A stretch of DNA of 42,420 nucleotides from Planctomycetota bacterium (GTDB lineage: Bacteria > Planctomycetota > GCA-002687715). Positions 1-42,420 of the stretch are shown piece by piece. Made by a program: the position numbers and the translations under genes. The notes under the pieces were generated by a model. It was given only the letters and a program-made list of their open reading frames with translations, was not told the origin of the DNA and made no database searches. The number at the start of each line of letters is the position of its first letter. Within the stretch, counting starts at the first letter, position 1. The stretch is from the NCBI GenBank assembly GCA_002683135.1, contig NYSS01000122.1, forward strand, positions 1-42,420. Direction: 5' to 3'.

Positions 1-549
1 AACGTGGGGGCCTACCGTCTCGGCGAGGGCGACGACCCCGTTGACCCGGAGGGGTTTCTCGACAACCGCTACCTGTGGCCCGCCGGCCACGTCGGCTGGA
101 GCGATGCCGCTCGTGGCGCCATCGCGAAGGTCGCGGCGACGTTCAAGCCCGACTGGAAGTTGCCCGCCGGTTGTTTCAGTGCCTGGCACTACATGGTGCT
201 CGAAAGGACGCCGGACACGGCATTCCACTACGACCGCCCGCTGATCATCCTGCTCGACACCGGCTGCTTCAGCGCCACTGACATCTTCCTGGGGGGATTC
301 TCCGGCCACCGCAACGTGACGCTGATGGGGACCCGGAGCGGCGGCGGGAGCGGACGAAGTCGCTCAGAAGCTCTCCCCAACAGCGGGCTGACCGTTCGCA
401 TGTCGACCATGGCGTCGTTCCGCCCGAATGGCCAGCGCTACGACGGCAAGGGGATCGCCCCGGACGTGGAGGTGGGGCCGATCCTCTCGGATCTGCTGGG
501 GAGCACGGACTCGATCCTGGACGCGGCCGTCAAGCGCCTCAGTCGATGA
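1..549 (+). CDS. S41-family peptidase, C-terminal part (5' end outside window)
   Basis: The open frame runs in from the left edge, so only the last ~180 residues are visible and the true start is upstream. The visible part looks like the catalytic half of a C-terminal-processing (S41) protease: a hydrophobic strand and the nucleophile-type motif LLDTGCFSATDIF (Ser about 90 residues into the visible part), a following glycine-rich strand (LMGTRSGGGSG), and the typical late motif G-KGIAPDVEV. The general-base lysine of the CtpA type is not evident, so it may be a tricorn-like or divergent member. It probably cleaves exported proteins or peptides. The next gene starts 38 bp downstream on the same strand. 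Family assignment is fairly secure; the substrate is unknown. Confidence 0.75.
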   Translation, partial: NVGAYRLGEGDDPVDPEGFLDNRYLWPAGHVGWSDAARGAIAKVAATFKPDWKLPAGCFSAWHYMVLERTPDTAFHYDRPLIILLDTGCFSATDIFLGGFSGHRNVTLMGTRSGGGSGRSRSEALPNSGLTVRMSTMASFRPNGQRYDGKGIAPDVEVGPILSDLLGSTDSILDAAVKRLSR

Positions 550-575
550 AGCCGTCGCGGGGGCCGCGCATCGCC

Positions 576-581
576 TAAGCT
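576..581 (+). promoter_or_regulatory. TANNNT box 6 nt before the ATG at 588
   Basis: TAAGCT lies 6 nt upstream of the start codon and no Shine-Dalgarno sequence is visible. The placement fits a -10 element of a leaderless transcript, a pattern repeated in front of several genes here. As a single site it is weak. Confidence 0.3.
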
Positions 582-587
582 CCCGAC

Positions 588-2780
588 ATGCGCGCCCTCG
601 CCGGGATCCTGATCACCACCACCGCCCTGCTCGCGCAGGCTCCCGGACGAGATGATCTTGAACGTACCCTCGCCAAGGGCTGCGAGGGCGCGTCCCTGCC
701 CGGGGCCGTGTGCGTCATCGACCGCGGCGGGGTGTCCACCCAGCGGGCCGCTATCACCCACGCCGCCGACGCCGTCTTCGACTGCGCGTCCCTGACCAAG
801 GTCGTCGCCACCACCACGTGCGTCATGAAGCTGGTCGAGGAGGGTCGGCTCGCCCTCGATGACAAGGCGGCCGATCATCTGCCCGGGTTCGGCGCCAACG
901 GCAAGGAGTCGATCACCATCGAGCAGCTGCTGCGCCATCGAAGCGGCTTGCTGCCTGACAACGCGCTCGCCGACTACCTGCAGGGCCCGCGAGAAGCGCG
1001 ACGGAAGATCTATGCGCTCGGGCTACGGGCCCCGCCGGACACCCGCACCATCTACACCGACGTCGGGTTCATCACGCTCGGGTGGATCGTCGAGCGCATC
1101 ACGGGCAAATCCCTCGATGTCTACGCCAAGGAGGTCGTGTTCGACCCTTGCGGGATGAAAGACACACGCTTCGTGCGCGCCGACGCGCCGGTCGATCCAT
1201 CCTGGGCCAGCCGCTGTATCCCCACCGAGGCCGCGGCGAAGGGCGGGTCGCCGCTGCAAGGCGTCGTCCACGACCCGCGCGCGCGCGCCCTGGGAGGGAT
1301 CGCCGGCCACGCGGGGATGTTCTCGACGGCGGAGGACCTGCGGCGGTTCGGACGCATGCTCGCCGCCGGAGGCATCAGCGAAGACGGACGGCGTGTCCTG
1401 GCAAGCGAGACCGTCGCGCGGATGATCCGGCGCTCCCGTGACCCCGGCTACCGAGGGCTCGGGTGGCGACTCGGTTCTGCCGGCGTGACCTGGCACACGG
1501 GCTTCACCGGCACCGCGATGTGGATCGGTCCTGAAGACACCGTCACGGTCCTCTTGACCAGCCGGCTGTACCCGGATGGCAAGGGGACCGTGGGGGGCTT
1601 ACGCAACCTGGTCACCACGCTGGCTGGCTGCGCGCCGGATGGTGTGCTGCCCGGCGTCGACGTCATCGCGATGCGAGGCTGGCCCCGGGACCTGCGCGGG
1701 TTGAAGATCGGCCTGATCACCAATCACACGGGACGGACACGGGCCGGTCGTTCCACCATCGACGTGCTGAACGGATCCGAACGCGTGACCCTGGCCGCCC
1801 TGTTCTCCCCCGAACACGGCATCCGTGGCGCCCTCGATTCGAAGGTCGACGACGCCGTCGACAAGGAGACGGGCCTGAAGGTCCACAGCCTCTACGGATC
1901 GACGCGACGTCCGAGCGCAGCGTCCCTCGCCGGGGTCGACGCCCTGGTCTTCGACATCCAGGACATCGGCACCCGCTTCTACACATACGTATCCACCATG
2001 GTGAACGCCATGGAGGAGGCGGCGCGGCACGACCTGCTGTTCATCGTCCTCGATCGCCCCAACCCAATCTCGGGACGCGGCGCCGCGGGACCGATCGCCG
2101 ACGAGGACGCCCTCGACTTCGTCGGACGGCTGCGCATCCCCATCCGACACGGCCTGACGGTGGGCGAGCTGGCGCACCTGGCGCGCGCGGACCTGGGCCT
2201 CTCCCTGCGGCTCCGCGTGATCCGATGCGAAGGCTGGGTCCGCGACCGCCACCTCGACGAATGCCCGCTGCCGTGGGTGAACCCCTCCCCCAACATGCGC
2301 AGCCTGGACGAGGCCCTCCTGTACCCAGGAGTCGGCATCCTCGAGACGACCAATCTGTCCGTCGGCCGTGGGACAGCCACCCCGTTCGAGCACGTCGGGG
2401 CGCCGTGGATGAACGGCGAAGCGGTCGCGCGTGCCTTGCGAGCCGCCGGCATCCCGGGCGTGGACATAACAGCGACAGCCTTCACCCCGACCGCGAGCAA
2501 GTTCAAGGGGCAACCCTGCTCCGGTGTCCGGTTCACCATCACCGACCGTATCGCTCTGCCCCCGGTGCGCCTCGGGCTGACCCTGGCGTCTATCCTCGTC
2601 CACCATCACGGCGACGCTTGGGACACCGGGCGCCTGAACAGGCTCCTCAAGAACCAACGCACGCGTGACGGGCTGCTGGCGCGCAGGTCCTACGCAACCG
2701 TCGAGTCCGCCTGGCAAGCCGACCTGGCGGCGTTCCGGGCGCGGCGGATCTGGCTCTACCCCACAGAGGGCACCCGATGA
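588..2780 (+). CDS. Serine hydrolase (beta-lactamase fold) fused to NamZ/DUF1343 exo-muramidase
   Basis: A 730-residue exported protein with two enzymes in one chain. Residues 1-16 form a signal peptide. Residues ~25-345 are a class C beta-lactamase-type serine hydrolase: SLTK at 68-71 (nucleophile S68, K71), YTD at 156-158 in the YxN position, the family motif around GGIAGHAGMFSTAEDL, and HTG at 303-305. Residues ~356-730 are DUF1343/NamZ, starting at LKIGLITNHTG and continuing through FSPEHGIRG, DIQDIGTRFYTY and DRPNP. NamZ removes terminal MurNAc from peptidoglycan fragments. In Bacillus subtilis the separate genes amiE (beta-lactamase fold) and namZ are neighbours in a MurNAc-recycling cluster, so the fusion probably strips peptide and MurNAc from wall fragments outside the cytoplasm. 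The stop overlaps the next start (ATGA), indicating co-translation. Confidence 0.88.
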   Translation: MRALAGILITTTALLAQAPGRDDLERTLAKGCEGASLPGAVCVIDRGGVSTQRAAITHAADAVFDCASLTKVVATTTCVMKLVEEGRLALDDKAADHLPGFGANGKESITIEQLLRHRSGLLPDNALADYLQGPREARRKIYALGLRAPPDTRTIYTDVGFITLGWIVERITGKSLDVYAKEVVFDPCGMKDTRFVRADAPVDPSWASRCIPTEAAAKGGSPLQGVVHDPRARALGGIAGHAGMFSTAEDLRRFGRMLAAGGISEDGRRVLASETVARMIRRSRDPGYRGLGWRLGSAGVTWHTGFTGTAMWIGPEDTVTVLLTSRLYPDGKGTVGGLRNLVTTLAGCAPDGVLPGVDVIAMRGWPRDLRGLKIGLITNHTGRTRAGRSTIDVLNGSERVTLAALFSPEHGIRGALDSKVDDAVDKETGLKVHSLYGSTRRPSAASLAGVDALVFDIQDIGTRFYTYVSTMVNAMEEAARHDLLFIVLDRPNPISGRGAAGPIADEDALDFVGRLRIPIRHGLTVGELAHLARADLGLSLRLRVIRCEGWVRDRHLDECPLPWVNPSPNMRSLDEALLYPGVGILETTNLSVGRGTATPFEHVGAPWMNGEAVARALRAAGIPGVDITATAFTPTASKFKGQPCSGVRFTITDRIALPPVRLGLTLASILVHHHGDAWDTGRLNRLLKNQRTRDGLLARRSYATVESAWQADLAAFRARRIWLYPTEGTR

Positions 2781-3724
2781 GAGGCCTGTGGATCGAGGAC
2801 GGAGCGGTGCGACTGCGAGACGATCTCCCGGCGCCCGAACCCACGAGCGGCTCGACCCGGGTCCGCGTCACCTGCGCCGGGGTCTGCGCCACGGACCTCG
2901 CGTTGCGGCGCGGGTACATGGGGTTCACCGGCGTCCCCGGTCATGAATTCGTCGGGATCGCCATCGACGGGCCGCGCGCTGGACAGCGGGTCGTCGGGGA
3001 CATCAACGCCGGCTGCGGGTCCTGTCAGTCCTGTCGCGAAGAACAAGGCCACCACTGCCCGGATCGCACGGTGCTCGGCATCATGGGGCGCGCTGGCGCG
3101 TTCGCTGAGGAGCTCCTGCTGCCCGACCGCAATCTGATCTTCGTGCCCGACCACGTCACGGACGACGTGGCCGTGTTCACGGAGCCGCTCGCGGCGGCAT
3201 TCGAGATCGTCGAGCAGGTGCCCATGACCGGACAGCGCGCCCTCGTGGCGGGGGACGGACGGCTCGGGCTGCTCATCGCCAAGGTCCTCGCGCTCGCAGG
3301 GTGCGAGGTCACCTGCGCCGGACGACACCCGGAGCGCGCGGCGATGCTGCCGAACGGCGCCCGTCATGCGACCGGAGTCCTGGAGTCAGCGCCGACCGAA
3401 CGCACATACGACCTCGCCGTCGAGGCGACGGGAGACCCCGCAGCGCTCCCTCGCCTGGTCGGACACGTCCGGCCACGGGGCACCATCGTCCTCAAGACGA
3501 CGGCGGAGCGGCCGACGACCCTCGATCTCGCCCCCTTCGTGGTCGATGAGATCACCGTCATCGGCTCGCGATGCGGCCCCTTCGACCGCGCTATCCACGC
3601 CCTGGCGGCCGGGGCGATCGACCCCCTACCCTTGGTCGAGGCCCGCTATCCTCTCGCCGACGCCGTCGAAGCCATGGACCACGCCGGACGGGGCGGGGTG
3701 CTGAAGGTGCTCGTCGACGGATAG
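2777..3724 (+). CDS. Zinc-dependent medium-chain dehydrogenase
   Basis: A 315-residue cytoplasmic oxidoreductase of the alcohol/polyol dehydrogenase (MDR) superfamily. The catalytic zinc site is readable as C37 (CATD) with H56 and E57 (PGHE). The structural zinc site is the four-cysteine lobe C80, C83, C86 and C94. The Rossmann glycine motif GDGRLG is at 159-164. At ~315 residues it is a little shorter than typical 340-350-residue members, and the C-terminal substrate lobe is compact. It overlaps the preceding wall-hydrolase gene by 4 bp, so the two are probably one operon; a role in oxidising a released sugar is possible but unproven. The substrate cannot be read from sequence. Confidence 0.85.
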   Translation: MRGLWIEDGAVRLRDDLPAPEPTSGSTRVRVTCAGVCATDLALRRGYMGFTGVPGHEFVGIAIDGPRAGQRVVGDINAGCGSCQSCREEQGHHCPDRTVLGIMGRAGAFAEELLLPDRNLIFVPDHVTDDVAVFTEPLAAAFEIVEQVPMTGQRALVAGDGRLGLLIAKVLALAGCEVTCAGRHPERAAMLPNGARHATGVLESAPTERTYDLAVEATGDPAALPRLVGHVRPRGTIVLKTTAERPTTLDLAPFVVDEITVIGSRCGPFDRAIHALAAGAIDPLPLVEARYPLADAVEAMDHAGRGGVLKVLVDG

Positions 3725-3734
3725 GGTAAGGCCG

Positions 3735-6203
3735 ATGCGTTTCCTGGCCCTGATCGTCCTCCTCGGGATCGTCACAGTGACGTCCGCTCAGGACGCGTCC
3801 CGGGATGCGCTCGGCCGATTCATCGCCACCCACCGGAAAGCCCCCGGGACGTACGGTCCCGTGGACCAACCCTGGGCCGACGCCACGTGGACGTGGCGGG
3901 CCCTTCGTTGCGCCGACCTGGTGGGCAAAGAACCCGGGAAACTCCACGGGGACCTTCGCGCGGCCATCCGCGCGCTCCCCGCGGGCGCGTCGTGGAGCCG
4001 GCGCGCGACCCGCGCGCGCCTCCTACGCCTGGTCGGAATCGACCCCGGCCCACCGCCGAACGAACCTCCGTTCCTGTCAGCGACCTCGTGGGTCGGTTCG
4101 CCACCGCTGTCCGAGCTCGAGGCGCTGGTGGAGATGCAGCGCCTCGGGGGTATGACGCCCGTTCGCTCCGTGTTGGAGCAAGTCCTCAATCTCTGGCGCG
4201 CGCGCGACGGCGGGTGGCGATGGCCGGCGACGCTGAAGGAGACCTTCGCCCACGTGAAAGCCGGCACGGACTTCACGAAGCTCCCGACGCCGCCCGAGGC
4301 GCCGTCCACGGCGGGCGCCATCGCCTCGGCGGTGCGCTGTCACCTGCATGCGGGAATCGAGATCCGCGACCCGAACCGCGCCGTCCTTCGCCTGCACGCG
4401 CTACGGAGGGTCAACGGCGGCTACCGACAGGGGACGCCCGGACACGACGTCACGGGGTTGTGGGCGACGTACGACGCGCTGCGGGCGTTACGCGACCTCG
4501 GCACCCTGCCCATGAACTCTGCGCTCACCGCGTCGTGGGTCGCCGGGCACCGCCACCGTTCCGGCGGCTTCGCGCACACACCGGAAGAGCCGGCGACCCT
4601 CGAGGCGACGTGGCTGGCCCTCGAGTGTCTGAACATGCTCGGTCACGGGCTCCCGAAGATGCCCGCCCATCCCCTGGAAGGACGCTGGCCAGACGCGGAT
4701 GACCCGGGCGGATTGCGGCTGTTTCAGGCCGTCATTCAGATGGGACCTGACCCCGCCACGTCCGTCGCCCTCGCCCATCGGATCGGCGCTGATCTGCTGC
4801 TGATCAAGACGCTGCAGAACACGGAACCGGCGCTCGCCGCACGCGCGCAGGCGGTCGCTCGAGGATTCGCTCGCCCCCTGGCCATCGGTTGCGCGCGCGA
4901 AGAGCACCGCCGCGCCTGGGGTGTGGAAGGCCTCGGGTACGCGACCCACTGCTCCGACGTCGTGTTCGGTATCGACCACGATCTCGCGGACAGAGGATGG
5001 CACGTGGGCTTCGGCGCGCTCGTCGACGCCTGGAGCAAGGACCGATCGTCCGGCGCCCTCGCGTTCTCAGCCAGCCACCTGCATCGCGAGCTCCTGGCGC
5101 CCGCGTACGAACACAGCGCGCGGCGCGGAGGCTACGACGCGCTCATGGCGGGCTGGGCGTTCGCCCCGGGCGGGGATGTGGTCCGCGAGAACCCGTGGCT
5201 GGAGCGCTGGATCGCCCGACTACCCGTCGTCGGCAATCACGACGCGCACGCCGATCCTTTCCACTGGCTGCACCAGGGGCTGCGGACGCGGACCCTGTTC
5301 TTCGCCAGGTCCGCAAACGTGGCCGCCTTTCGAGACGCCGTACACAAGGGGCGGGTCGTCGCCGTCACCCATGGAGACGACGGACTCACCGCATGGGGAC
5401 ACCCTCACTGGACCGCACGCGTTCGGCGCGAACGGACGACGTGGGACGTGGGACGCTCCGCTGATCCCCTCCCCGCGCCCATCGCCATCCCCCTCGACCA
5501 GGACACCCACGGGGAGATGCCGGCGCTCCGCTCTGGGCTGGGTCTCGTCGTACGCGCCGCGGCTCGCCTGGGGGATGACGCCCTGCCCGCGGAGGTCCTC
5601 GTTTACATCGACGGAAGCAAAGACCCGTCGCCCCTGCAGCTCGCACCACCGCGACATGCCGGTCCGCCGGTCCTGTGGCTCCCGCTCCCCCACCTGAAGC
5701 CCGGAGACCACGAAGTGCGCATCGAAGCCTACGGGCGGACAACCACCCAGCGACTGCGGTGGGGAGAGCCTGTGCGCGCCGTGACCGCTGCTCCCGTCGT
5801 GACCACGCCCGCACCTCCGCGAGAACTCGGGTTCAGTTCGATCGAAGAAATCCCCTTCGTGCGCCACACGTCTCTCACTCCGAACGACTTCCAAGGATCG
5901 GTCGAGATCACCTGCGGCCGCGCCGACGTGATCATCGGCTCCGGCCCTGGGGGCCGCATCCGCGTCGACATCAGCGGTGGACGGGAATTGGAGTGGTTGC
6001 GGCTCCACGTGGACGGAGACGACCAGCCGCTGTCGCTCACATCCCTCGACGGTGGCGAGCGGACGATCCTCTTGCCGATCCCGAAACAGACCGCCGCGCG
6101 AACGGTCCACCGCATCACCATCCGCACCAGCCTCGATGGCTGGGTCCAGCGCCCCTCCACCAGCGACCTGAAGTTGCGCAGCGTCTCGTGGGAGGTCAGG
6201 TGA
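3735..6203 (+). CDS. Secreted protein: alpha/alpha-toroid-like half plus PHP-like half
   Basis: An 822-residue exported protein (signal peptide ~1-18, ending TSAQD). Residues ~20-330 resemble prenyltransferase/squalene-cyclase-type toroid repeats: recurrent DGGW, NGGY and SGGF turns between helices (for example ARDGGWRW, VNGGYRQG, RSGGFAHTP). Residues ~400-560 carry a segment like the end of PHP phosphoesterases: VVGNHDAHADPFHW followed by RTRTLFF and a helix ending GRVVAV. The last ~150 residues are beta-rich and unrecognised. No PHP metal site can be fully traced, so activity is uncertain. A TAGGGT box lies 7 nt before the ATG, partly inside the previous stop. The gene overlaps the next by 4 bp (GTGA), so the products are likely made together. 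Confidence 0.55.
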   Translation: MRFLALIVLLGIVTVTSAQDASRDALGRFIATHRKAPGTYGPVDQPWADATWTWRALRCADLVGKEPGKLHGDLRAAIRALPAGASWSRRATRARLLRLVGIDPGPPPNEPPFLSATSWVGSPPLSELEALVEMQRLGGMTPVRSVLEQVLNLWRARDGGWRWPATLKETFAHVKAGTDFTKLPTPPEAPSTAGAIASAVRCHLHAGIEIRDPNRAVLRLHALRRVNGGYRQGTPGHDVTGLWATYDALRALRDLGTLPMNSALTASWVAGHRHRSGGFAHTPEEPATLEATWLALECLNMLGHGLPKMPAHPLEGRWPDADDPGGLRLFQAVIQMGPDPATSVALAHRIGADLLLIKTLQNTEPALAARAQAVARGFARPLAIGCAREEHRRAWGVEGLGYATHCSDVVFGIDHDLADRGWHVGFGALVDAWSKDRSSGALAFSASHLHRELLAPAYEHSARRGGYDALMAGWAFAPGGDVVRENPWLERWIARLPVVGNHDAHADPFHWLHQGLRTRTLFFARSANVAAFRDAVHKGRVVAVTHGDDGLTAWGHPHWTARVRRERTTWDVGRSADPLPAPIAIPLDQDTHGEMPALRSGLGLVVRAAARLGDDALPAEVLVYIDGSKDPSPLQLAPPRHAGPPVLWLPLPHLKPGDHEVRIEAYGRTTTQRLRWGEPVRAVTAAPVVTTPAPPRELGFSSIEEIPFVRHTSLTPNDFQGSVEITCGRADVIIGSGPGGRIRVDISGGRELEWLRLHVDGDDQPLSLTSLDGGERTILLPIPKQTAARTVHRITIRTSLDGWVQRPSTSDLKLRSVSWEVR

Positions 6204-9200
6204 AGGCGCCGATGACCTGGGTCGTCGCCGGCGCCCTCGGAGGCGTCTTTTGTGGCGTCGTCCAAGCGTGCGCCCTGGGCAACGCGGTGGGCTCCGTCAC
6301 CGGTGCCCTGACGATCGTCGTTGGGCGCCTCGCAACGGTCGGCGCGGCGCTCGGACTCACCGCCTGGTTCCTCGACGTACTCGCCCGGCGCCTGGTGAAG
6401 AAGCCCCGCAACGCACGAGTTGTTCTGCTGGCACTCCTAAGCGGTGCCGTCGCCGTGATGATGGCGGGAGGCACCCATGGCCGCGACGGTGGCCCGTGGG
6501 GCGCGTTCGGGTTCCTGGCGATCGGGGCCGCCGGCGTCACCTACGCCATCGGGCTCGTCGCGCCCCGGCGTCGGCCGAACCGTTGGCCACTTGTCGCGCT
6601 GCTCGGTTGCTTCGTGTCCGTAGCGCTGCTCGTCTTCGATCCGGAAGGGCTGCGCGGCACCTACAAGAGCCTCGACCTGCTGCTGCTGGGGTTGGGACTC
6701 GGCGCCGCGGCGGCGGGCCTGCGGGTGGCCCTGCACGGGAAGGGCCTTGTGGTAGGCCTGTCCGTCGCCATCCTGGCCGTCGCGGTTCCGCGGTTCCTCG
6801 ACGAGAGCTCCGCCGACCTCTCGACCCTGGCCACCAGGTCGGCGCGGGTGGACGTGGTGGATCGCGCGCTGGTCGCATCAGGCCTCTGGCCAGCACGTCG
6901 CCTCGACCAGAGGATTACGGACGTCGATCCCGCCGCGCTTCTACAACCACCACGACCGCGCAACGACGTTCGCGCCGCGTTCGCCGAGCTACGGAAGTCG
7001 GGCGAACCCCTGAACGTGCTCTGGGTCACCATCGACGCCCTGCGATCCGACGCAACCGGACTCGATGGGGACACCGCGTCCTCGTTGACGCCCAATCTGG
7101 ACGACCTGGCGCGCTCCGGGTTCGCCTTCCCCGACGCGTGGAGCCAGGCCCCCCAGACCACCGGGTCCATGGAGTCGTTCCTCACCGGACGCTATCCGTC
7201 CCGCACCCCGGTCGCGTCTGGATGGCGCACCGGCAAGGTCACGTTCGAAGCCCCGTCCATCGTCGAGCTCGCACGCGAAGCTGGCTTTGAAACCGCGTGG
7301 TTCACGGGGCTGCGCAAGGACACCCTCGCCGCCCCGATATGGGAGCGCCTCAAGCGTGGGTTCACGACGGTCAACGAGGAGAAGACCGCCGCCCCGGACG
7401 CGCGTCGCACCGTGACGCAAGCAATCGAGTGGTTGCGGGCTGATCGGGCGCGGTTCTTCGCGCTGGTTCACCTCTTCGACCCGCACGCACCCTACGTGTC
7501 CTGGGAAGGCAAGACGGACGCCACACCGCGTGAGCGCTGGGAGAGCGAGGTGCGCCACGCCGACGCCGCGCTGGGCGAGTTGCTCGGTGCTCTCGAACGC
7601 GAAGGGCTCGCCGGACACACGATCGTGATCGCTCACGCCGACCACGGCGAGGCGTTCAACGAGCACGGCCGCTACTACCACGGAACGTCCTTCTTTCAGA
7701 CACAGATCCACGTACCGCTGGTCATCCGGGTGCCCGGCCTCGAGGGGGCGGCGCTGCGCGGCCCGGCGTCCAACATCGACATCGCGCCGACGCTCGTCGA
7801 CCTCCTCGGGGCTGCCCCCGAGGCCGGTCACCAGGGACATTCGCTCCTCGCGCGGTTGCTCGATCCAGAGCTTTCCTGGCCGAAGCTGGCCCTCGCCGAG
7901 ACCCTGGTCGTCGACCCGCAGATCCCCTGGGGAGAGGATCGCATCCGGGCGATCACCGACGGCAGATGGAAGCTCATCGAATACCCGGACGGTCCTGCGC
8001 GTCTGCTGTACGACCTCCACGCGGACCCGGGTGAGAAAAAGAACCTGGCCGCGACTCACCCCGAAGAGGTGCGGCGTCTGCGCGGATGGATCAAGTCGCT
8101 CGACATGCGCCTGGGGTCGGAAGGCGCCTCCAAGACCTCGCCCGCCACGACAGCGGACGAGTTGATGCGCTTGCTGACGAACCCGGAGCCGCACGCCGGA
8201 CCCGCCGCCTTCCGCGCTCTCGGTCAGGAGCCGTCGTGCCTCGCGGGGATCGAGGACGCCCTCGCTTCGTACACGCCCGGTCTCCAGCACACGGTGATGA
8301 CGCTCATCGACGAGTTCCTCGCCGCTGACCTCGACGGCCCGGGACGAGACGTACCGCTGGGGGCCGCGCCGTCGCCCGTTCGATTCCGCTTGCTCGAGCG
8401 TCTGGGCCGCTCGCCCCGGTTCTGGGATACACCCATGCCTGCAACACCGGACAACCTGGTGGATGCAGAGCGGCACGCGCTCCAGGTCGCGCTGGCGGCC
8501 CGCGGCGACGCGACCGCACTCCGCCACCTCAAGTCGATCGAGCCTGCACCCCCCAAGGCGTGGGAGGCCCTGCTCCCGGCGCTGGCTCGCGCGGGCGACC
8601 CGGACGCGTACGGCCTCGCGCTTCAACTCGGTGGGCCGCCCCACGACCTGCTGCTGCGCATCCTGCGCGGGCTGACGGCGAGCCGACAGGAGAGCTTCAT
8701 CGCGTACGTCGTGGATCGATGGCCGCATCCCGAACGCCAGGTCCGAGTGCGTGTCCTGCACCGCATCGTCGATATCGCCCTCGGTCTCGACGGTGAGACG
8801 TCAGCTGCCGCCCTGATCGCCCTGCACGGGAACGCACAGCCTGCTGATCAGGCGCGCATCACCCGGCGACTCGCCGAGCTGGACCCCAGCTGGACTCCCC
8901 AACGCGTGCGCGAGACGTCGGCAGCCTTGACCCGGGCGCGCTTCGAAGAGACAGCGGGCGCGGCCCCAACGTCCGACGACGTCGTGATCGTCGGCATGGC
9001 GGGCGTCGCGGAGAGGCCCTTCGACCGGGTCCTGGGGCCTCCCCGTTTCCGACTGCGCAACGTGGGTACGAAGACGGTCGTGCTCGGGCGCGGCGGACTC
9101 CATCACCTCCAGCTGACCTGGAGGAACGGAACCGAGCGGGTTCCGGCCGCACGCGTCGTGCTTCCGCGCACGGAGCTGGAGCCGGGTGCGGAACGCAGCG

Positions 9201-9634
9201 TGGTCGCACTCCTCAGGTACCCCAGACAAGCCGGCCGATGGCGCCTCACCCCGGTCGCCGCCGACGTGACATACGTGGTCCCCCAGGGATCGAGCTGGCG
9301 CGGGCCCGAGATCGCCCGCCACGGGACCGCACGCCTCCCCTTGCGAGCGCTGGAGACGAGCACCCTGCTCGAGGTCCCCGACGGCGGCGACATGCTCTCC
9401 ATCCCCGGCGTCCCAGCGGACACGGATGTCCTCGTCAGCGTCGCTTGGGACCTGGACGCGGAAGCAGACGCGCGCGTGATCTCGGCAGACGGCTCGGAGT
9501 CCCCGATGAAGCCGGTGGGCGGCGGTCAGTGGCGCGGCCTCGTCAGGACCGCAGCCAACGGGACCCTGGGCATCCGTGTCAACGGCGGCCCGCGACTCGT
9601 ACACGTGGCCGAAATAACCGTCACCAACCAGTAG
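6200..9634 (+). CDS. Membrane-anchored sulfatase-like (alkaline phosphatase superfamily) protein with C-terminal HEAT-like region
   Basis: A protein of 1144 residues from a GTG that overlaps the previous stop (GTGA) with GGAGG 4 nt upstream; an ATG at 6212 is an alternative. Residues ~1-200 contain about six hydrophobic segments. Residues ~270-600 are a sulfatase/phosphoglycerol-transferase domain: LNVLWVTIDALRSD with metal-binding D279, the nucleophile region QAPQTTGSMESFLTGRYP, and HADHGEAFNEHG with D481 and H482. The CxPxR formylglycine motif is absent and Thr320/Thr321 occupy the nucleophile region, as in phosphoethanolamine or LtaS-type transferases. Residues ~640-920 look like helical HEAT-type repeats, and the last ~220 residues are beta-rich. 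It likely modifies an envelope polymer or lipid on the outer face of the membrane. The specific reaction is inference. Confidence 0.7.
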   Translation: MKAPMTWVVAGALGGVFCGVVQACALGNAVGSVTGALTIVVGRLATVGAALGLTAWFLDVLARRLVKKPRNARVVLLALLSGAVAVMMAGGTHGRDGGPWGAFGFLAIGAAGVTYAIGLVAPRRRPNRWPLVALLGCFVSVALLVFDPEGLRGTYKSLDLLLLGLGLGAAAAGLRVALHGKGLVVGLSVAILAVAVPRFLDESSADLSTLATRSARVDVVDRALVASGLWPARRLDQRITDVDPAALLQPPRPRNDVRAAFAELRKSGEPLNVLWVTIDALRSDATGLDGDTASSLTPNLDDLARSGFAFPDAWSQAPQTTGSMESFLTGRYPSRTPVASGWRTGKVTFEAPSIVELAREAGFETAWFTGLRKDTLAAPIWERLKRGFTTVNEEKTAAPDARRTVTQAIEWLRADRARFFALVHLFDPHAPYVSWEGKTDATPRERWESEVRHADAALGELLGALEREGLAGHTIVIAHADHGEAFNEHGRYYHGTSFFQTQIHVPLVIRVPGLEGAALRGPASNIDIAPTLVDLLGAAPEAGHQGHSLLARLLDPELSWPKLALAETLVVDPQIPWGEDRIRAITDGRWKLIEYPDGPARLLYDLHADPGEKKNLAATHPEEVRRLRGWIKSLDMRLGSEGASKTSPATTADELMRLLTNPEPHAGPAAFRALGQEPSCLAGIEDALASYTPGLQHTVMTLIDEFLAADLDGPGRDVPLGAAPSPVRFRLLERLGRSPRFWDTPMPATPDNLVDAERHALQVALAARGDATALRHLKSIEPAPPKAWEALLPALARAGDPDAYGLALQLGGPPHDLLLRILRGLTASRQESFIAYVVDRWPHPERQVRVRVLHRIVDIALGLDGETSAAALIALHGNAQPADQARITRRLAELDPSWTPQRVRETSAALTRARFEETAGAAPTSDDVVIVGMAGVAERPFDRVLGPPRFRLRNVGTKTVVLGRGGLHHLQLTWRNGTERVPAARVVLPRTELEPGAERSVVALLRYPRQAGRWRLTPVAADVTYVVPQGSSWRGPEIARHGTARLPLRALETSTLLEVPDGGDMLSIPGVPADTDVLVSVAWDLDAEADARVISADGSESPMKPVGGGQWRGLVRTAANGTLGIRVNGGPRLVHVAEITVTNQ

Positions 9635-9647
9635 GCACCAGGAGCGA

Positions 9648-9653
9648 TAGAAT
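9648..9653 (+). promoter_or_regulatory. TANNNT box 6 nt before the ATG at 9660
   Basis: TAGAAT (4 of 6 to TATAAT including the key T-A...T) ends 6 nt before the ATG at 9660. A GGAG at 9641-9644 is 15 nt away from that ATG, too far for normal Shine-Dalgarno use. A leaderless transcript is plausible. Confidence 0.35.
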
Positions 9654-9659
9654 GGCGAC

Positions 9660-10823
9660 ATGCTCGCCACCCTGGCCCTCGCCCTCGCCCTGACCGCCGC
9701 CTCGCCCGATCCGCCGCCCATCGGGGAGCGAGAATTCGAGGCGCTTCACGGCAGGCTCTTCTCGAAGACCGTGGAGACCTGGGAGAAGATTCCGTGGTCC
9801 ACCGACCTGCTGCGCGCGCGACGGCGCTCCGCGCGGGAGGGGAAGCCCCTGTTCCTCTGGTCCATGAACGGGCACCCACTGGGTTGCGTCTGAAACAACG
9901 GCGTGCTGGACCGGGCGTCCAGCTTCCACGACGCGGAGACCGCCAGGATCCTGACGGAGGATTACGTCCCGGTGGCGCTCGACGTCTTCTACGAGGAACG
10001 TCGCGAGGACACGGGGGGCGAGTTCTACCGCAAGATCGTCAAGCAACGAGAGAACCTGCAGCCGGGCCGCACGACCCAGGGCTTCTACATCGCGACCCCT
10101 GACGGCGATCTGATCAACGGATGGAACAACCGGAATCCTCAGCGGCTCAAACACCGGCTAAAGCTGGCGCTGGTCGGATACGAGGCAGGAAAAACAGAGT
10201 TCTCCCCGGCGACGAAAACAGACCCCACCTATGAGCGGTCGCTCCCGCAAGGAGCCTTGGTCGTCGATGTGCGAGCGCTGATCGTCGACGCTGCCTGGCA
10301 AGGAGCGGGCTCGCGGTGGGACAAGATCCGACGCGAGGCGATGGGTCGCGACCACCTCTGGATCACCGACGCCGAGCGCCAGGAGTTGATCGCCGGGCGG
10401 TGGCCGCCATCCCTGACCCGGCGCATGGCCAGATTCCACCTGATCGACAACACGCGCGGCGAGGCGCCCATGTGGCGCAGCCGCGACCTGCGTGAGGCCT
10501 CCCTGACCTTCGAGTCTGGGATCCTCGCCGGGCGTATCCGACTGGCGACCAATACGAATCCGCCCTTCCATCCCGACGCCGCCGTGGACCGGTTCTACGA
10601 CGCCGCCGTGCGTGGGGTCGTGACGATCAAGGACGACGCGATCGTGCGGCTCGACGTGGTCGTGCGCGGGAGCTTCTTCGGCGAGGGGCGCTGGACCCCG
10701 GGGTCGCCCAAGAAACCGTTCACCTTCGCGGTCGCTTTCGGTCTCGCGAATCCGGCTCTCGCCGCGTCGAAGGTGCCTCCTCAGGCCTCGCGTAGCCTGC
10801 GCAGCTATCTTGAGGCCCGCTGA
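9660..10823 (+). CDS. Thioredoxin-fold selenoprotein candidate (in-frame UGA as Sec78, CxU motif)
   Basis: One continuous 387-residue reading frame is interrupted only by TGA at 9891-9893; 77 codons precede it and 309 follow in the same frame. Residues 1-14 form a signal peptide (MLATLALALALTAA). Around the UGA the protein reads KPLFLWSMNGHPLGCV-U-NNGVLDRASSF: a thioredoxin-like beta strand, then a redox-type C76-V77-U78 motif at the start of a helix, then DYVPVALDVFY, the usual next strand. A SECIS-like hairpin follows at the standard distance (see 9905-9923). The ~200-residue C-terminal domain is unrecognised; it contains RLDVVVRGSFFGEG. The frame ends with tandem in-frame TGA TGA. A likely role is an extracytoplasmic thiol/selenol redox protein. 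Alternatives are a nonsense mutation or an assembly error, which would not explain the hairpin. No selenium-insertion genes lie in the window. Confidence 0.8.
9905..9923 (+). promoter_or_regulatory. Bacterial SECIS-like hairpin
   Basis: A perfect 7-bp stem, gctggac (9905-9911) with gtccagc (9917-9923), closes a 5-nt loop cgggc that has G in its second position. It begins 11 nt after the UGA, the same spacing as the minimal E. coli fdhF SECIS upper stem-loop, which is the binding target of SelB. The hairpin lies within coding sequence, as bacterial SECIS elements do. No bulged U is evident in the upper stem. Confidence 0.7.
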
Positions 10824-10929
10824 TGACGGACGCATTCGCGGGGCAATGTGTCTTGAGCACCGGCGGCGAGGCCAGGCTCGGACGCGAGACTGCGCATCGC
10901 TTCGGCGCGGTGGCCATAGCATCAACCCC

Positions 10930-10952
10930 CGCGGTCGAGTGAACCGACCGCG
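10930..10952 (+). terminator. Hairpin after the selenoprotein candidate
   Basis: An 8-bp stem, cgcggtcg (10930-10937) with cgaccgcg (10945-10952), and a 7-nt loop lie about 110 bp after the stop. There is no U-tract, so it may be a weak or factor-dependent terminator. Confidence 0.35.
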
Positions 10953-11013
10953 ACATTCAGGTCAACGGCATCAGCCCGGGCCCACGAGACGCCCTGATGA
11001 GGGTTTTTCCCTT

Positions 11014-11041
11014 TTTTGCCCGCAACGAGGCGCGGTATGAT
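11014..11041 (+). promoter_or_regulatory. Candidate sigma-70 promoter of the sugar dehydrogenase
   Basis: TATGAT at 11036-11041 is a good -10 box. TTTTGC at 11014-11019, 16 nt upstream within a T-rich run, is a partial -35. The start codon is about 65 nt downstream and has its own GAGGAAG ribosome-binding site. Confidence 0.4.
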
Positions 11042-11105
11042 CCAGGGTGTATCCCATCCCCCCGCCCCTCAACGCCGGTGTCCGTCCAGCGAGGAAGCCC
11101 GGATC

Positions 11106-12671
11106 ATGACCAGAATTCTGTTTGTCGTGGCGCTGCTCTGCGCCTTCGCAGCGCCTGTCGTCAACGGTCAGTCCATGACCAAGCAGTTGATAGCGTCAGG
11201 GCTGAGTCGCCCGGTGCTCGCCATCTCCCCCGACGGCGACATGGAGCGTCTGTTCATTGTCGAGCAGGGCAACTCGTCCAGTCGCATCGCGCGCATCCGC
11301 ATCGTCAAGAACGGGAGCATGCTGTCGACGCCGTTCTTGAACATCGACAGCCTGGTCATCAACTCGGGCAACGAGCGCGGCCTCCTCGGCCTGGCGTTCC
11401 ACCCGAACTACATGCAGAACGGCTACTTCTTCGTCAACTACAACAACACGTCGGGCCAGACAGTGATCCGCCGATACCAGGCGAACCCACCGACCGCCGA
11501 TACGGTCAGCCTTGGCACCGGCTTCACGCTGATGACCATCAGCCAGCCGTACAGTAACCACAACGGCGGCATGATCGCCTTCGGCCCCGACGGCTACCTC
11601 TACATCGGCATGGGTGACGGCGGCAGCGGCAACGACCCCGGCAACCGAGCACAGAACCTGAACTCACTCCTCGGCAAGATGCTGCGCATCGACGTCGACA
11701 ACCCGAACCCGGGCCTCGCCTACGGGATCCCTGCCAGCAACCCGCTCGTCGGCATCACGGGACGCGACGAGATCTGGCACTGGGGCCTCCGCAACCCCTG
11801 GCGCTTTAGCTTCGACCGCCAGAACGGTGACATGTGGATCGGCGACGTGGGCCAGAACGCCCGTGAGGAGATCTCATACGCGCCCGCCGGCCTCGGCGGC
11901 CGGAACTTCGGCTGGCGATGCATGGAAGGCAACGGATGTACCGGGCTGTCCGGCTGTACCTGCAACTCCAACGCCCTGGCCGACCCCGTGCACACCTACT
12001 TCCAGGGCAGCTCAACCGGCTGGTGCGTCACCGGCGGCTACGTCTATCGGGGCTGCTCCATGCCCTGGCTCCAGGGCCAGTACTTCTTCGGCGATTACCT
12101 CACCAGCAAGATCTGGACCGGCACTCTTAACTCCAGCGGTACGGCCCTGACGGGCATCCAAGACCGCTCCTCCCAGCTCAGCAGCGGGATCAGCGGCCTG
12201 GGCAGCTTCGGCCAAGACGGCCTGGGCGAGCTCTATCTGATCGCCCGCGACGGCGGCGTCGTATACAAGATCACGTCAGCTTTCGGGATGACGCAGACGC
12301 GGAGCGGAACGCCCAGCATCGGCAACACCGTGAACTACAACCTGTTCTCTTACGGTCAGGGCGGCCTCCCCTACATCTTCGGTCTCTCGAGCAACGGCAC
12401 CTATCCGGGCATGCCGCTGCCAGACGGCCGGACCATCCCGATCAACGACGACCCGATGCTGCAGTTCGCCCTCATGAACCCGACCAACACGATCTACTCG
12501 CCGTACGGGAACCTCGCGGGATTCCTCGCGAACGCGTCCGTGCCAGTGAACATCCCGAACCTGCCCTTCCTGGTGGGTCAGGAGTTCTGGTCCGCGTTCT
12601 TGACCCTCAACACGTCGGCGCCGTCCGGTGTGCAGTCGATCTCCTGCGCGATCCAGACGACGGTTCAGTAG
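11106..12671 (+). CDS. Secreted PQQ-dependent sugar dehydrogenase (GSDH family)
   Basis: A 521-residue exported protein. The ATG is chosen because it has GAGGAAG 8 nt upstream and starts a clean signal peptide (MTRILFVVALLCAFAAPVVNG). The core is the six-bladed propeller of soluble aldose sugar dehydrogenases: RGLLGLAFHPNY, HNGGMIAFGPDGYLYIG with the likely catalytic base H152, GDGGSGNDPGNRAQN, the calcium/PQQ-site motif GLRNPWRFSFD, and GDVGQN. A cysteine-rich insertion (CMEGNGCTGLSGCTC) probably forms disulfides. The final ~120 residues lie beyond the propeller and are unrecognised. It would oxidise sugars in the periplasm and pass electrons to the respiratory chain; no PQQ biosynthesis genes are visible here. 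A strong hairpin follows the stop. Confidence 0.85.
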   Translation: MTRILFVVALLCAFAAPVVNGQSMTKQLIASGLSRPVLAISPDGDMERLFIVEQGNSSSRIARIRIVKNGSMLSTPFLNIDSLVINSGNERGLLGLAFHPNYMQNGYFFVNYNNTSGQTVIRRYQANPPTADTVSLGTGFTLMTISQPYSNHNGGMIAFGPDGYLYIGMGDGGSGNDPGNRAQNLNSLLGKMLRIDVDNPNPGLAYGIPASNPLVGITGRDEIWHWGLRNPWRFSFDRQNGDMWIGDVGQNAREEISYAPAGLGGRNFGWRCMEGNGCTGLSGCTCNSNALADPVHTYFQGSSTGWCVTGGYVYRGCSMPWLQGQYFFGDYLTSKIWTGTLNSSGTALTGIQDRSSQLSSGISGLGSFGQDGLGELYLIARDGGVVYKITSAFGMTQTRSGTPSIGNTVNYNLFSYGQGGLPYIFGLSSNGTYPGMPLPDGRTIPINDDPMLQFALMNPTNTIYSPYGNLAGFLANASVPVNIPNLPFLVGQEFWSAFLTLNTSAPSGVQSISCAIQTTVQ

Positions 12672-12688
12672 CCGGGTTCATCCCGAAG

Positions 12689-12711
12689 ACCGGCGCCTAC
12701 TTGGCGCCGGT
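12689..12711 (+). terminator. Hairpin terminator after the sugar dehydrogenase
   Basis: A perfect 9-bp stem, accggcgcc (12689-12697) with ggcgccggt (12703-12711), and loop tactt start 18 nt after the stop. There is no U-tract. It overlaps the end of a minus-strand remnant and could act in both directions. Confidence 0.5.
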
Positions 12712-12857
12712 GGCCTGAAGGAAGAGCGGGTCGAGATAGACCCGCTCGACCCTCGCCTCACCCTCGGAGAACAACCGTTCTTGGGTGACCTCTAACTGTC
12801 GCCCACGCGCTTCAGCGCGTACGCCTGCTCCCGCATCGTGGCGACCTGGTAGCCGCG
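12697..12857 (-). pseudogene. Short coding-like remnant with an apparent frameshift
   Basis: Two adjacent minus-strand frames look coding by their G/C third positions. One, just after a TAA at 12858-12860, reads GYQVATMREQAYALKRVGD and then hits TAG. The other continues as QLEVTQERLFSEGEARVERVYLDPLFLQ and stops at 12697. Joined, they make a ~50-residue coiled-coil-like peptide faintly resembling the C-terminus of small division proteins such as FtsL. A longer open frame from a GTG overlapping the end of tyrA (12897) also exists but has poor codon use in its first half. It could be a decayed gene or a sequencing error. Confidence 0.3.
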
Positions 12858-12893
12858 TTATCCTACGAGGCGGAACCCGGGGCACTGCAGCGG

Positions 12894-13949
12894 TCACCCC
12901 CGCAGCGAGGCGTCGGACGAACGGAGCACGGCCGCAAAGACCTGCGCGACGGCCTCCTCCTCGAGATCATGCTGCGCCGCCCACGACCGACGCCGATCCA
13001 GCAATGCACGCTCTCCTGCCGGGTCACGGGGGGCTTCGCCGGAGACCTCACCGACGCGGTCGGCGCGCCGCGCGATCTGGGCCCGACGTGCGATCAAGCG
13101 AATCAACTCTCGATCGCACTCCTCGAGGAGCTCCCCCGGCGCGCGCGACTCCGGGGCCTGACCGCCCAGATTTGGGATGTCCAACGCCCCCGCGTCCCCA
13201 GCGGGCTTCTCCCCCCATGCCTCGATTTGATGGTGCGCGCTACCGAGCGCCTCAAGGAACGCCCGGCGTGCTTCGGACGAATATCCGTTGTCTCGTTGAA
13301 TGGTCAAGAAGAGATGCCCCGCGTCGCTTCGGACCGCCTCGATGGTGCGCGCCATGGCCTGGAAGGACGGCGGCGCGAAAGGCTGCTTGTCGCCAGTCCC
13401 CATATCCAACAGCCCCTTTGCCACGAAGAAGGCGAGGGCATGGGTTTGCGCCATGACGCGATCGTGGGTCGACGCATCCTGCACCATGACCTCGCATCCG
13501 ATGGTCTCATAGAGGCAGCGAACCGCATCCGTGCTCGCGGCCTGCAGCGGATTGGGACACACGACCACGCGGAGAGGGCGCTCCCCGAGGGCGATGCTGG
13601 ATGGACCGAAGAGCGGATGACTGGCGACCCAGGGCACCTCGTCGCCCAGCGCTCGGGTCATCTCGGCGACCGGTGCCTCCTTCACGCTCGCCACGTCGAT
13701 CACGATGTGACTGGACTGGAGGTGCGGCCTGAGCGAACGCAAAGCGGCCTCGAAAGCACCCAAGGGCGTCGCCAAGAAGACGAAACGCGCATCCGCCAAG
13801 AGGTGGGGGATGTCGTCTACCCGCCGCGATTCCGGGACCGTGAGACGAATGTCCAGGGCGCGAACGGGCAACCCCGCCTCCTCGACGAGATCCGCCAGCG
13901 CGCTCCCGAACCGGCCGTAACCCAGAATTGCGACGCCGCTACGGTCCAT
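12894..13949 (-). CDS. tyrA: Prephenate dehydrogenase with C-terminal chorismate mutase
   Basis: A 351-residue bifunctional tyrosine-pathway enzyme. Residues 1-265 are prephenate dehydrogenase: the NAD-binding glycines G10-Y-G12-R-F-G15, VIDVASVKE, and the catalytic-region motif SHPLFGP with H111. Residues ~271-345 look like an AroQ-type chorismate mutase: an ECDRELIRLIARRAQIAR helix and DPAGERALL, which keeps the acidic pair of the active site; the loop lysine of the E. coli enzyme is not evident. The order dehydrogenase-mutase is the reverse of E. coli TyrA (mutase first). It would convert chorismate to hydroxyphenylpyruvate in the cytoplasm. A TAGGTT box lies 21 nt upstream of the ATG and there is no strong ribosome-binding site. 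Confidence 0.85.
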   Translation of the reverse strand: MDRSGVAILGYGRFGSALADLVEEAGLPVRALDIRLTVPESRRVDDIPHLLADARFVFLATPLGAFEAALRSLRPHLQSSHIVIDVASVKEAPVAEMTRALGDEVPWVASHPLFGPSSIALGERPLRVVVCPNPLQAASTDAVRCLYETIGCEVMVQDASTHDRVMAQTHALAFFVAKGLLDMGTGDKQPFAPPSFQAMARTIEAVRSDAGHLFLTIQRDNGYSSEARRAFLEALGSAHHQIEAWGEKPAGDAGALDIPNLGGQAPESRAPGELLEECDRELIRLIARRAQIARRADRVGEVSGEAPRDPAGERALLDRRRSWAAQHDLEEEAVAQVFAAVLRSSDASLRG

Positions 13950-13973
13950 TCTCAGATCTCAGGAACACCGAAC

Positions 13974-14479
13974 CTAGCCGGCGCTCGGCCCGACGTTGCC
14001 GGCCCCGTCACCGCACCAAGTGTATCCCCGAACCCGATCACCGGATCCCACCTGTAGCGTCACGGTTCCGTTGGCGTCGAGCAGGCTGATGCCGTTGAAG
14101 GACGTGCGCGCGGCGATCTGATCGATGGAGCTGGCGAACTGGGTGAATTCCTGGTTCAGGTTGGCCTGATCAGCCACGGACAGAGCTGGACAGCCAGCTC
14201 ACGCAGCCGCACCAGAGCCGACTCGATCTCGGAGAGGCCGCCTTGAGCCGTCTGCACGAGGCTGATGCCGTCGTTGGCGTCGCCGGCGGCCGCGTCGACG
14301 CTCCGGACCGGCGCATTCAGAGGAGCTGAAATCGCAAGGCCGGCCGCGTCATCAGCAGCGCTGGCGATACGCCGACCTGTCGAGAGACGCGCGAAGTTCC
14401 CTTTGAGCGCGGTCGGGGCGCGCGACAGATTCCGTTGGGCAGTCAGCGACTGCACATTCGTTCCGCTCCTCAGTCCCAT
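13974..14479 (-). pseudogene. Flagellin remnant, frameshifted and lacking its C-terminal half
   Basis: From an ATG at 14479 with AGGAG 5 nt upstream, the frame encodes the conserved flagellin N-terminus (MGLRSGTNVQSLTAQRNL, ARLSTGRRIASAADDAAGLA, NDGISLVQTAQGGL, ALVRLRELAVQ). It then shifts frame near 14175, and the continuation VADQANLNQEFTQ ... FNGISLLDANGTVTLQVGSG is read in another frame to a stop at 13974. The usual NG/T segment between the two parts is missing, so a short deletion caused the shift. The central region and the entire C-terminal D1/D0 domain needed for polymerisation are absent. Several conserved positions are altered (for example SAPLNAPVRS instead of the usual SERLNAQVRS). 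This is a dead flagellin copy. Confidence 0.8.
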
Positions 14480-14614
14480 ATGGACTTCTCCTCTTTCATC
14501 TGTCTGATCGCGCGCGCCCATGGCCTGGGCCATGGCGGGGAAGCGATTCAGATTCACGACGCAACGCTCTCTGGACCGGCGTGAGTTACCGGCACAGCCT
14601 GCTTCACGAACTGT

Positions 14615-14642
14615 CTATCGATCCGACAGTGTCACGACTTTA
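14615..14642 (-). promoter_or_regulatory. Candidate flagellar sigma-28-type promoter for the flagellin remnant
   Basis: On the minus strand TAAAGTCG and ATCGATAG are separated by 12 nt, compared with the FliA consensus TAAAGTTT-N11-GCCGATAA. The -35 half matches 6 of 8 and the -10 half 5 of 8, with one extra spacer base. It would give a ~125-nt leader before the flagellin ATG. Confidence 0.3.
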
Positions 14643-14983
14643 GACAGTCAGTTGTCGATTCAGCACGGCCACAAACACGGACCACAGGGAAGGAAACAAC
14701 GGATCCACCGCCCACCCGCCGAGGTTTTCAGGACACGAACGTCGACGCTCGTACGTCGCGCTCAAAGCTCGAATGGTGCGAGCGCTGCCGGAGACGGGAT
14801 GTAGGCGCCACAGGGGATACGGAGGGCGCTCTGCGAGGGGATGTGCTCCGGGGGTGCGCGGCCGCCTCTGGGGCGCTCAGGTCCTGCGCCGCTCCTGTAG
14901 AGCGGTGCGGGCCGCGGCGGCTGCCGAGACAGTGCGGTGATGAATTCACACACTGAACCAGCGCGAGCGGCCCCCAATACGGA
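14643..14983. other. Intergenic stretch without recognised genes
   Basis: About 340 bp between the flagellin-remnant promoter and the terminator of the response regulator gene. Short frames on both strands lack codon bias and ribosome-binding sites. I see no RNA gene or repeat here. Confidence 0.5.
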
Positions 14984-15012
14984 CGAAGCCCCCCAGACCT
15001 TGGGGGGCTTCG
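14984..15012 (-). terminator. Strong hairpin terminator after the response regulator gene
   Basis: A 12-bp perfect stem, cgaagcccccca (14984-14995) with tggggggcttcg (15001-15012), has a 5-nt loop. It lies 60 bp past the minus-strand stop at 15073. There is no clear U-tract, but the stem is very stable. Confidence 0.7.
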
Positions 15013-15072
15013 CGAATGTCAGGGTGGCCGGACCTCTTGCGCACACGCGCCACCCAGCGCGGTGCCGCTCAG

Positions 15073-16461
15073 CTATACGGCCTGCTGGATCTCGCGACGG
15101 TCGCGCGAGAGTCCGTAATCGCGCATCTTGTTGTAGAGCGTGCTGCGGTTGATGCCGAGCTCGCGCGCAGCCCGCGTGATGTTGAAACGTGTCTCGGCGA
15201 GCACCATTCTGATCAACTCTTCTTCCATGCTCCGGATGGACCAGTCCTTGATCGGGAGCACAGTGCCCGACGCCTGGTCGACGAGGTTGCCGTCCTCGGG
15301 GATCTCAGCGAGCGCCAGGTGCCGCGGGTCGATCATGCTGCCATCGCAGACGATGACCGCGTACTCACATACTTTGCGCAGCTCACGCACGTTGCCGGGC
15401 CACGGGTGATCGTTGAGCATCCGCGCGGCCTCTTCCGAGAGGCCGCGAATCGGCTTCCGGAGAGACTCGGCGAACCGCTCGAGGAAGTGGCGCGCCAGCT
15501 CCGGAATGTCGTCCTTGCGATGACGCAAGGGCGGGACACCGATGGGCATGACGTTCAAGCGGAAGTAGAGGTCCCTACGGAAGCGGCCAGACGCGACCTC
15601 CTCCCACAGCTCGCGGTTGGTCGCCGCGATGATGCGGATATCCACGTTGACGTCCTGCACCCCGCCGACCCGCTTGAAGCTATTCTCCTGCAGGACCCGC
15701 AAGAGCTTGGCCTGCAGCGACTGTGACATCTCCCCGATCTCGTCGAGGAAGACGGTGCCGCCGTCGGCGGCCTCGAACAGGCCCTTCTTGCCGGCGCCCG
15801 TGAACGCACCCTTCTCATATCCGAAGAGCTCGGCCTCCAGGATGCTCTCGTTCAGCGCGGCACAGTTGATGGCCATGAACGGACGAGATCGCCGATTACT
15901 GTCGAAATGGACGGCCCGAGCGACAAGCTCCTTGCCGGTACCGCTCTCCCCCTGGATCAGGACCGTGGTCCCGGGGGTCGCCGCGACCCGCGCCACCTGA
16001 TCCATGACCTTCCGGGTCTCGGCGCTGCGCCCGATGATCGAAGGACGCGAGAGCTGGTCAACCGGTCGACCGGTCGTCTGGGTCTTCGACCTGCGGGTTT
16101 CCAGGGCCGCCTGGAGCAGGTGAGAGAGGCGTTCGGCGTAGATCGGCTTCTCGACCACGTCGAGGGCCCCGCAGCGCATCGCCTCGACCACCTCACGGGT
16201 GTCCGGATAATCCGACATCGCCACGATGACGGGCGATTCGGGGCGGCGGGCGGCCTCTTTGATCAGATCCAGGCCGGCTCCGTCCGGAGCCCTCAGCTCC
16301 ATGACAATGGCATCCACCGGGTGGGACGACAGGAGTCGGCGGGCGGTCTGGAGATCTCCTGCCGGGGTCACCCGAAATCCCTCAATCTTAAGGGACTCCT
16401 CGACTCCCGAACGCATGGAGGGGTCTGGCTCGACGAGGAGGACAGAGTACCTGTTGGACAT
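15073..16461 (-). CDS. NtrC-family sigma-54 activator with phospho-Asp replaced by Glu
   Basis: A 462-residue cytoplasmic transcription activator. The ATG at 16461 is chosen over an upstream in-frame start because GGGGAAG precedes it and the receiver domain begins at once (NRYSVLLVEPD). Receiver, 1-120: conserved S83 and K105 (EKP) are present, but the phospho-acceptor site reads VMELRAPDG, with E55 instead of Asp. AAA+ domain, ~140-380: Walker A GESGTGKE (171-178), sigma-54 contact loop GAFTGA (218-223), Walker B GGTVFLDEI and the arginine-rich RFRRDLYFRL. The C-terminus is a Fis-type helix-turn-helix (ITRAARELGINRSTLYNKM). Glu can mimic phosphorylation, so the protein may be constitutively active or phosphorylation-independent. 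The broken flagellin next door is a possible former target, but that is inference. Confidence 0.92.
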   Translation of the reverse strand: MSNRYSVLLVEPDPSMRSGVEESLKIEGFRVTPAGDLQTARRLLSSHPVDAIVMELRAPDGAGLDLIKEAARRPESPVIVAMSDYPDTREVVEAMRCGALDVVEKPIYAERLSHLLQAALETRRSKTQTTGRPVDQLSRPSIIGRSAETRKVMDQVARVAATPGTTVLIQGESGTGKELVARAVHFDSNRRSRPFMAINCAALNESILEAELFGYEKGAFTGAGKKGLFEAADGGTVFLDEIGEMSQSLQAKLLRVLQENSFKRVGGVQDVNVDIRIIAATNRELWEEVASGRFRRDLYFRLNVMPIGVPPLRHRKDDIPELARHFLERFAESLRKPIRGLSEEAARMLNDHPWPGNVRELRKVCEYAVIVCDGSMIDPRHLALAEIPEDGNLVDQASGTVLPIKDWSIRSMEEELIRMVLAETRFNITRAARELGINRSTLYNKMRDYGLSRDRREIQQAV

Positions 16462-16799
16462 GACGCTTCCCCGGATCAAGGCAGAGTTCTTGGTCTCTGC
16501 GGCCCTTGTTGGATCTTGAGTCACCCCCCCTATCGACAAATCCGACAGGTGCCTGAAATAAAATCACCAGGGTCGGTTATCTCGGCACCGAACCGTCGTG
16601 CTCTCCGACAGTCGGGGCCAGATCCCGGATTCCGCTCAAGCGAAGCCACGGACGCCCTACAAGTCCCCTGAGCCGGCGACCACGACCCTCGTCGACCGCA
16701 ACACCTGAGCGAAGGCCGCCTGGCGGCGGACCGGCGCCCGGGAGCCTCCCTGGCCCAGGTCTGCCGCTTGAAGAGTGGGAGTGGGAGCCCCCCCCGCCG
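16462..16799. other. Intergenic stretch upstream of the sigma-54 activator
   Basis: 338 bp between the adenylyltransferase stop and the activator start, both on the minus strand. It should hold the activator promoter. An AT-rich patch at ~16555-16567 is the only base-composition anomaly. No -24/-12 or convincing -35/-10 pair was found, and no gene. Confidence 0.4.
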
Positions 16800-18086
16800 C
16801 TAGCGCCGCACCCGCTCGCCCCAGTCCGCGACCTCGTCGGCGAACCGGCCCCGCGTCTCGGCCATGATGCGGAAGAGGTGGAGGGACTCGTCGAAGTACT
16901 CGCGTGACATCAGCTGGTTAGACGCACCGCGTCGCCCCCGAATCTTCACGAGACCCGCGAGGCGACGCTGGGCAACGAGGACCTGCTTCAACCGAAAGGC
17001 GTCGCGACGGGACATGTGCATTCGCAACGCGAGGGGTCGCAGCACCCGATCGATGCAGAGGGTCAAATCGCGGATCCCAGCGTTGGCGCCCTCGTCATAG
17101 AGGAGCTCGTCAAACAGGTCGAGGAAGAGGCAGCCGAGCATGACGACCTGGCTGACACGGGTGCCGCTTCGCACACATTCGTCGAGGGCCCGAAGGTAGC
17201 CCCACATGGGCGACACGGAATCGGCCGCGAGCTTCTCATCAAGGCGCTCAGAGACCTCAGGCAACAGGAGGTCCATGATGCCGGTCTTGTAGAGCAGACG
17301 CGTGGACTGGTAAGCGCCACCCCGGTTCAAGAGCCGGACGATCTCCTCGAACAGACGCGGCGCCGCCGCCTTCTTCAGGTCGTCCTTGCAATCGAGCATC
17401 GCCTGGAAGACATCGTCCGCGAGTCGGAGATCGAGCCGGCCCGCGAACTTGATCGCGCGCAACATGCGCACCGGGTCCTCACGAAATCGAACCCACGGAT
17501 CCCCGATGGTCTCGATGACCCGACGCTCGAGATCATTCAACCCACCCACGTAATCGATGAGCTCGCCCGCCTGGAGGTCGTAGAACAACCCGTTCATCGT
17601 GAAGTCCCGACGCCGGGCGTCCTCCCCCGCAGTGCCGAACACGTTGTCGGTCCGGATCATGGGATCGTGGGGGTCCTCCGACGCCTCCACCTGGGCGCGG
17701 AACGTGGAGACGTCCAGGACCTTGTCATGGAACGTGACGTGCACCAGGCGAAAACGACGGCCGATGATCCGGCTGTTGCGGAACAGGCGCTTCACCTGAC
17801 GCGGCGTGGCCTCCGTCGCGATGTCGAAGTCCTTCGGCTCCGCGGACACCCACAGATCGCGGACGCACCCGCCCACCAGGTAGGCGGTGAAGCCGTGGGC
17901 GTTCAGTCGTCGGATGACCTTGACGGCGTCCGTGTCCAGATAGCGGGACGAGAATCGGCCATCCGCCCGCACGCGCAACGGCTCGGCCGGCACGTCGACC
18001 GGGCTGGAGCCGGGCCTCCGGGTACCGGAACGTCGCCCCCGCAAACCTGCGCGGGCTCTGGGTGCTCTCCCCAAACTTCGAGACAT
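16800..18086 (-). CDS. pcnB: Polynucleotide adenylyltransferase / tRNA nucleotidyltransferase (PcnB type)
   Basis: A 428-residue class II nucleotidyltransferase from the ATG at 18086 (the frame stays open further upstream but with non-coding-like sequence). The head domain shows LVGGCVRDLW (G72, G73), the metal-binding pair D86 and D88 in KDFDIAT, and a third acidic residue D125 in VLDVSTFR. IIGRRFRLVHV is the form typical of bacterial poly(A) polymerase I and separates it from plain CCA-adding enzymes. RRRDFTMNGLFYD and DPVRMLRAIKFAGRL complete the core. The arginine-rich C-terminus also fits PcnB. It adds 3' A tails to RNA, promoting decay, but CCA addition cannot be excluded by eye. It is transcribed divergently from the zinc-ribbon metallopeptidase gene. 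Confidence 0.85.
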   Translation of the reverse strand: MSRSLGRAPRARAGLRGRRSGTRRPGSSPVDVPAEPLRVRADGRFSSRYLDTDAVKVIRRLNAHGFTAYLVGGCVRDLWVSAEPKDFDIATEATPRQVKRLFRNSRIIGRRFRLVHVTFHDKVLDVSTFRAQVEASEDPHDPMIRTDNVFGTAGEDARRRDFTMNGLFYDLQAGELIDYVGGLNDLERRVIETIGDPWVRFREDPVRMLRAIKFAGRLDLRLADDVFQAMLDCKDDLKKAAAPRLFEEIVRLLNRGGAYQSTRLLYKTGIMDLLLPEVSERLDEKLAADSVSPMWGYLRALDECVRSGTRVSQVVMLGCLFLDLFDELLYDEGANAGIRDLTLCIDRVLRPLALRMHMSRRDAFRLKQVLVAQRRLAGLVKIRGRRGASNQLMSREYFDESLHLFRIMAETRGRFADEVADWGERVRR

Positions 18087-18215
18087 CAAGGTGTTACAAA
18101 ACCGGACTCGATTACTATCCGGCCCGCGCATGGTACATGCTCGACAGACCGGAGACGAGGCGGTGGTTAGACTAACGCCGTTCCGCTCCCTTGCGGCGAT
18201 TAACGGAGATCCCCA

Positions 18216-20180
18216 TTGGCTCAGGTCACATGCCACGCCTGTCAGGCATACTTCGAGATCGACTTCGCTCCCGGCGCTCAGTTCACGTGCGGCGCCTGCG
18301 GCGCGACCCTTCAAGTACCGGAGGCCCCCGCACCGCCGAAGCCAGCGGCGCCGAAGATAAGACCTCGAACCGCGCCACCGCGTCCCGTCAAGCCCGCGGC
18401 ACCGAAGATCCAGCCACGACCCGCGCAGCCGCGGCCATCCCGGTCAGCGACCCCACCCAAGAAGAAGAGGCCCACTCGCCGCGCGACCGACCGACCCGGC
18501 AAGGCGCCCGCTGCCGCTGCGGCATCCGGATCGCGCGGGATGCCGAAGTCGGGCGTGCAAAAGGCCATGGGCCAGGACAACTCCAAGCGGAACATGATCA
18601 TCGGCGCGTCCATCGGGGGCGGCGTCCTGCTGATCGCGATCCTCATCGGTATCTTCAGTCAGAACGGGGACGATGCCCCGCCTGCGGGCAAGAAGGGCGG
18701 CGACAGCGTCAAGAAGGTCGACGCGTACACCATCGCCTACAGCAAGGCCCACCCCGGACCGCCCAACGACGACAGACGCGGTCCCATCGAGGACGTCAAG
18801 CGCCTGTGCGAGATGGCCTGGCAACGCCACCAGGCAGGACAGGGCGACGCCAAACAGCTCACCATGTGGGAATCTCACTGGCGCTGGGCCTGTCGCAAGA
18901 TCATCAGCGCTGAACCGGACGACGCCCTCGCCCACGAGCGGCTCGGTGACATCCTGTTCGACCTGAAGGAAGCCGAGGCCATGGTCGAGCTCCCGGATCT
19001 CACCGAGGACGCGAAGGACGACATCCGGTTCCTCATCGAAGAGGCGGAGGCCGACTTCAAGAACCTGCGCAAGGTCGGGAGGGTCTGGCTGAGCAAGAAG
19101 GTCAGGAAGGAGCGAGAGCTAGGGGAGCGCTGGCTCCAGGTCCGCGTCAATACCGACAAGGCCAGCGACGATCAAGCATCGCGGGCGACGGATCCGTTCT
19201 ACCCGACCGCCGAGCAGCTGGGGCAACGGCTCGCGAACGAGCTCGACAGCGGCAACGTCGACTTCAAGATCGACGGCGTCAAGAAGGACCCGTTCGCGAT
19301 CCACGTCCACAAGCCCTATGTCTATCTGGTGCAGCGCTCGAGCACCGGCTTCGAAGACCGCATCGCGCGGCAGTGGAACGACGTCCTGCAGGCCCTGCGC
19401 GCGGCCTTCTATCGCCGCACGGGGGACGCCTGCGCCGTGCCCAAAGAGACCCGGCCTACCCCTGTGGTGATCCTGCGAGACGGCCAGGAATACACCAAGT
19501 ATCGCCGCCGCGGAGACGACGTGCTGCCGACCGCGATCACCAGCGCCGGGCACTTCGAGCCGGGCACCAACCGACTGGTCTGCTATCGCAGCAACGAGGA
19601 CGAGCAGCGCTCGACCCTCTTCCACGAAGGCACGCACCAGATCGTCAACTGGGCCATGCTCAAGGGCATCGGCGGCGCCGCCTATGTGGCGGCTCTCGGC
19701 AACCAGTCCTTCTGGTTCTCCGAGGGCATCGGCGACTACTACGGAGGCAACGGTGAAGCCTACGAGGGGGGCACCCGGGTCTTCGTCCCTGGCAAGATCC
19801 ACGTGCACCACGTCAACGCGCTGGTGGCCGCGAAGGCACGAGACGCGCTCACTCCCATCGCGACCCTGCTCGACTACAAACGGAACGACTTCCAACGGGA
19901 CAACGGGATCCCCGCGAGGCGAAACACCGTCGCCAACGGCTACAGCCACGGATGGGCGCTCTGTTACTTGATCCAGAACTGGAAGCAGGACAAGTACGGT
20001 GCCAAGTGGAACGACTACGCCGCGGAGGAGCTCCGGGGTCGCTCCGGCAAGAGCGCCTTCGTACGCGTCTTTGGAGCTGGAAGCGTCACCACCATGCAAC
20101 AGGAGTTCAACGACATGGTGGACGCCCTCGGAAGAGCCAGCAAAGAGGGGAAGATCGTCAACGGCGAAGTGGTGAAGTGA
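18216..20180 (+). CDS. Membrane-anchored DUF1570-like zinc metallopeptidase with N-terminal zinc ribbon
   Basis: A 654-residue protein from a TTG start with GGAG 7 nt upstream. Order: zinc ribbon with C6, C9, C25 and C28; a Pro/Lys/Ala-rich linker (~36-110); one transmembrane helix at ~127-148; then a ~500-residue domain expected outside the membrane. That domain has FHEGTHQIVNW, an HEXXH site with H470, E471 and H474, and WFSEGIGDYY, where E503 is the likely third zinc ligand (gluzincin-like spacing of 29 residues). This matches the layout of DUF1570-type peptidases. The cytoplasmic zinc ribbon would face inward and could anchor or regulate the enzyme. Substrate unknown. It converges on the YkgJ-type gene downstream. 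Confidence 0.75.
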   Translation: MAQVTCHACQAYFEIDFAPGAQFTCGACGATLQVPEAPAPPKPAAPKIRPRTAPPRPVKPAAPKIQPRPAQPRPSRSATPPKKKRPTRRATDRPGKAPAAAAASGSRGMPKSGVQKAMGQDNSKRNMIIGASIGGGVLLIAILIGIFSQNGDDAPPAGKKGGDSVKKVDAYTIAYSKAHPGPPNDDRRGPIEDVKRLCEMAWQRHQAGQGDAKQLTMWESHWRWACRKIISAEPDDALAHERLGDILFDLKEAEAMVELPDLTEDAKDDIRFLIEEAEADFKNLRKVGRVWLSKKVRKERELGERWLQVRVNTDKASDDQASRATDPFYPTAEQLGQRLANELDSGNVDFKIDGVKKDPFAIHVHKPYVYLVQRSSTGFEDRIARQWNDVLQALRAAFYRRTGDACAVPKETRPTPVVILRDGQEYTKYRRRGDDVLPTAITSAGHFEPGTNRLVCYRSNEDEQRSTLFHEGTHQIVNWAMLKGIGGAAYVAALGNQSFWFSEGIGDYYGGNGEAYEGGTRVFVPGKIHVHHVNALVAAKARDALTPIATLLDYKRNDFQRDNGIPARRNTVANGYSHGWALCYLIQNWKQDKYGAKWNDYAAEELRGRSGKSAFVRVFGAGSVTTMQQEFNDMVDALGRASKEGKIVNGEVVK

Positions 20181-20196
20181 CGCGCCGCTCAGCCCC

Positions 20197-20535
20197 TCAC
20201 GCGGCATCGTCTCCGAGCAGCTCGCGGATGGCATCATCGACCGCGGGGTCGTCCCACTCCTCGACGGGAGGTTCATACGCGGTGATGCCCTTGGTGTAAG
20301 GGCAGTCCGCAGGGAAGACCATCATGGGGAGCCCCTCCATGGTGGCCAGGCAATCCGGCTCGGCGCGGTAGCGGTCCGCGTAGACCGTGCACTGGCGCGT
20401 CTTGGTGTCGAGGAAGCGGCACATCTTCTTGGTGATGTAGATCGTGCCGTCCAGGTCCACCTTCTCCGCGCAGCACTTGCCGCACCTGCGACAAAGCGCT
20501 TCCCAGACCTCAGGTGGGAGTTTATGTGGATCCAT
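20197..20535 (-). CDS. YkgJ-family cysteine cluster protein
   Basis: A 112-residue cytoplasmic protein with the CxxCGxCC signature: C15, C18, C21 and C22, plus C39, C49, C62 and C78. The eight cysteines are arranged as in the putative zinc- or iron-binding UPF0153/YkgJ family, whose members have no settled biochemical role. The start overlaps the upstream stop by one base (TAATG), so it is probably translationally coupled to the interrupted small gene before it. The C-terminus is acidic (DDPAVDDAIRELLGDD). It is the last gene of a three-gene minus-strand operon. Confidence 0.85.
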   Translation of the reverse strand: MDPHKLPPEVWEALCRRCGKCCAEKVDLDGTIYITKKMCRFLDTKTRQCTVYADRYRAEPDCLATMEGLPMMVFPADCPYTKGITAYEPPVEEWDDPAVDDAIRELLGDDAA

Positions 20536-20861
20536 TACCTGAACTGTTCTACCGCAGCCCCTGATGGAGCACGAGCGGACCAGTGAAAAGCCGATGGGTC
20601 AGGGGCGGGCACAGGTTCGGCGAACCAGAGGTTCATCAGGCCGAGCGCGATGCGCCGAACGGCGCCCCCATCTGAGCGAAGCCAGACCCGGGACGTGGTC
20701 TTCGCATCGAGGACGACGTCGTAGCGAAGCAACCGCTCAGCCTTGACCGTCTCCTCCCCAAAGTACTCGTGCTCCAGGCTCCCACCCGCGACGCCCTCCA
20801 ACACGTCCTGAACGCGGGTCCAGTCCGGACCCTATTCGGATGCGGAGTCGGGCTCAGACAT
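20535..20861 (-). pseudogene. Small protein of unknown function interrupted by an amber codon at position 10
   Basis: The natural start is the ATG at 20861, which overlaps the upstream gene's stop by 8 bp (ATGTCTGA). The frame reads MSEPDSASE, then TAG at 20834-20832, then GPDWTRVQDVLEG and on to the end with good codon bias (about 108 residues in total). A downstream GTG at 20804 could give an 89-residue product without the first part. The sequence is not recognised; it is a mixed alpha/beta domain with YDVVLDAKTTSRVWLRSDGG. It may be a point nonsense mutation, a base error, or a gene that truly starts at the GTG. The tight fit between the upstream and downstream genes suggests it was functional recently. 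Confidence 0.5.
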
Positions 20862-22068
20862 CGAGCCAGGCAGCCAGGCTCATGAAGATCAGGTGCGCGT
20901 AGGGGTTCTGGCCGCTCGGCGCCAGCGCGTCCTCGGCGCCGTTGAAGAGGATCGCGAGGCTGCCCTGCGACTGCACGGCGGGGATATCGTCGGGCTTGAA
21001 GAGCATCCCATAGACCGTGGGCGCCTGGCCCGATGCCGCTGGAGAGACGATCCAGGGCCAGCCCCTCGGCTGAAACCCCTGGGGGCCGAACGTGCCGCCC
21101 TCGTCGTGAACGCGGTACGGCATCCCCCCGACCGAAGGTAGCTGGTTCAGGTAACGGGGCTCTGCGCTGAGGCTCACCTGTTCTCCGGTGACCGCGCTCG
21201 ACTGATTGACGCTCGTCCCGAGGGTCAGCCCCATGCAAAGCACGTTGTTGACCCATTGCTGAATGAACGCGAAGCGCCACTGCCCCCAGCTTGATCCAAC
21301 CGTCGGCCCGCACAGCATGAATACGCCGCCATAGTGCTGGAGGAAATCCGTGAATCGACCCTGTTCCTCCAGATTGGGGGGCAACGTAAACCGACAGTCC
21401 AGAATCAGGTCGAACGACGCGAGGTCCGCTGGCAAGGCGTCATCGAAGACGCTGACGCTGTGACCAACACCAGAGAGCGTGTTGGCGAGGGCATCCGCCT
21501 GCAACGTCGCCCACGGCGCCTCCGCCATGGCCGATACCTGACGGATGAGACAGATACTCCGCCCGCCGCCGGGTGCCTCGGAGAAGCGATGCATGACCGA
21601 GTCAGTCCAGAACCACTCCATGCTGTTTGGGTCATGAACAAGAGCCTTGACCAACGCCTCCGTGCCGACCCAGGCCTGGACGTACGGCAGCGAGAACTGC
21701 AGATCCACCCTGTCGCCACCGGACGTCCACGCGAAGTCCTGGAGCAGAAACCAGTCCGGCGCGAGGTCGACCTGCCAGGGACCGATTGTCGTCGACGGGT
21801 TGTTGCTCGATGCGAGCACCCAGACACCGACCTGCGGTCGCGTGTGGACGGTCAGCCGGAAGGTCCCGCCGATCCGCGCGTTGTTGGTGGTGATCGTCGA
21901 CATCGAGAGAGGAATCGGAGCGGGCTGCGCACCTGGAACCTGGGTCGTGGTCGGGCCCCCCGGCACTCCGGAGACCATCATCATGACGAAGACCGCCAGT
22001 CCGATGAGAGTCAGCACCGGAAGCGTCAACTTCCTGGCAGCTGAACGACGATTGGGATTTTCTCGCAT
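20854..22068 (-). CDS. Membrane-anchored extracytoplasmic protein of unknown function
   Basis: A 404-residue protein with one N-terminal transmembrane helix (~13-35: LTLPVLTLIGLAVFVMMMVSG), then a Thr/Pro-rich stretch and an exported part. Residues ~55-150 form a beta-rich module (ARIGGTFRLTVHTRPQVGVWVLASS). Residues ~200-270 look like the core of a class I glutamine-amidotransferase or ThuA-like fold: FDLILDCRFTLPPN followed by LQHYGGVFMLCGP; no catalytic triad is visible. The rest is unassigned. The ATG has GGGAG about 10 nt upstream. It is the first gene of the minus-strand operon with the interrupted small gene and the YkgJ-type gene. Function unknown. Confidence 0.6.
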   Translation of the reverse strand: MRENPNRRSAARKLTLPVLTLIGLAVFVMMMVSGVPGGPTTTQVPGAQPAPIPLSMSTITTNNARIGGTFRLTVHTRPQVGVWVLASSNNPSTTIGPWQVDLAPDWFLLQDFAWTSGGDRVDLQFSLPYVQAWVGTEALVKALVHDPNSMEWFWTDSVMHRFSEAPGGGRSICLIRQVSAMAEAPWATLQADALANTLSGVGHSVSVFDDALPADLASFDLILDCRFTLPPNLEEQGRFTDFLQHYGGVFMLCGPTVGSSWGQWRFAFIQQWVNNVLCMGLTLGTSVNQSSAVTGEQVSLSAEPRYLNQLPSVGGMPYRVHDEGGTFGPQGFQPRGWPWIVSPAASGQAPTVYGMLFKPDDIPAVQSQGSLAILFNGAEDALAPSGQNPYAHLIFMSLAAWLDV

Positions 22069-22157
22069 GCCGATTGGACTCCCGCGCGGGCATCGTTCGG
22101 ACGGAACGACGCTCCTCCAAGGTCCTTTTCGGCAAGAGCGGGGGCTTCGCCGCAGAT

Positions 22158-22700
22158 TCAGTCGGCAACGGGACGTGAGGTGTCGGTCAGGGAGACAGGG
22201 CCCGAGCCCTCGTCACGCCACACACGGCCATCCGCGACCACCCTCCGGGCGCGGGTCACCCAGATCCGGTCCCCCTGCATGATGCTCGGGCCGTGCTCAC
22301 ATTGGGACAAGCAGAACACCTCGCGATACTGCCGCGGGCTACCGGGGCCCTCAATAACGTCCTTCAGGTGGCCGTGGAGCTCCTTCGCCCCGTGCATGGA
22401 GCACGTCACGCCGCGGCACAGCGTGACCTCCCCCTCGTCGGCTATGAGCGCATCACAGAAGGACCCGATCTCGAGTACGTGCTCAGTGGACAGGTCCAGT
22501 CGCGCAGCGAGGGCGCCGAGGAGCGGCCCCTCGACCACATGGCCCTGCGCACGACACGCGGCGATGAGCAGGAGCGGCGCACCACCCTCGCGGCAATTGT
22601 CCGCAGACAATTCGGCGGGCAACGACGCCTGGATCGCATCCAGGGCCTCGCAGGCAGCCGACGATCCTCGCGATCGCTCCATGAGCGGTGATCGTACCAT
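22158..22700 (-). CDS. NuoE-like [2Fe-2S] thioredoxin-fold subunit
   Basis: A 180-residue protein resembling the 24-kDa subunit of complex I (NuoE) and related subunits of NAD-linked dehydrogenases. The four cluster cysteines are in place: C95 and C100 (C-x4-C in LCRGVTCSMHG), then C130 and C134 (C-x3-C in VFCLSQCEHGPSIMQGD). An N-terminal helical part (~30-85) matches the family. The ATG at 22700 has AAGGA 4-5 nt upstream; a GTG at 22718 and an ATG at 22682 are alternatives. No other nuo gene is nearby, so it may serve a separate ferredoxin-type or hydrogenase/formate dehydrogenase complex, or a nuo operon scattered in the genome. Confidence 0.85.
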   Translation of the reverse strand: MVRSPLMERSRGSSAACEALDAIQASLPAELSADNCREGGAPLLLIAACRAQGHVVEGPLLGALAARLDLSTEHVLEIGSFCDALIADEGEVTLCRGVTCSMHGAKELHGHLKDVIEGPGSPRQYREVFCLSQCEHGPSIMQGDRIWVTRARRVVADGRVWRDEGSGPVSLTDTSRPVAD

Positions 22701-22721
22701 GGGGTCCTTGTGCCTCACGGC

Positions 22722-22952
22722 TCAGCTAAACAGTGAATCGAGGCGCGCACGGGCGCTCTCGTCGAACGTCTCGTCAACGACGGGGCCCTGGTCGAGGCCA
22801 TCGTCAGATATGCCGCGGGCGACTCTCTCTTCGAAGACGGTAGCCAACTTCCGACCGGCCTCCGACGCATAGAGGCGGACCAGACCTACCGTCGTCTGCT
22901 CATCGAAAATGACCGTGAGGATCGTTGGGTCACCGATCAGGTTGAGCTGAAT
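22722..22952 (-). pseudogene. C-terminal fragment of a Roadblock/LC7 (MglB-like) protein
   Basis: The coding-biased part is 76 residues beginning IQLNLIGDPTILTVIFDEQT and continuing TVGLVRLYASEAG, the final strand-helix part of Roadblock/LC7 proteins that regulate small GTPases such as MglA. The N-terminal half of the fold is missing, and no ATG, GTG or TTG start fits. The frame could begin at an ATT (22952) with GAGGG 5 nt upstream, or it is simply the tail of a decayed gene joined to the end of the lipoprotein gene. The C-terminal extension is acidic. A short functional version cannot be ruled out. Confidence 0.5.
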
Positions 22953-22968
22953 GTTATCCCTCGCCCCA

Positions 22969-23724
22969 TCAGCGCTTGGCAGCGGCGATCTGCTGACGAA
23001 GTTCGATGGTCGCAGGTGAGGACGGGTCGAGCTTCTCCCACACCTCGACCGTCCGGATTGCCCGCTCCAGAAGCCCCGCAGAGAGCTGGGCGCGAGCGCA
23101 CCCCTCGGTGATAAGCAACCTGTGCGCCCGCCCGACACTGCGCTTCTCGGCGCGAGCGACGAGCGCTTCAAACAAGCTCGCGTGGGCCGCGGCCCCAGGC
23201 TTGTCTATCTCGGGGTCTCCACCCTTTCTCCCCATCGCCGCGACGAGGGCGGCGAAGTAAAGGAGCGGCCTCTCCTCGTCATCCGCTGCTTCCGTCGCCT
23301 GCCCGCCGGCCAAGAGCAGTTCCCAAGATTCCGCGAAGTGACCCTCCTGGGCCATCATGTACCCGAGCAGACCGCGGACGGACCCATCCCCCGGGTCCAC
23401 CGCAAGGAAACGACTCACCGCGCTCCGGCGCTCCTCTCGGATTCGATCCGCTGCGGCCCCGGCGCCACGCCCCGATTCCAGGGCGACGAGCTGCGCGAGC
23501 ACCCCGAGATATACACCCCGTGCGGCACGGTCATGGTCGGCGACGGCCAGCGCCTCCTGCCTCAGATCGGCCAGGAGGGCGAGTCGTTGAGCCGGGTCGG
23601 TAACGGACTGCGCCGCCACCAGTAGCCCCGCCCAGTCGGGCTCTGCCGGCGGGGTCTCGTCACCGCATCCCGCCAGACACGCGAGTCCGCAGCACATCGT
23701 CACCAGGAAGGCAGATCGGGTCAC
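22969..23724 (-). CDS. Lipoprotein with TPR-like helical repeats
   Basis: A 251-residue exported lipoprotein. GTG at 23724 is the start because GGAGAG lies 5 nt upstream and it begins a lipoprotein signal peptide with the lipobox LAGC (VTRSAFLVTMCCGLACLAGCG). The mature part is almost all helical with TPR-like features: RLALLADLRQEALAV, VRGLLGYMMAQEGHFAESWELL, GLLERAIRTVEVWEKLDPSSPAT. It probably acts as a scaffold at the membrane; no partner can be named. The candidate terminator/small RNA lies 180-380 bp upstream on the same strand. Confidence 0.7.
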   Translation of the reverse strand: MTRSAFLVTMCCGLACLAGCGDETPPAEPDWAGLLVAAQSVTDPAQRLALLADLRQEALAVADHDRAARGVYLGVLAQLVALESGRGAGAAADRIREERRSAVSRFLAVDPGDGSVRGLLGYMMAQEGHFAESWELLLAGGQATEAADDEERPLLYFAALVAAMGRKGGDPEIDKPGAAAHASLFEALVARAEKRSVGRAHRLLITEGCARAQLSAGLLERAIRTVEVWEKLDPSSPATIELRQQIAAAKR

Positions 23725-23906
23725 GTCGCTCTCCGTGCCGATAGGTTCCAACGCGACGCGTCGCGACGCAACCAGCCGCGACAACAATCGCATCCGGGAT
23801 CTCGCGGGTCCGCCCTACGCTGCTGCGACGGCAGTTCCAGGCTGGAATGGGCCGATCCGCTGGGTCTCCACCACTCCATCGCCGCCTCTCCCACCTCGAC
23901 GAACCC

Positions 23907-23945
23907 AAAAAAGTGCGGCGTCGGATAGAAGGCATCCGACACCGC
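23907..23945 (-). terminator. Rho-independent terminator on the minus strand
   Basis: A 12-bp stem (23934-23945 with 23915-23926, one G-U pair) has a 7-nt loop and is followed on the minus strand by AC and six T (23912-23907). This is a textbook intrinsic terminator. No protein gene ends just before it, so it terminates a non-coding transcript or leader. Confidence 0.8.
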
Positions 23946-24106
23946 GCATGTTTACCTGTCTTGAGAAAGTGGAAAGCTGTGGAGGAGGTAAACAAGGGAC
24001 TCCGGCGTGACACCGTGACCCTTTGACTGTCTCTACGCCCCGGCCCGTTGGTCGGCCTCTCGCACGCCGTTCCACGGGTCTCCCAAACGGAGGGTAGAAC
24101 CGGGGC
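23907..24106 (-). ncRNA. Candidate ~200-nt small RNA or leader RNA
   Basis: This region has no credible ORF but lies between a good -10 box (TATACT, 24118-24113) and the intrinsic terminator ending at 23907. The predicted RNA can fold locally: a 7-bp inverted repeat gtttacc/ggtaaac at 23950-23956 and 23987-23993, and a stem pairing GGTTC with GGAAC around an inner CTCC/GGAG. No known family (6S, SRP, RNase P, tmRNA) is recognised. It could be a free sRNA, or a leader with an attenuator for the lipoprotein gene that starts 183 nt further on. The 5' end is approximate. Confidence 0.45.
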
Positions 24107-24112
24107 GACCCG

Positions 24113-24118
24113 AGTATA
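24113..24118 (-). promoter_or_regulatory. -10 box for the minus-strand RNA
   Basis: TATACT (24118 to 24113) matches 5 of 6 bases of TATAAT. No good -35 is seen 16-18 nt upstream. It lies in the AT-rich patch shared with the divergent plus-strand promoter. Confidence 0.35.
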
Positions 24119-24182
24119 CACCATAGATCCGTTCGCTCGCTACCCATAACTATCAAACGATTTACGAAACGAGCACGCAATC

Positions 24183-24209
24183 TTGACGTGTTAATAACCT
24201 GTGTATTAA
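24183..24209 (+). promoter_or_regulatory. Candidate promoter of the plus-strand RNA
   Basis: TTGACG (24183-24188) and TATTAA (24204-24209) are separated by 15 nt, slightly shorter than ideal. They lie in the most AT-rich part of the window, back to back with the minus-strand -10 box. Confidence 0.4.
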
Positions 24210-24215
24210 CTTCGC

Positions 24216-24446
24216 CGATAGGGGTCGCGGTGAGCGACTCTTCCGTGACGCATTCCCCGTGATTCTCAAAGTGGGGCACCATGGCGTGGGTTCTGTCTCG
24301 ATCGGATCGCACGCAGAGAGTGGCCGAGGTTGCCAGGCACCGCACGCCGGACTCGCCGCTTCCACTCAACGCGTGAAATCTGTTCCTCAATCGCTTTCCC
24401 CAAACGCTGGGAAATGGGCCTCTTACGGACGAGAGGCCGCTTTTTT
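24216..24446 (+). ncRNA. Candidate ~230-nt small RNA
   Basis: This is a second transcript-like unit without an ORF: promoter-like boxes at 24183-24209, an internal 6-bp stem GAGTGG/CCACTC (24318-24323 with 24362-24367), a hairpin tttccc/gggaaa (24395-24400 with 24409-24414), and then the strong intrinsic terminator ending at 24446. The downstream chaperone gene has its own promoter after the terminator, which argues against a simple leader. No known RNA family is recognised. The 5' end is approximate. Confidence 0.45.
24417..24446 (+). terminator. Rho-independent terminator on the plus strand
   Basis: A 7-bp stem, ggcctct (24417-24423) with agaggcc (24432-24438), has an 8-nt loop and is followed by GC and six T (24441-24446). 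No plus-strand protein gene ends upstream within 4 kb, so it must end a non-coding or leader transcript. Confidence 0.8.
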
Positions 24447-24475
24447 GTGGAGGTGTGGCCGTCGCGCCCCGTTTC

Positions 24476-24503
24476 TTGACTTGGACATGGCCGCTGCTAC
24501 GAT
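24476..24503 (+). promoter_or_regulatory. Sigma-70 promoter of the chaperone-cyclophilin operon
   Basis: TTGACT (24476-24481), a 16-nt spacer and TACGAT (24498-24503). This is the best -35/-10 pair in the window. It predicts a leader of about 120 nt before the ATG at 24630. Confidence 0.6.
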
Positions 24504-24629
24504 GGCGTGGTTTTCGGCCATATTCCCTTTCACTGCAATTACTTAGAGTCGCAGCCGTCATTGGATCTCAGGGCGCATCCGGCAGCGCGCCCCCCCCACT
24601 GACCGGCTCCCCGGCTCCGGAGACCCGAG

Positions 24630-26534
24630 ATGACCTGCTCATCCTCGCGACCGCTGTGTCTCATCGCGGCCGCGCTCCTCGTCACGCTGGCTCCCTTGCC
24701 CGCTCAGGGCAACGACGCAGCCGACCGCTCAGCGGCGCCTGCGCGAGCCCAGCCCGGCGGCCGCCCGTCTCGGCAACTTCCCACCATCACGAAGCCCTCT
24801 GATCCGGCCAAGATTCGGGGGACCTACTTCCTCTCCGAAGAGAGCCGGAAGCTGACAGAAGGTGAGTTCTACGACACCTACCTCATGCTCAAGCCGCACG
24901 AGGACAAGCCACAGCGGCCTCTGCAAGCTCAGCAGGTCCTTGAGCATTACCTCCTGTTCAAGGAGGCGGAGGCGATGGGGTTCGGCCTCTCAAAAGCAGA
25001 GGAAGACCTCATCAACCCGCTCAAGACCAAGCAAGCGTTCGCGTCCGCGATCAAGCAGCGCCTTGCTGCATGGAAGATCACAGAAGCGCAGTACGTGCAG
25101 TACCTGGCTGAGAAGCGGGCCATCCAGCGGCTCAAGAACTGGTACGCCAACAGCGTTCGCGTCCGGTCATCGGAGGTCTTTGACATCTGGAAGCGGGACA
25201 ACCTGCTCTTCAGCGTCTCCTACGTCGAATTCACTGCGGATGAGCTCGAGGAAGACCTGCGTAAGACCCCGCCGACCGAAGCGCAGCTCAGGGAGTTCTA
25301 CAAGACGAATCCCCAGATCCAGAACACCATGCGCGTGCCCACCTCGATCACCGCTGACATCGTGGTGTTCGATCCTGCGAGCGTTCCCGAAGCGGAGATC
25401 AAGCGTCTCCGAGGCTCCCGGCAGATTACCCGCGAAGAAGCCCTCCGTTACTTCCTCGCGAACACGAACCGGCTGGTGAAGCAGATCCCCTCGGAAGATC
25501 GGCCGAAGCTGTATCCACCCCCGGGAGAGGCACCGCCCCCTATCGAAGAGCTGGTGACCCCGTTCATGCTCGTTCGGCAGCAGGTCGACCGTGAGTTGAT
25601 CCTCGGCGACCGCATCCAGAAAGCGTTTGACGCGGCCGAGGGCGCCCAGAACTCAGCTGACGTCAAGGCTGCTGCTGACAAGCAGGGGTTGCAGACGATT
25701 AGCCTCGAGAAGGCGTCCCGGCAGCAGACACTCACCGAGTACGGACACCTGGGGCCGTCCCTCTTCACCGACCTCTTCAACGCAAAGCCAGGCTCCATGG
25801 CCGTCGGCGTCCAGTTCAACGGGAAGATCCAGTTCTTCTGGCGCCTCGGGGACAAGGCCGTTAGTTCCCTGCCGCCGTTCGAAGCGGTGAGCGGGTCCCT
25901 CGTCGACCCGTGGTTCAAATCCACCGCTTACCAGCGCGCTCAGAACGAAGCCAAGGACTTCCTCGACAAGGTCCAGGAGGCCGTCAAGACGGTGACCGGT
26001 GACCGGGAGGCCGAGATCGACATCGAAGCGGGCAGCAAGGCCGCGGCAGAAATCGAGCGCCAGGGGATCACCGAAGAACGTCGGATGGATCTCGAGCGTC
26101 AGAAGTGGCGCGCGTGGGGCGAGAACGAAAAGCGCACCGTTCGTTCGGAACGGATGCCAGAGTTCTTCGGCGCTGTGGCGGAGAAGGAAGGCCGCAAACT
26201 TAAGAGCGTTGGCCCGTTCTCATTCAGCTACGGTCGCACCAATCGCGGAGAGATGACGGACATGGACGAAAGCCGCCGCGCATTCCTCCAGTCCAGCTTC
26301 CAGATCAAGGCGCTTGGCCCCGGCCATGTGAGCCCAGCCCTGTCCGACGCACTCACGCAGACCCACTTCGTGGTGAAGGTGGACACCAAGGCGGAGCCTC
26401 CGTTCGAGAGCATGTCAGCCGTCGACTACTACCAGCGACGGATGGCAGCGGAGCGGCAGACGACCTTCACGACGAACTACATGTGGACGGGGTTCCAGGC
26501 GCAACGCCGCCTCAAGTGGGCGCCGAGTAAGTGA
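24630..26534 (+). CDS. SurA/PpiD-like periplasmic folding factor
   Basis: A 634-residue exported protein. The ATG has GGAGA 6 nt upstream and begins a signal peptide (~1-26, ending PLPAQG). Residues ~60-190 form the helical chaperone module of the SurA/PpiD type (QVLEHYLLFKEAEAMGFGLS). Two stretches match the ends of parvulin domains: YGHLGPSLFTDLFNAKPGSM ... FFWRLGDK (~375-415) and ALGPGHVSPALSDALTQTHF ... VKVD (~580-610). The usual parvulin active-site His/Cys motifs are not clear, so it may act as a chaperone rather than an isomerase. The gene just downstream encodes a cyclophilin-type isomerase, so the pair probably forms an envelope protein-folding unit. Confidence 0.7.
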   Translation: MTCSSSRPLCLIAAALLVTLAPLPAQGNDAADRSAAPARAQPGGRPSRQLPTITKPSDPAKIRGTYFLSEESRKLTEGEFYDTYLMLKPHEDKPQRPLQAQQVLEHYLLFKEAEAMGFGLSKAEEDLINPLKTKQAFASAIKQRLAAWKITEAQYVQYLAEKRAIQRLKNWYANSVRVRSSEVFDIWKRDNLLFSVSYVEFTADELEEDLRKTPPTEAQLREFYKTNPQIQNTMRVPTSITADIVVFDPASVPEAEIKRLRGSRQITREEALRYFLANTNRLVKQIPSEDRPKLYPPPGEAPPPIEELVTPFMLVRQQVDRELILGDRIQKAFDAAEGAQNSADVKAAADKQGLQTISLEKASRQQTLTEYGHLGPSLFTDLFNAKPGSMAVGVQFNGKIQFFWRLGDKAVSSLPPFEAVSGSLVDPWFKSTAYQRAQNEAKDFLDKVQEAVKTVTGDREAEIDIEAGSKAAAEIERQGITEERRMDLERQKWRAWGENEKRTVRSERMPEFFGAVAEKEGRKLKSVGPFSFSYGRTNRGEMTDMDESRRAFLQSSFQIKALGPGHVSPALSDALTQTHFVVKVDTKAEPPFESMSAVDYYQRRMAAERQTTFTTNYMWTGFQAQRRLKWAPSK

Positions 26535-26560
26535 GCGAAGCAGCACAAGGGACGAATAAC

Positions 26561-27526
26561 ATGATCATCAAGAACACGATCGCCGCTCTCATACCCCTCG
26601 CGCTGATGGCCGGCGCCGTCTTTGCTCAGGGCGAAGAAGAGAAGGCGAGCCCCGCGAAGCTCATGCTTGAGCTCGAAGAGGCCCTGCCACGCAAGGCCCC
26701 CGAGACGGGACAACCGGTCGCTTTCGCCCATTCGGTCAACTGGGACAAGTCCATCGAGAAGATCGGCTTTGTCCTGGTCCGAGCGAGCGGGACCAAGGTC
26801 GAACCCCACGCGCTCTTCCTGTTGGGCTGCTGCCTGTTCAACTCGCACGAGATCGAGCAGGCGAAGGCGACCTTCGAAGACCTGAAGCGGCGCTTCCCCA
26901 AGCACGCGCTCTGTACGACGGCGACGGATCAGCGCACGGGAAAATCGTTGGTCGACCAGGGCATCGAAGACTGCGGCGACGAGCTCCAATTCCGCGCGGT
27001 GAACAAGGTCCGCAAGCTGCCCCAACCGGAGCTCGACCCAGCCAGCGCGACGACGCTGCACCTGACAGCGGGCCGCGTGACGATCCAGTTCTACAAGAAC
27101 GTCGCGCTCAAACACCGCGAGAACTTCTTGAAGCTCGCGAGCGAGGGCTTCTACGACCGCACCAGGGTCCACAAGGTCATCCCCGGTCACATCGTGCACA
27201 TGGGCGATCCCAACTCCAAGGTGCGCGACCCGTCGCGATGGGGCAAGGGCGACCCAGGTTATGTCATCGACAACGAGTTCTCGCTCGTCAGCCACAAACG
27301 CGGCACGATCACGATGTGGCGCGGCAGCGGACGGCCTTCAAGCCACGGCTCCCAGTTCCAGATCCTCCTGAAGGATCAGCCGCACCTCGACTTCGTACAG
27401 ACACCCTTCGCGGAGGTGGTGGAGGGCATCGAGATCGTAGAGACCCTCTCGCGCCAATCCAGAAACCAGTACGAAGCACCCGTCGTGGACTGCTTCCTCA
27501 ACGGAATCACGACGCCCAAGAAGTAG
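26561..27526 (+). CDS. Exported cyclophilin-type peptidyl-prolyl isomerase
   Basis: A 321-residue exported isomerase. The ATG at 26561 is preferred over an overlapping GTG at 26531 because it has AAGGGA upstream and begins a signal peptide (MIIKNTIAALIPLALMAGAVFA). Residues ~35-135 are a TPR-like helical part (FLLGCCLFNSHEIEQAKATF). Residues ~165-315 are cyclophilin: TLHLTAGRVTIQFYKN, ENFLKLASEGFYDRTRVHKV, GYVIDNEF, GTITMWRGSGRPSSHGSQF with the active-site Q-F, and FAEVVEGIEIVE. It catalyses proline cis-trans isomerisation in secreted proteins and is transcribed with the SurA-like gene. Confidence 0.9.
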   Translation: MIIKNTIAALIPLALMAGAVFAQGEEEKASPAKLMLELEEALPRKAPETGQPVAFAHSVNWDKSIEKIGFVLVRASGTKVEPHALFLLGCCLFNSHEIEQAKATFEDLKRRFPKHALCTTATDQRTGKSLVDQGIEDCGDELQFRAVNKVRKLPQPELDPASATTLHLTAGRVTIQFYKNVALKHRENFLKLASEGFYDRTRVHKVIPGHIVHMGDPNSKVRDPSRWGKGDPGYVIDNEFSLVSHKRGTITMWRGSGRPSSHGSQFQILLKDQPHLDFVQTPFAEVVEGIEIVETLSRQSRNQYEAPVVDCFLNGITTPKK

Positions 27527-27570
27527 CCCGCGGCGCCGCGTCCCGCAGCACCGGAGCGGGGCGCGCCCGC

Positions 27571-28803
27571 CTACGCCAGCCGACCCGCACCGTCTGGGTG
27601 CGCCAGGTAGCCGTCGATCACGGACTGGAGAAACACGCGGCCGCGATCGCGAGTCCCGTCATCAAGATCCCGGATCCACTCGAGATACGAACCGCCGCCG
27701 CTAGGCACGGTCCCCAAGAGCGCGGACCGCGACGTCCGATCAACGAGCTCAGCGCCATCAATCGCGAGCGGGTCCTGAAGCACCGCGCTCGCCTCCGGGA
27801 GGGCCGAAACGAGGCCCAGCAAGGCCGCCGCCTCCTCCGAATGACCGCGTGCTTCGAGACGATCTGCGGCGCCGGCGAACCCATCCACGAACCTCTCTAA
27901 CTGCCGGACCCGATCGCTCAGGGCTCCCTCCAGAGACGCGAGGCCCGCTTCGATAACGGCCTGTTGGAAGGGGTCGTCCGCCGCGAGGCGCAAACGGACC
28001 TCCGCATACCAGCGGTGCAACGCCACGAGCTGGGCCATGTACTCGAGGCAGCGGCGGACCCGCTCGGGTCCCCGACGAATAAGGAGCGGGTCGAACCGCA
28101 TCTCTCGCGCAGGATCCTTCTCGCCAACGACGAGCATGCCCTCACCGCGATCGCGGCGGTACACAGCACCGGCCGCCAACACCGTCCCGTAGCCGATCGT
28201 GATCGGCCCGACGACACCACCGGCGCCACCGAGGAAGATCCTGGGCTCGGTCAGCCACACGCCGCGCGGGACGCAACCGAACCGGGACGGGGCCGCCTTA
28301 TCACCGCAGGGCCCAAATGGGGTGAAGTTGAAGTGGATGAACCCGCTGCCGATCTCGCTGTGATCCCGCGGGTCCGTACCACCCGCGAGGAGCATGTCAC
28401 ACGCGTTGATATTCGAACCGAGCGTCGCCCAGGGGAACAGAATCGTCTGCTTGGTGCCGACCGCGTGTGCAGCGGACGCGCCCTCCTCGAAGAGCGTCCC
28501 GGCCCGACCATGCCCCCCCGGACCGAATGACGCGCCGTCCAGCAGCACGCAGCCGGTGAATGACCCTGACCCGACCTCCGCATCGAGACCAATCGCGCAG
28601 TCTTCGAGAACGACAGGCCCGTGCCGGCCGATGCGGGCACCAGCTCGAATCACTGTGCTGGCACCAGAGATGCGAACACCTGGATGCAGGACGGAGCCTG
28701 CCTCGATCCGGCCCGGATCGACCTCCGGCTCGACGATCACCGCCTCCGGGTGGGGCATCTCCACCCCGCGGGCTATCAGCGCCTGCTTCAGATTCTCACT
28801 CAC
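27571..28803 (-). CDS. Left-handed beta-helix (hexapeptide-repeat) protein, GlmU-C-like
   Basis: A 410-residue cytoplasmic protein from a GTG. Residues ~30-240 contain hexapeptide repeats of the left-handed beta-helix type (EAGSVLHPGVRISGASTVIR, AGARIGRHGPVVLEDCAIG, GPITIGYGTVLAAGAVYRRD), with an inserted loop containing GTKQTILFPWATLGSNINAC. It resembles the acyltransferase or repeat half of UDP-GlcNAc pyrophosphorylase-like proteins but lacks the nucleotidyltransferase half. Residues ~250-400 are helical. It may be a sugar acetyltransferase or a structural protein; no catalytic residue can be assigned. TAACAT lies 7 nt before the GTG and no Shine-Dalgarno is seen. It is divergent from the CPBP gene, 62 bp apart. 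Confidence 0.65.
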   Translation of the reverse strand: MSENLKQALIARGVEMPHPEAVIVEPEVDPGRIEAGSVLHPGVRISGASTVIRAGARIGRHGPVVLEDCAIGLDAEVGSGSFTGCVLLDGASFGPGGHGRAGTLFEEGASAAHAVGTKQTILFPWATLGSNINACDMLLAGGTDPRDHSEIGSGFIHFNFTPFGPCGDKAAPSRFGCVPRGVWLTEPRIFLGGAGGVVGPITIGYGTVLAAGAVYRRDRGEGMLVVGEKDPAREMRFDPLLIRRGPERVRRCLEYMAQLVALHRWYAEVRLRLAADDPFQQAVIEAGLASLEGALSDRVRQLERFVDGFAGAADRLEARGHSEEAAALLGLVSALPEASAVLQDPLAIDGAELVDRTSRSALLGTVPSGGGSYLEWIRDLDDGTRDRGRVFLQSVIDGYLAHPDGAGRLA

Positions 28804-28810
28804 GCGGGCA

Positions 28811-28816
28811 ATGTTA
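28811..28816 (-). promoter_or_regulatory. TANNNT box 7 nt before the GTG at 28803
   Basis: TAACAT on the minus strand is separated by 7 nt from the start codon, with no ribosome-binding site between. This fits a leaderless -10 element. A plus-strand TACCAT at 28834-28839 may serve the divergent gene. Confidence 0.35.
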
Positions 28817-28865
28817 CCCCGTCATCCCTTCGCTACCATGCGGAGGCTCAGGTAGGCACGCATCC

Positions 28866-29480
28866 ATGTCCCAGAACTGGCACACAACCGACGACATCGA
28901 GAGCCTCATCGATCCCGAGGTTCGAGCCGAGATCGGTGATCCGATCCCGATCTCCACCGCGGCGACCGCCGTCTACATCCCCCTGCTCTTCCTGGGTCTC
29001 GGCCTGGCGATCTTCTGGCAGGGCACCATCTCAGTCCAGCAGTTCAGCTGGCCACGGATCGCGGAGGACGCAGCCATAGGCTTCGGCGTCGGGCTCGCGC
29101 TGGTCGCGATCACCTGGTTCCTATCCCGTGTCCTCACGCCCCTCCAAGACCTCGAACGGGAGTTTCGCCGCGTCCTCGGCCACGTCTCGACCCAGCGCAT
29201 CCTGGCGCTGGCGCTCCTCTCCGGCGTCGCCGAAGAGTTGGTGTTCCGCGGGACACTCCAGCCCTGGATCGGTTACGTAGCGACCAGCATCATCTTCGGA
29301 TGCATCCACTTCGTCCCGAGCCCCGTGTTCCTGCCATGGACTCTCTTCGCCCTCGGCGCGGGCTTCCTCTTCGGATGGCTGTTTGAATATCGAGACAGCC
29401 TCATCGCCCCGATATTCGCTCATGTCACGGTGAACGCGCTGAACCTGCTGTTGATCGTCCGAGGGCAACGCAAGACATGA
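28866..29480 (+). CDS. CPBP-family intramembrane metalloprotease
   Basis: A 204-residue integral membrane protein with about six hydrophobic helices. The family's active-site motifs are all present: E123-E124 with R128 (VAEELVFRG), H148 (FGCIHF), and H186 with N190 (HVTVN). CPBP (Abi/Rce1-type) proteases cleave prenylated or peptide substrates in the membrane; bacterial substrates are mostly unknown. The N-terminal ~30 residues are acidic and cytoplasmic. The ATG at 28866 follows an AGG-rich leader, with a possible -10 TACCAT at 28834. It is divergent from the beta-helix gene and convergent with the thioredoxin-like gene, so it is probably monocistronic. Confidence 0.88.
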   Translation: MSQNWHTTDDIESLIDPEVRAEIGDPIPISTAATAVYIPLLFLGLGLAIFWQGTISVQQFSWPRIAEDAAIGFGVGLALVAITWFLSRVLTPLQDLEREFRRVLGHVSTQRILALALLSGVAEELVFRGTLQPWIGYVATSIIFGCIHFVPSPVFLPWTLFALGAGFLFGWLFEYRDSLIAPIFAHVTVNALNLLLIVRGQRKT

Positions 29481-29522
29481 GCCGCCGAGCTCACACGGCC
29501 GGCCTGCAGGGCTGACGCGACG

Positions 29523-30674
29523 CTACATGGCCCGACGAATCGCCGCGACGAGATCAGCCAACGCGCGCTGGTTACGCTGACTCGAACCGGTCTTCACGTA
29601 AGCGACGTTGCCGGACTTATCGATGACGACGGTGTGCGGGATCCCGCGCACGCCATAGGCCTTCAGGTTGCTGAAATCCTTGGCGATGCCGACGGGAAAG
29701 GTCACGCCATGCTTGTCGAGGAAGGCGTCCAGGTTCTTCGCCTGGACCTCCGCCGGGGTCTTGTCGAGGGAACGATAGAACTTCGTCAGGCCGATGATTG
29801 ACGCGCCGCCTCCTGAGAGTTGCTTGGACACTCCCTCAAGCGCCTTCAGTTCGAACTGACACGGTTCGTACTTGTCAGCGAAGAAGACCACGACGAGGAC
29901 CTTGCCGTTGTGAGCGCTGATCGACGTGGGGGGCCCGTTGAGCCAACGCCCAACTCCGTTCAACTCGGGCGCCGGCTTGCCGAGCCAGCCCAGCTGTTCC
30001 TCGAGCATCTCGAGATACCGTGAGTCTCCGTGCGCGGACTTCAACCTGGTGAGCCGCTCCCCAGCCTCGGTGACGCGGCCCGCGTCCCTCAAGAACTCGA
30101 TCGCCTTGATGCTCGCGTCAGCCACGAGCGGCGACTCGTCACCGGAAGACGCGACGGTGTCGAGGAGCGCGATGGACTCCTTCAGCGCGCCTTGCTGGTG
30201 CTGGGCGATGGCGAGGTAGTACTGCACCACGGCCTTGCGCTCACTGTCAGAGCCGCTGGCGAGCAAAGACGACAGCACGCGAGCCGCGTTGCCCCAGTCA
30301 CGGCTGTCCAGGTACGCGGTCCCGAGCGAGATCGTCGCCTCCTCCACGTCCGGAGACTCGGGGTTCTTCTCGATGAAGGCTCGGAAGTGTGGGATGGCGT
30401 CCGCCGGTTTACCGGCCAGCGCGCAAGCGCGGCCGAGGACAAAGCGGCCCTCGACGAGCGCACCCGCCTTCGGCTGCCACTCACCCACGAACGCAAAAAG
30501 GTCCGTCCGAAAGCGCGTCGCGCGCGCCTTGGCCGCGTCCTCGGAGAGCTGCTCCCCATCGTCAGCCCTCATGAGGGCCATGAGGTTCTCGAAATCGTCC
30601 TGGATACGGTCATCCGCGCGCGTCTGGCCGATGGTGAACGACGCGATGAGGAGGAGGAAAGTCAGGGTGCGCAT
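29523..30674 (-). CDS. Exported TPR plus thioredoxin-like protein lacking the CxxC pair
   Basis: A 383-residue exported protein (signal peptide ~1-20 from the ATG at 30674; the frame is open upstream but without coding character). Residues ~25-225 are TPR-like helices (GRACALAGKPADAIPHFRAFI, LGTAYLDSRDWGNAARVL). Residues ~230-383 are a TlpA/peroxiredoxin-like thioredoxin fold: GKPAPELNG, KVLVVVFFADKYEPCQFEL, and the cis-proline site GIPHTVV (P346). The usual WCxxC is replaced by KYEPC, leaving only C272, the second cysteine position. It therefore cannot form the normal redox disulfide alone. It may use a mixed disulfide, a partner protein, or only a binding function. Confidence 0.8.
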   Translation of the reverse strand: MRTLTFLLLIASFTIGQTRADDRIQDDFENLMALMRADDGEQLSEDAAKARATRFRTDLFAFVGEWQPKAGALVEGRFVLGRACALAGKPADAIPHFRAFIEKNPESPDVEEATISLGTAYLDSRDWGNAARVLSSLLASGSDSERKAVVQYYLAIAQHQQGALKESIALLDTVASSGDESPLVADASIKAIEFLRDAGRVTEAGERLTRLKSAHGDSRYLEMLEEQLGWLGKPAPELNGVGRWLNGPPTSISAHNGKVLVVVFFADKYEPCQFELKALEGVSKQLSGGGASIIGLTKFYRSLDKTPAEVQAKNLDAFLDKHGVTFPVGIAKDFSNLKAYGVRGIPHTVVIDKSGNVAYVKTGSSQRNQRALADLVAAIRRAM

Positions 30675-30855
30675 GTCAGTTGCCTGGTCAGGGACAAGTC
30701 GGCTCCACCCACAGGATATCCAATGCACCACCGTGGCTCCAATGGGGCACGGAGATCGGCGCCACCGCGGCCCCCCTGGCCTCACCGGTGACAGGCCGAG
30801 ACCCCGGGCAGGTCCAAGGGGCGCGCGCTGATCGAAGGACAACCCCAAGCTGAGC

Positions 30856-31983
30856 TTATAGGGGGCAGGTGCGGTCAAGGACGCGCAGAATCAAGAGGAC
30901 GCGGAAGGTCACGTCCGTGTACTTCTTGTGCTTGCCTCGCCAGGACTCTTCAAGCGGGAAGTAGTGGTACTGGGACCGGGAGACCGCCTTCTCAATGTGG
31001 TCGTCGACGCGCCAGACCCCGTCGTCGTCCTGCAGGGAGAGGACCCATTCCAACAGCTCGACGGCCTTGTCCGAACTGGTCAGCGTGCCCGTCCGCGCGA
31101 GCAACTCCAGGTCGTGGAGCAAAAACCCGAGGCGCTTGTCCGCGAACTCGTCCCTCCCCCACTGGGAGATGTGCAGGTCGACCAACTTGATGTAGCGCTT
31201 GCCCGCCGACTGGCGGAGGCGCAACGCGATCTCGTCGCCCTTCATCAGGTAGTCGACGACGCGCTTGACGACGACCCGCGCTTCGTCCGTGTGAAACACG
31301 GGATGCCAGGCCATCAAGTAGAAGAGGAACATGTCCGGTATGTGGTGCCCGGGCTTCACCACACGGTAGATCCCGTCCTCCTTGGACTCCTCCGCGATCT
31401 CAACCTGCCCATCAAACAGATCCGGATCACCGCCCTCAGGGTACTGCTCACCCAACTCCCCCAGGACACGCTCGGCGACAGCGACGACGGAGGGGTCGTC
31501 CCCGTAGCCCGCCCGTGACAACGAGGCCGCCGAGATCACGGCGAGGGCCCACAGGATCTCGCGTGTCGCGGCCTCGTTAGTGCCCACGTACCCCTTCATT
31601 TCGAAGAGATCCGCAGTCGTGTCCTCCATCACGTAGCGCAACATCCGCCCGGCCGAACTGTGGATGATCGGGTGCGTCGGGTCCCACCCGTACTCGACCA
31701 ACGAGAGGAACTGGTTGACCATCCCAGGTCCGCGATTCCGGCTGTTGTTCGGCGCCTCGAACTCCAAGACCTTGTTCAGCCAGGTCCCCGTCTCCTGCTG
31801 ATTGCGGGAGATGGTTACCGCGTTCTTGTAGTTGAACGCGCCGTTGCGCGCCGCCGCGACCTCCGGATCATCGGCGGGGCGGTCAAAGACCTCGGTCAGA
31901 ACACGGGCAAGCACGGGCGGACAGGACTTCTCGCGAAGCCAGTCCAAGGGCTGCGTCTTGAGACGGTCCAGCCAGCTCCCCAT
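30856..31983 (-). CDS. Helical, toroid-like protein of unknown function
   Basis: A 375-residue protein from the ATG at 31983, chosen because GGAGGAG lies directly upstream of it (an ATG six codons earlier would bury that site). It has no signal peptide or membrane segment. It is predominantly helical, with a repeat-like element LEWVLSLQDDDGVWRVDDH that resembles the QxxDGxW repeats of terpene cyclase/prenyltransferase toroids. Other notable stretches are MLRYVMEDTTADLFEMKGYVG and VKPGHHIPDMFLFYLMAW. No catalytic acid motif is recognisable. It ends 182 bp before the thioredoxin-like gene and is transcribed in the same direction. Confidence 0.6.
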   Translation of the reverse strand: MGSWLDRLKTQPLDWLREKSCPPVLARVLTEVFDRPADDPEVAAARNGAFNYKNAVTISRNQQETGTWLNKVLEFEAPNNSRNRGPGMVNQFLSLVEYGWDPTHPIIHSSAGRMLRYVMEDTTADLFEMKGYVGTNEAATREILWALAVISAASLSRAGYGDDPSVVAVAERVLGELGEQYPEGGDPDLFDGQVEIAEESKEDGIYRVVKPGHHIPDMFLFYLMAWHPVFHTDEARVVVKRVVDYLMKGDEIALRLRQSAGKRYIKLVDLHISQWGRDEFADKRLGFLLHDLELLARTGTLTSSDKAVELLEWVLSLQDDDGVWRVDDHIEKAVSRSQYHYFPLEESWRGKHKKYTDVTFRVLLILRVLDRTCPL

Positions 31984-32070
31984 GTCTCCTCCTCGATCCA
32001 TGCTCGCGGCAGCAAGTCGTTTTCTAACCTAGGCTTGTGGCCAAGAAAGTAGGACAACGGAAGGGACGCG

Positions 32071-33225
32071 TCAAGGCAGAGCGCGCGACCGATGCGATGG
32101 CCACACGATGCGCCACGCGCGGCCCACGAGGCGCCCCCGGGGCACGGGTCCACTCTTACGACTGTCATCACTCACAGGAGCGTTATCCCCAAGGAAGAAA
32201 TACCCGTCGCCGACGTGATAGGCCCCCGCGCCGGCTCGTCGCAACGGCCACGCCCAGTACACGTCACGCGCGACCCGAACCGACGAGAGCCGCACAACAC
32301 CAGCATCAAGCACGAGACGAACGCGCGAATAACCACCGTGTACGCCCGTTTCGCGACGTTGCTCGAGAAGGACGCGCTGGGGTCGCATATCGCCGCCCAA
32401 GCGGACGACACGGAACCGCCCGTCGATCGTCTCCATCCGCAACGCGACGGGGAACGCCCCATCCCACGCCAGCGGAGTGATCCGCGACCCGTCGAAGTCG
32501 CCGACACGAAGGGAGAGCCCGCCGGCTCCGATGCAGACCGCCCTGCGTTCACCATGACCACGAAGGTCGTGCCAGATCTGGAGCTGGCCGCCCCCTTGGA
32601 TCGCATCAATCCGCAGGTCAACGCGAATGTCAGGGACGACCTGGGACCCGGCCTGATAACCGCCCTCGTTACCGAGGTGGTCGTCATAGATGTTCTCGCG
32701 GACGAGCTCCGATAGGCTGCTCTTCAGGTGTGCCACGACGTTGCCCGAGAGCGTAAGCGCTGTACTGTCGCCCCGCACCGATCCCGAAAGTACGTTGAAG
32801 CGATCTGAGCCGCCTTCCCCAGCCGGCGTCGGAAACAGCGGCACAAGCAGATCGTCAACCACATCCGGTGGCCGGATGAGCCGCTGCATCTGGTCCGGCG
32901 ACTTCCCGACGTACAGGTCCCCCGCGCGGAGGTCGATGAACTCGTCCTCCATTCCCACGACGCGCTTCACCAGCGGCAGCCCCGATCCCTCGTCGCTCTC
33001 GTACAGCCAGATCTGCCATCTGCGGGGTTTCTGCGCGAGCCGCTGCACCAGGATTCGGTCCTCCTCCCCACGGAAGCCCGGCCACATGCTCTGCTCGACG
33101 ACGAGAAAAACGTCGACGGCGAAACCCCTCACGAGGAAGACCGTGCCGACAAGAACAACCGTCACCAGGAGCCACCGCCAGCCCCGGGGGCGTGGCTTCC
33201 TGGCTTCGCGGACCTCCGGCTTCAA
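32071..33225 (-). CDS. lepB: Signal peptidase I with a large insertion
   Basis: A 384-residue membrane peptidase that removes signal peptides from exported proteins. It starts at a TTG that overlaps the amidohydrolase stop (TTGA), with GAGGGG 7 nt upstream. One transmembrane helix spans ~16-34. Catalytic serine S46 is in EQSMWPGF and general base K87 in LVKRVVGMEDEF; the late box YFFLGDNAPVSDDSR is also present. Between the lysine box and the GDN box lie ~240 residues instead of the usual shorter lid, including a beta-rich segment (RFRVVRLGGDMRP, GQLQIWHDLRG). The insertion probably folds as an extra beta-sandwich-like module on the outer face. Translational coupling with the amidohydrolase looks accidental in function. 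Confidence 0.88.
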   Translation of the reverse strand: MKPEVREARKPRPRGWRWLLVTVVLVGTVFLVRGFAVDVFLVVEQSMWPGFRGEEDRILVQRLAQKPRRWQIWLYESDEGSGLPLVKRVVGMEDEFIDLRAGDLYVGKSPDQMQRLIRPPDVVDDLLVPLFPTPAGEGGSDRFNVLSGSVRGDSTALTLSGNVVAHLKSSLSELVRENIYDDHLGNEGGYQAGSQVVPDIRVDLRIDAIQGGGQLQIWHDLRGHGERRAVCIGAGGLSLRVGDFDGSRITPLAWDGAFPVALRMETIDGRFRVVRLGGDMRPQRVLLEQRRETGVHGGYSRVRLVLDAGVVRLSSVRVARDVYWAWPLRRAGAGAYHVGDGYFFLGDNAPVSDDSRKSGPVPRGRLVGRAWRIVWPSHRSRALP

Positions 33226-34523
33226 GGGCGGTCCCCTCGGCGGTACCGCACCTGCCCATCGATCGTCACGAGGGCCACGTCGTCGGGAGTGGCTGTCCAG
33301 ACGACAACGGATTCGGGATCGTGCCACGGCCCATGGCGGACACGGTCGGCTTCGATCAGCGTGCAATCCGCGGCTTTCCCCGGCTCCAGGGTCCCGATCT
33401 CCTCGCCGAGACCAAGCGCGAAAGCACCGCCCCTCGTCGCCATGTCGAGGGCGCGCGACGCCGTCATCCTGTCGATGTCCCGATGCACCGCGCGCTGCGT
33501 CAACAAGAACGCGCGCATCTCGGAGAACATGTCGAGGGTGCCCGCGCTGGCAACGGAATCGGTTCCGAGGGCGACCTCGATCCCTGCGTCCAGCATCTCT
33601 GCAACCGGCGCGATCCCCTCGGCGAGCTTCATGTTCGACACGGGGCAATGGGCGACCGCTACCCCGGAGGAGGCGAGAAGCTCAATGTCCTCCTCGGTCA
33701 CCTGGACGCAATGCACCGCGATGCAATCCGGGCCGAGGATGTCGCGGTCGTTCAGCGCCGCCGTCGGCGTCGCCCCGATGTCGTAGCGGTGAAGCTGATC
33801 CCGCTCTCGAGTTACCTCGGCGATGGGCCCATGCCCCCGCGTGAGGAACGCGTGCTCGGCACCGCTCTCCGCGAGGTGAAACGAGAGCCGCCGTTCTTCC
33901 CTCCGGGCGCGCTTCGCGATCTCCTCGAATACCGCCGGTGGGCACGTCCACGGCGAGTGCGGCGAGTAGCCGTACGGGAAACCCCCGAGCCCCTCATCTA
34001 GGAGGTCCAGGTCCCGCCCCACACTCTCCAGATACTCCCGGTCGTCCGTCGCCGCGCTCCCGAAGACCTCCCGGAAGAAGACCCCCTTGAGGCCGACCTT
34101 CCGCATGGCCGCGACGCCCTCCAAGCGGAAGAAGCTGTCGGCTACGGTGGTGACACCCCCGGCGAGAAGCTCGTTGGCCGACGCGAGCGCCCCCGCTTCG
34201 AAGAAGCCATCGCGGCGCACCCCCGCCTCGATTGCTGGCATCAGCCCCGACAGAATCCAATCCACGAACGAAAGGTCGTCGGCTACGTGGCGCAGCCCGC
34301 CGAGGGCCAGGTGCGCGTGGGCATTCACCAACCCCGGCATCAGCACGCTGTGGGGCCCACCGCGATGCGTCTCCAGCTCCGCCGGCGGCGACCCCTCAGC
34401 GACCTCCCGAATGCGCCCGTCCTCAAATCCCACCCAGCCAGGCGAGAGCACCACCCCAGAGCGGGTGATGACGTGAGCGGCCGCGATCGCGTCCATGGAT
34501 CGGAAGTCTACTTCAGTCGCCAT
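33222..34523 (-). CDS. Amidohydrolase of the TRZ/ATZ - adenosine-type deaminase family
   Basis: A 433-residue cytoplasmic metal-dependent hydrolase. All five metal/active-site positions of the family are visible: H69 and H71 (NAHAHLAL), H215 with E218 (FHLAES), H270 (VHCVQV), and D321 (GTDSVAS). PGLVNAHAH and the C-terminal GTLEPGKAADCTLIEAD are typical of the SAH/MTA deaminase and chlorohydrolase group. It probably deaminates a purine-type nucleoside or related heterocycle, but substrate prediction needs a phylogeny. The start is uncertain: ATG 34523 is used, and ATG 34496 (starting MDAIAAAHVIT) is equally possible; neither has a Shine-Dalgarno. Its stop overlaps the signal peptidase start. 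Confidence 0.85.
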   Translation of the reverse strand: MATEVDFRSMDAIAAAHVITRSGVVLSPGWVGFEDGRIREVAEGSPPAELETHRGGPHSVLMPGLVNAHAHLALGGLRHVADDLSFVDWILSGLMPAIEAGVRRDGFFEAGALASANELLAGGVTTVADSFFRLEGVAAMRKVGLKGVFFREVFGSAATDDREYLESVGRDLDLLDEGLGGFPYGYSPHSPWTCPPAVFEEIAKRARREERRLSFHLAESGAEHAFLTRGHGPIAEVTRERDQLHRYDIGATPTAALNDRDILGPDCIAVHCVQVTEEDIELLASSGVAVAHCPVSNMKLAEGIAPVAEMLDAGIEVALGTDSVASAGTLDMFSEMRAFLLTQRAVHRDIDRMTASRALDMATRGGAFALGLGEEIGTLEPGKAADCTLIEADRVRHGPWHDPESVVVWTATPDDVALVTIDGQVRYRRGDRP

Positions 34524-34705
34524 CAAGCCGTACGCATCATGAAGAGTCGCGTGAAACCATATCCGGTCGGACGTGTGAGCAACCGGTCACTTCCCAGAAG
34601 AACCGCGCAGATTAACGGTGATATCCGGCACCCCATGGAACGCGAGGCGCCGCAGGCAGCGGCGGCGAGGGCGTGACTTGGTCTGGTTCACGAGGGATCC
34701 ATACG

Positions 34706-34722
34706 GCACCCGGCGGGGGTGC
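34706..34722 (-). terminator. Weak hairpin after mgtE
   Basis: A 6-bp stem, gcaccc (34706-34711) with gggtgc (34717-34722), lies 8 bp past the mgtE stop. There is no U-tract. Confidence 0.3.
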
Positions 34723-34730
34723 GCCCGCAA

Positions 34731-36101
34731 TTATGTCGCGAGTTCAAAGACGCCAAATACGATGCAGATGTAGATCGTGAACCCGAGGATATCGTTCAGG
34801 GTCGTGATGACGGGGCCCGCCGCCAGCGCGGGATCAATGTTCACTCGCTGGCATGCAGAGGGCAACACCGCGCCGATCGTTCCTGCGGCGCTGGCGGCTA
34901 GCGCGACTGACACCGCCACGGCCCAGAACCGCTCCGGCTCCGGATCGGTCATGATGACCAGCGCCATCAAGCCTGAGATCAGACCGCAGATCACCCCGTT
35001 CGCAAACGCGACCAAGATCTCCTCGGCGATGACTCGCCGGACCCGTGAACGGGGAATCTCACCGGTGGCGAACCCCCGGAGCATGACGGCCGCTGACTGC
35101 ATGCCGACGTTCCCTGCCAGGCCAGCCACGAGCGGCAGTAACTGGGCCGTCTTTTCGATCATCCCTCCCGCACCGAATCCCTCAGCGAGGGAGCGGATGA
35201 TCCACCCCGCACCGACGCAGCCGAAGAGCGTGAAGAGGAGGTAGGGCATGCGCGCCCGAACCCTCTCGAGGACGCCTCGCTCCGTCGGAAGAGACTGCCC
35301 CGCACCCGCCATGGCAAGCACGTCTTCGTCGGCCTCGTCTTCCAAGGCAGTCAACGCGTCATCCGCCGTGACCACGCCGAGGAGGCGCCCCGTCCGATCA
35401 ACAACCGGCAGCACGCCGAGGTGGTAGGTCTCCATCATGCGGATGACCTCCTCCTGATCTACCTCCGGCGCGACGCGGATCACCTCCGACGTCATCCACT
35501 GGCTCACGGGCTCGTCGGGCTGGGCGACGATGACATCACGGATCGAGACGACGCCGCGCAACACATCCGCGTCACATACGAACAGCGCGTTGATCGTCTC
35601 CGCGTCCGGGCTACCGCGCACGACCTCGAAGATGTCCACGGGGCGCGCGCCAGACGGGATGGTCAAGACCTCGGGCGTCATGAGACCGCCAGCGGTGTCG
35701 GGTCCATATTCGCGCAGCTCTCGGATCTCGCGGGCATCCTCCGTATCGAGGTCGCGCAGCAGGGCTTCCGCGTCGGAGGGCTCAACGGATTCCAGGACGT
35801 CGGCGGCGTCGTCCGGGTCCATGGTCGCGATGACCTCGGACCCGTGGTCCCCGACATGGAGCATGAGGAGCGCCTGCTCCTTCGGAGCGGCCTCCGTCAA
35901 GACCACCCCCTGGGTCTCGGTCTCGACGAGGTCGAAACAGAGGGTGATCTCCTCCTGCTCGAGATCAGGGAGTGTCCGCGCCAGATCGATGGGGTTGTGG
36001 CGCCCCAGGAGCTCGCTCAGCTCATGACGGGCGGACGGATCGCCCCCGATCGCCGTCCCAGACAGCGCGCGGATCTGGGCGCCGAGCCGACCTGGGTCCA
36101 T
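34731..36101 (-). CDS. mgtE: MgtE-type magnesium transporter
   Basis: A 456-residue inner-membrane magnesium channel/transporter. Residues ~1-130 are the N domain (superhelical, DPDDAADVLESVEP, LLRDLDTEDAREI). Residues ~130-260 are a CBS pair (AGGLMTPEVLTIP; VLPVVDRTGRLLGVVTADDAL). The C-terminal ~190 residues hold five transmembrane helices with the family signature LVAGLAGNVGMQSAAVMLRG and the pore-proximal Asp in TLNDILGFTIYI. The acidic N and CBS domains sense cytoplasmic Mg2+ and close the channel. ATG 36101 is used; a TTG at 36119 with GAGAGG upstream would add six residues. No riboswitch-like leader was recognised. Confidence 0.9.
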   Translation of the reverse strand: MDPGRLGAQIRALSGTAIGGDPSARHELSELLGRHNPIDLARTLPDLEQEEITLCFDLVETETQGVVLTEAAPKEQALLMLHVGDHGSEVIATMDPDDAADVLESVEPSDAEALLRDLDTEDAREIRELREYGPDTAGGLMTPEVLTIPSGARPVDIFEVVRGSPDAETINALFVCDADVLRGVVSIRDVIVAQPDEPVSQWMTSEVIRVAPEVDQEEVIRMMETYHLGVLPVVDRTGRLLGVVTADDALTALEDEADEDVLAMAGAGQSLPTERGVLERVRARMPYLLFTLFGCVGAGWIIRSLAEGFGAGGMIEKTAQLLPLVAGLAGNVGMQSAAVMLRGFATGEIPRSRVRRVIAEEILVAFANGVICGLISGLMALVIMTDPEPERFWAVAVSVALAASAAGTIGAVLPSACQRVNIDPALAAGPVITTLNDILGFTIYICIVFGVFELAT

Positions 36102-36337
36102 GCCGCCGAGCGTATCCAACGAACCTCTCCACAGAGATGCCCCCCGGGGCCCCATCCCCCCGGTGAATCGGCCATTTTACGAACCGGCCCTGATTCAACA
36201 ACCCCATTCACCACAGTGCTTTACAACGCGTGCCGGGATTATCCACGAACCCGCGCAGGAGCCCCTCATCCCGTCTAGCCGAGCCGTATAGATGGGAGAG
36301 GGTCCGGGGTCGCCAGCCCCCGGATACGGAACGAACG

Positions 36338-37465
36338 ATGCCAAAAGACCAGGATAAAGCGGCGCTCAAGCGAATCTTCGACCTCTGCCAGCGGCTCGAT
36401 CAGACCGCTGATGCGCTCGCCATGGGCGTCTCCCAGGGGCAAGGCAAGCGCCTGCGCGCCCGCCGCATGGAGCTGGTACGCACCCTGCTCGCCACCGCCG
36501 CAGGAGGCTCTGACACCCAGGCCCTACCCGCCATGCTCCGCGAGGTGGCGCGCCATGCAGGGCTCTCGGACCGGGAGCTGGTTCTGTTCATGTTTCTGCT
36601 GGAACGTCGCGTTTCCTGCAGCGAACCGGAATTCGAGGGGCGGGAGCTCCTCCAGTTGCTGTCCGAGAGCTCCTTCGACCTGCTCAAGCACAGCGACCTC
36701 CTCCACCAAGACGGGCGTCTCGTGAGCAGCGGGCTCGTGCGCGCCCGGCTGCCACATCCAGAAGCACCTCTGGAGGGCGAGTTTCGAATCTCGGAGCGGT
36801 TCTTCCGGCGCTTTCTTCGCCACTTCCACGGACATGGCGCCGGCGCGGACAAGCACCCGAAGGTCACCGCGTACGCCGCGGTCGTCGACCACTATCTCGA
36901 GCTACGCCACCTCGTCACTCTGTTGCAGAGTCGCGCAGCGGCGCTGTTTCCACAGAGCTACTGGCTCGATGTCCATCCGGACGTCGAAGACAGCCCGCAA
37001 AACCTCTCCGAGACCATCCTGCAGGCGCGCCATCTCGTGCGCCACCGTGAGAAGCAGACGTTGGATTTCGTGCTGCCTCTCGTCGCATTCCGTGAGGAGC
37101 TCGAGATCGACACCGACGAAGAGATCATCTTGCTCGCGCTGCTCTTCCAGGAACTGTTCGCTTCCTCCCCGGTCCTCGAGGCCGCGGAGCTGGTCCGGCT
37201 GGTCAGCGCCAGTGAGGAAGATGTCTTCACGAAACGGTCGTTGCTGGCACCGGGCTCACGCCTGATCGAGTCGGGACTCGTCGCACTCGAGGGCGAGGTC
37301 GACGACAAGACACTGCTCTCCGGCGTGTTCCTCGCGGAATGGGTGGCAGAGCGCCTGCTGCAGAAGGTCGACGTCGCCGCCAGCATCCGTCAGGACGAGC
37401 GCAATCGCTTCCACGACTTCCTTGAAGGCCTCGAAGGTTCAGAGGATTTCTACCGGAATCTGTAG
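36338..37465 (+). CDS. Unknown protein with an internal domain duplication (winged-helix-like)
   Basis: A 375-residue soluble protein. Residues ~75-160 and ~255-341 are two copies of one domain: LVLFMFLLERR ... ELLQLLSESSFDLLKHSDLL ... LVSSGLV against ILLALLFQELF ... ELVRLVSASEEDVFTKRSLL ... LIESGLV. Each copy has the helix pattern of the winged-helix module that precedes the AAA+ domain in a family of bacterial ATPases, but no ATPase domain is present here. An adaptor or DNA/protein-binding role is therefore possible. The start has only a weak GGA upstream; the frame stays open further upstream without coding character. The TPR gene follows 13 bp later. Confidence 0.55.
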   Translation: MPKDQDKAALKRIFDLCQRLDQTADALAMGVSQGQGKRLRARRMELVRTLLATAAGGSDTQALPAMLREVARHAGLSDRELVLFMFLLERRVSCSEPEFEGRELLQLLSESSFDLLKHSDLLHQDGRLVSSGLVRARLPHPEAPLEGEFRISERFFRRFLRHFHGHGAGADKHPKVTAYAAVVDHYLELRHLVTLLQSRAAALFPQSYWLDVHPDVEDSPQNLSETILQARHLVRHREKQTLDFVLPLVAFREELEIDTDEEIILLALLFQELFASSPVLEAAELVRLVSASEEDVFTKRSLLAPGSRLIESGLVALEGEVDDKTLLSGVFLAEWVAERLLQKVDVAASIRQDERNRFHDFLEGLEGSEDFYRNL

Positions 37466-37471
37466 TACAAC
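37466..37471 (+). promoter_or_regulatory. TANNN(T/C) box 7 nt before the ATG at 37479
   Basis: TACAAC ends 7 nt before the start codon, directly after the preceding stop. No Shine-Dalgarno is present. It fits the leaderless pattern seen in front of other genes, with C in place of the last T. Confidence 0.25.
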
Positions 37472-37478
37472 TCGGCCC

Positions 37479-38150
37479 ATGGAGGCTCACGACGACCAAG
37501 TCCTGAGGGCGAAGTACCACGAGTACCAACGGATGTACTCCACGGACCCGGAGGACCGGATCTGGGCCGCCGTCGCCGAGGCCTTCGGCATGGCAGGGGA
37601 TGGGCCCCATATGATGGCCGCCCTAGAGCGGGCCGTGATGGTCAACCCGGAGTGGGGCAAGCACCATCTGGATCTCGCCAAGGCGCGGCTGCAAGCCCAC
37701 CAGTGGATGAGCGCCGCCGAGGCGCTCGAGCGCTGCGCCGACCTCGACGCGTCAGGCTGCCGCGGGGACTTTTTCGCGGAGTCGTTCCTGTACTACCTGG
37801 GATACGCGATGTTCGGGTCCCTGAGGTACAAGGAAGCGGCGGAGGCATGGCGAGCGGCGGATCACGTCATCCAGTTCTGGGGGAATCCGGAACCACTCAA
37901 GGACTTCCACCTGCATCGGGCATGGGCCTATCACCTGGAGGGTGACTACCTCGACGCCGTCGAGTGCTATCGACGTGCCCTTATCGCTCCTGGGCCAGGT
38001 GACACCTCCATGGACGACGATATGGACCCGGATCTGGTCGAGAAGTGCCAGGATCAGATGAACGACAACATCGAGCGCTACCACGACATGGCAGCAGCCG
38101 GTGTCCCCCTCGAATCCGACGGCCTGATCGCGACTCCTTACACCTCTTGA
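37479..38150 (+). CDS. TPR-repeat protein
   Basis: A 223-residue soluble protein made mostly of tetratricopeptide-like helix pairs: AALERAVMVNPEWGKHHLDL, ALERCADLDASG, YYLGYAMFGSLRYKEAAEAW, and HRAWAYHLEGDYLDAVECYR. No enzyme motif or signal peptide is present. The C-terminal ~50 residues are acidic. It is the second gene after the duplicated-domain protein and may scaffold the same complex, though this is inference. It converges with ilvE (6 bp between stops). Confidence 0.75.
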   Translation: MEAHDDQVLRAKYHEYQRMYSTDPEDRIWAAVAEAFGMAGDGPHMMAALERAVMVNPEWGKHHLDLAKARLQAHQWMSAAEALERCADLDASGCRGDFFAESFLYYLGYAMFGSLRYKEAAEAWRAADHVIQFWGNPEPLKDFHLHRAWAYHLEGDYLDAVECYRRALIAPGPGDTSMDDDMDPDLVEKCQDQMNDNIERYHDMAAAGVPLESDGLIATPYTS

Positions 38151-38156
38151 TCACGC

Positions 38157-39086
38157 TCAGTCGACGCGGGTGAGCCAAGGCAGGTACGCATCCCCCGCCC
38201 GGCCACGGACAGCCGCGAGGTAGGTCGACTGGATCTTCTCCGTGACCGGACCGCGGACACCGGAACCGATGGGCTGGTCATTGACCTTCGCAATCGGCGT
38301 GACCTCGGCCGCGGTCCCGGTGAAGAAGGCCTCGTCCGCGCTCATGAGGTCGTCGACACCGAATGGGGCGATCTCACACTCGATGCCGAATGCGTCCGCG
38401 ATGTGCAGGACCGAGTCCCGCGTGATGCCGAGGAGGAGCGATTCCTCGGGCGGGTTCGTTTGGATACGCCCGTCGTTAACCAGGAAGATGTTCTCCCCCG
38501 ACCCCTCGGCGATCCGGCCCTCCGGATTCAGCAGGATGCCCTCGTCGTACCCACCGGCGGCCGCCTCTTTCGTCGCGACGACGGAGTTCAAGTAGTGGCC
38601 TGACGCCTTGACCGTCGGGTCGAACGCGCTCGGGTGGTACTTCCTCCGATCGACGATCTTCGCGCTGATGCCGTTCTCCAGCGCCCCAGCGCCGAGATAC
38701 TCGCCCCAGGACCAGACCGCGATGCCGACGTTGGTCTCGCAATCAACGGGGCGAACCCCCATCCGCCCCTCCCCCGTGAGCACGACGGGGCGGATATAGC
38801 ACTCACGAAAATCGTGGCGACGAATCAGATCCCGGGAGGCCTCGGTGAGCTGCTCGTCCGTCCAGGGGTACTCCATGTAGTAACCCCGGGCCGACCGCCG
38901 TAGGCGCTCCCAGTGTTCGGGGAGACGGAAGATGGCCGGCCCGCCCTCCGCGTCGTAGCAACGGATGCCCTCAAAGACGGCGGTCCCGTAGTGGATGCAA
39001 TGGGCAAAGAACGAGACGTGCGCGTTGTCCGCGTCCACAACCTCGCCATCCATCCAAACGTACTGGCTGTCTACCTTGCGCGGCAT
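38157..39086 (-). CDS. ilvE: Branched-chain amino acid aminotransferase
   Basis: A 309-residue class IV PLP aminotransferase. The ATG at 39086 has GGAGAGGAG 5 nt upstream, the clearest ribosome-binding site in the window. K160 (FDPTVKASGHYLNS) is the PLP lysine at the position seen in E. coli IlvE (K159). Other hallmarks are HYGTAVFEGIRCY, GRIAEGSGENIFLV (phosphate cup) and FFTGTAAEVTPI. It interconverts Val, Leu and Ile with their keto acids in the cytoplasm. A LeuA-like synthase gene lies 570 bp away on the other strand, in keeping with branched-chain metabolism. Confidence 0.93.
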   Translation of the reverse strand: MPRKVDSQYVWMDGEVVDADNAHVSFFAHCIHYGTAVFEGIRCYDAEGGPAIFRLPEHWERLRRSARGYYMEYPWTDEQLTEASRDLIRRHDFRECYIRPVVLTGEGRMGVRPVDCETNVGIAVWSWGEYLGAGALENGISAKIVDRRKYHPSAFDPTVKASGHYLNSVVATKEAAAGGYDEGILLNPEGRIAEGSGENIFLVNDGRIQTNPPEESLLLGITRDSVLHIADAFGIECEIAPFGVDDLMSADEAFFTGTAAEVTPIAKVNDQPIGSGVRGPVTEKIQSTYLAAVRGRAGDAYLPWLTRVD

Positions 39087-39348
39087 GAGAACTCCTCTCC
39101 ACGGTCCCAGATCGTCCCCAATGGTGGAGGAAGCCGCAGGCGGAGGCAAGGACGCGCCGAGCCAGCGGATACTCGCTGAGGGTCTCACGGGCGCCGCGAC
39201 GTGTAACGCCGCCGGTGCGATCGGACGGGGTCAGCGTGGTCTAAGACCGCCAGGGGACAGGTTCGACGTCGTCTTGTCTGGGTTGAGTGGCCTCGTCGTT
39301 CCCCAACAGCGCCGAGATGGAGGTTCAATGCCGCCTGGTGTCTCTCGC

Positions 39349-39468
39349 CTACCGAGACCTCGGCGTGTACGTCCCACCGCGCCTACGGATGAGATAGCAG
39401 AACTCGTATCCGTGGCTCATGGATTCGAAGTCGAGGATCTCGAGATCGTAGGGGTTGCACGGACGCAC
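39349..39468 (-). CDS. Possible small protein of 39 residues
   Basis: A GTG-initiated frame encodes MRPCNPYDLEILDFESMSHG followed by YEFCYLIRRRGGTYTPRSR. Codon third positions are mostly G or C and the sequence is protein-like, unlike the other frames here. The frame is open for some codons upstream without an ATG, and there is no clear ribosome-binding site. It could be a small gene or the tail of a decayed one. Confidence 0.22.
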   Translation of the reverse strand: MRPCNPYDLEILDFESMSHGYEFCYLIRRRGGTYTPRSR

Positions 39469-39639
39469 GGCGCCTGTTTGAACCGTAGCCGATCGATCGC
39501 CCGCTCCCGGGTAATCGAGGCTTGAAGTACCCCTCCGGCCTCGGGCTCAGACCTGGGATTGGCCCTTCGAACGGGTCCTCGCCAGCGCGCCAGCGCGAGG
39601 CCGCGATCGCAGCCTCCGAGCCCGCGCGCAGCGGCGCGT

Positions 39640-39645
39640 TACAAT
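39640..39645 (+). promoter_or_regulatory. -10 box 9 nt before the ATG at 39655
   Basis: TACAAT matches 5 of 6 bases of TATAAT and ends 9 nt before the start codon, leaving room only for a leaderless or nearly leaderless mRNA. No -35 box is evident. Confidence 0.45.
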
Positions 39646-39654
39646 CGGCCCGCG

Positions 39655-40887
39655 ATGGGATCGCGCGAGACGCATGACCTGATCTACGACTGGAATACGT
39701 CGGGCGCGGAGCCCCCGCCAACGCCGGCCAAGATCACCCTCAATGACGAGACTCTCCGGGACGGATTGCAATCACCTTCGGTGTACGACCCACCGCTCGA
39801 GGCGAAGAAGGAGATCCTCGAGAAGATGGCCGCCATCGGCATCGAGACGGCCAACCTCGGGCTACCCGGTGCCGGCGAACAGCACCGCGACGACATCGAG
39901 CAGCTCGCGGTGCACATCAAGAAACACGGGCTACCGATCCGGCCCAACGTCGCATGTCGCACCGTCATCAGTGACGTCGAGCCGGTCCGCAAAATCATGG
40001 ACAGGAGCGGGCTGCCGGTCCTCGCATGCTGCTTCATCGGTTCGTCCCCGATCCGCCAATTCACGGAGGACTGGAACCTCGACCTCCTCCTGGGTCACGT
40101 CGAGAAGAGCCTCACCTATGCGCGCGACCACGGCATCCCGGTGATGTTCGTTACCGAGGACACGACGCGCGCCCACCCCGATGATCTCCGCGCGCTCTAC
40201 GGCCTCGCCATCGACCTCGGGGCCGAGCGTGTCTGCGTTTGTGATACGTGCGGGCACGCGACCCCCGAAGGTACCGGACGCGTCGTTCAATTCGTCAAGT
40301 CGATCGTCGACGAAAAGGGACGGGATGTGGGCATCGACTGGCACGGACACCGGGATCGCAATCTCGACATCATGAATTGCATCGCCGCCGTCGAAGCCGG
40401 GGTGACCCAGCTCCACGGGACAGCCCTCGGCGTCGGTGAGCGGGCCGGCAACGCCGCCATGGACCTGATCCTCGCGAACCTCAAGCTCCTCGGATGGATC
40501 GACAGGGACCTCTCGGCCCTCGGTGACTACGTCCGCACCTGCTCCAAGCACCTGAAGGTCCCCATCCCGCACAACTACCCGATCTTCGGCCACGACGCAT
40601 TCCTCACCGGAACCGGTGTCCACGCCTCTGCGGTCATCAAGGCGCTCAAGAAAGGGGATTCCTGGCTCGCCGATCGCGTGTACTCCGGCATCCCCGCGAC
40701 CGCGTTTGGTGAAGAGCAGCGCATCTCCGTCGGATACATGTCCGGCAGATCCAACGTCCTCTTCTGGCTCGAAACCCACGGTTACAACCCAAACGACGAG
40801 GCCCTCGTCGACAAGGTGTTCGCGGCAGCGAAGGCGTCCGATCACCTGATGAGCGACGACGAGCTCCACGCGATCGTCTCCAGCTAA
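39655..40887 (+). CDS. 2-isopropylmalate synthase-like DRE-TIM metallolyase
   Basis: A 410-residue cytoplasmic Claisen-condensing enzyme. Signatures: DETLRDGLQ (31-39), the metal-binding pair H230 and H232 in DWHGHRD, and LHGTALGVGERAGNA. The C-terminal part holds SGRSNVLFWL, close to the SGRSNV motif of LeuA-type enzymes. The ~120-residue LeuA regulatory (leucine-binding) domain is absent, so it is probably not leucine-inhibited, or it acts on another acceptor (citramalate or homocitrate synthase-like). The neighbouring ilvE supports a role in branched-chain or related keto-acid elongation. A TACAAT box lies 9 nt before the ATG and a strong terminator follows. Confidence 0.82.
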   Translation: MGSRETHDLIYDWNTSGAEPPPTPAKITLNDETLRDGLQSPSVYDPPLEAKKEILEKMAAIGIETANLGLPGAGEQHRDDIEQLAVHIKKHGLPIRPNVACRTVISDVEPVRKIMDRSGLPVLACCFIGSSPIRQFTEDWNLDLLLGHVEKSLTYARDHGIPVMFVTEDTTRAHPDDLRALYGLAIDLGAERVCVCDTCGHATPEGTGRVVQFVKSIVDEKGRDVGIDWHGHRDRNLDIMNCIAAVEAGVTQLHGTALGVGERAGNAAMDLILANLKLLGWIDRDLSALGDYVRTCSKHLKVPIPHNYPIFGHDAFLTGTGVHASAVIKALKKGDSWLADRVYSGIPATAFGEEQRISVGYMSGRSNVLFWLETHGYNPNDEALVDKVFAAAKASDHLMSDDELHAIVSS

Positions 40888-40921
40888 CCGCTGCCGAGCC
40901 CCGACGTCTTCCCCCCATAGA

Positions 40922-40951
40922 AACGGCGCGGCCCACCAGGACCGCGCCGTT
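40922..40951 (+). terminator. Hairpin terminator after the leuA-like gene
   Basis: A perfect 10-bp stem, aacggcgcgg (40922-40931) with ccgcgccgtt (40942-40951), and a 10-nt loop lie 35 bp past the stop. There is no U-tract. Confidence 0.6.
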
Positions 40952-41102
40952 GGAGCGAATCACGAACCCGCTGGCACGTTCCGAGGCCAAGATCACCGGG
41001 TCCGCAACACGCTGACGCTCCACGCGCTTGAACGCACCGGAGACGTCCCGAAGGAAGATCGCAGTCCAAGCATCCCTCCTGGGCGCGCTCCGTCGGCTTC
41101 GC

Positions 41103-41108
41103 TATCCT
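41103..41108 (+). promoter_or_regulatory. TANNNT box 6 nt before the ATG at 41115
   Basis: TATCCT ends 6 nt before the lgt start codon, with no Shine-Dalgarno between. It fits the leaderless pattern of the window. Confidence 0.35.
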
Positions 41109-41114
41109 GCCGCC

Positions 41115-41933
41115 ATGACGTTGCTCGAGATCCCGTACCCCGACATCGATCCGGTCCTCATCCGAATCGGGTCCCTGCAGATCAAGTGGTACGGGCTCCT
41201 CTTCGTCACGGGGTTCCTGGTCGGCAACTGGCTCCTGCATCGATTGTCGAAGGAAGGACGGCTGAAGACGGATAAGGATGGCGTCGGCGATCTGCTCGTC
41301 GCGATCATGATCGGCGTCATCGTCGGCGGACGTCTCGGCTACGTGCTCTTCTATGACCTCCCCAAATTCCTGGCCGACCCGCTCGAGATCATCAAAATCT
41401 GGCACGGTGGCCTCTCGTTCCATGGCGGCTTGATCGGCGGCTTCGGCGCCGTCGTCGTCTTTGCCCGACGCCGCAACATCGCGACCATGAATGTCATGGA
41501 CGCTGGCGCAGCGGCGGCGGGCCCCGGCATCTTCTTTGTCCGCTGCGCCAACTTCATCAACGGAGAACTGTGGGGCAAACCAACGGACGTCCCCTGGGCA
41601 ATGGTGTTCCCTCGCGCGGACGCGCAGCCCCGACACCCATCCCAGCTCTACGAAGGCCTACTCGAGGGTGTGCTGCTCTTCCTTGTTCTCTGGTCTTTCC
41701 GCAATCGCTTGTTCTTCAAGCCAACTGGACGATTAGCGGGCTGTTTTCTCACGGGGTACGCCACCATCCGATTTCTCGTTGAGTTCGTCCGCGAGCCCGA
41801 TGCCCACCTCGGGCCAGTACTCGGCCCATTAAGCATGGGCCAGGTCCTCTCCACCGGGATGTTCATCTGCGGTCTCGCCACCCTGTGGATTGCTGGACGC
41901 GCCGACCGCAAAGGATCGGTAGACACCGCCTAG
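41115..41933 (+). CDS. lgt: Prolipoprotein diacylglyceryl transferase
   Basis: A 272-residue inner-membrane enzyme that attaches diacylglycerol from phosphatidylglycerol to the lipobox cysteine of prolipoproteins. It has about seven transmembrane helices. Key residues fall at the same numbers as in E. coli Lgt: Y26 (KWYGLLF), H103 (SFHGGLIGG), R143, N146, E151 and G154 (RCANFINGELWG). The R-x3-E pair near the end is R219 and E223 (RFLVEF). HPSQLYEG is also conserved. The ATG at 41115 is chosen because family homology begins there; the frame is open 87 bp upstream without coding character. It processes lipoproteins such as the one at 22.97-23.72 kb. Confidence 0.95.
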   Translation: MTLLEIPYPDIDPVLIRIGSLQIKWYGLLFVTGFLVGNWLLHRLSKEGRLKTDKDGVGDLLVAIMIGVIVGGRLGYVLFYDLPKFLADPLEIIKIWHGGLSFHGGLIGGFGAVVVFARRRNIATMNVMDAGAAAAGPGIFFVRCANFINGELWGKPTDVPWAMVFPRADAQPRHPSQLYEGLLEGVLLFLVLWSFRNRLFFKPTGRLAGCFLTGYATIRFLVEFVREPDAHLGPVLGPLSMGQVLSTGMFICGLATLWIAGRADRKGSVDTA

Positions 41934-42035
41934 CACGCAGCCTACGATCGAGAGATACCTACCGGCCTCGATGGCCGAACACCCTCCCCAACGAAACTGT
42001 CGATGGCTTACGGCCATCCCTCCCGGAGACGCGGG

Positions 42036-42420
42036 ATGAGCACACTATTAATTTCCATGCTGGGCGGCGCCGGCGAAGGCGAAGAGCGGCGTGGACACCA
42101 GACCGCCCGGTTCCGCCTCCCTGGAGGCGACCGCATCGTCGAGACCTCGCACCTCGGCATCGAACTCGCTCGTGCCCTCCAGTGCGACAAGCTGCACCTG
42201 GTAGGAACACCGGGCGCCTACTTCGATCGCCTGCTCGACCTCCTCCCCAACTCCGAGTGCGAAGCCCCGGTGAAGGAGACCGCGCCGCTGATCCAAGAAG
42301 CGGTCGCGCCCGACGCCGAAGCGGAGCAAGCACCCGACGCCGAAGCGGAGCAAGCACCCGACGCCGAAGCGGAGCAAGCACCCGACGCCCAAGCGGAGCA
42401 AGCACCCGACGCCCAAGCGG
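42036..42420 (+). CDS. CRISPR-associated CARF protein, TIGR02221/TM1812-like, N-terminal part (3' end outside window)
   Basis: The ATG has GGAG 9 nt upstream, and the frame runs off the right edge (128 residues visible). Residues 1-72 follow the N-terminus of the TM1812/Csx2 CARF family: a first strand LLISMLGGAGEG, then HQTARFRLPGG, a helix with ELARALQCDKLHLVGTPGAY, and RLLDLLP. CARF domains bind cyclic oligoadenylate made by type III CRISPR complexes and switch on attached effectors. From ~residue 93 the chain becomes repeats of APDAEAEQ, encoded by the 24-bp tandem array, which probably form a flexible acidic insert. The effector domain, if any, lies outside. Family call is from pattern only. 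Confidence 0.65.
   Translation, partial: MSTLLISMLGGAGEGEERRGHQTARFRLPGGDRIVETSHLGIELARALQCDKLHLVGTPGAYFDRLLDLLPNSECEAPVKETAPLIQEAVAPDAEAEQAPDAEAEQAPDAEAEQAPDAQAEQAPDAQA
42312..42420 (+). repeat. 24-bp in-frame tandem repeat (minisatellite)
   Basis: Units begin gacgcc at 42312, 42336, 42360, 42384 and 42408, with a period of exactly 24 bp, and the array continues past the edge. It encodes APDAEAEQ; the last visible units change GAA to CAA (Glu to Gln). The period is a multiple of three, so copy-number change keeps the frame. Confidence 0.95.

Follow-up and report, generated by a model that had tools for sequence, protein, structure and literature searches.

The locus and its in-frame UGA

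The window (the whole stretch of 42,420 nucleotides that was analyzed, contig NYSS01000122.1 of the Planctomycetota assembly GCA_002683135.1) carries on its forward strand a gene whose frame is interrupted only once, by a TGA at codon 78 in the motif HPLG-C76-V77-U78-NNG (Table 1). A sequence-only reading of this DNA had described one frame with a single in-frame TGA and coding sequence on both sides. That description was confirmed as written, with near-group relatives aligning on either side of the codon. Judged from these alignments, a frame from 9660 to 10823 with TGA at position 78 is confirmed as far beyond chance.

Table 1. Positions of the features at the locus and of the SelD genes of the same genome
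Feature	Position	Strand	Description
Upstream sulfatase-domain gene	6176..9634	+	Ends 25 nt before the selenoprotein start; its own gene start is uncertain
Selenoprotein gene	9660..10823	+	ATG at 9660; 387 residues with TGA as Sec; true stop TGA at 10821-10823
Signal-peptide-like N terminus	9660..9704	+	Hydrophobic, no positive charge; homologues checked by a crude hydrophobicity scan
Thioredoxin-like domain, about residues 40-172	9777..10175	+	Predicted from AlphaFold, Foldseek (3f9u, 3ira, 7tkv), and hhalign to a DUF255 protein
Cys76	9885..9887	+	Likely to act as the resolving partner, two residues ahead of Sec (-2); 80 of 102 Sec forms have Cys there
Sec codon TGA, residue 78	9891..9893	+	Takes the place of the first CxxC Cys
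SECIS-like hairpin	9905..9923	+	7-bp stem with a CGGGC loop of 5 nt (9912-9916), 18 nt downstream of the TGA; -10.9 kcal/mol
Gln140-Gly141	10077..10082	+	Invariant in the CxU class (80/80); aligns weakly with AQPFYV in 3f9u
C-terminal domain, about residues 185-385	10212..10814	+	Confident model, no PDB match
SelD genes L142 and L143	G000:C184:9005-9928 and G000:C12:6407-7327		SelA and tRNA-Sec flank the first gene

The same reading had proposed that the product is probably exported, and this proposal survives. The N terminus, MLATLALALALTAASP, resembles a signal peptide in being hydrophobic, but it has no positive charge. A crude hydrophobicity scan located a hydrophobic stretch ahead of the domain in 92 of the 98 homologues that could be scanned; three further homologues that were cut by a contig edge were left out.

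Neighboring genes offered little that is shared. No sulfatase was present among the ten neighbor genes scanned at other family loci, and a comparison of frames in 24 stretches holding a family gene revealed no conserved operon partner. Apart from the family itself and frames that overlap it, one single-linkage cluster of large proteins recurred in 6 of the 24 stretches. A single taxonomic family accounts for 4 of these 6, and in the stretches checked the cluster members did not adjoin the family gene. Domains encoded in adjacent genes varied (sulfatase, PhoD, beta-lactamase-type, GcpE, and permease), and among the neighbors scanned there was no common adjacent gene that would name a substrate. 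The family had no match on plasmids at E 0.001 and none in PHROGs at E 0.1. Elsewhere in the window, both NamZ (exo-beta-N-acetylmuramidase) domains share a single frame at 588-2780 with a serine hydrolase domain of the beta-lactamase type, and the gene downstream of the selenoprotein gene (11016-12671) has a glucose/sorbosone dehydrogenase domain.

Relatives and decoding of the UGA

With the window protein as the query, matches at E <=0.001 were found in 84 of 294 Planctomycetota genomes, spanning 55 of the 209 genera in the sample (46 of 154 among the better genomes). One or two of these matches are doubtful: that in G021 is a short piece which the profile search did not recover, and that in G179 is an ordinary DUF255 protein from a genome in which the profile finds a separate C-terminal piece of the family. 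The profile search itself matched 144 of the 294 genomes, a number that was not taken as the family count because the weak tail of the profile includes ordinary thioredoxins. A scan across all species with one genome per species, which detects close relatives only, returned four loci, three from Planctomycetota and one labeled only 'bacterium'. A restriction to planctomycetes fits the loci seen, with the profile having covered Planctomycetota genomes only.

For alignment, 97 further stretches were taken in, of which 95 served the family and 2 the Sec machinery, and G115:C18 was left out. All frames of these stretches were read with TGA as U. Among 54 aligned relatives, identity to the window protein was 31 to 48% in a near group and 18 to 27% in a wide group. 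In 139 aligned rows, some of which represent one gene twice, column 78 held TGA in 124, a gap in 8, Ser in 4, Asp in 1, and Cys in 2, and both Cys rows are ordinary DUF255 proteins with CHWC. Once duplicates, fragments with fewer than 250 aligned columns, and the two ordinary DUF255 proteins were removed and the window was included, 107 sequences remained, of which 102 had TGA at residue 78, 4 had Ser, 1 had Asp, and none had Cys. The sequence-only reading had named homologues with TGA or Cys at this position as support for Sec. Relatives without Sec do occur in the family, namely the five Ser and Asp forms. An assembly error at the TGA is ruled out because so many independent genomes carry it.

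Fifteen stretches from the weak tail of the profile contributed 17 rows at the same column (10 TGA, 1 Asp, 3 Cys, and 3 gaps). Of the Cys rows, two represent ordinary CxxC thioredoxins and the third is L182, from a sister family. TGA also stands at this column in more distant thioredoxin-like groups (L196, L179, L180, L183, L176, L177, L178, L189, L139, L187, L134, L129, L113, L095, L137, and L188), with motifs such as GHCU, SGNCU, ECU, GCWU, and GGLU, and these groups are possibly further undescribed selenoprotein families. In addition to L196, the genome of the window encodes L119, a second Sec-bearing member of the family whose Cys is at -1, and L195, which is distant and thioredoxin-like and has Cys but no TGA.

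The presence of selA, selB, selC, and selD in the same genome had been proposed as a check, and all four were found. The tRNA-Sec scored 73.8 bits, SelB is a frame of 682 residues that includes its C-terminal part, SelA and SelD adjoin on one contig, and the two SelD genes over the cut-off each contain an in-frame TGA. SelB exceeded the cut-off in 78 of the 84 family-positive genomes (judged there from listed E-values) versus 111 of the 210 other genomes (Fisher p 4e-12, not corrected for phylogeny). Six family-positive genomes had no SelB over the cut-off. Four of these, metagenome-assembled genomes of 83 to 86% completeness, have TGA forms together with a tRNA-Sec at 67.5 to 74.2 bits. The other two have Ser forms and no tRNA-Sec over the cut-off either.

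Published criteria for bacterial SECIS elements (PMC13188914, section 5) are a loop of 3 to 9 nt, a stem of 4 to 16 bp, G in the first two loop positions, a distance of 16 to 37 nt from the UGA, and an energy of at most -7.5. The hairpin that follows the TGA in the window lies within all of these limits (Table 1), with G at the second loop position, and so does that of SelD from the same genome. A hairpin within the limits was present in 60 of 117 distinct genes, compared with 12.6% expected with synonymous shuffling, and in 17 of 38 representatives compared with 3.9 expected. The remaining 57 of the 117 genes have none under the strict criteria with ungapped stems.

Raw folding energy after the TGA was considered as a SECIS signal and dropped. 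In the 48 nt after the TGA it was not clearly below that of synonymous shuffles (mean z -0.20 over 117 distinct genes), and 450 control windows gave a mean z of -0.02 (family versus control, p 0.054). Only the positional stem test stood out, for a hairpin in which nucleotides 12 to 18 after the TGA pair with nucleotides 24 to 30 around a 5-nt loop at 19 to 23. This hairpin was first noticed in the fold of the window and is also the peak of a position scan on the same genes. The 117 genes had a mean of 5.04 of the 7 pairs, versus 3.81 with synonymous shuffling (z about 11), and 21 of them reached p 0.05 alone. Sliding the stem by 1 to 3 nt gave z between -2.7 and 3.6, indicating that relatedness among the genes inflates z. 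The 38 representatives with less than 70% identity had 4.5 versus 3.58 pairs (z 5.5, 0 of 2,000 shuffles). By class, z was 4.95 for the 18 CxU representatives, 2.35 for the 11 CU representatives, and 1.62, which is not significant, for the 9 xxU representatives. In the same 38 representatives, 65.4% of cells were paired at the stem versus 39 to 44% when it was slid, and the covariation score was 0.424 versus 0.18 to 0.22 (0 of 500 shuffles). Two of the five measures, pairs with double change (339/500) and further pair types (27/500), were not clearly above shuffles. The loop G is present in 116 of the 117 genes and belongs to the codon of conserved Arg85; thus, protein conservation also explains it. 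Across relatives, the hairpin exceeds both the synonymous-codon and the slid controls, and it covaries.

These results bear on two ways in which the UGA might have nothing to do with selenium. An in-frame TGA on its own would fit insertion of another amino acid, such as Trp or Arg, through a changed genetic code or leakage. TGA terminates the window gene itself and 39 of 98 homologues, and therefore the code is not changed. The Sec machinery, the covariation of the hairpin, and the appearance of Ser or Cys in three genomes in which both SelB and tRNA-Sec are below the cut-off also speak against such insertion, which we consider exceedingly improbable. Standard annotation would split the frame, as expected if the TGA were a true stop that separates two polypeptides or marks a pseudogene. 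That explanation has next to no chance of being right and is refuted by the alignment, in which 102 of 107 sequences retain the TGA and conservation extends to either side of it. The claim that residue 78 is selenocysteine is well supported by the TGA column, the Sec machinery in the genome, and the covariation of the hairpin taken together.

Fold, active site, and proposed function

The assignment of a thioredoxin fold also holds. AlphaFold with a 55-row alignment gave a model with pLDDT 92.7 and pTM 0.91, in which a helix begins directly after Sec78. Foldseek matched this model to 3f9u (E 6e-4, the only match below 0.001), 3ira (2e-3), and 7tkv (4e-3, titled Thioredox_DsbH) over 133 to 155 columns, which are taken to be the thioredoxin part of the model. 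The C-terminal domain, modeled alone, reached pLDDT 91.2 and pTM 0.88; against the PDB it had no sequence match at E <=10 and no fold match better than E 0.07.

The CxU motif had been placed where a thioredoxin redox motif belongs. The position stands, with a refinement that comes from weak but agreeing alignments: Sec78 falls on the first Cys of CxxC both with hhalign, at a probability of 69%, and with hmmsearch, at E 0.12 and 0.79. The partner Cys would therefore lie two residues before Sec rather than three after it; the hhalign alignment, itself weak, puts Gly81 on the second Cys of CxxC. Among the 102 Sec forms, Cys is at -2 in 80, at -1 in 10, and at neither position in 12, two of which have UGAC (UxxC). 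The pattern of CxxC with a later cis-Pro is not seen in the window protein, which has U78..G81 and, opposite the Pro of AQPFYV in 3f9u, Gly141. Gly141 thus appears, from this alignment, to replace the thioredoxin cis-Pro; Gln140 was dropped as a candidate for that role since the alignment puts Gly141 there. Residues invariant in the CxU class (80/80) include Trp46, Gly71, Asn80, Arg85, Gln140, and Gly141, and Met69 (79/80) and His72 (76/80) are nearly so. Gln140 and Met69 are both lost in all five non-Sec members. Among the 22 Sec forms that are not CxU, 9 also lack Gln140 and 15 lack Met69 (13 and 7 keep them), and hence these residues mark the CxU class rather than Sec as such.

The closest known relatives by fold are DUF255/Thioredox_DsbH (PF03190; 3ira and 7tkv) and the exported thioredoxin-like protein 3f9u. 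The thioredoxin domain is alike by Foldseek and hhalign, and Sec falls on the first Cys of CHWC or CVNC. Unlike these proteins, most family members have no second CxxC Cys, their partner Cys is ahead of Sec, Gly apparently takes the place of cis-Pro, and there is an extra C-terminal domain. PF03190, the sole Pfam match listed for the window protein, has a cut-off of 27 bits; the window protein scored 12.2 bits, and a Sec-bearing relative further away scored 20.9. At E <=0.1, PF03190 matched 7 of 55 members (best 0.0081), and PF13899 (Thioredoxin_7) matched 5 of 55 (best 0.001). The VPGUxxT thioredoxin-like (seleno)protein type 2 model (NF041383) also weakly matched 5 of 55 members (best E 0.0038). 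It has a different Sec motif, the sole member examined in detail (L026) scored 15 bits against its cut-off of 275, and the window protein did not match it. Several selenoproteins share the CxU motif, according to Table 1 of PMC13188914: the thioredoxin-like selenoprotein Sec.1 (PF13192), in which CxU likewise lies in a thioredoxin-type protein, and the UshA-like (NF041198), ferredoxin-thioredoxin reductase (NF041072), and rhodanese form 3 (NF041203) proteins. No PF13192 match is listed for the window protein at E <=10, a range in which HMMER filters drop most matches above about 0.1, and NCBIfam, including NF041198, NF041072, and NF041203, gave no match at E <=10.

We consider the following the most suitable description of the gene, and give it a probability of roughly 0.8: it encodes a true, probably exported selenoprotein in which Sec78 would attack a substrate, Cys76 would resolve the intermediate, and a DsbD-type carrier may restore the reduced form. 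The decoding and the fold are well supported by computation. SelB and tRNA-Sec would read the UGA at 9891-9893 as selenocysteine under the direction of the hairpin at 9905-9923, and the UGA at 10821 would terminate translation. In the probably exported product, Sec78 would act as the attacking first Cys of CxxC, just ahead of the active-site helix, with Gly81 at the usual place of the second Cys and Cys76, two residues before Sec, as the resolving partner. A redox role for Sec78 is suggested by its position and conservation. Its selenolate may attack an oxidized extracytoplasmic substrate (a peroxide, a disulfide, or another oxidized group), perhaps held between the two domains. In the CxU majority, Cys76 would resolve the intermediate to a Cys76-Sec78 selenenylsulfide, which a DsbD-type membrane thiol carrier could re-reduce; the genome of the window encodes a DsbD_TM protein (93 bits). 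The substrate and the reductant are guesses. Overall, we infer an exported selenol reductase or peroxidase.

Glutathione peroxidases have an active-site tetrad of Sec, Gln, Asn, and Trp, with the catalytic Sec in a thioredoxin fold. One more specific possibility is that the protein is a peroxidase of this kind, with a network of Sec78, Gln140, Asn80, and Trp46 or Trp67, rather than an enzyme of general thiol exchange. Asn80, Gln140, and Trp46 are present in 80 of 80 CxU sequences, Gln140 is lost in five of five non-Sec members, and Foldseek gave weak matches to the glutathione peroxidases 6vpd and 3e0u. However, at E 0.29 and 0.51 these matches are poor, there is no Pfam match to glutathione peroxidase, the non-Sec members keep Asn80 in four of five and Trp46 in five of five, and Gln140 is absent from 9 of the 22 non-CxU Sec forms; we regard this possibility as unlikely. 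Less likely still would be a Sec78 that, instead of catalyzing redox chemistry, stores selenium or serves as a ligand for a soft metal or metalloid (e.g., Hg, Cu, or As). The variable place of the partner Cys (-2, -1, +3, or missing) and the conservation of Met69 and His72 by the motif in the CxU class would suit a ligand, and metal handlers are among the selenoproteins cataloged in Table 1 of PMC13188914. Nevertheless, Sec occupies the catalytic position of a thioredoxin fold, the window protein has no metal-domain match in Pfam or NCBIfam, the only such match among 55 members was a weak one to a cobalt-transport model (E 0.06), and no metal-resistance gene was among the scanned neighbors.

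Replacement of selenocysteine and novelty of the family

Cys homologues are usual for bacterial selenoproteins, although they are not strictly defining. Cys in place of Sec occurs in none of the 107 family members and once in the sister family. This protein, L182 (G009:C13), has Cys where its kin have Sec, is 34% identical to L129 over 247 columns, and comes from a genome with neither SelB nor tRNA-Sec over the cut-off. The Cys forms further out are ordinary thioredoxins. The three non-Sec members other than the two Ser forms in genomes below both cut-offs are in genomes that have tRNA-Sec and are Sec competent. In L115 the non-Sec copy adjoins a Sec-bearing copy, in L090 it lies 3.7 kb from one on the same strand, and L122 has no Sec-bearing copy in its stretch. 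A more distant pair, L175, consists of adjoining Asp and Sec copies. The same-strand Sec and non-Sec paralogues of L115, L175, and L090 suggest that an active subunit is paired with a dead one. In a quick tree with SH-aLRT support only, the non-Sec label needs at least three separate changes.

One tentative interpretation, to which we give slightly less than even odds, is that the family is Sec obligate. Selenium would be chemically required and Cys could not take over, so that loss of Sec decoding or the presence of a second copy in a Sec-making genome would lead to Ser or Asp, with the partner Cys free to be at -2, -1, or +3 or to be absent. Such families would be systematically missed because discovery methods lean on Cys homologues, and Planctomycetota would harbor an entire group of them. 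The strongest facts against this interpretation are the Cys form of the sister family, L182, and the distant Cys-bearing L195 in the genome of the window itself.

The sequence-only reading had not recognized the protein among classical selenoprotein families, and this assessment survives. The window protein reached no Pfam or NCBIfam cut-off, and the family is absent from the 119 selenoprotein families of a 2026 catalog, whose CxU entries are other domains (PMC13188914, Table 1). Literature searches found no paper on the family, with an earlier bare listing possible among the planctomycete selenoprotein candidates in the S9 Table of PMC4807772. The deep-Sep filter requires Cys or known Sec homologues, and the family may have been missed for that reason.

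The original proposal is thus confirmed and extended to a two-domain family that is common in Planctomycetota, with Sec in a thioredoxin-like active site where it is hardly ever swapped for sulfur. The family points to a blind spot, in that searches for Cys/TGA pairs and the deep-Sep filter would probably pass it over. Because Sec is almost never replaced by Cys, the capability of selenium versus sulfur is testable within one protein.
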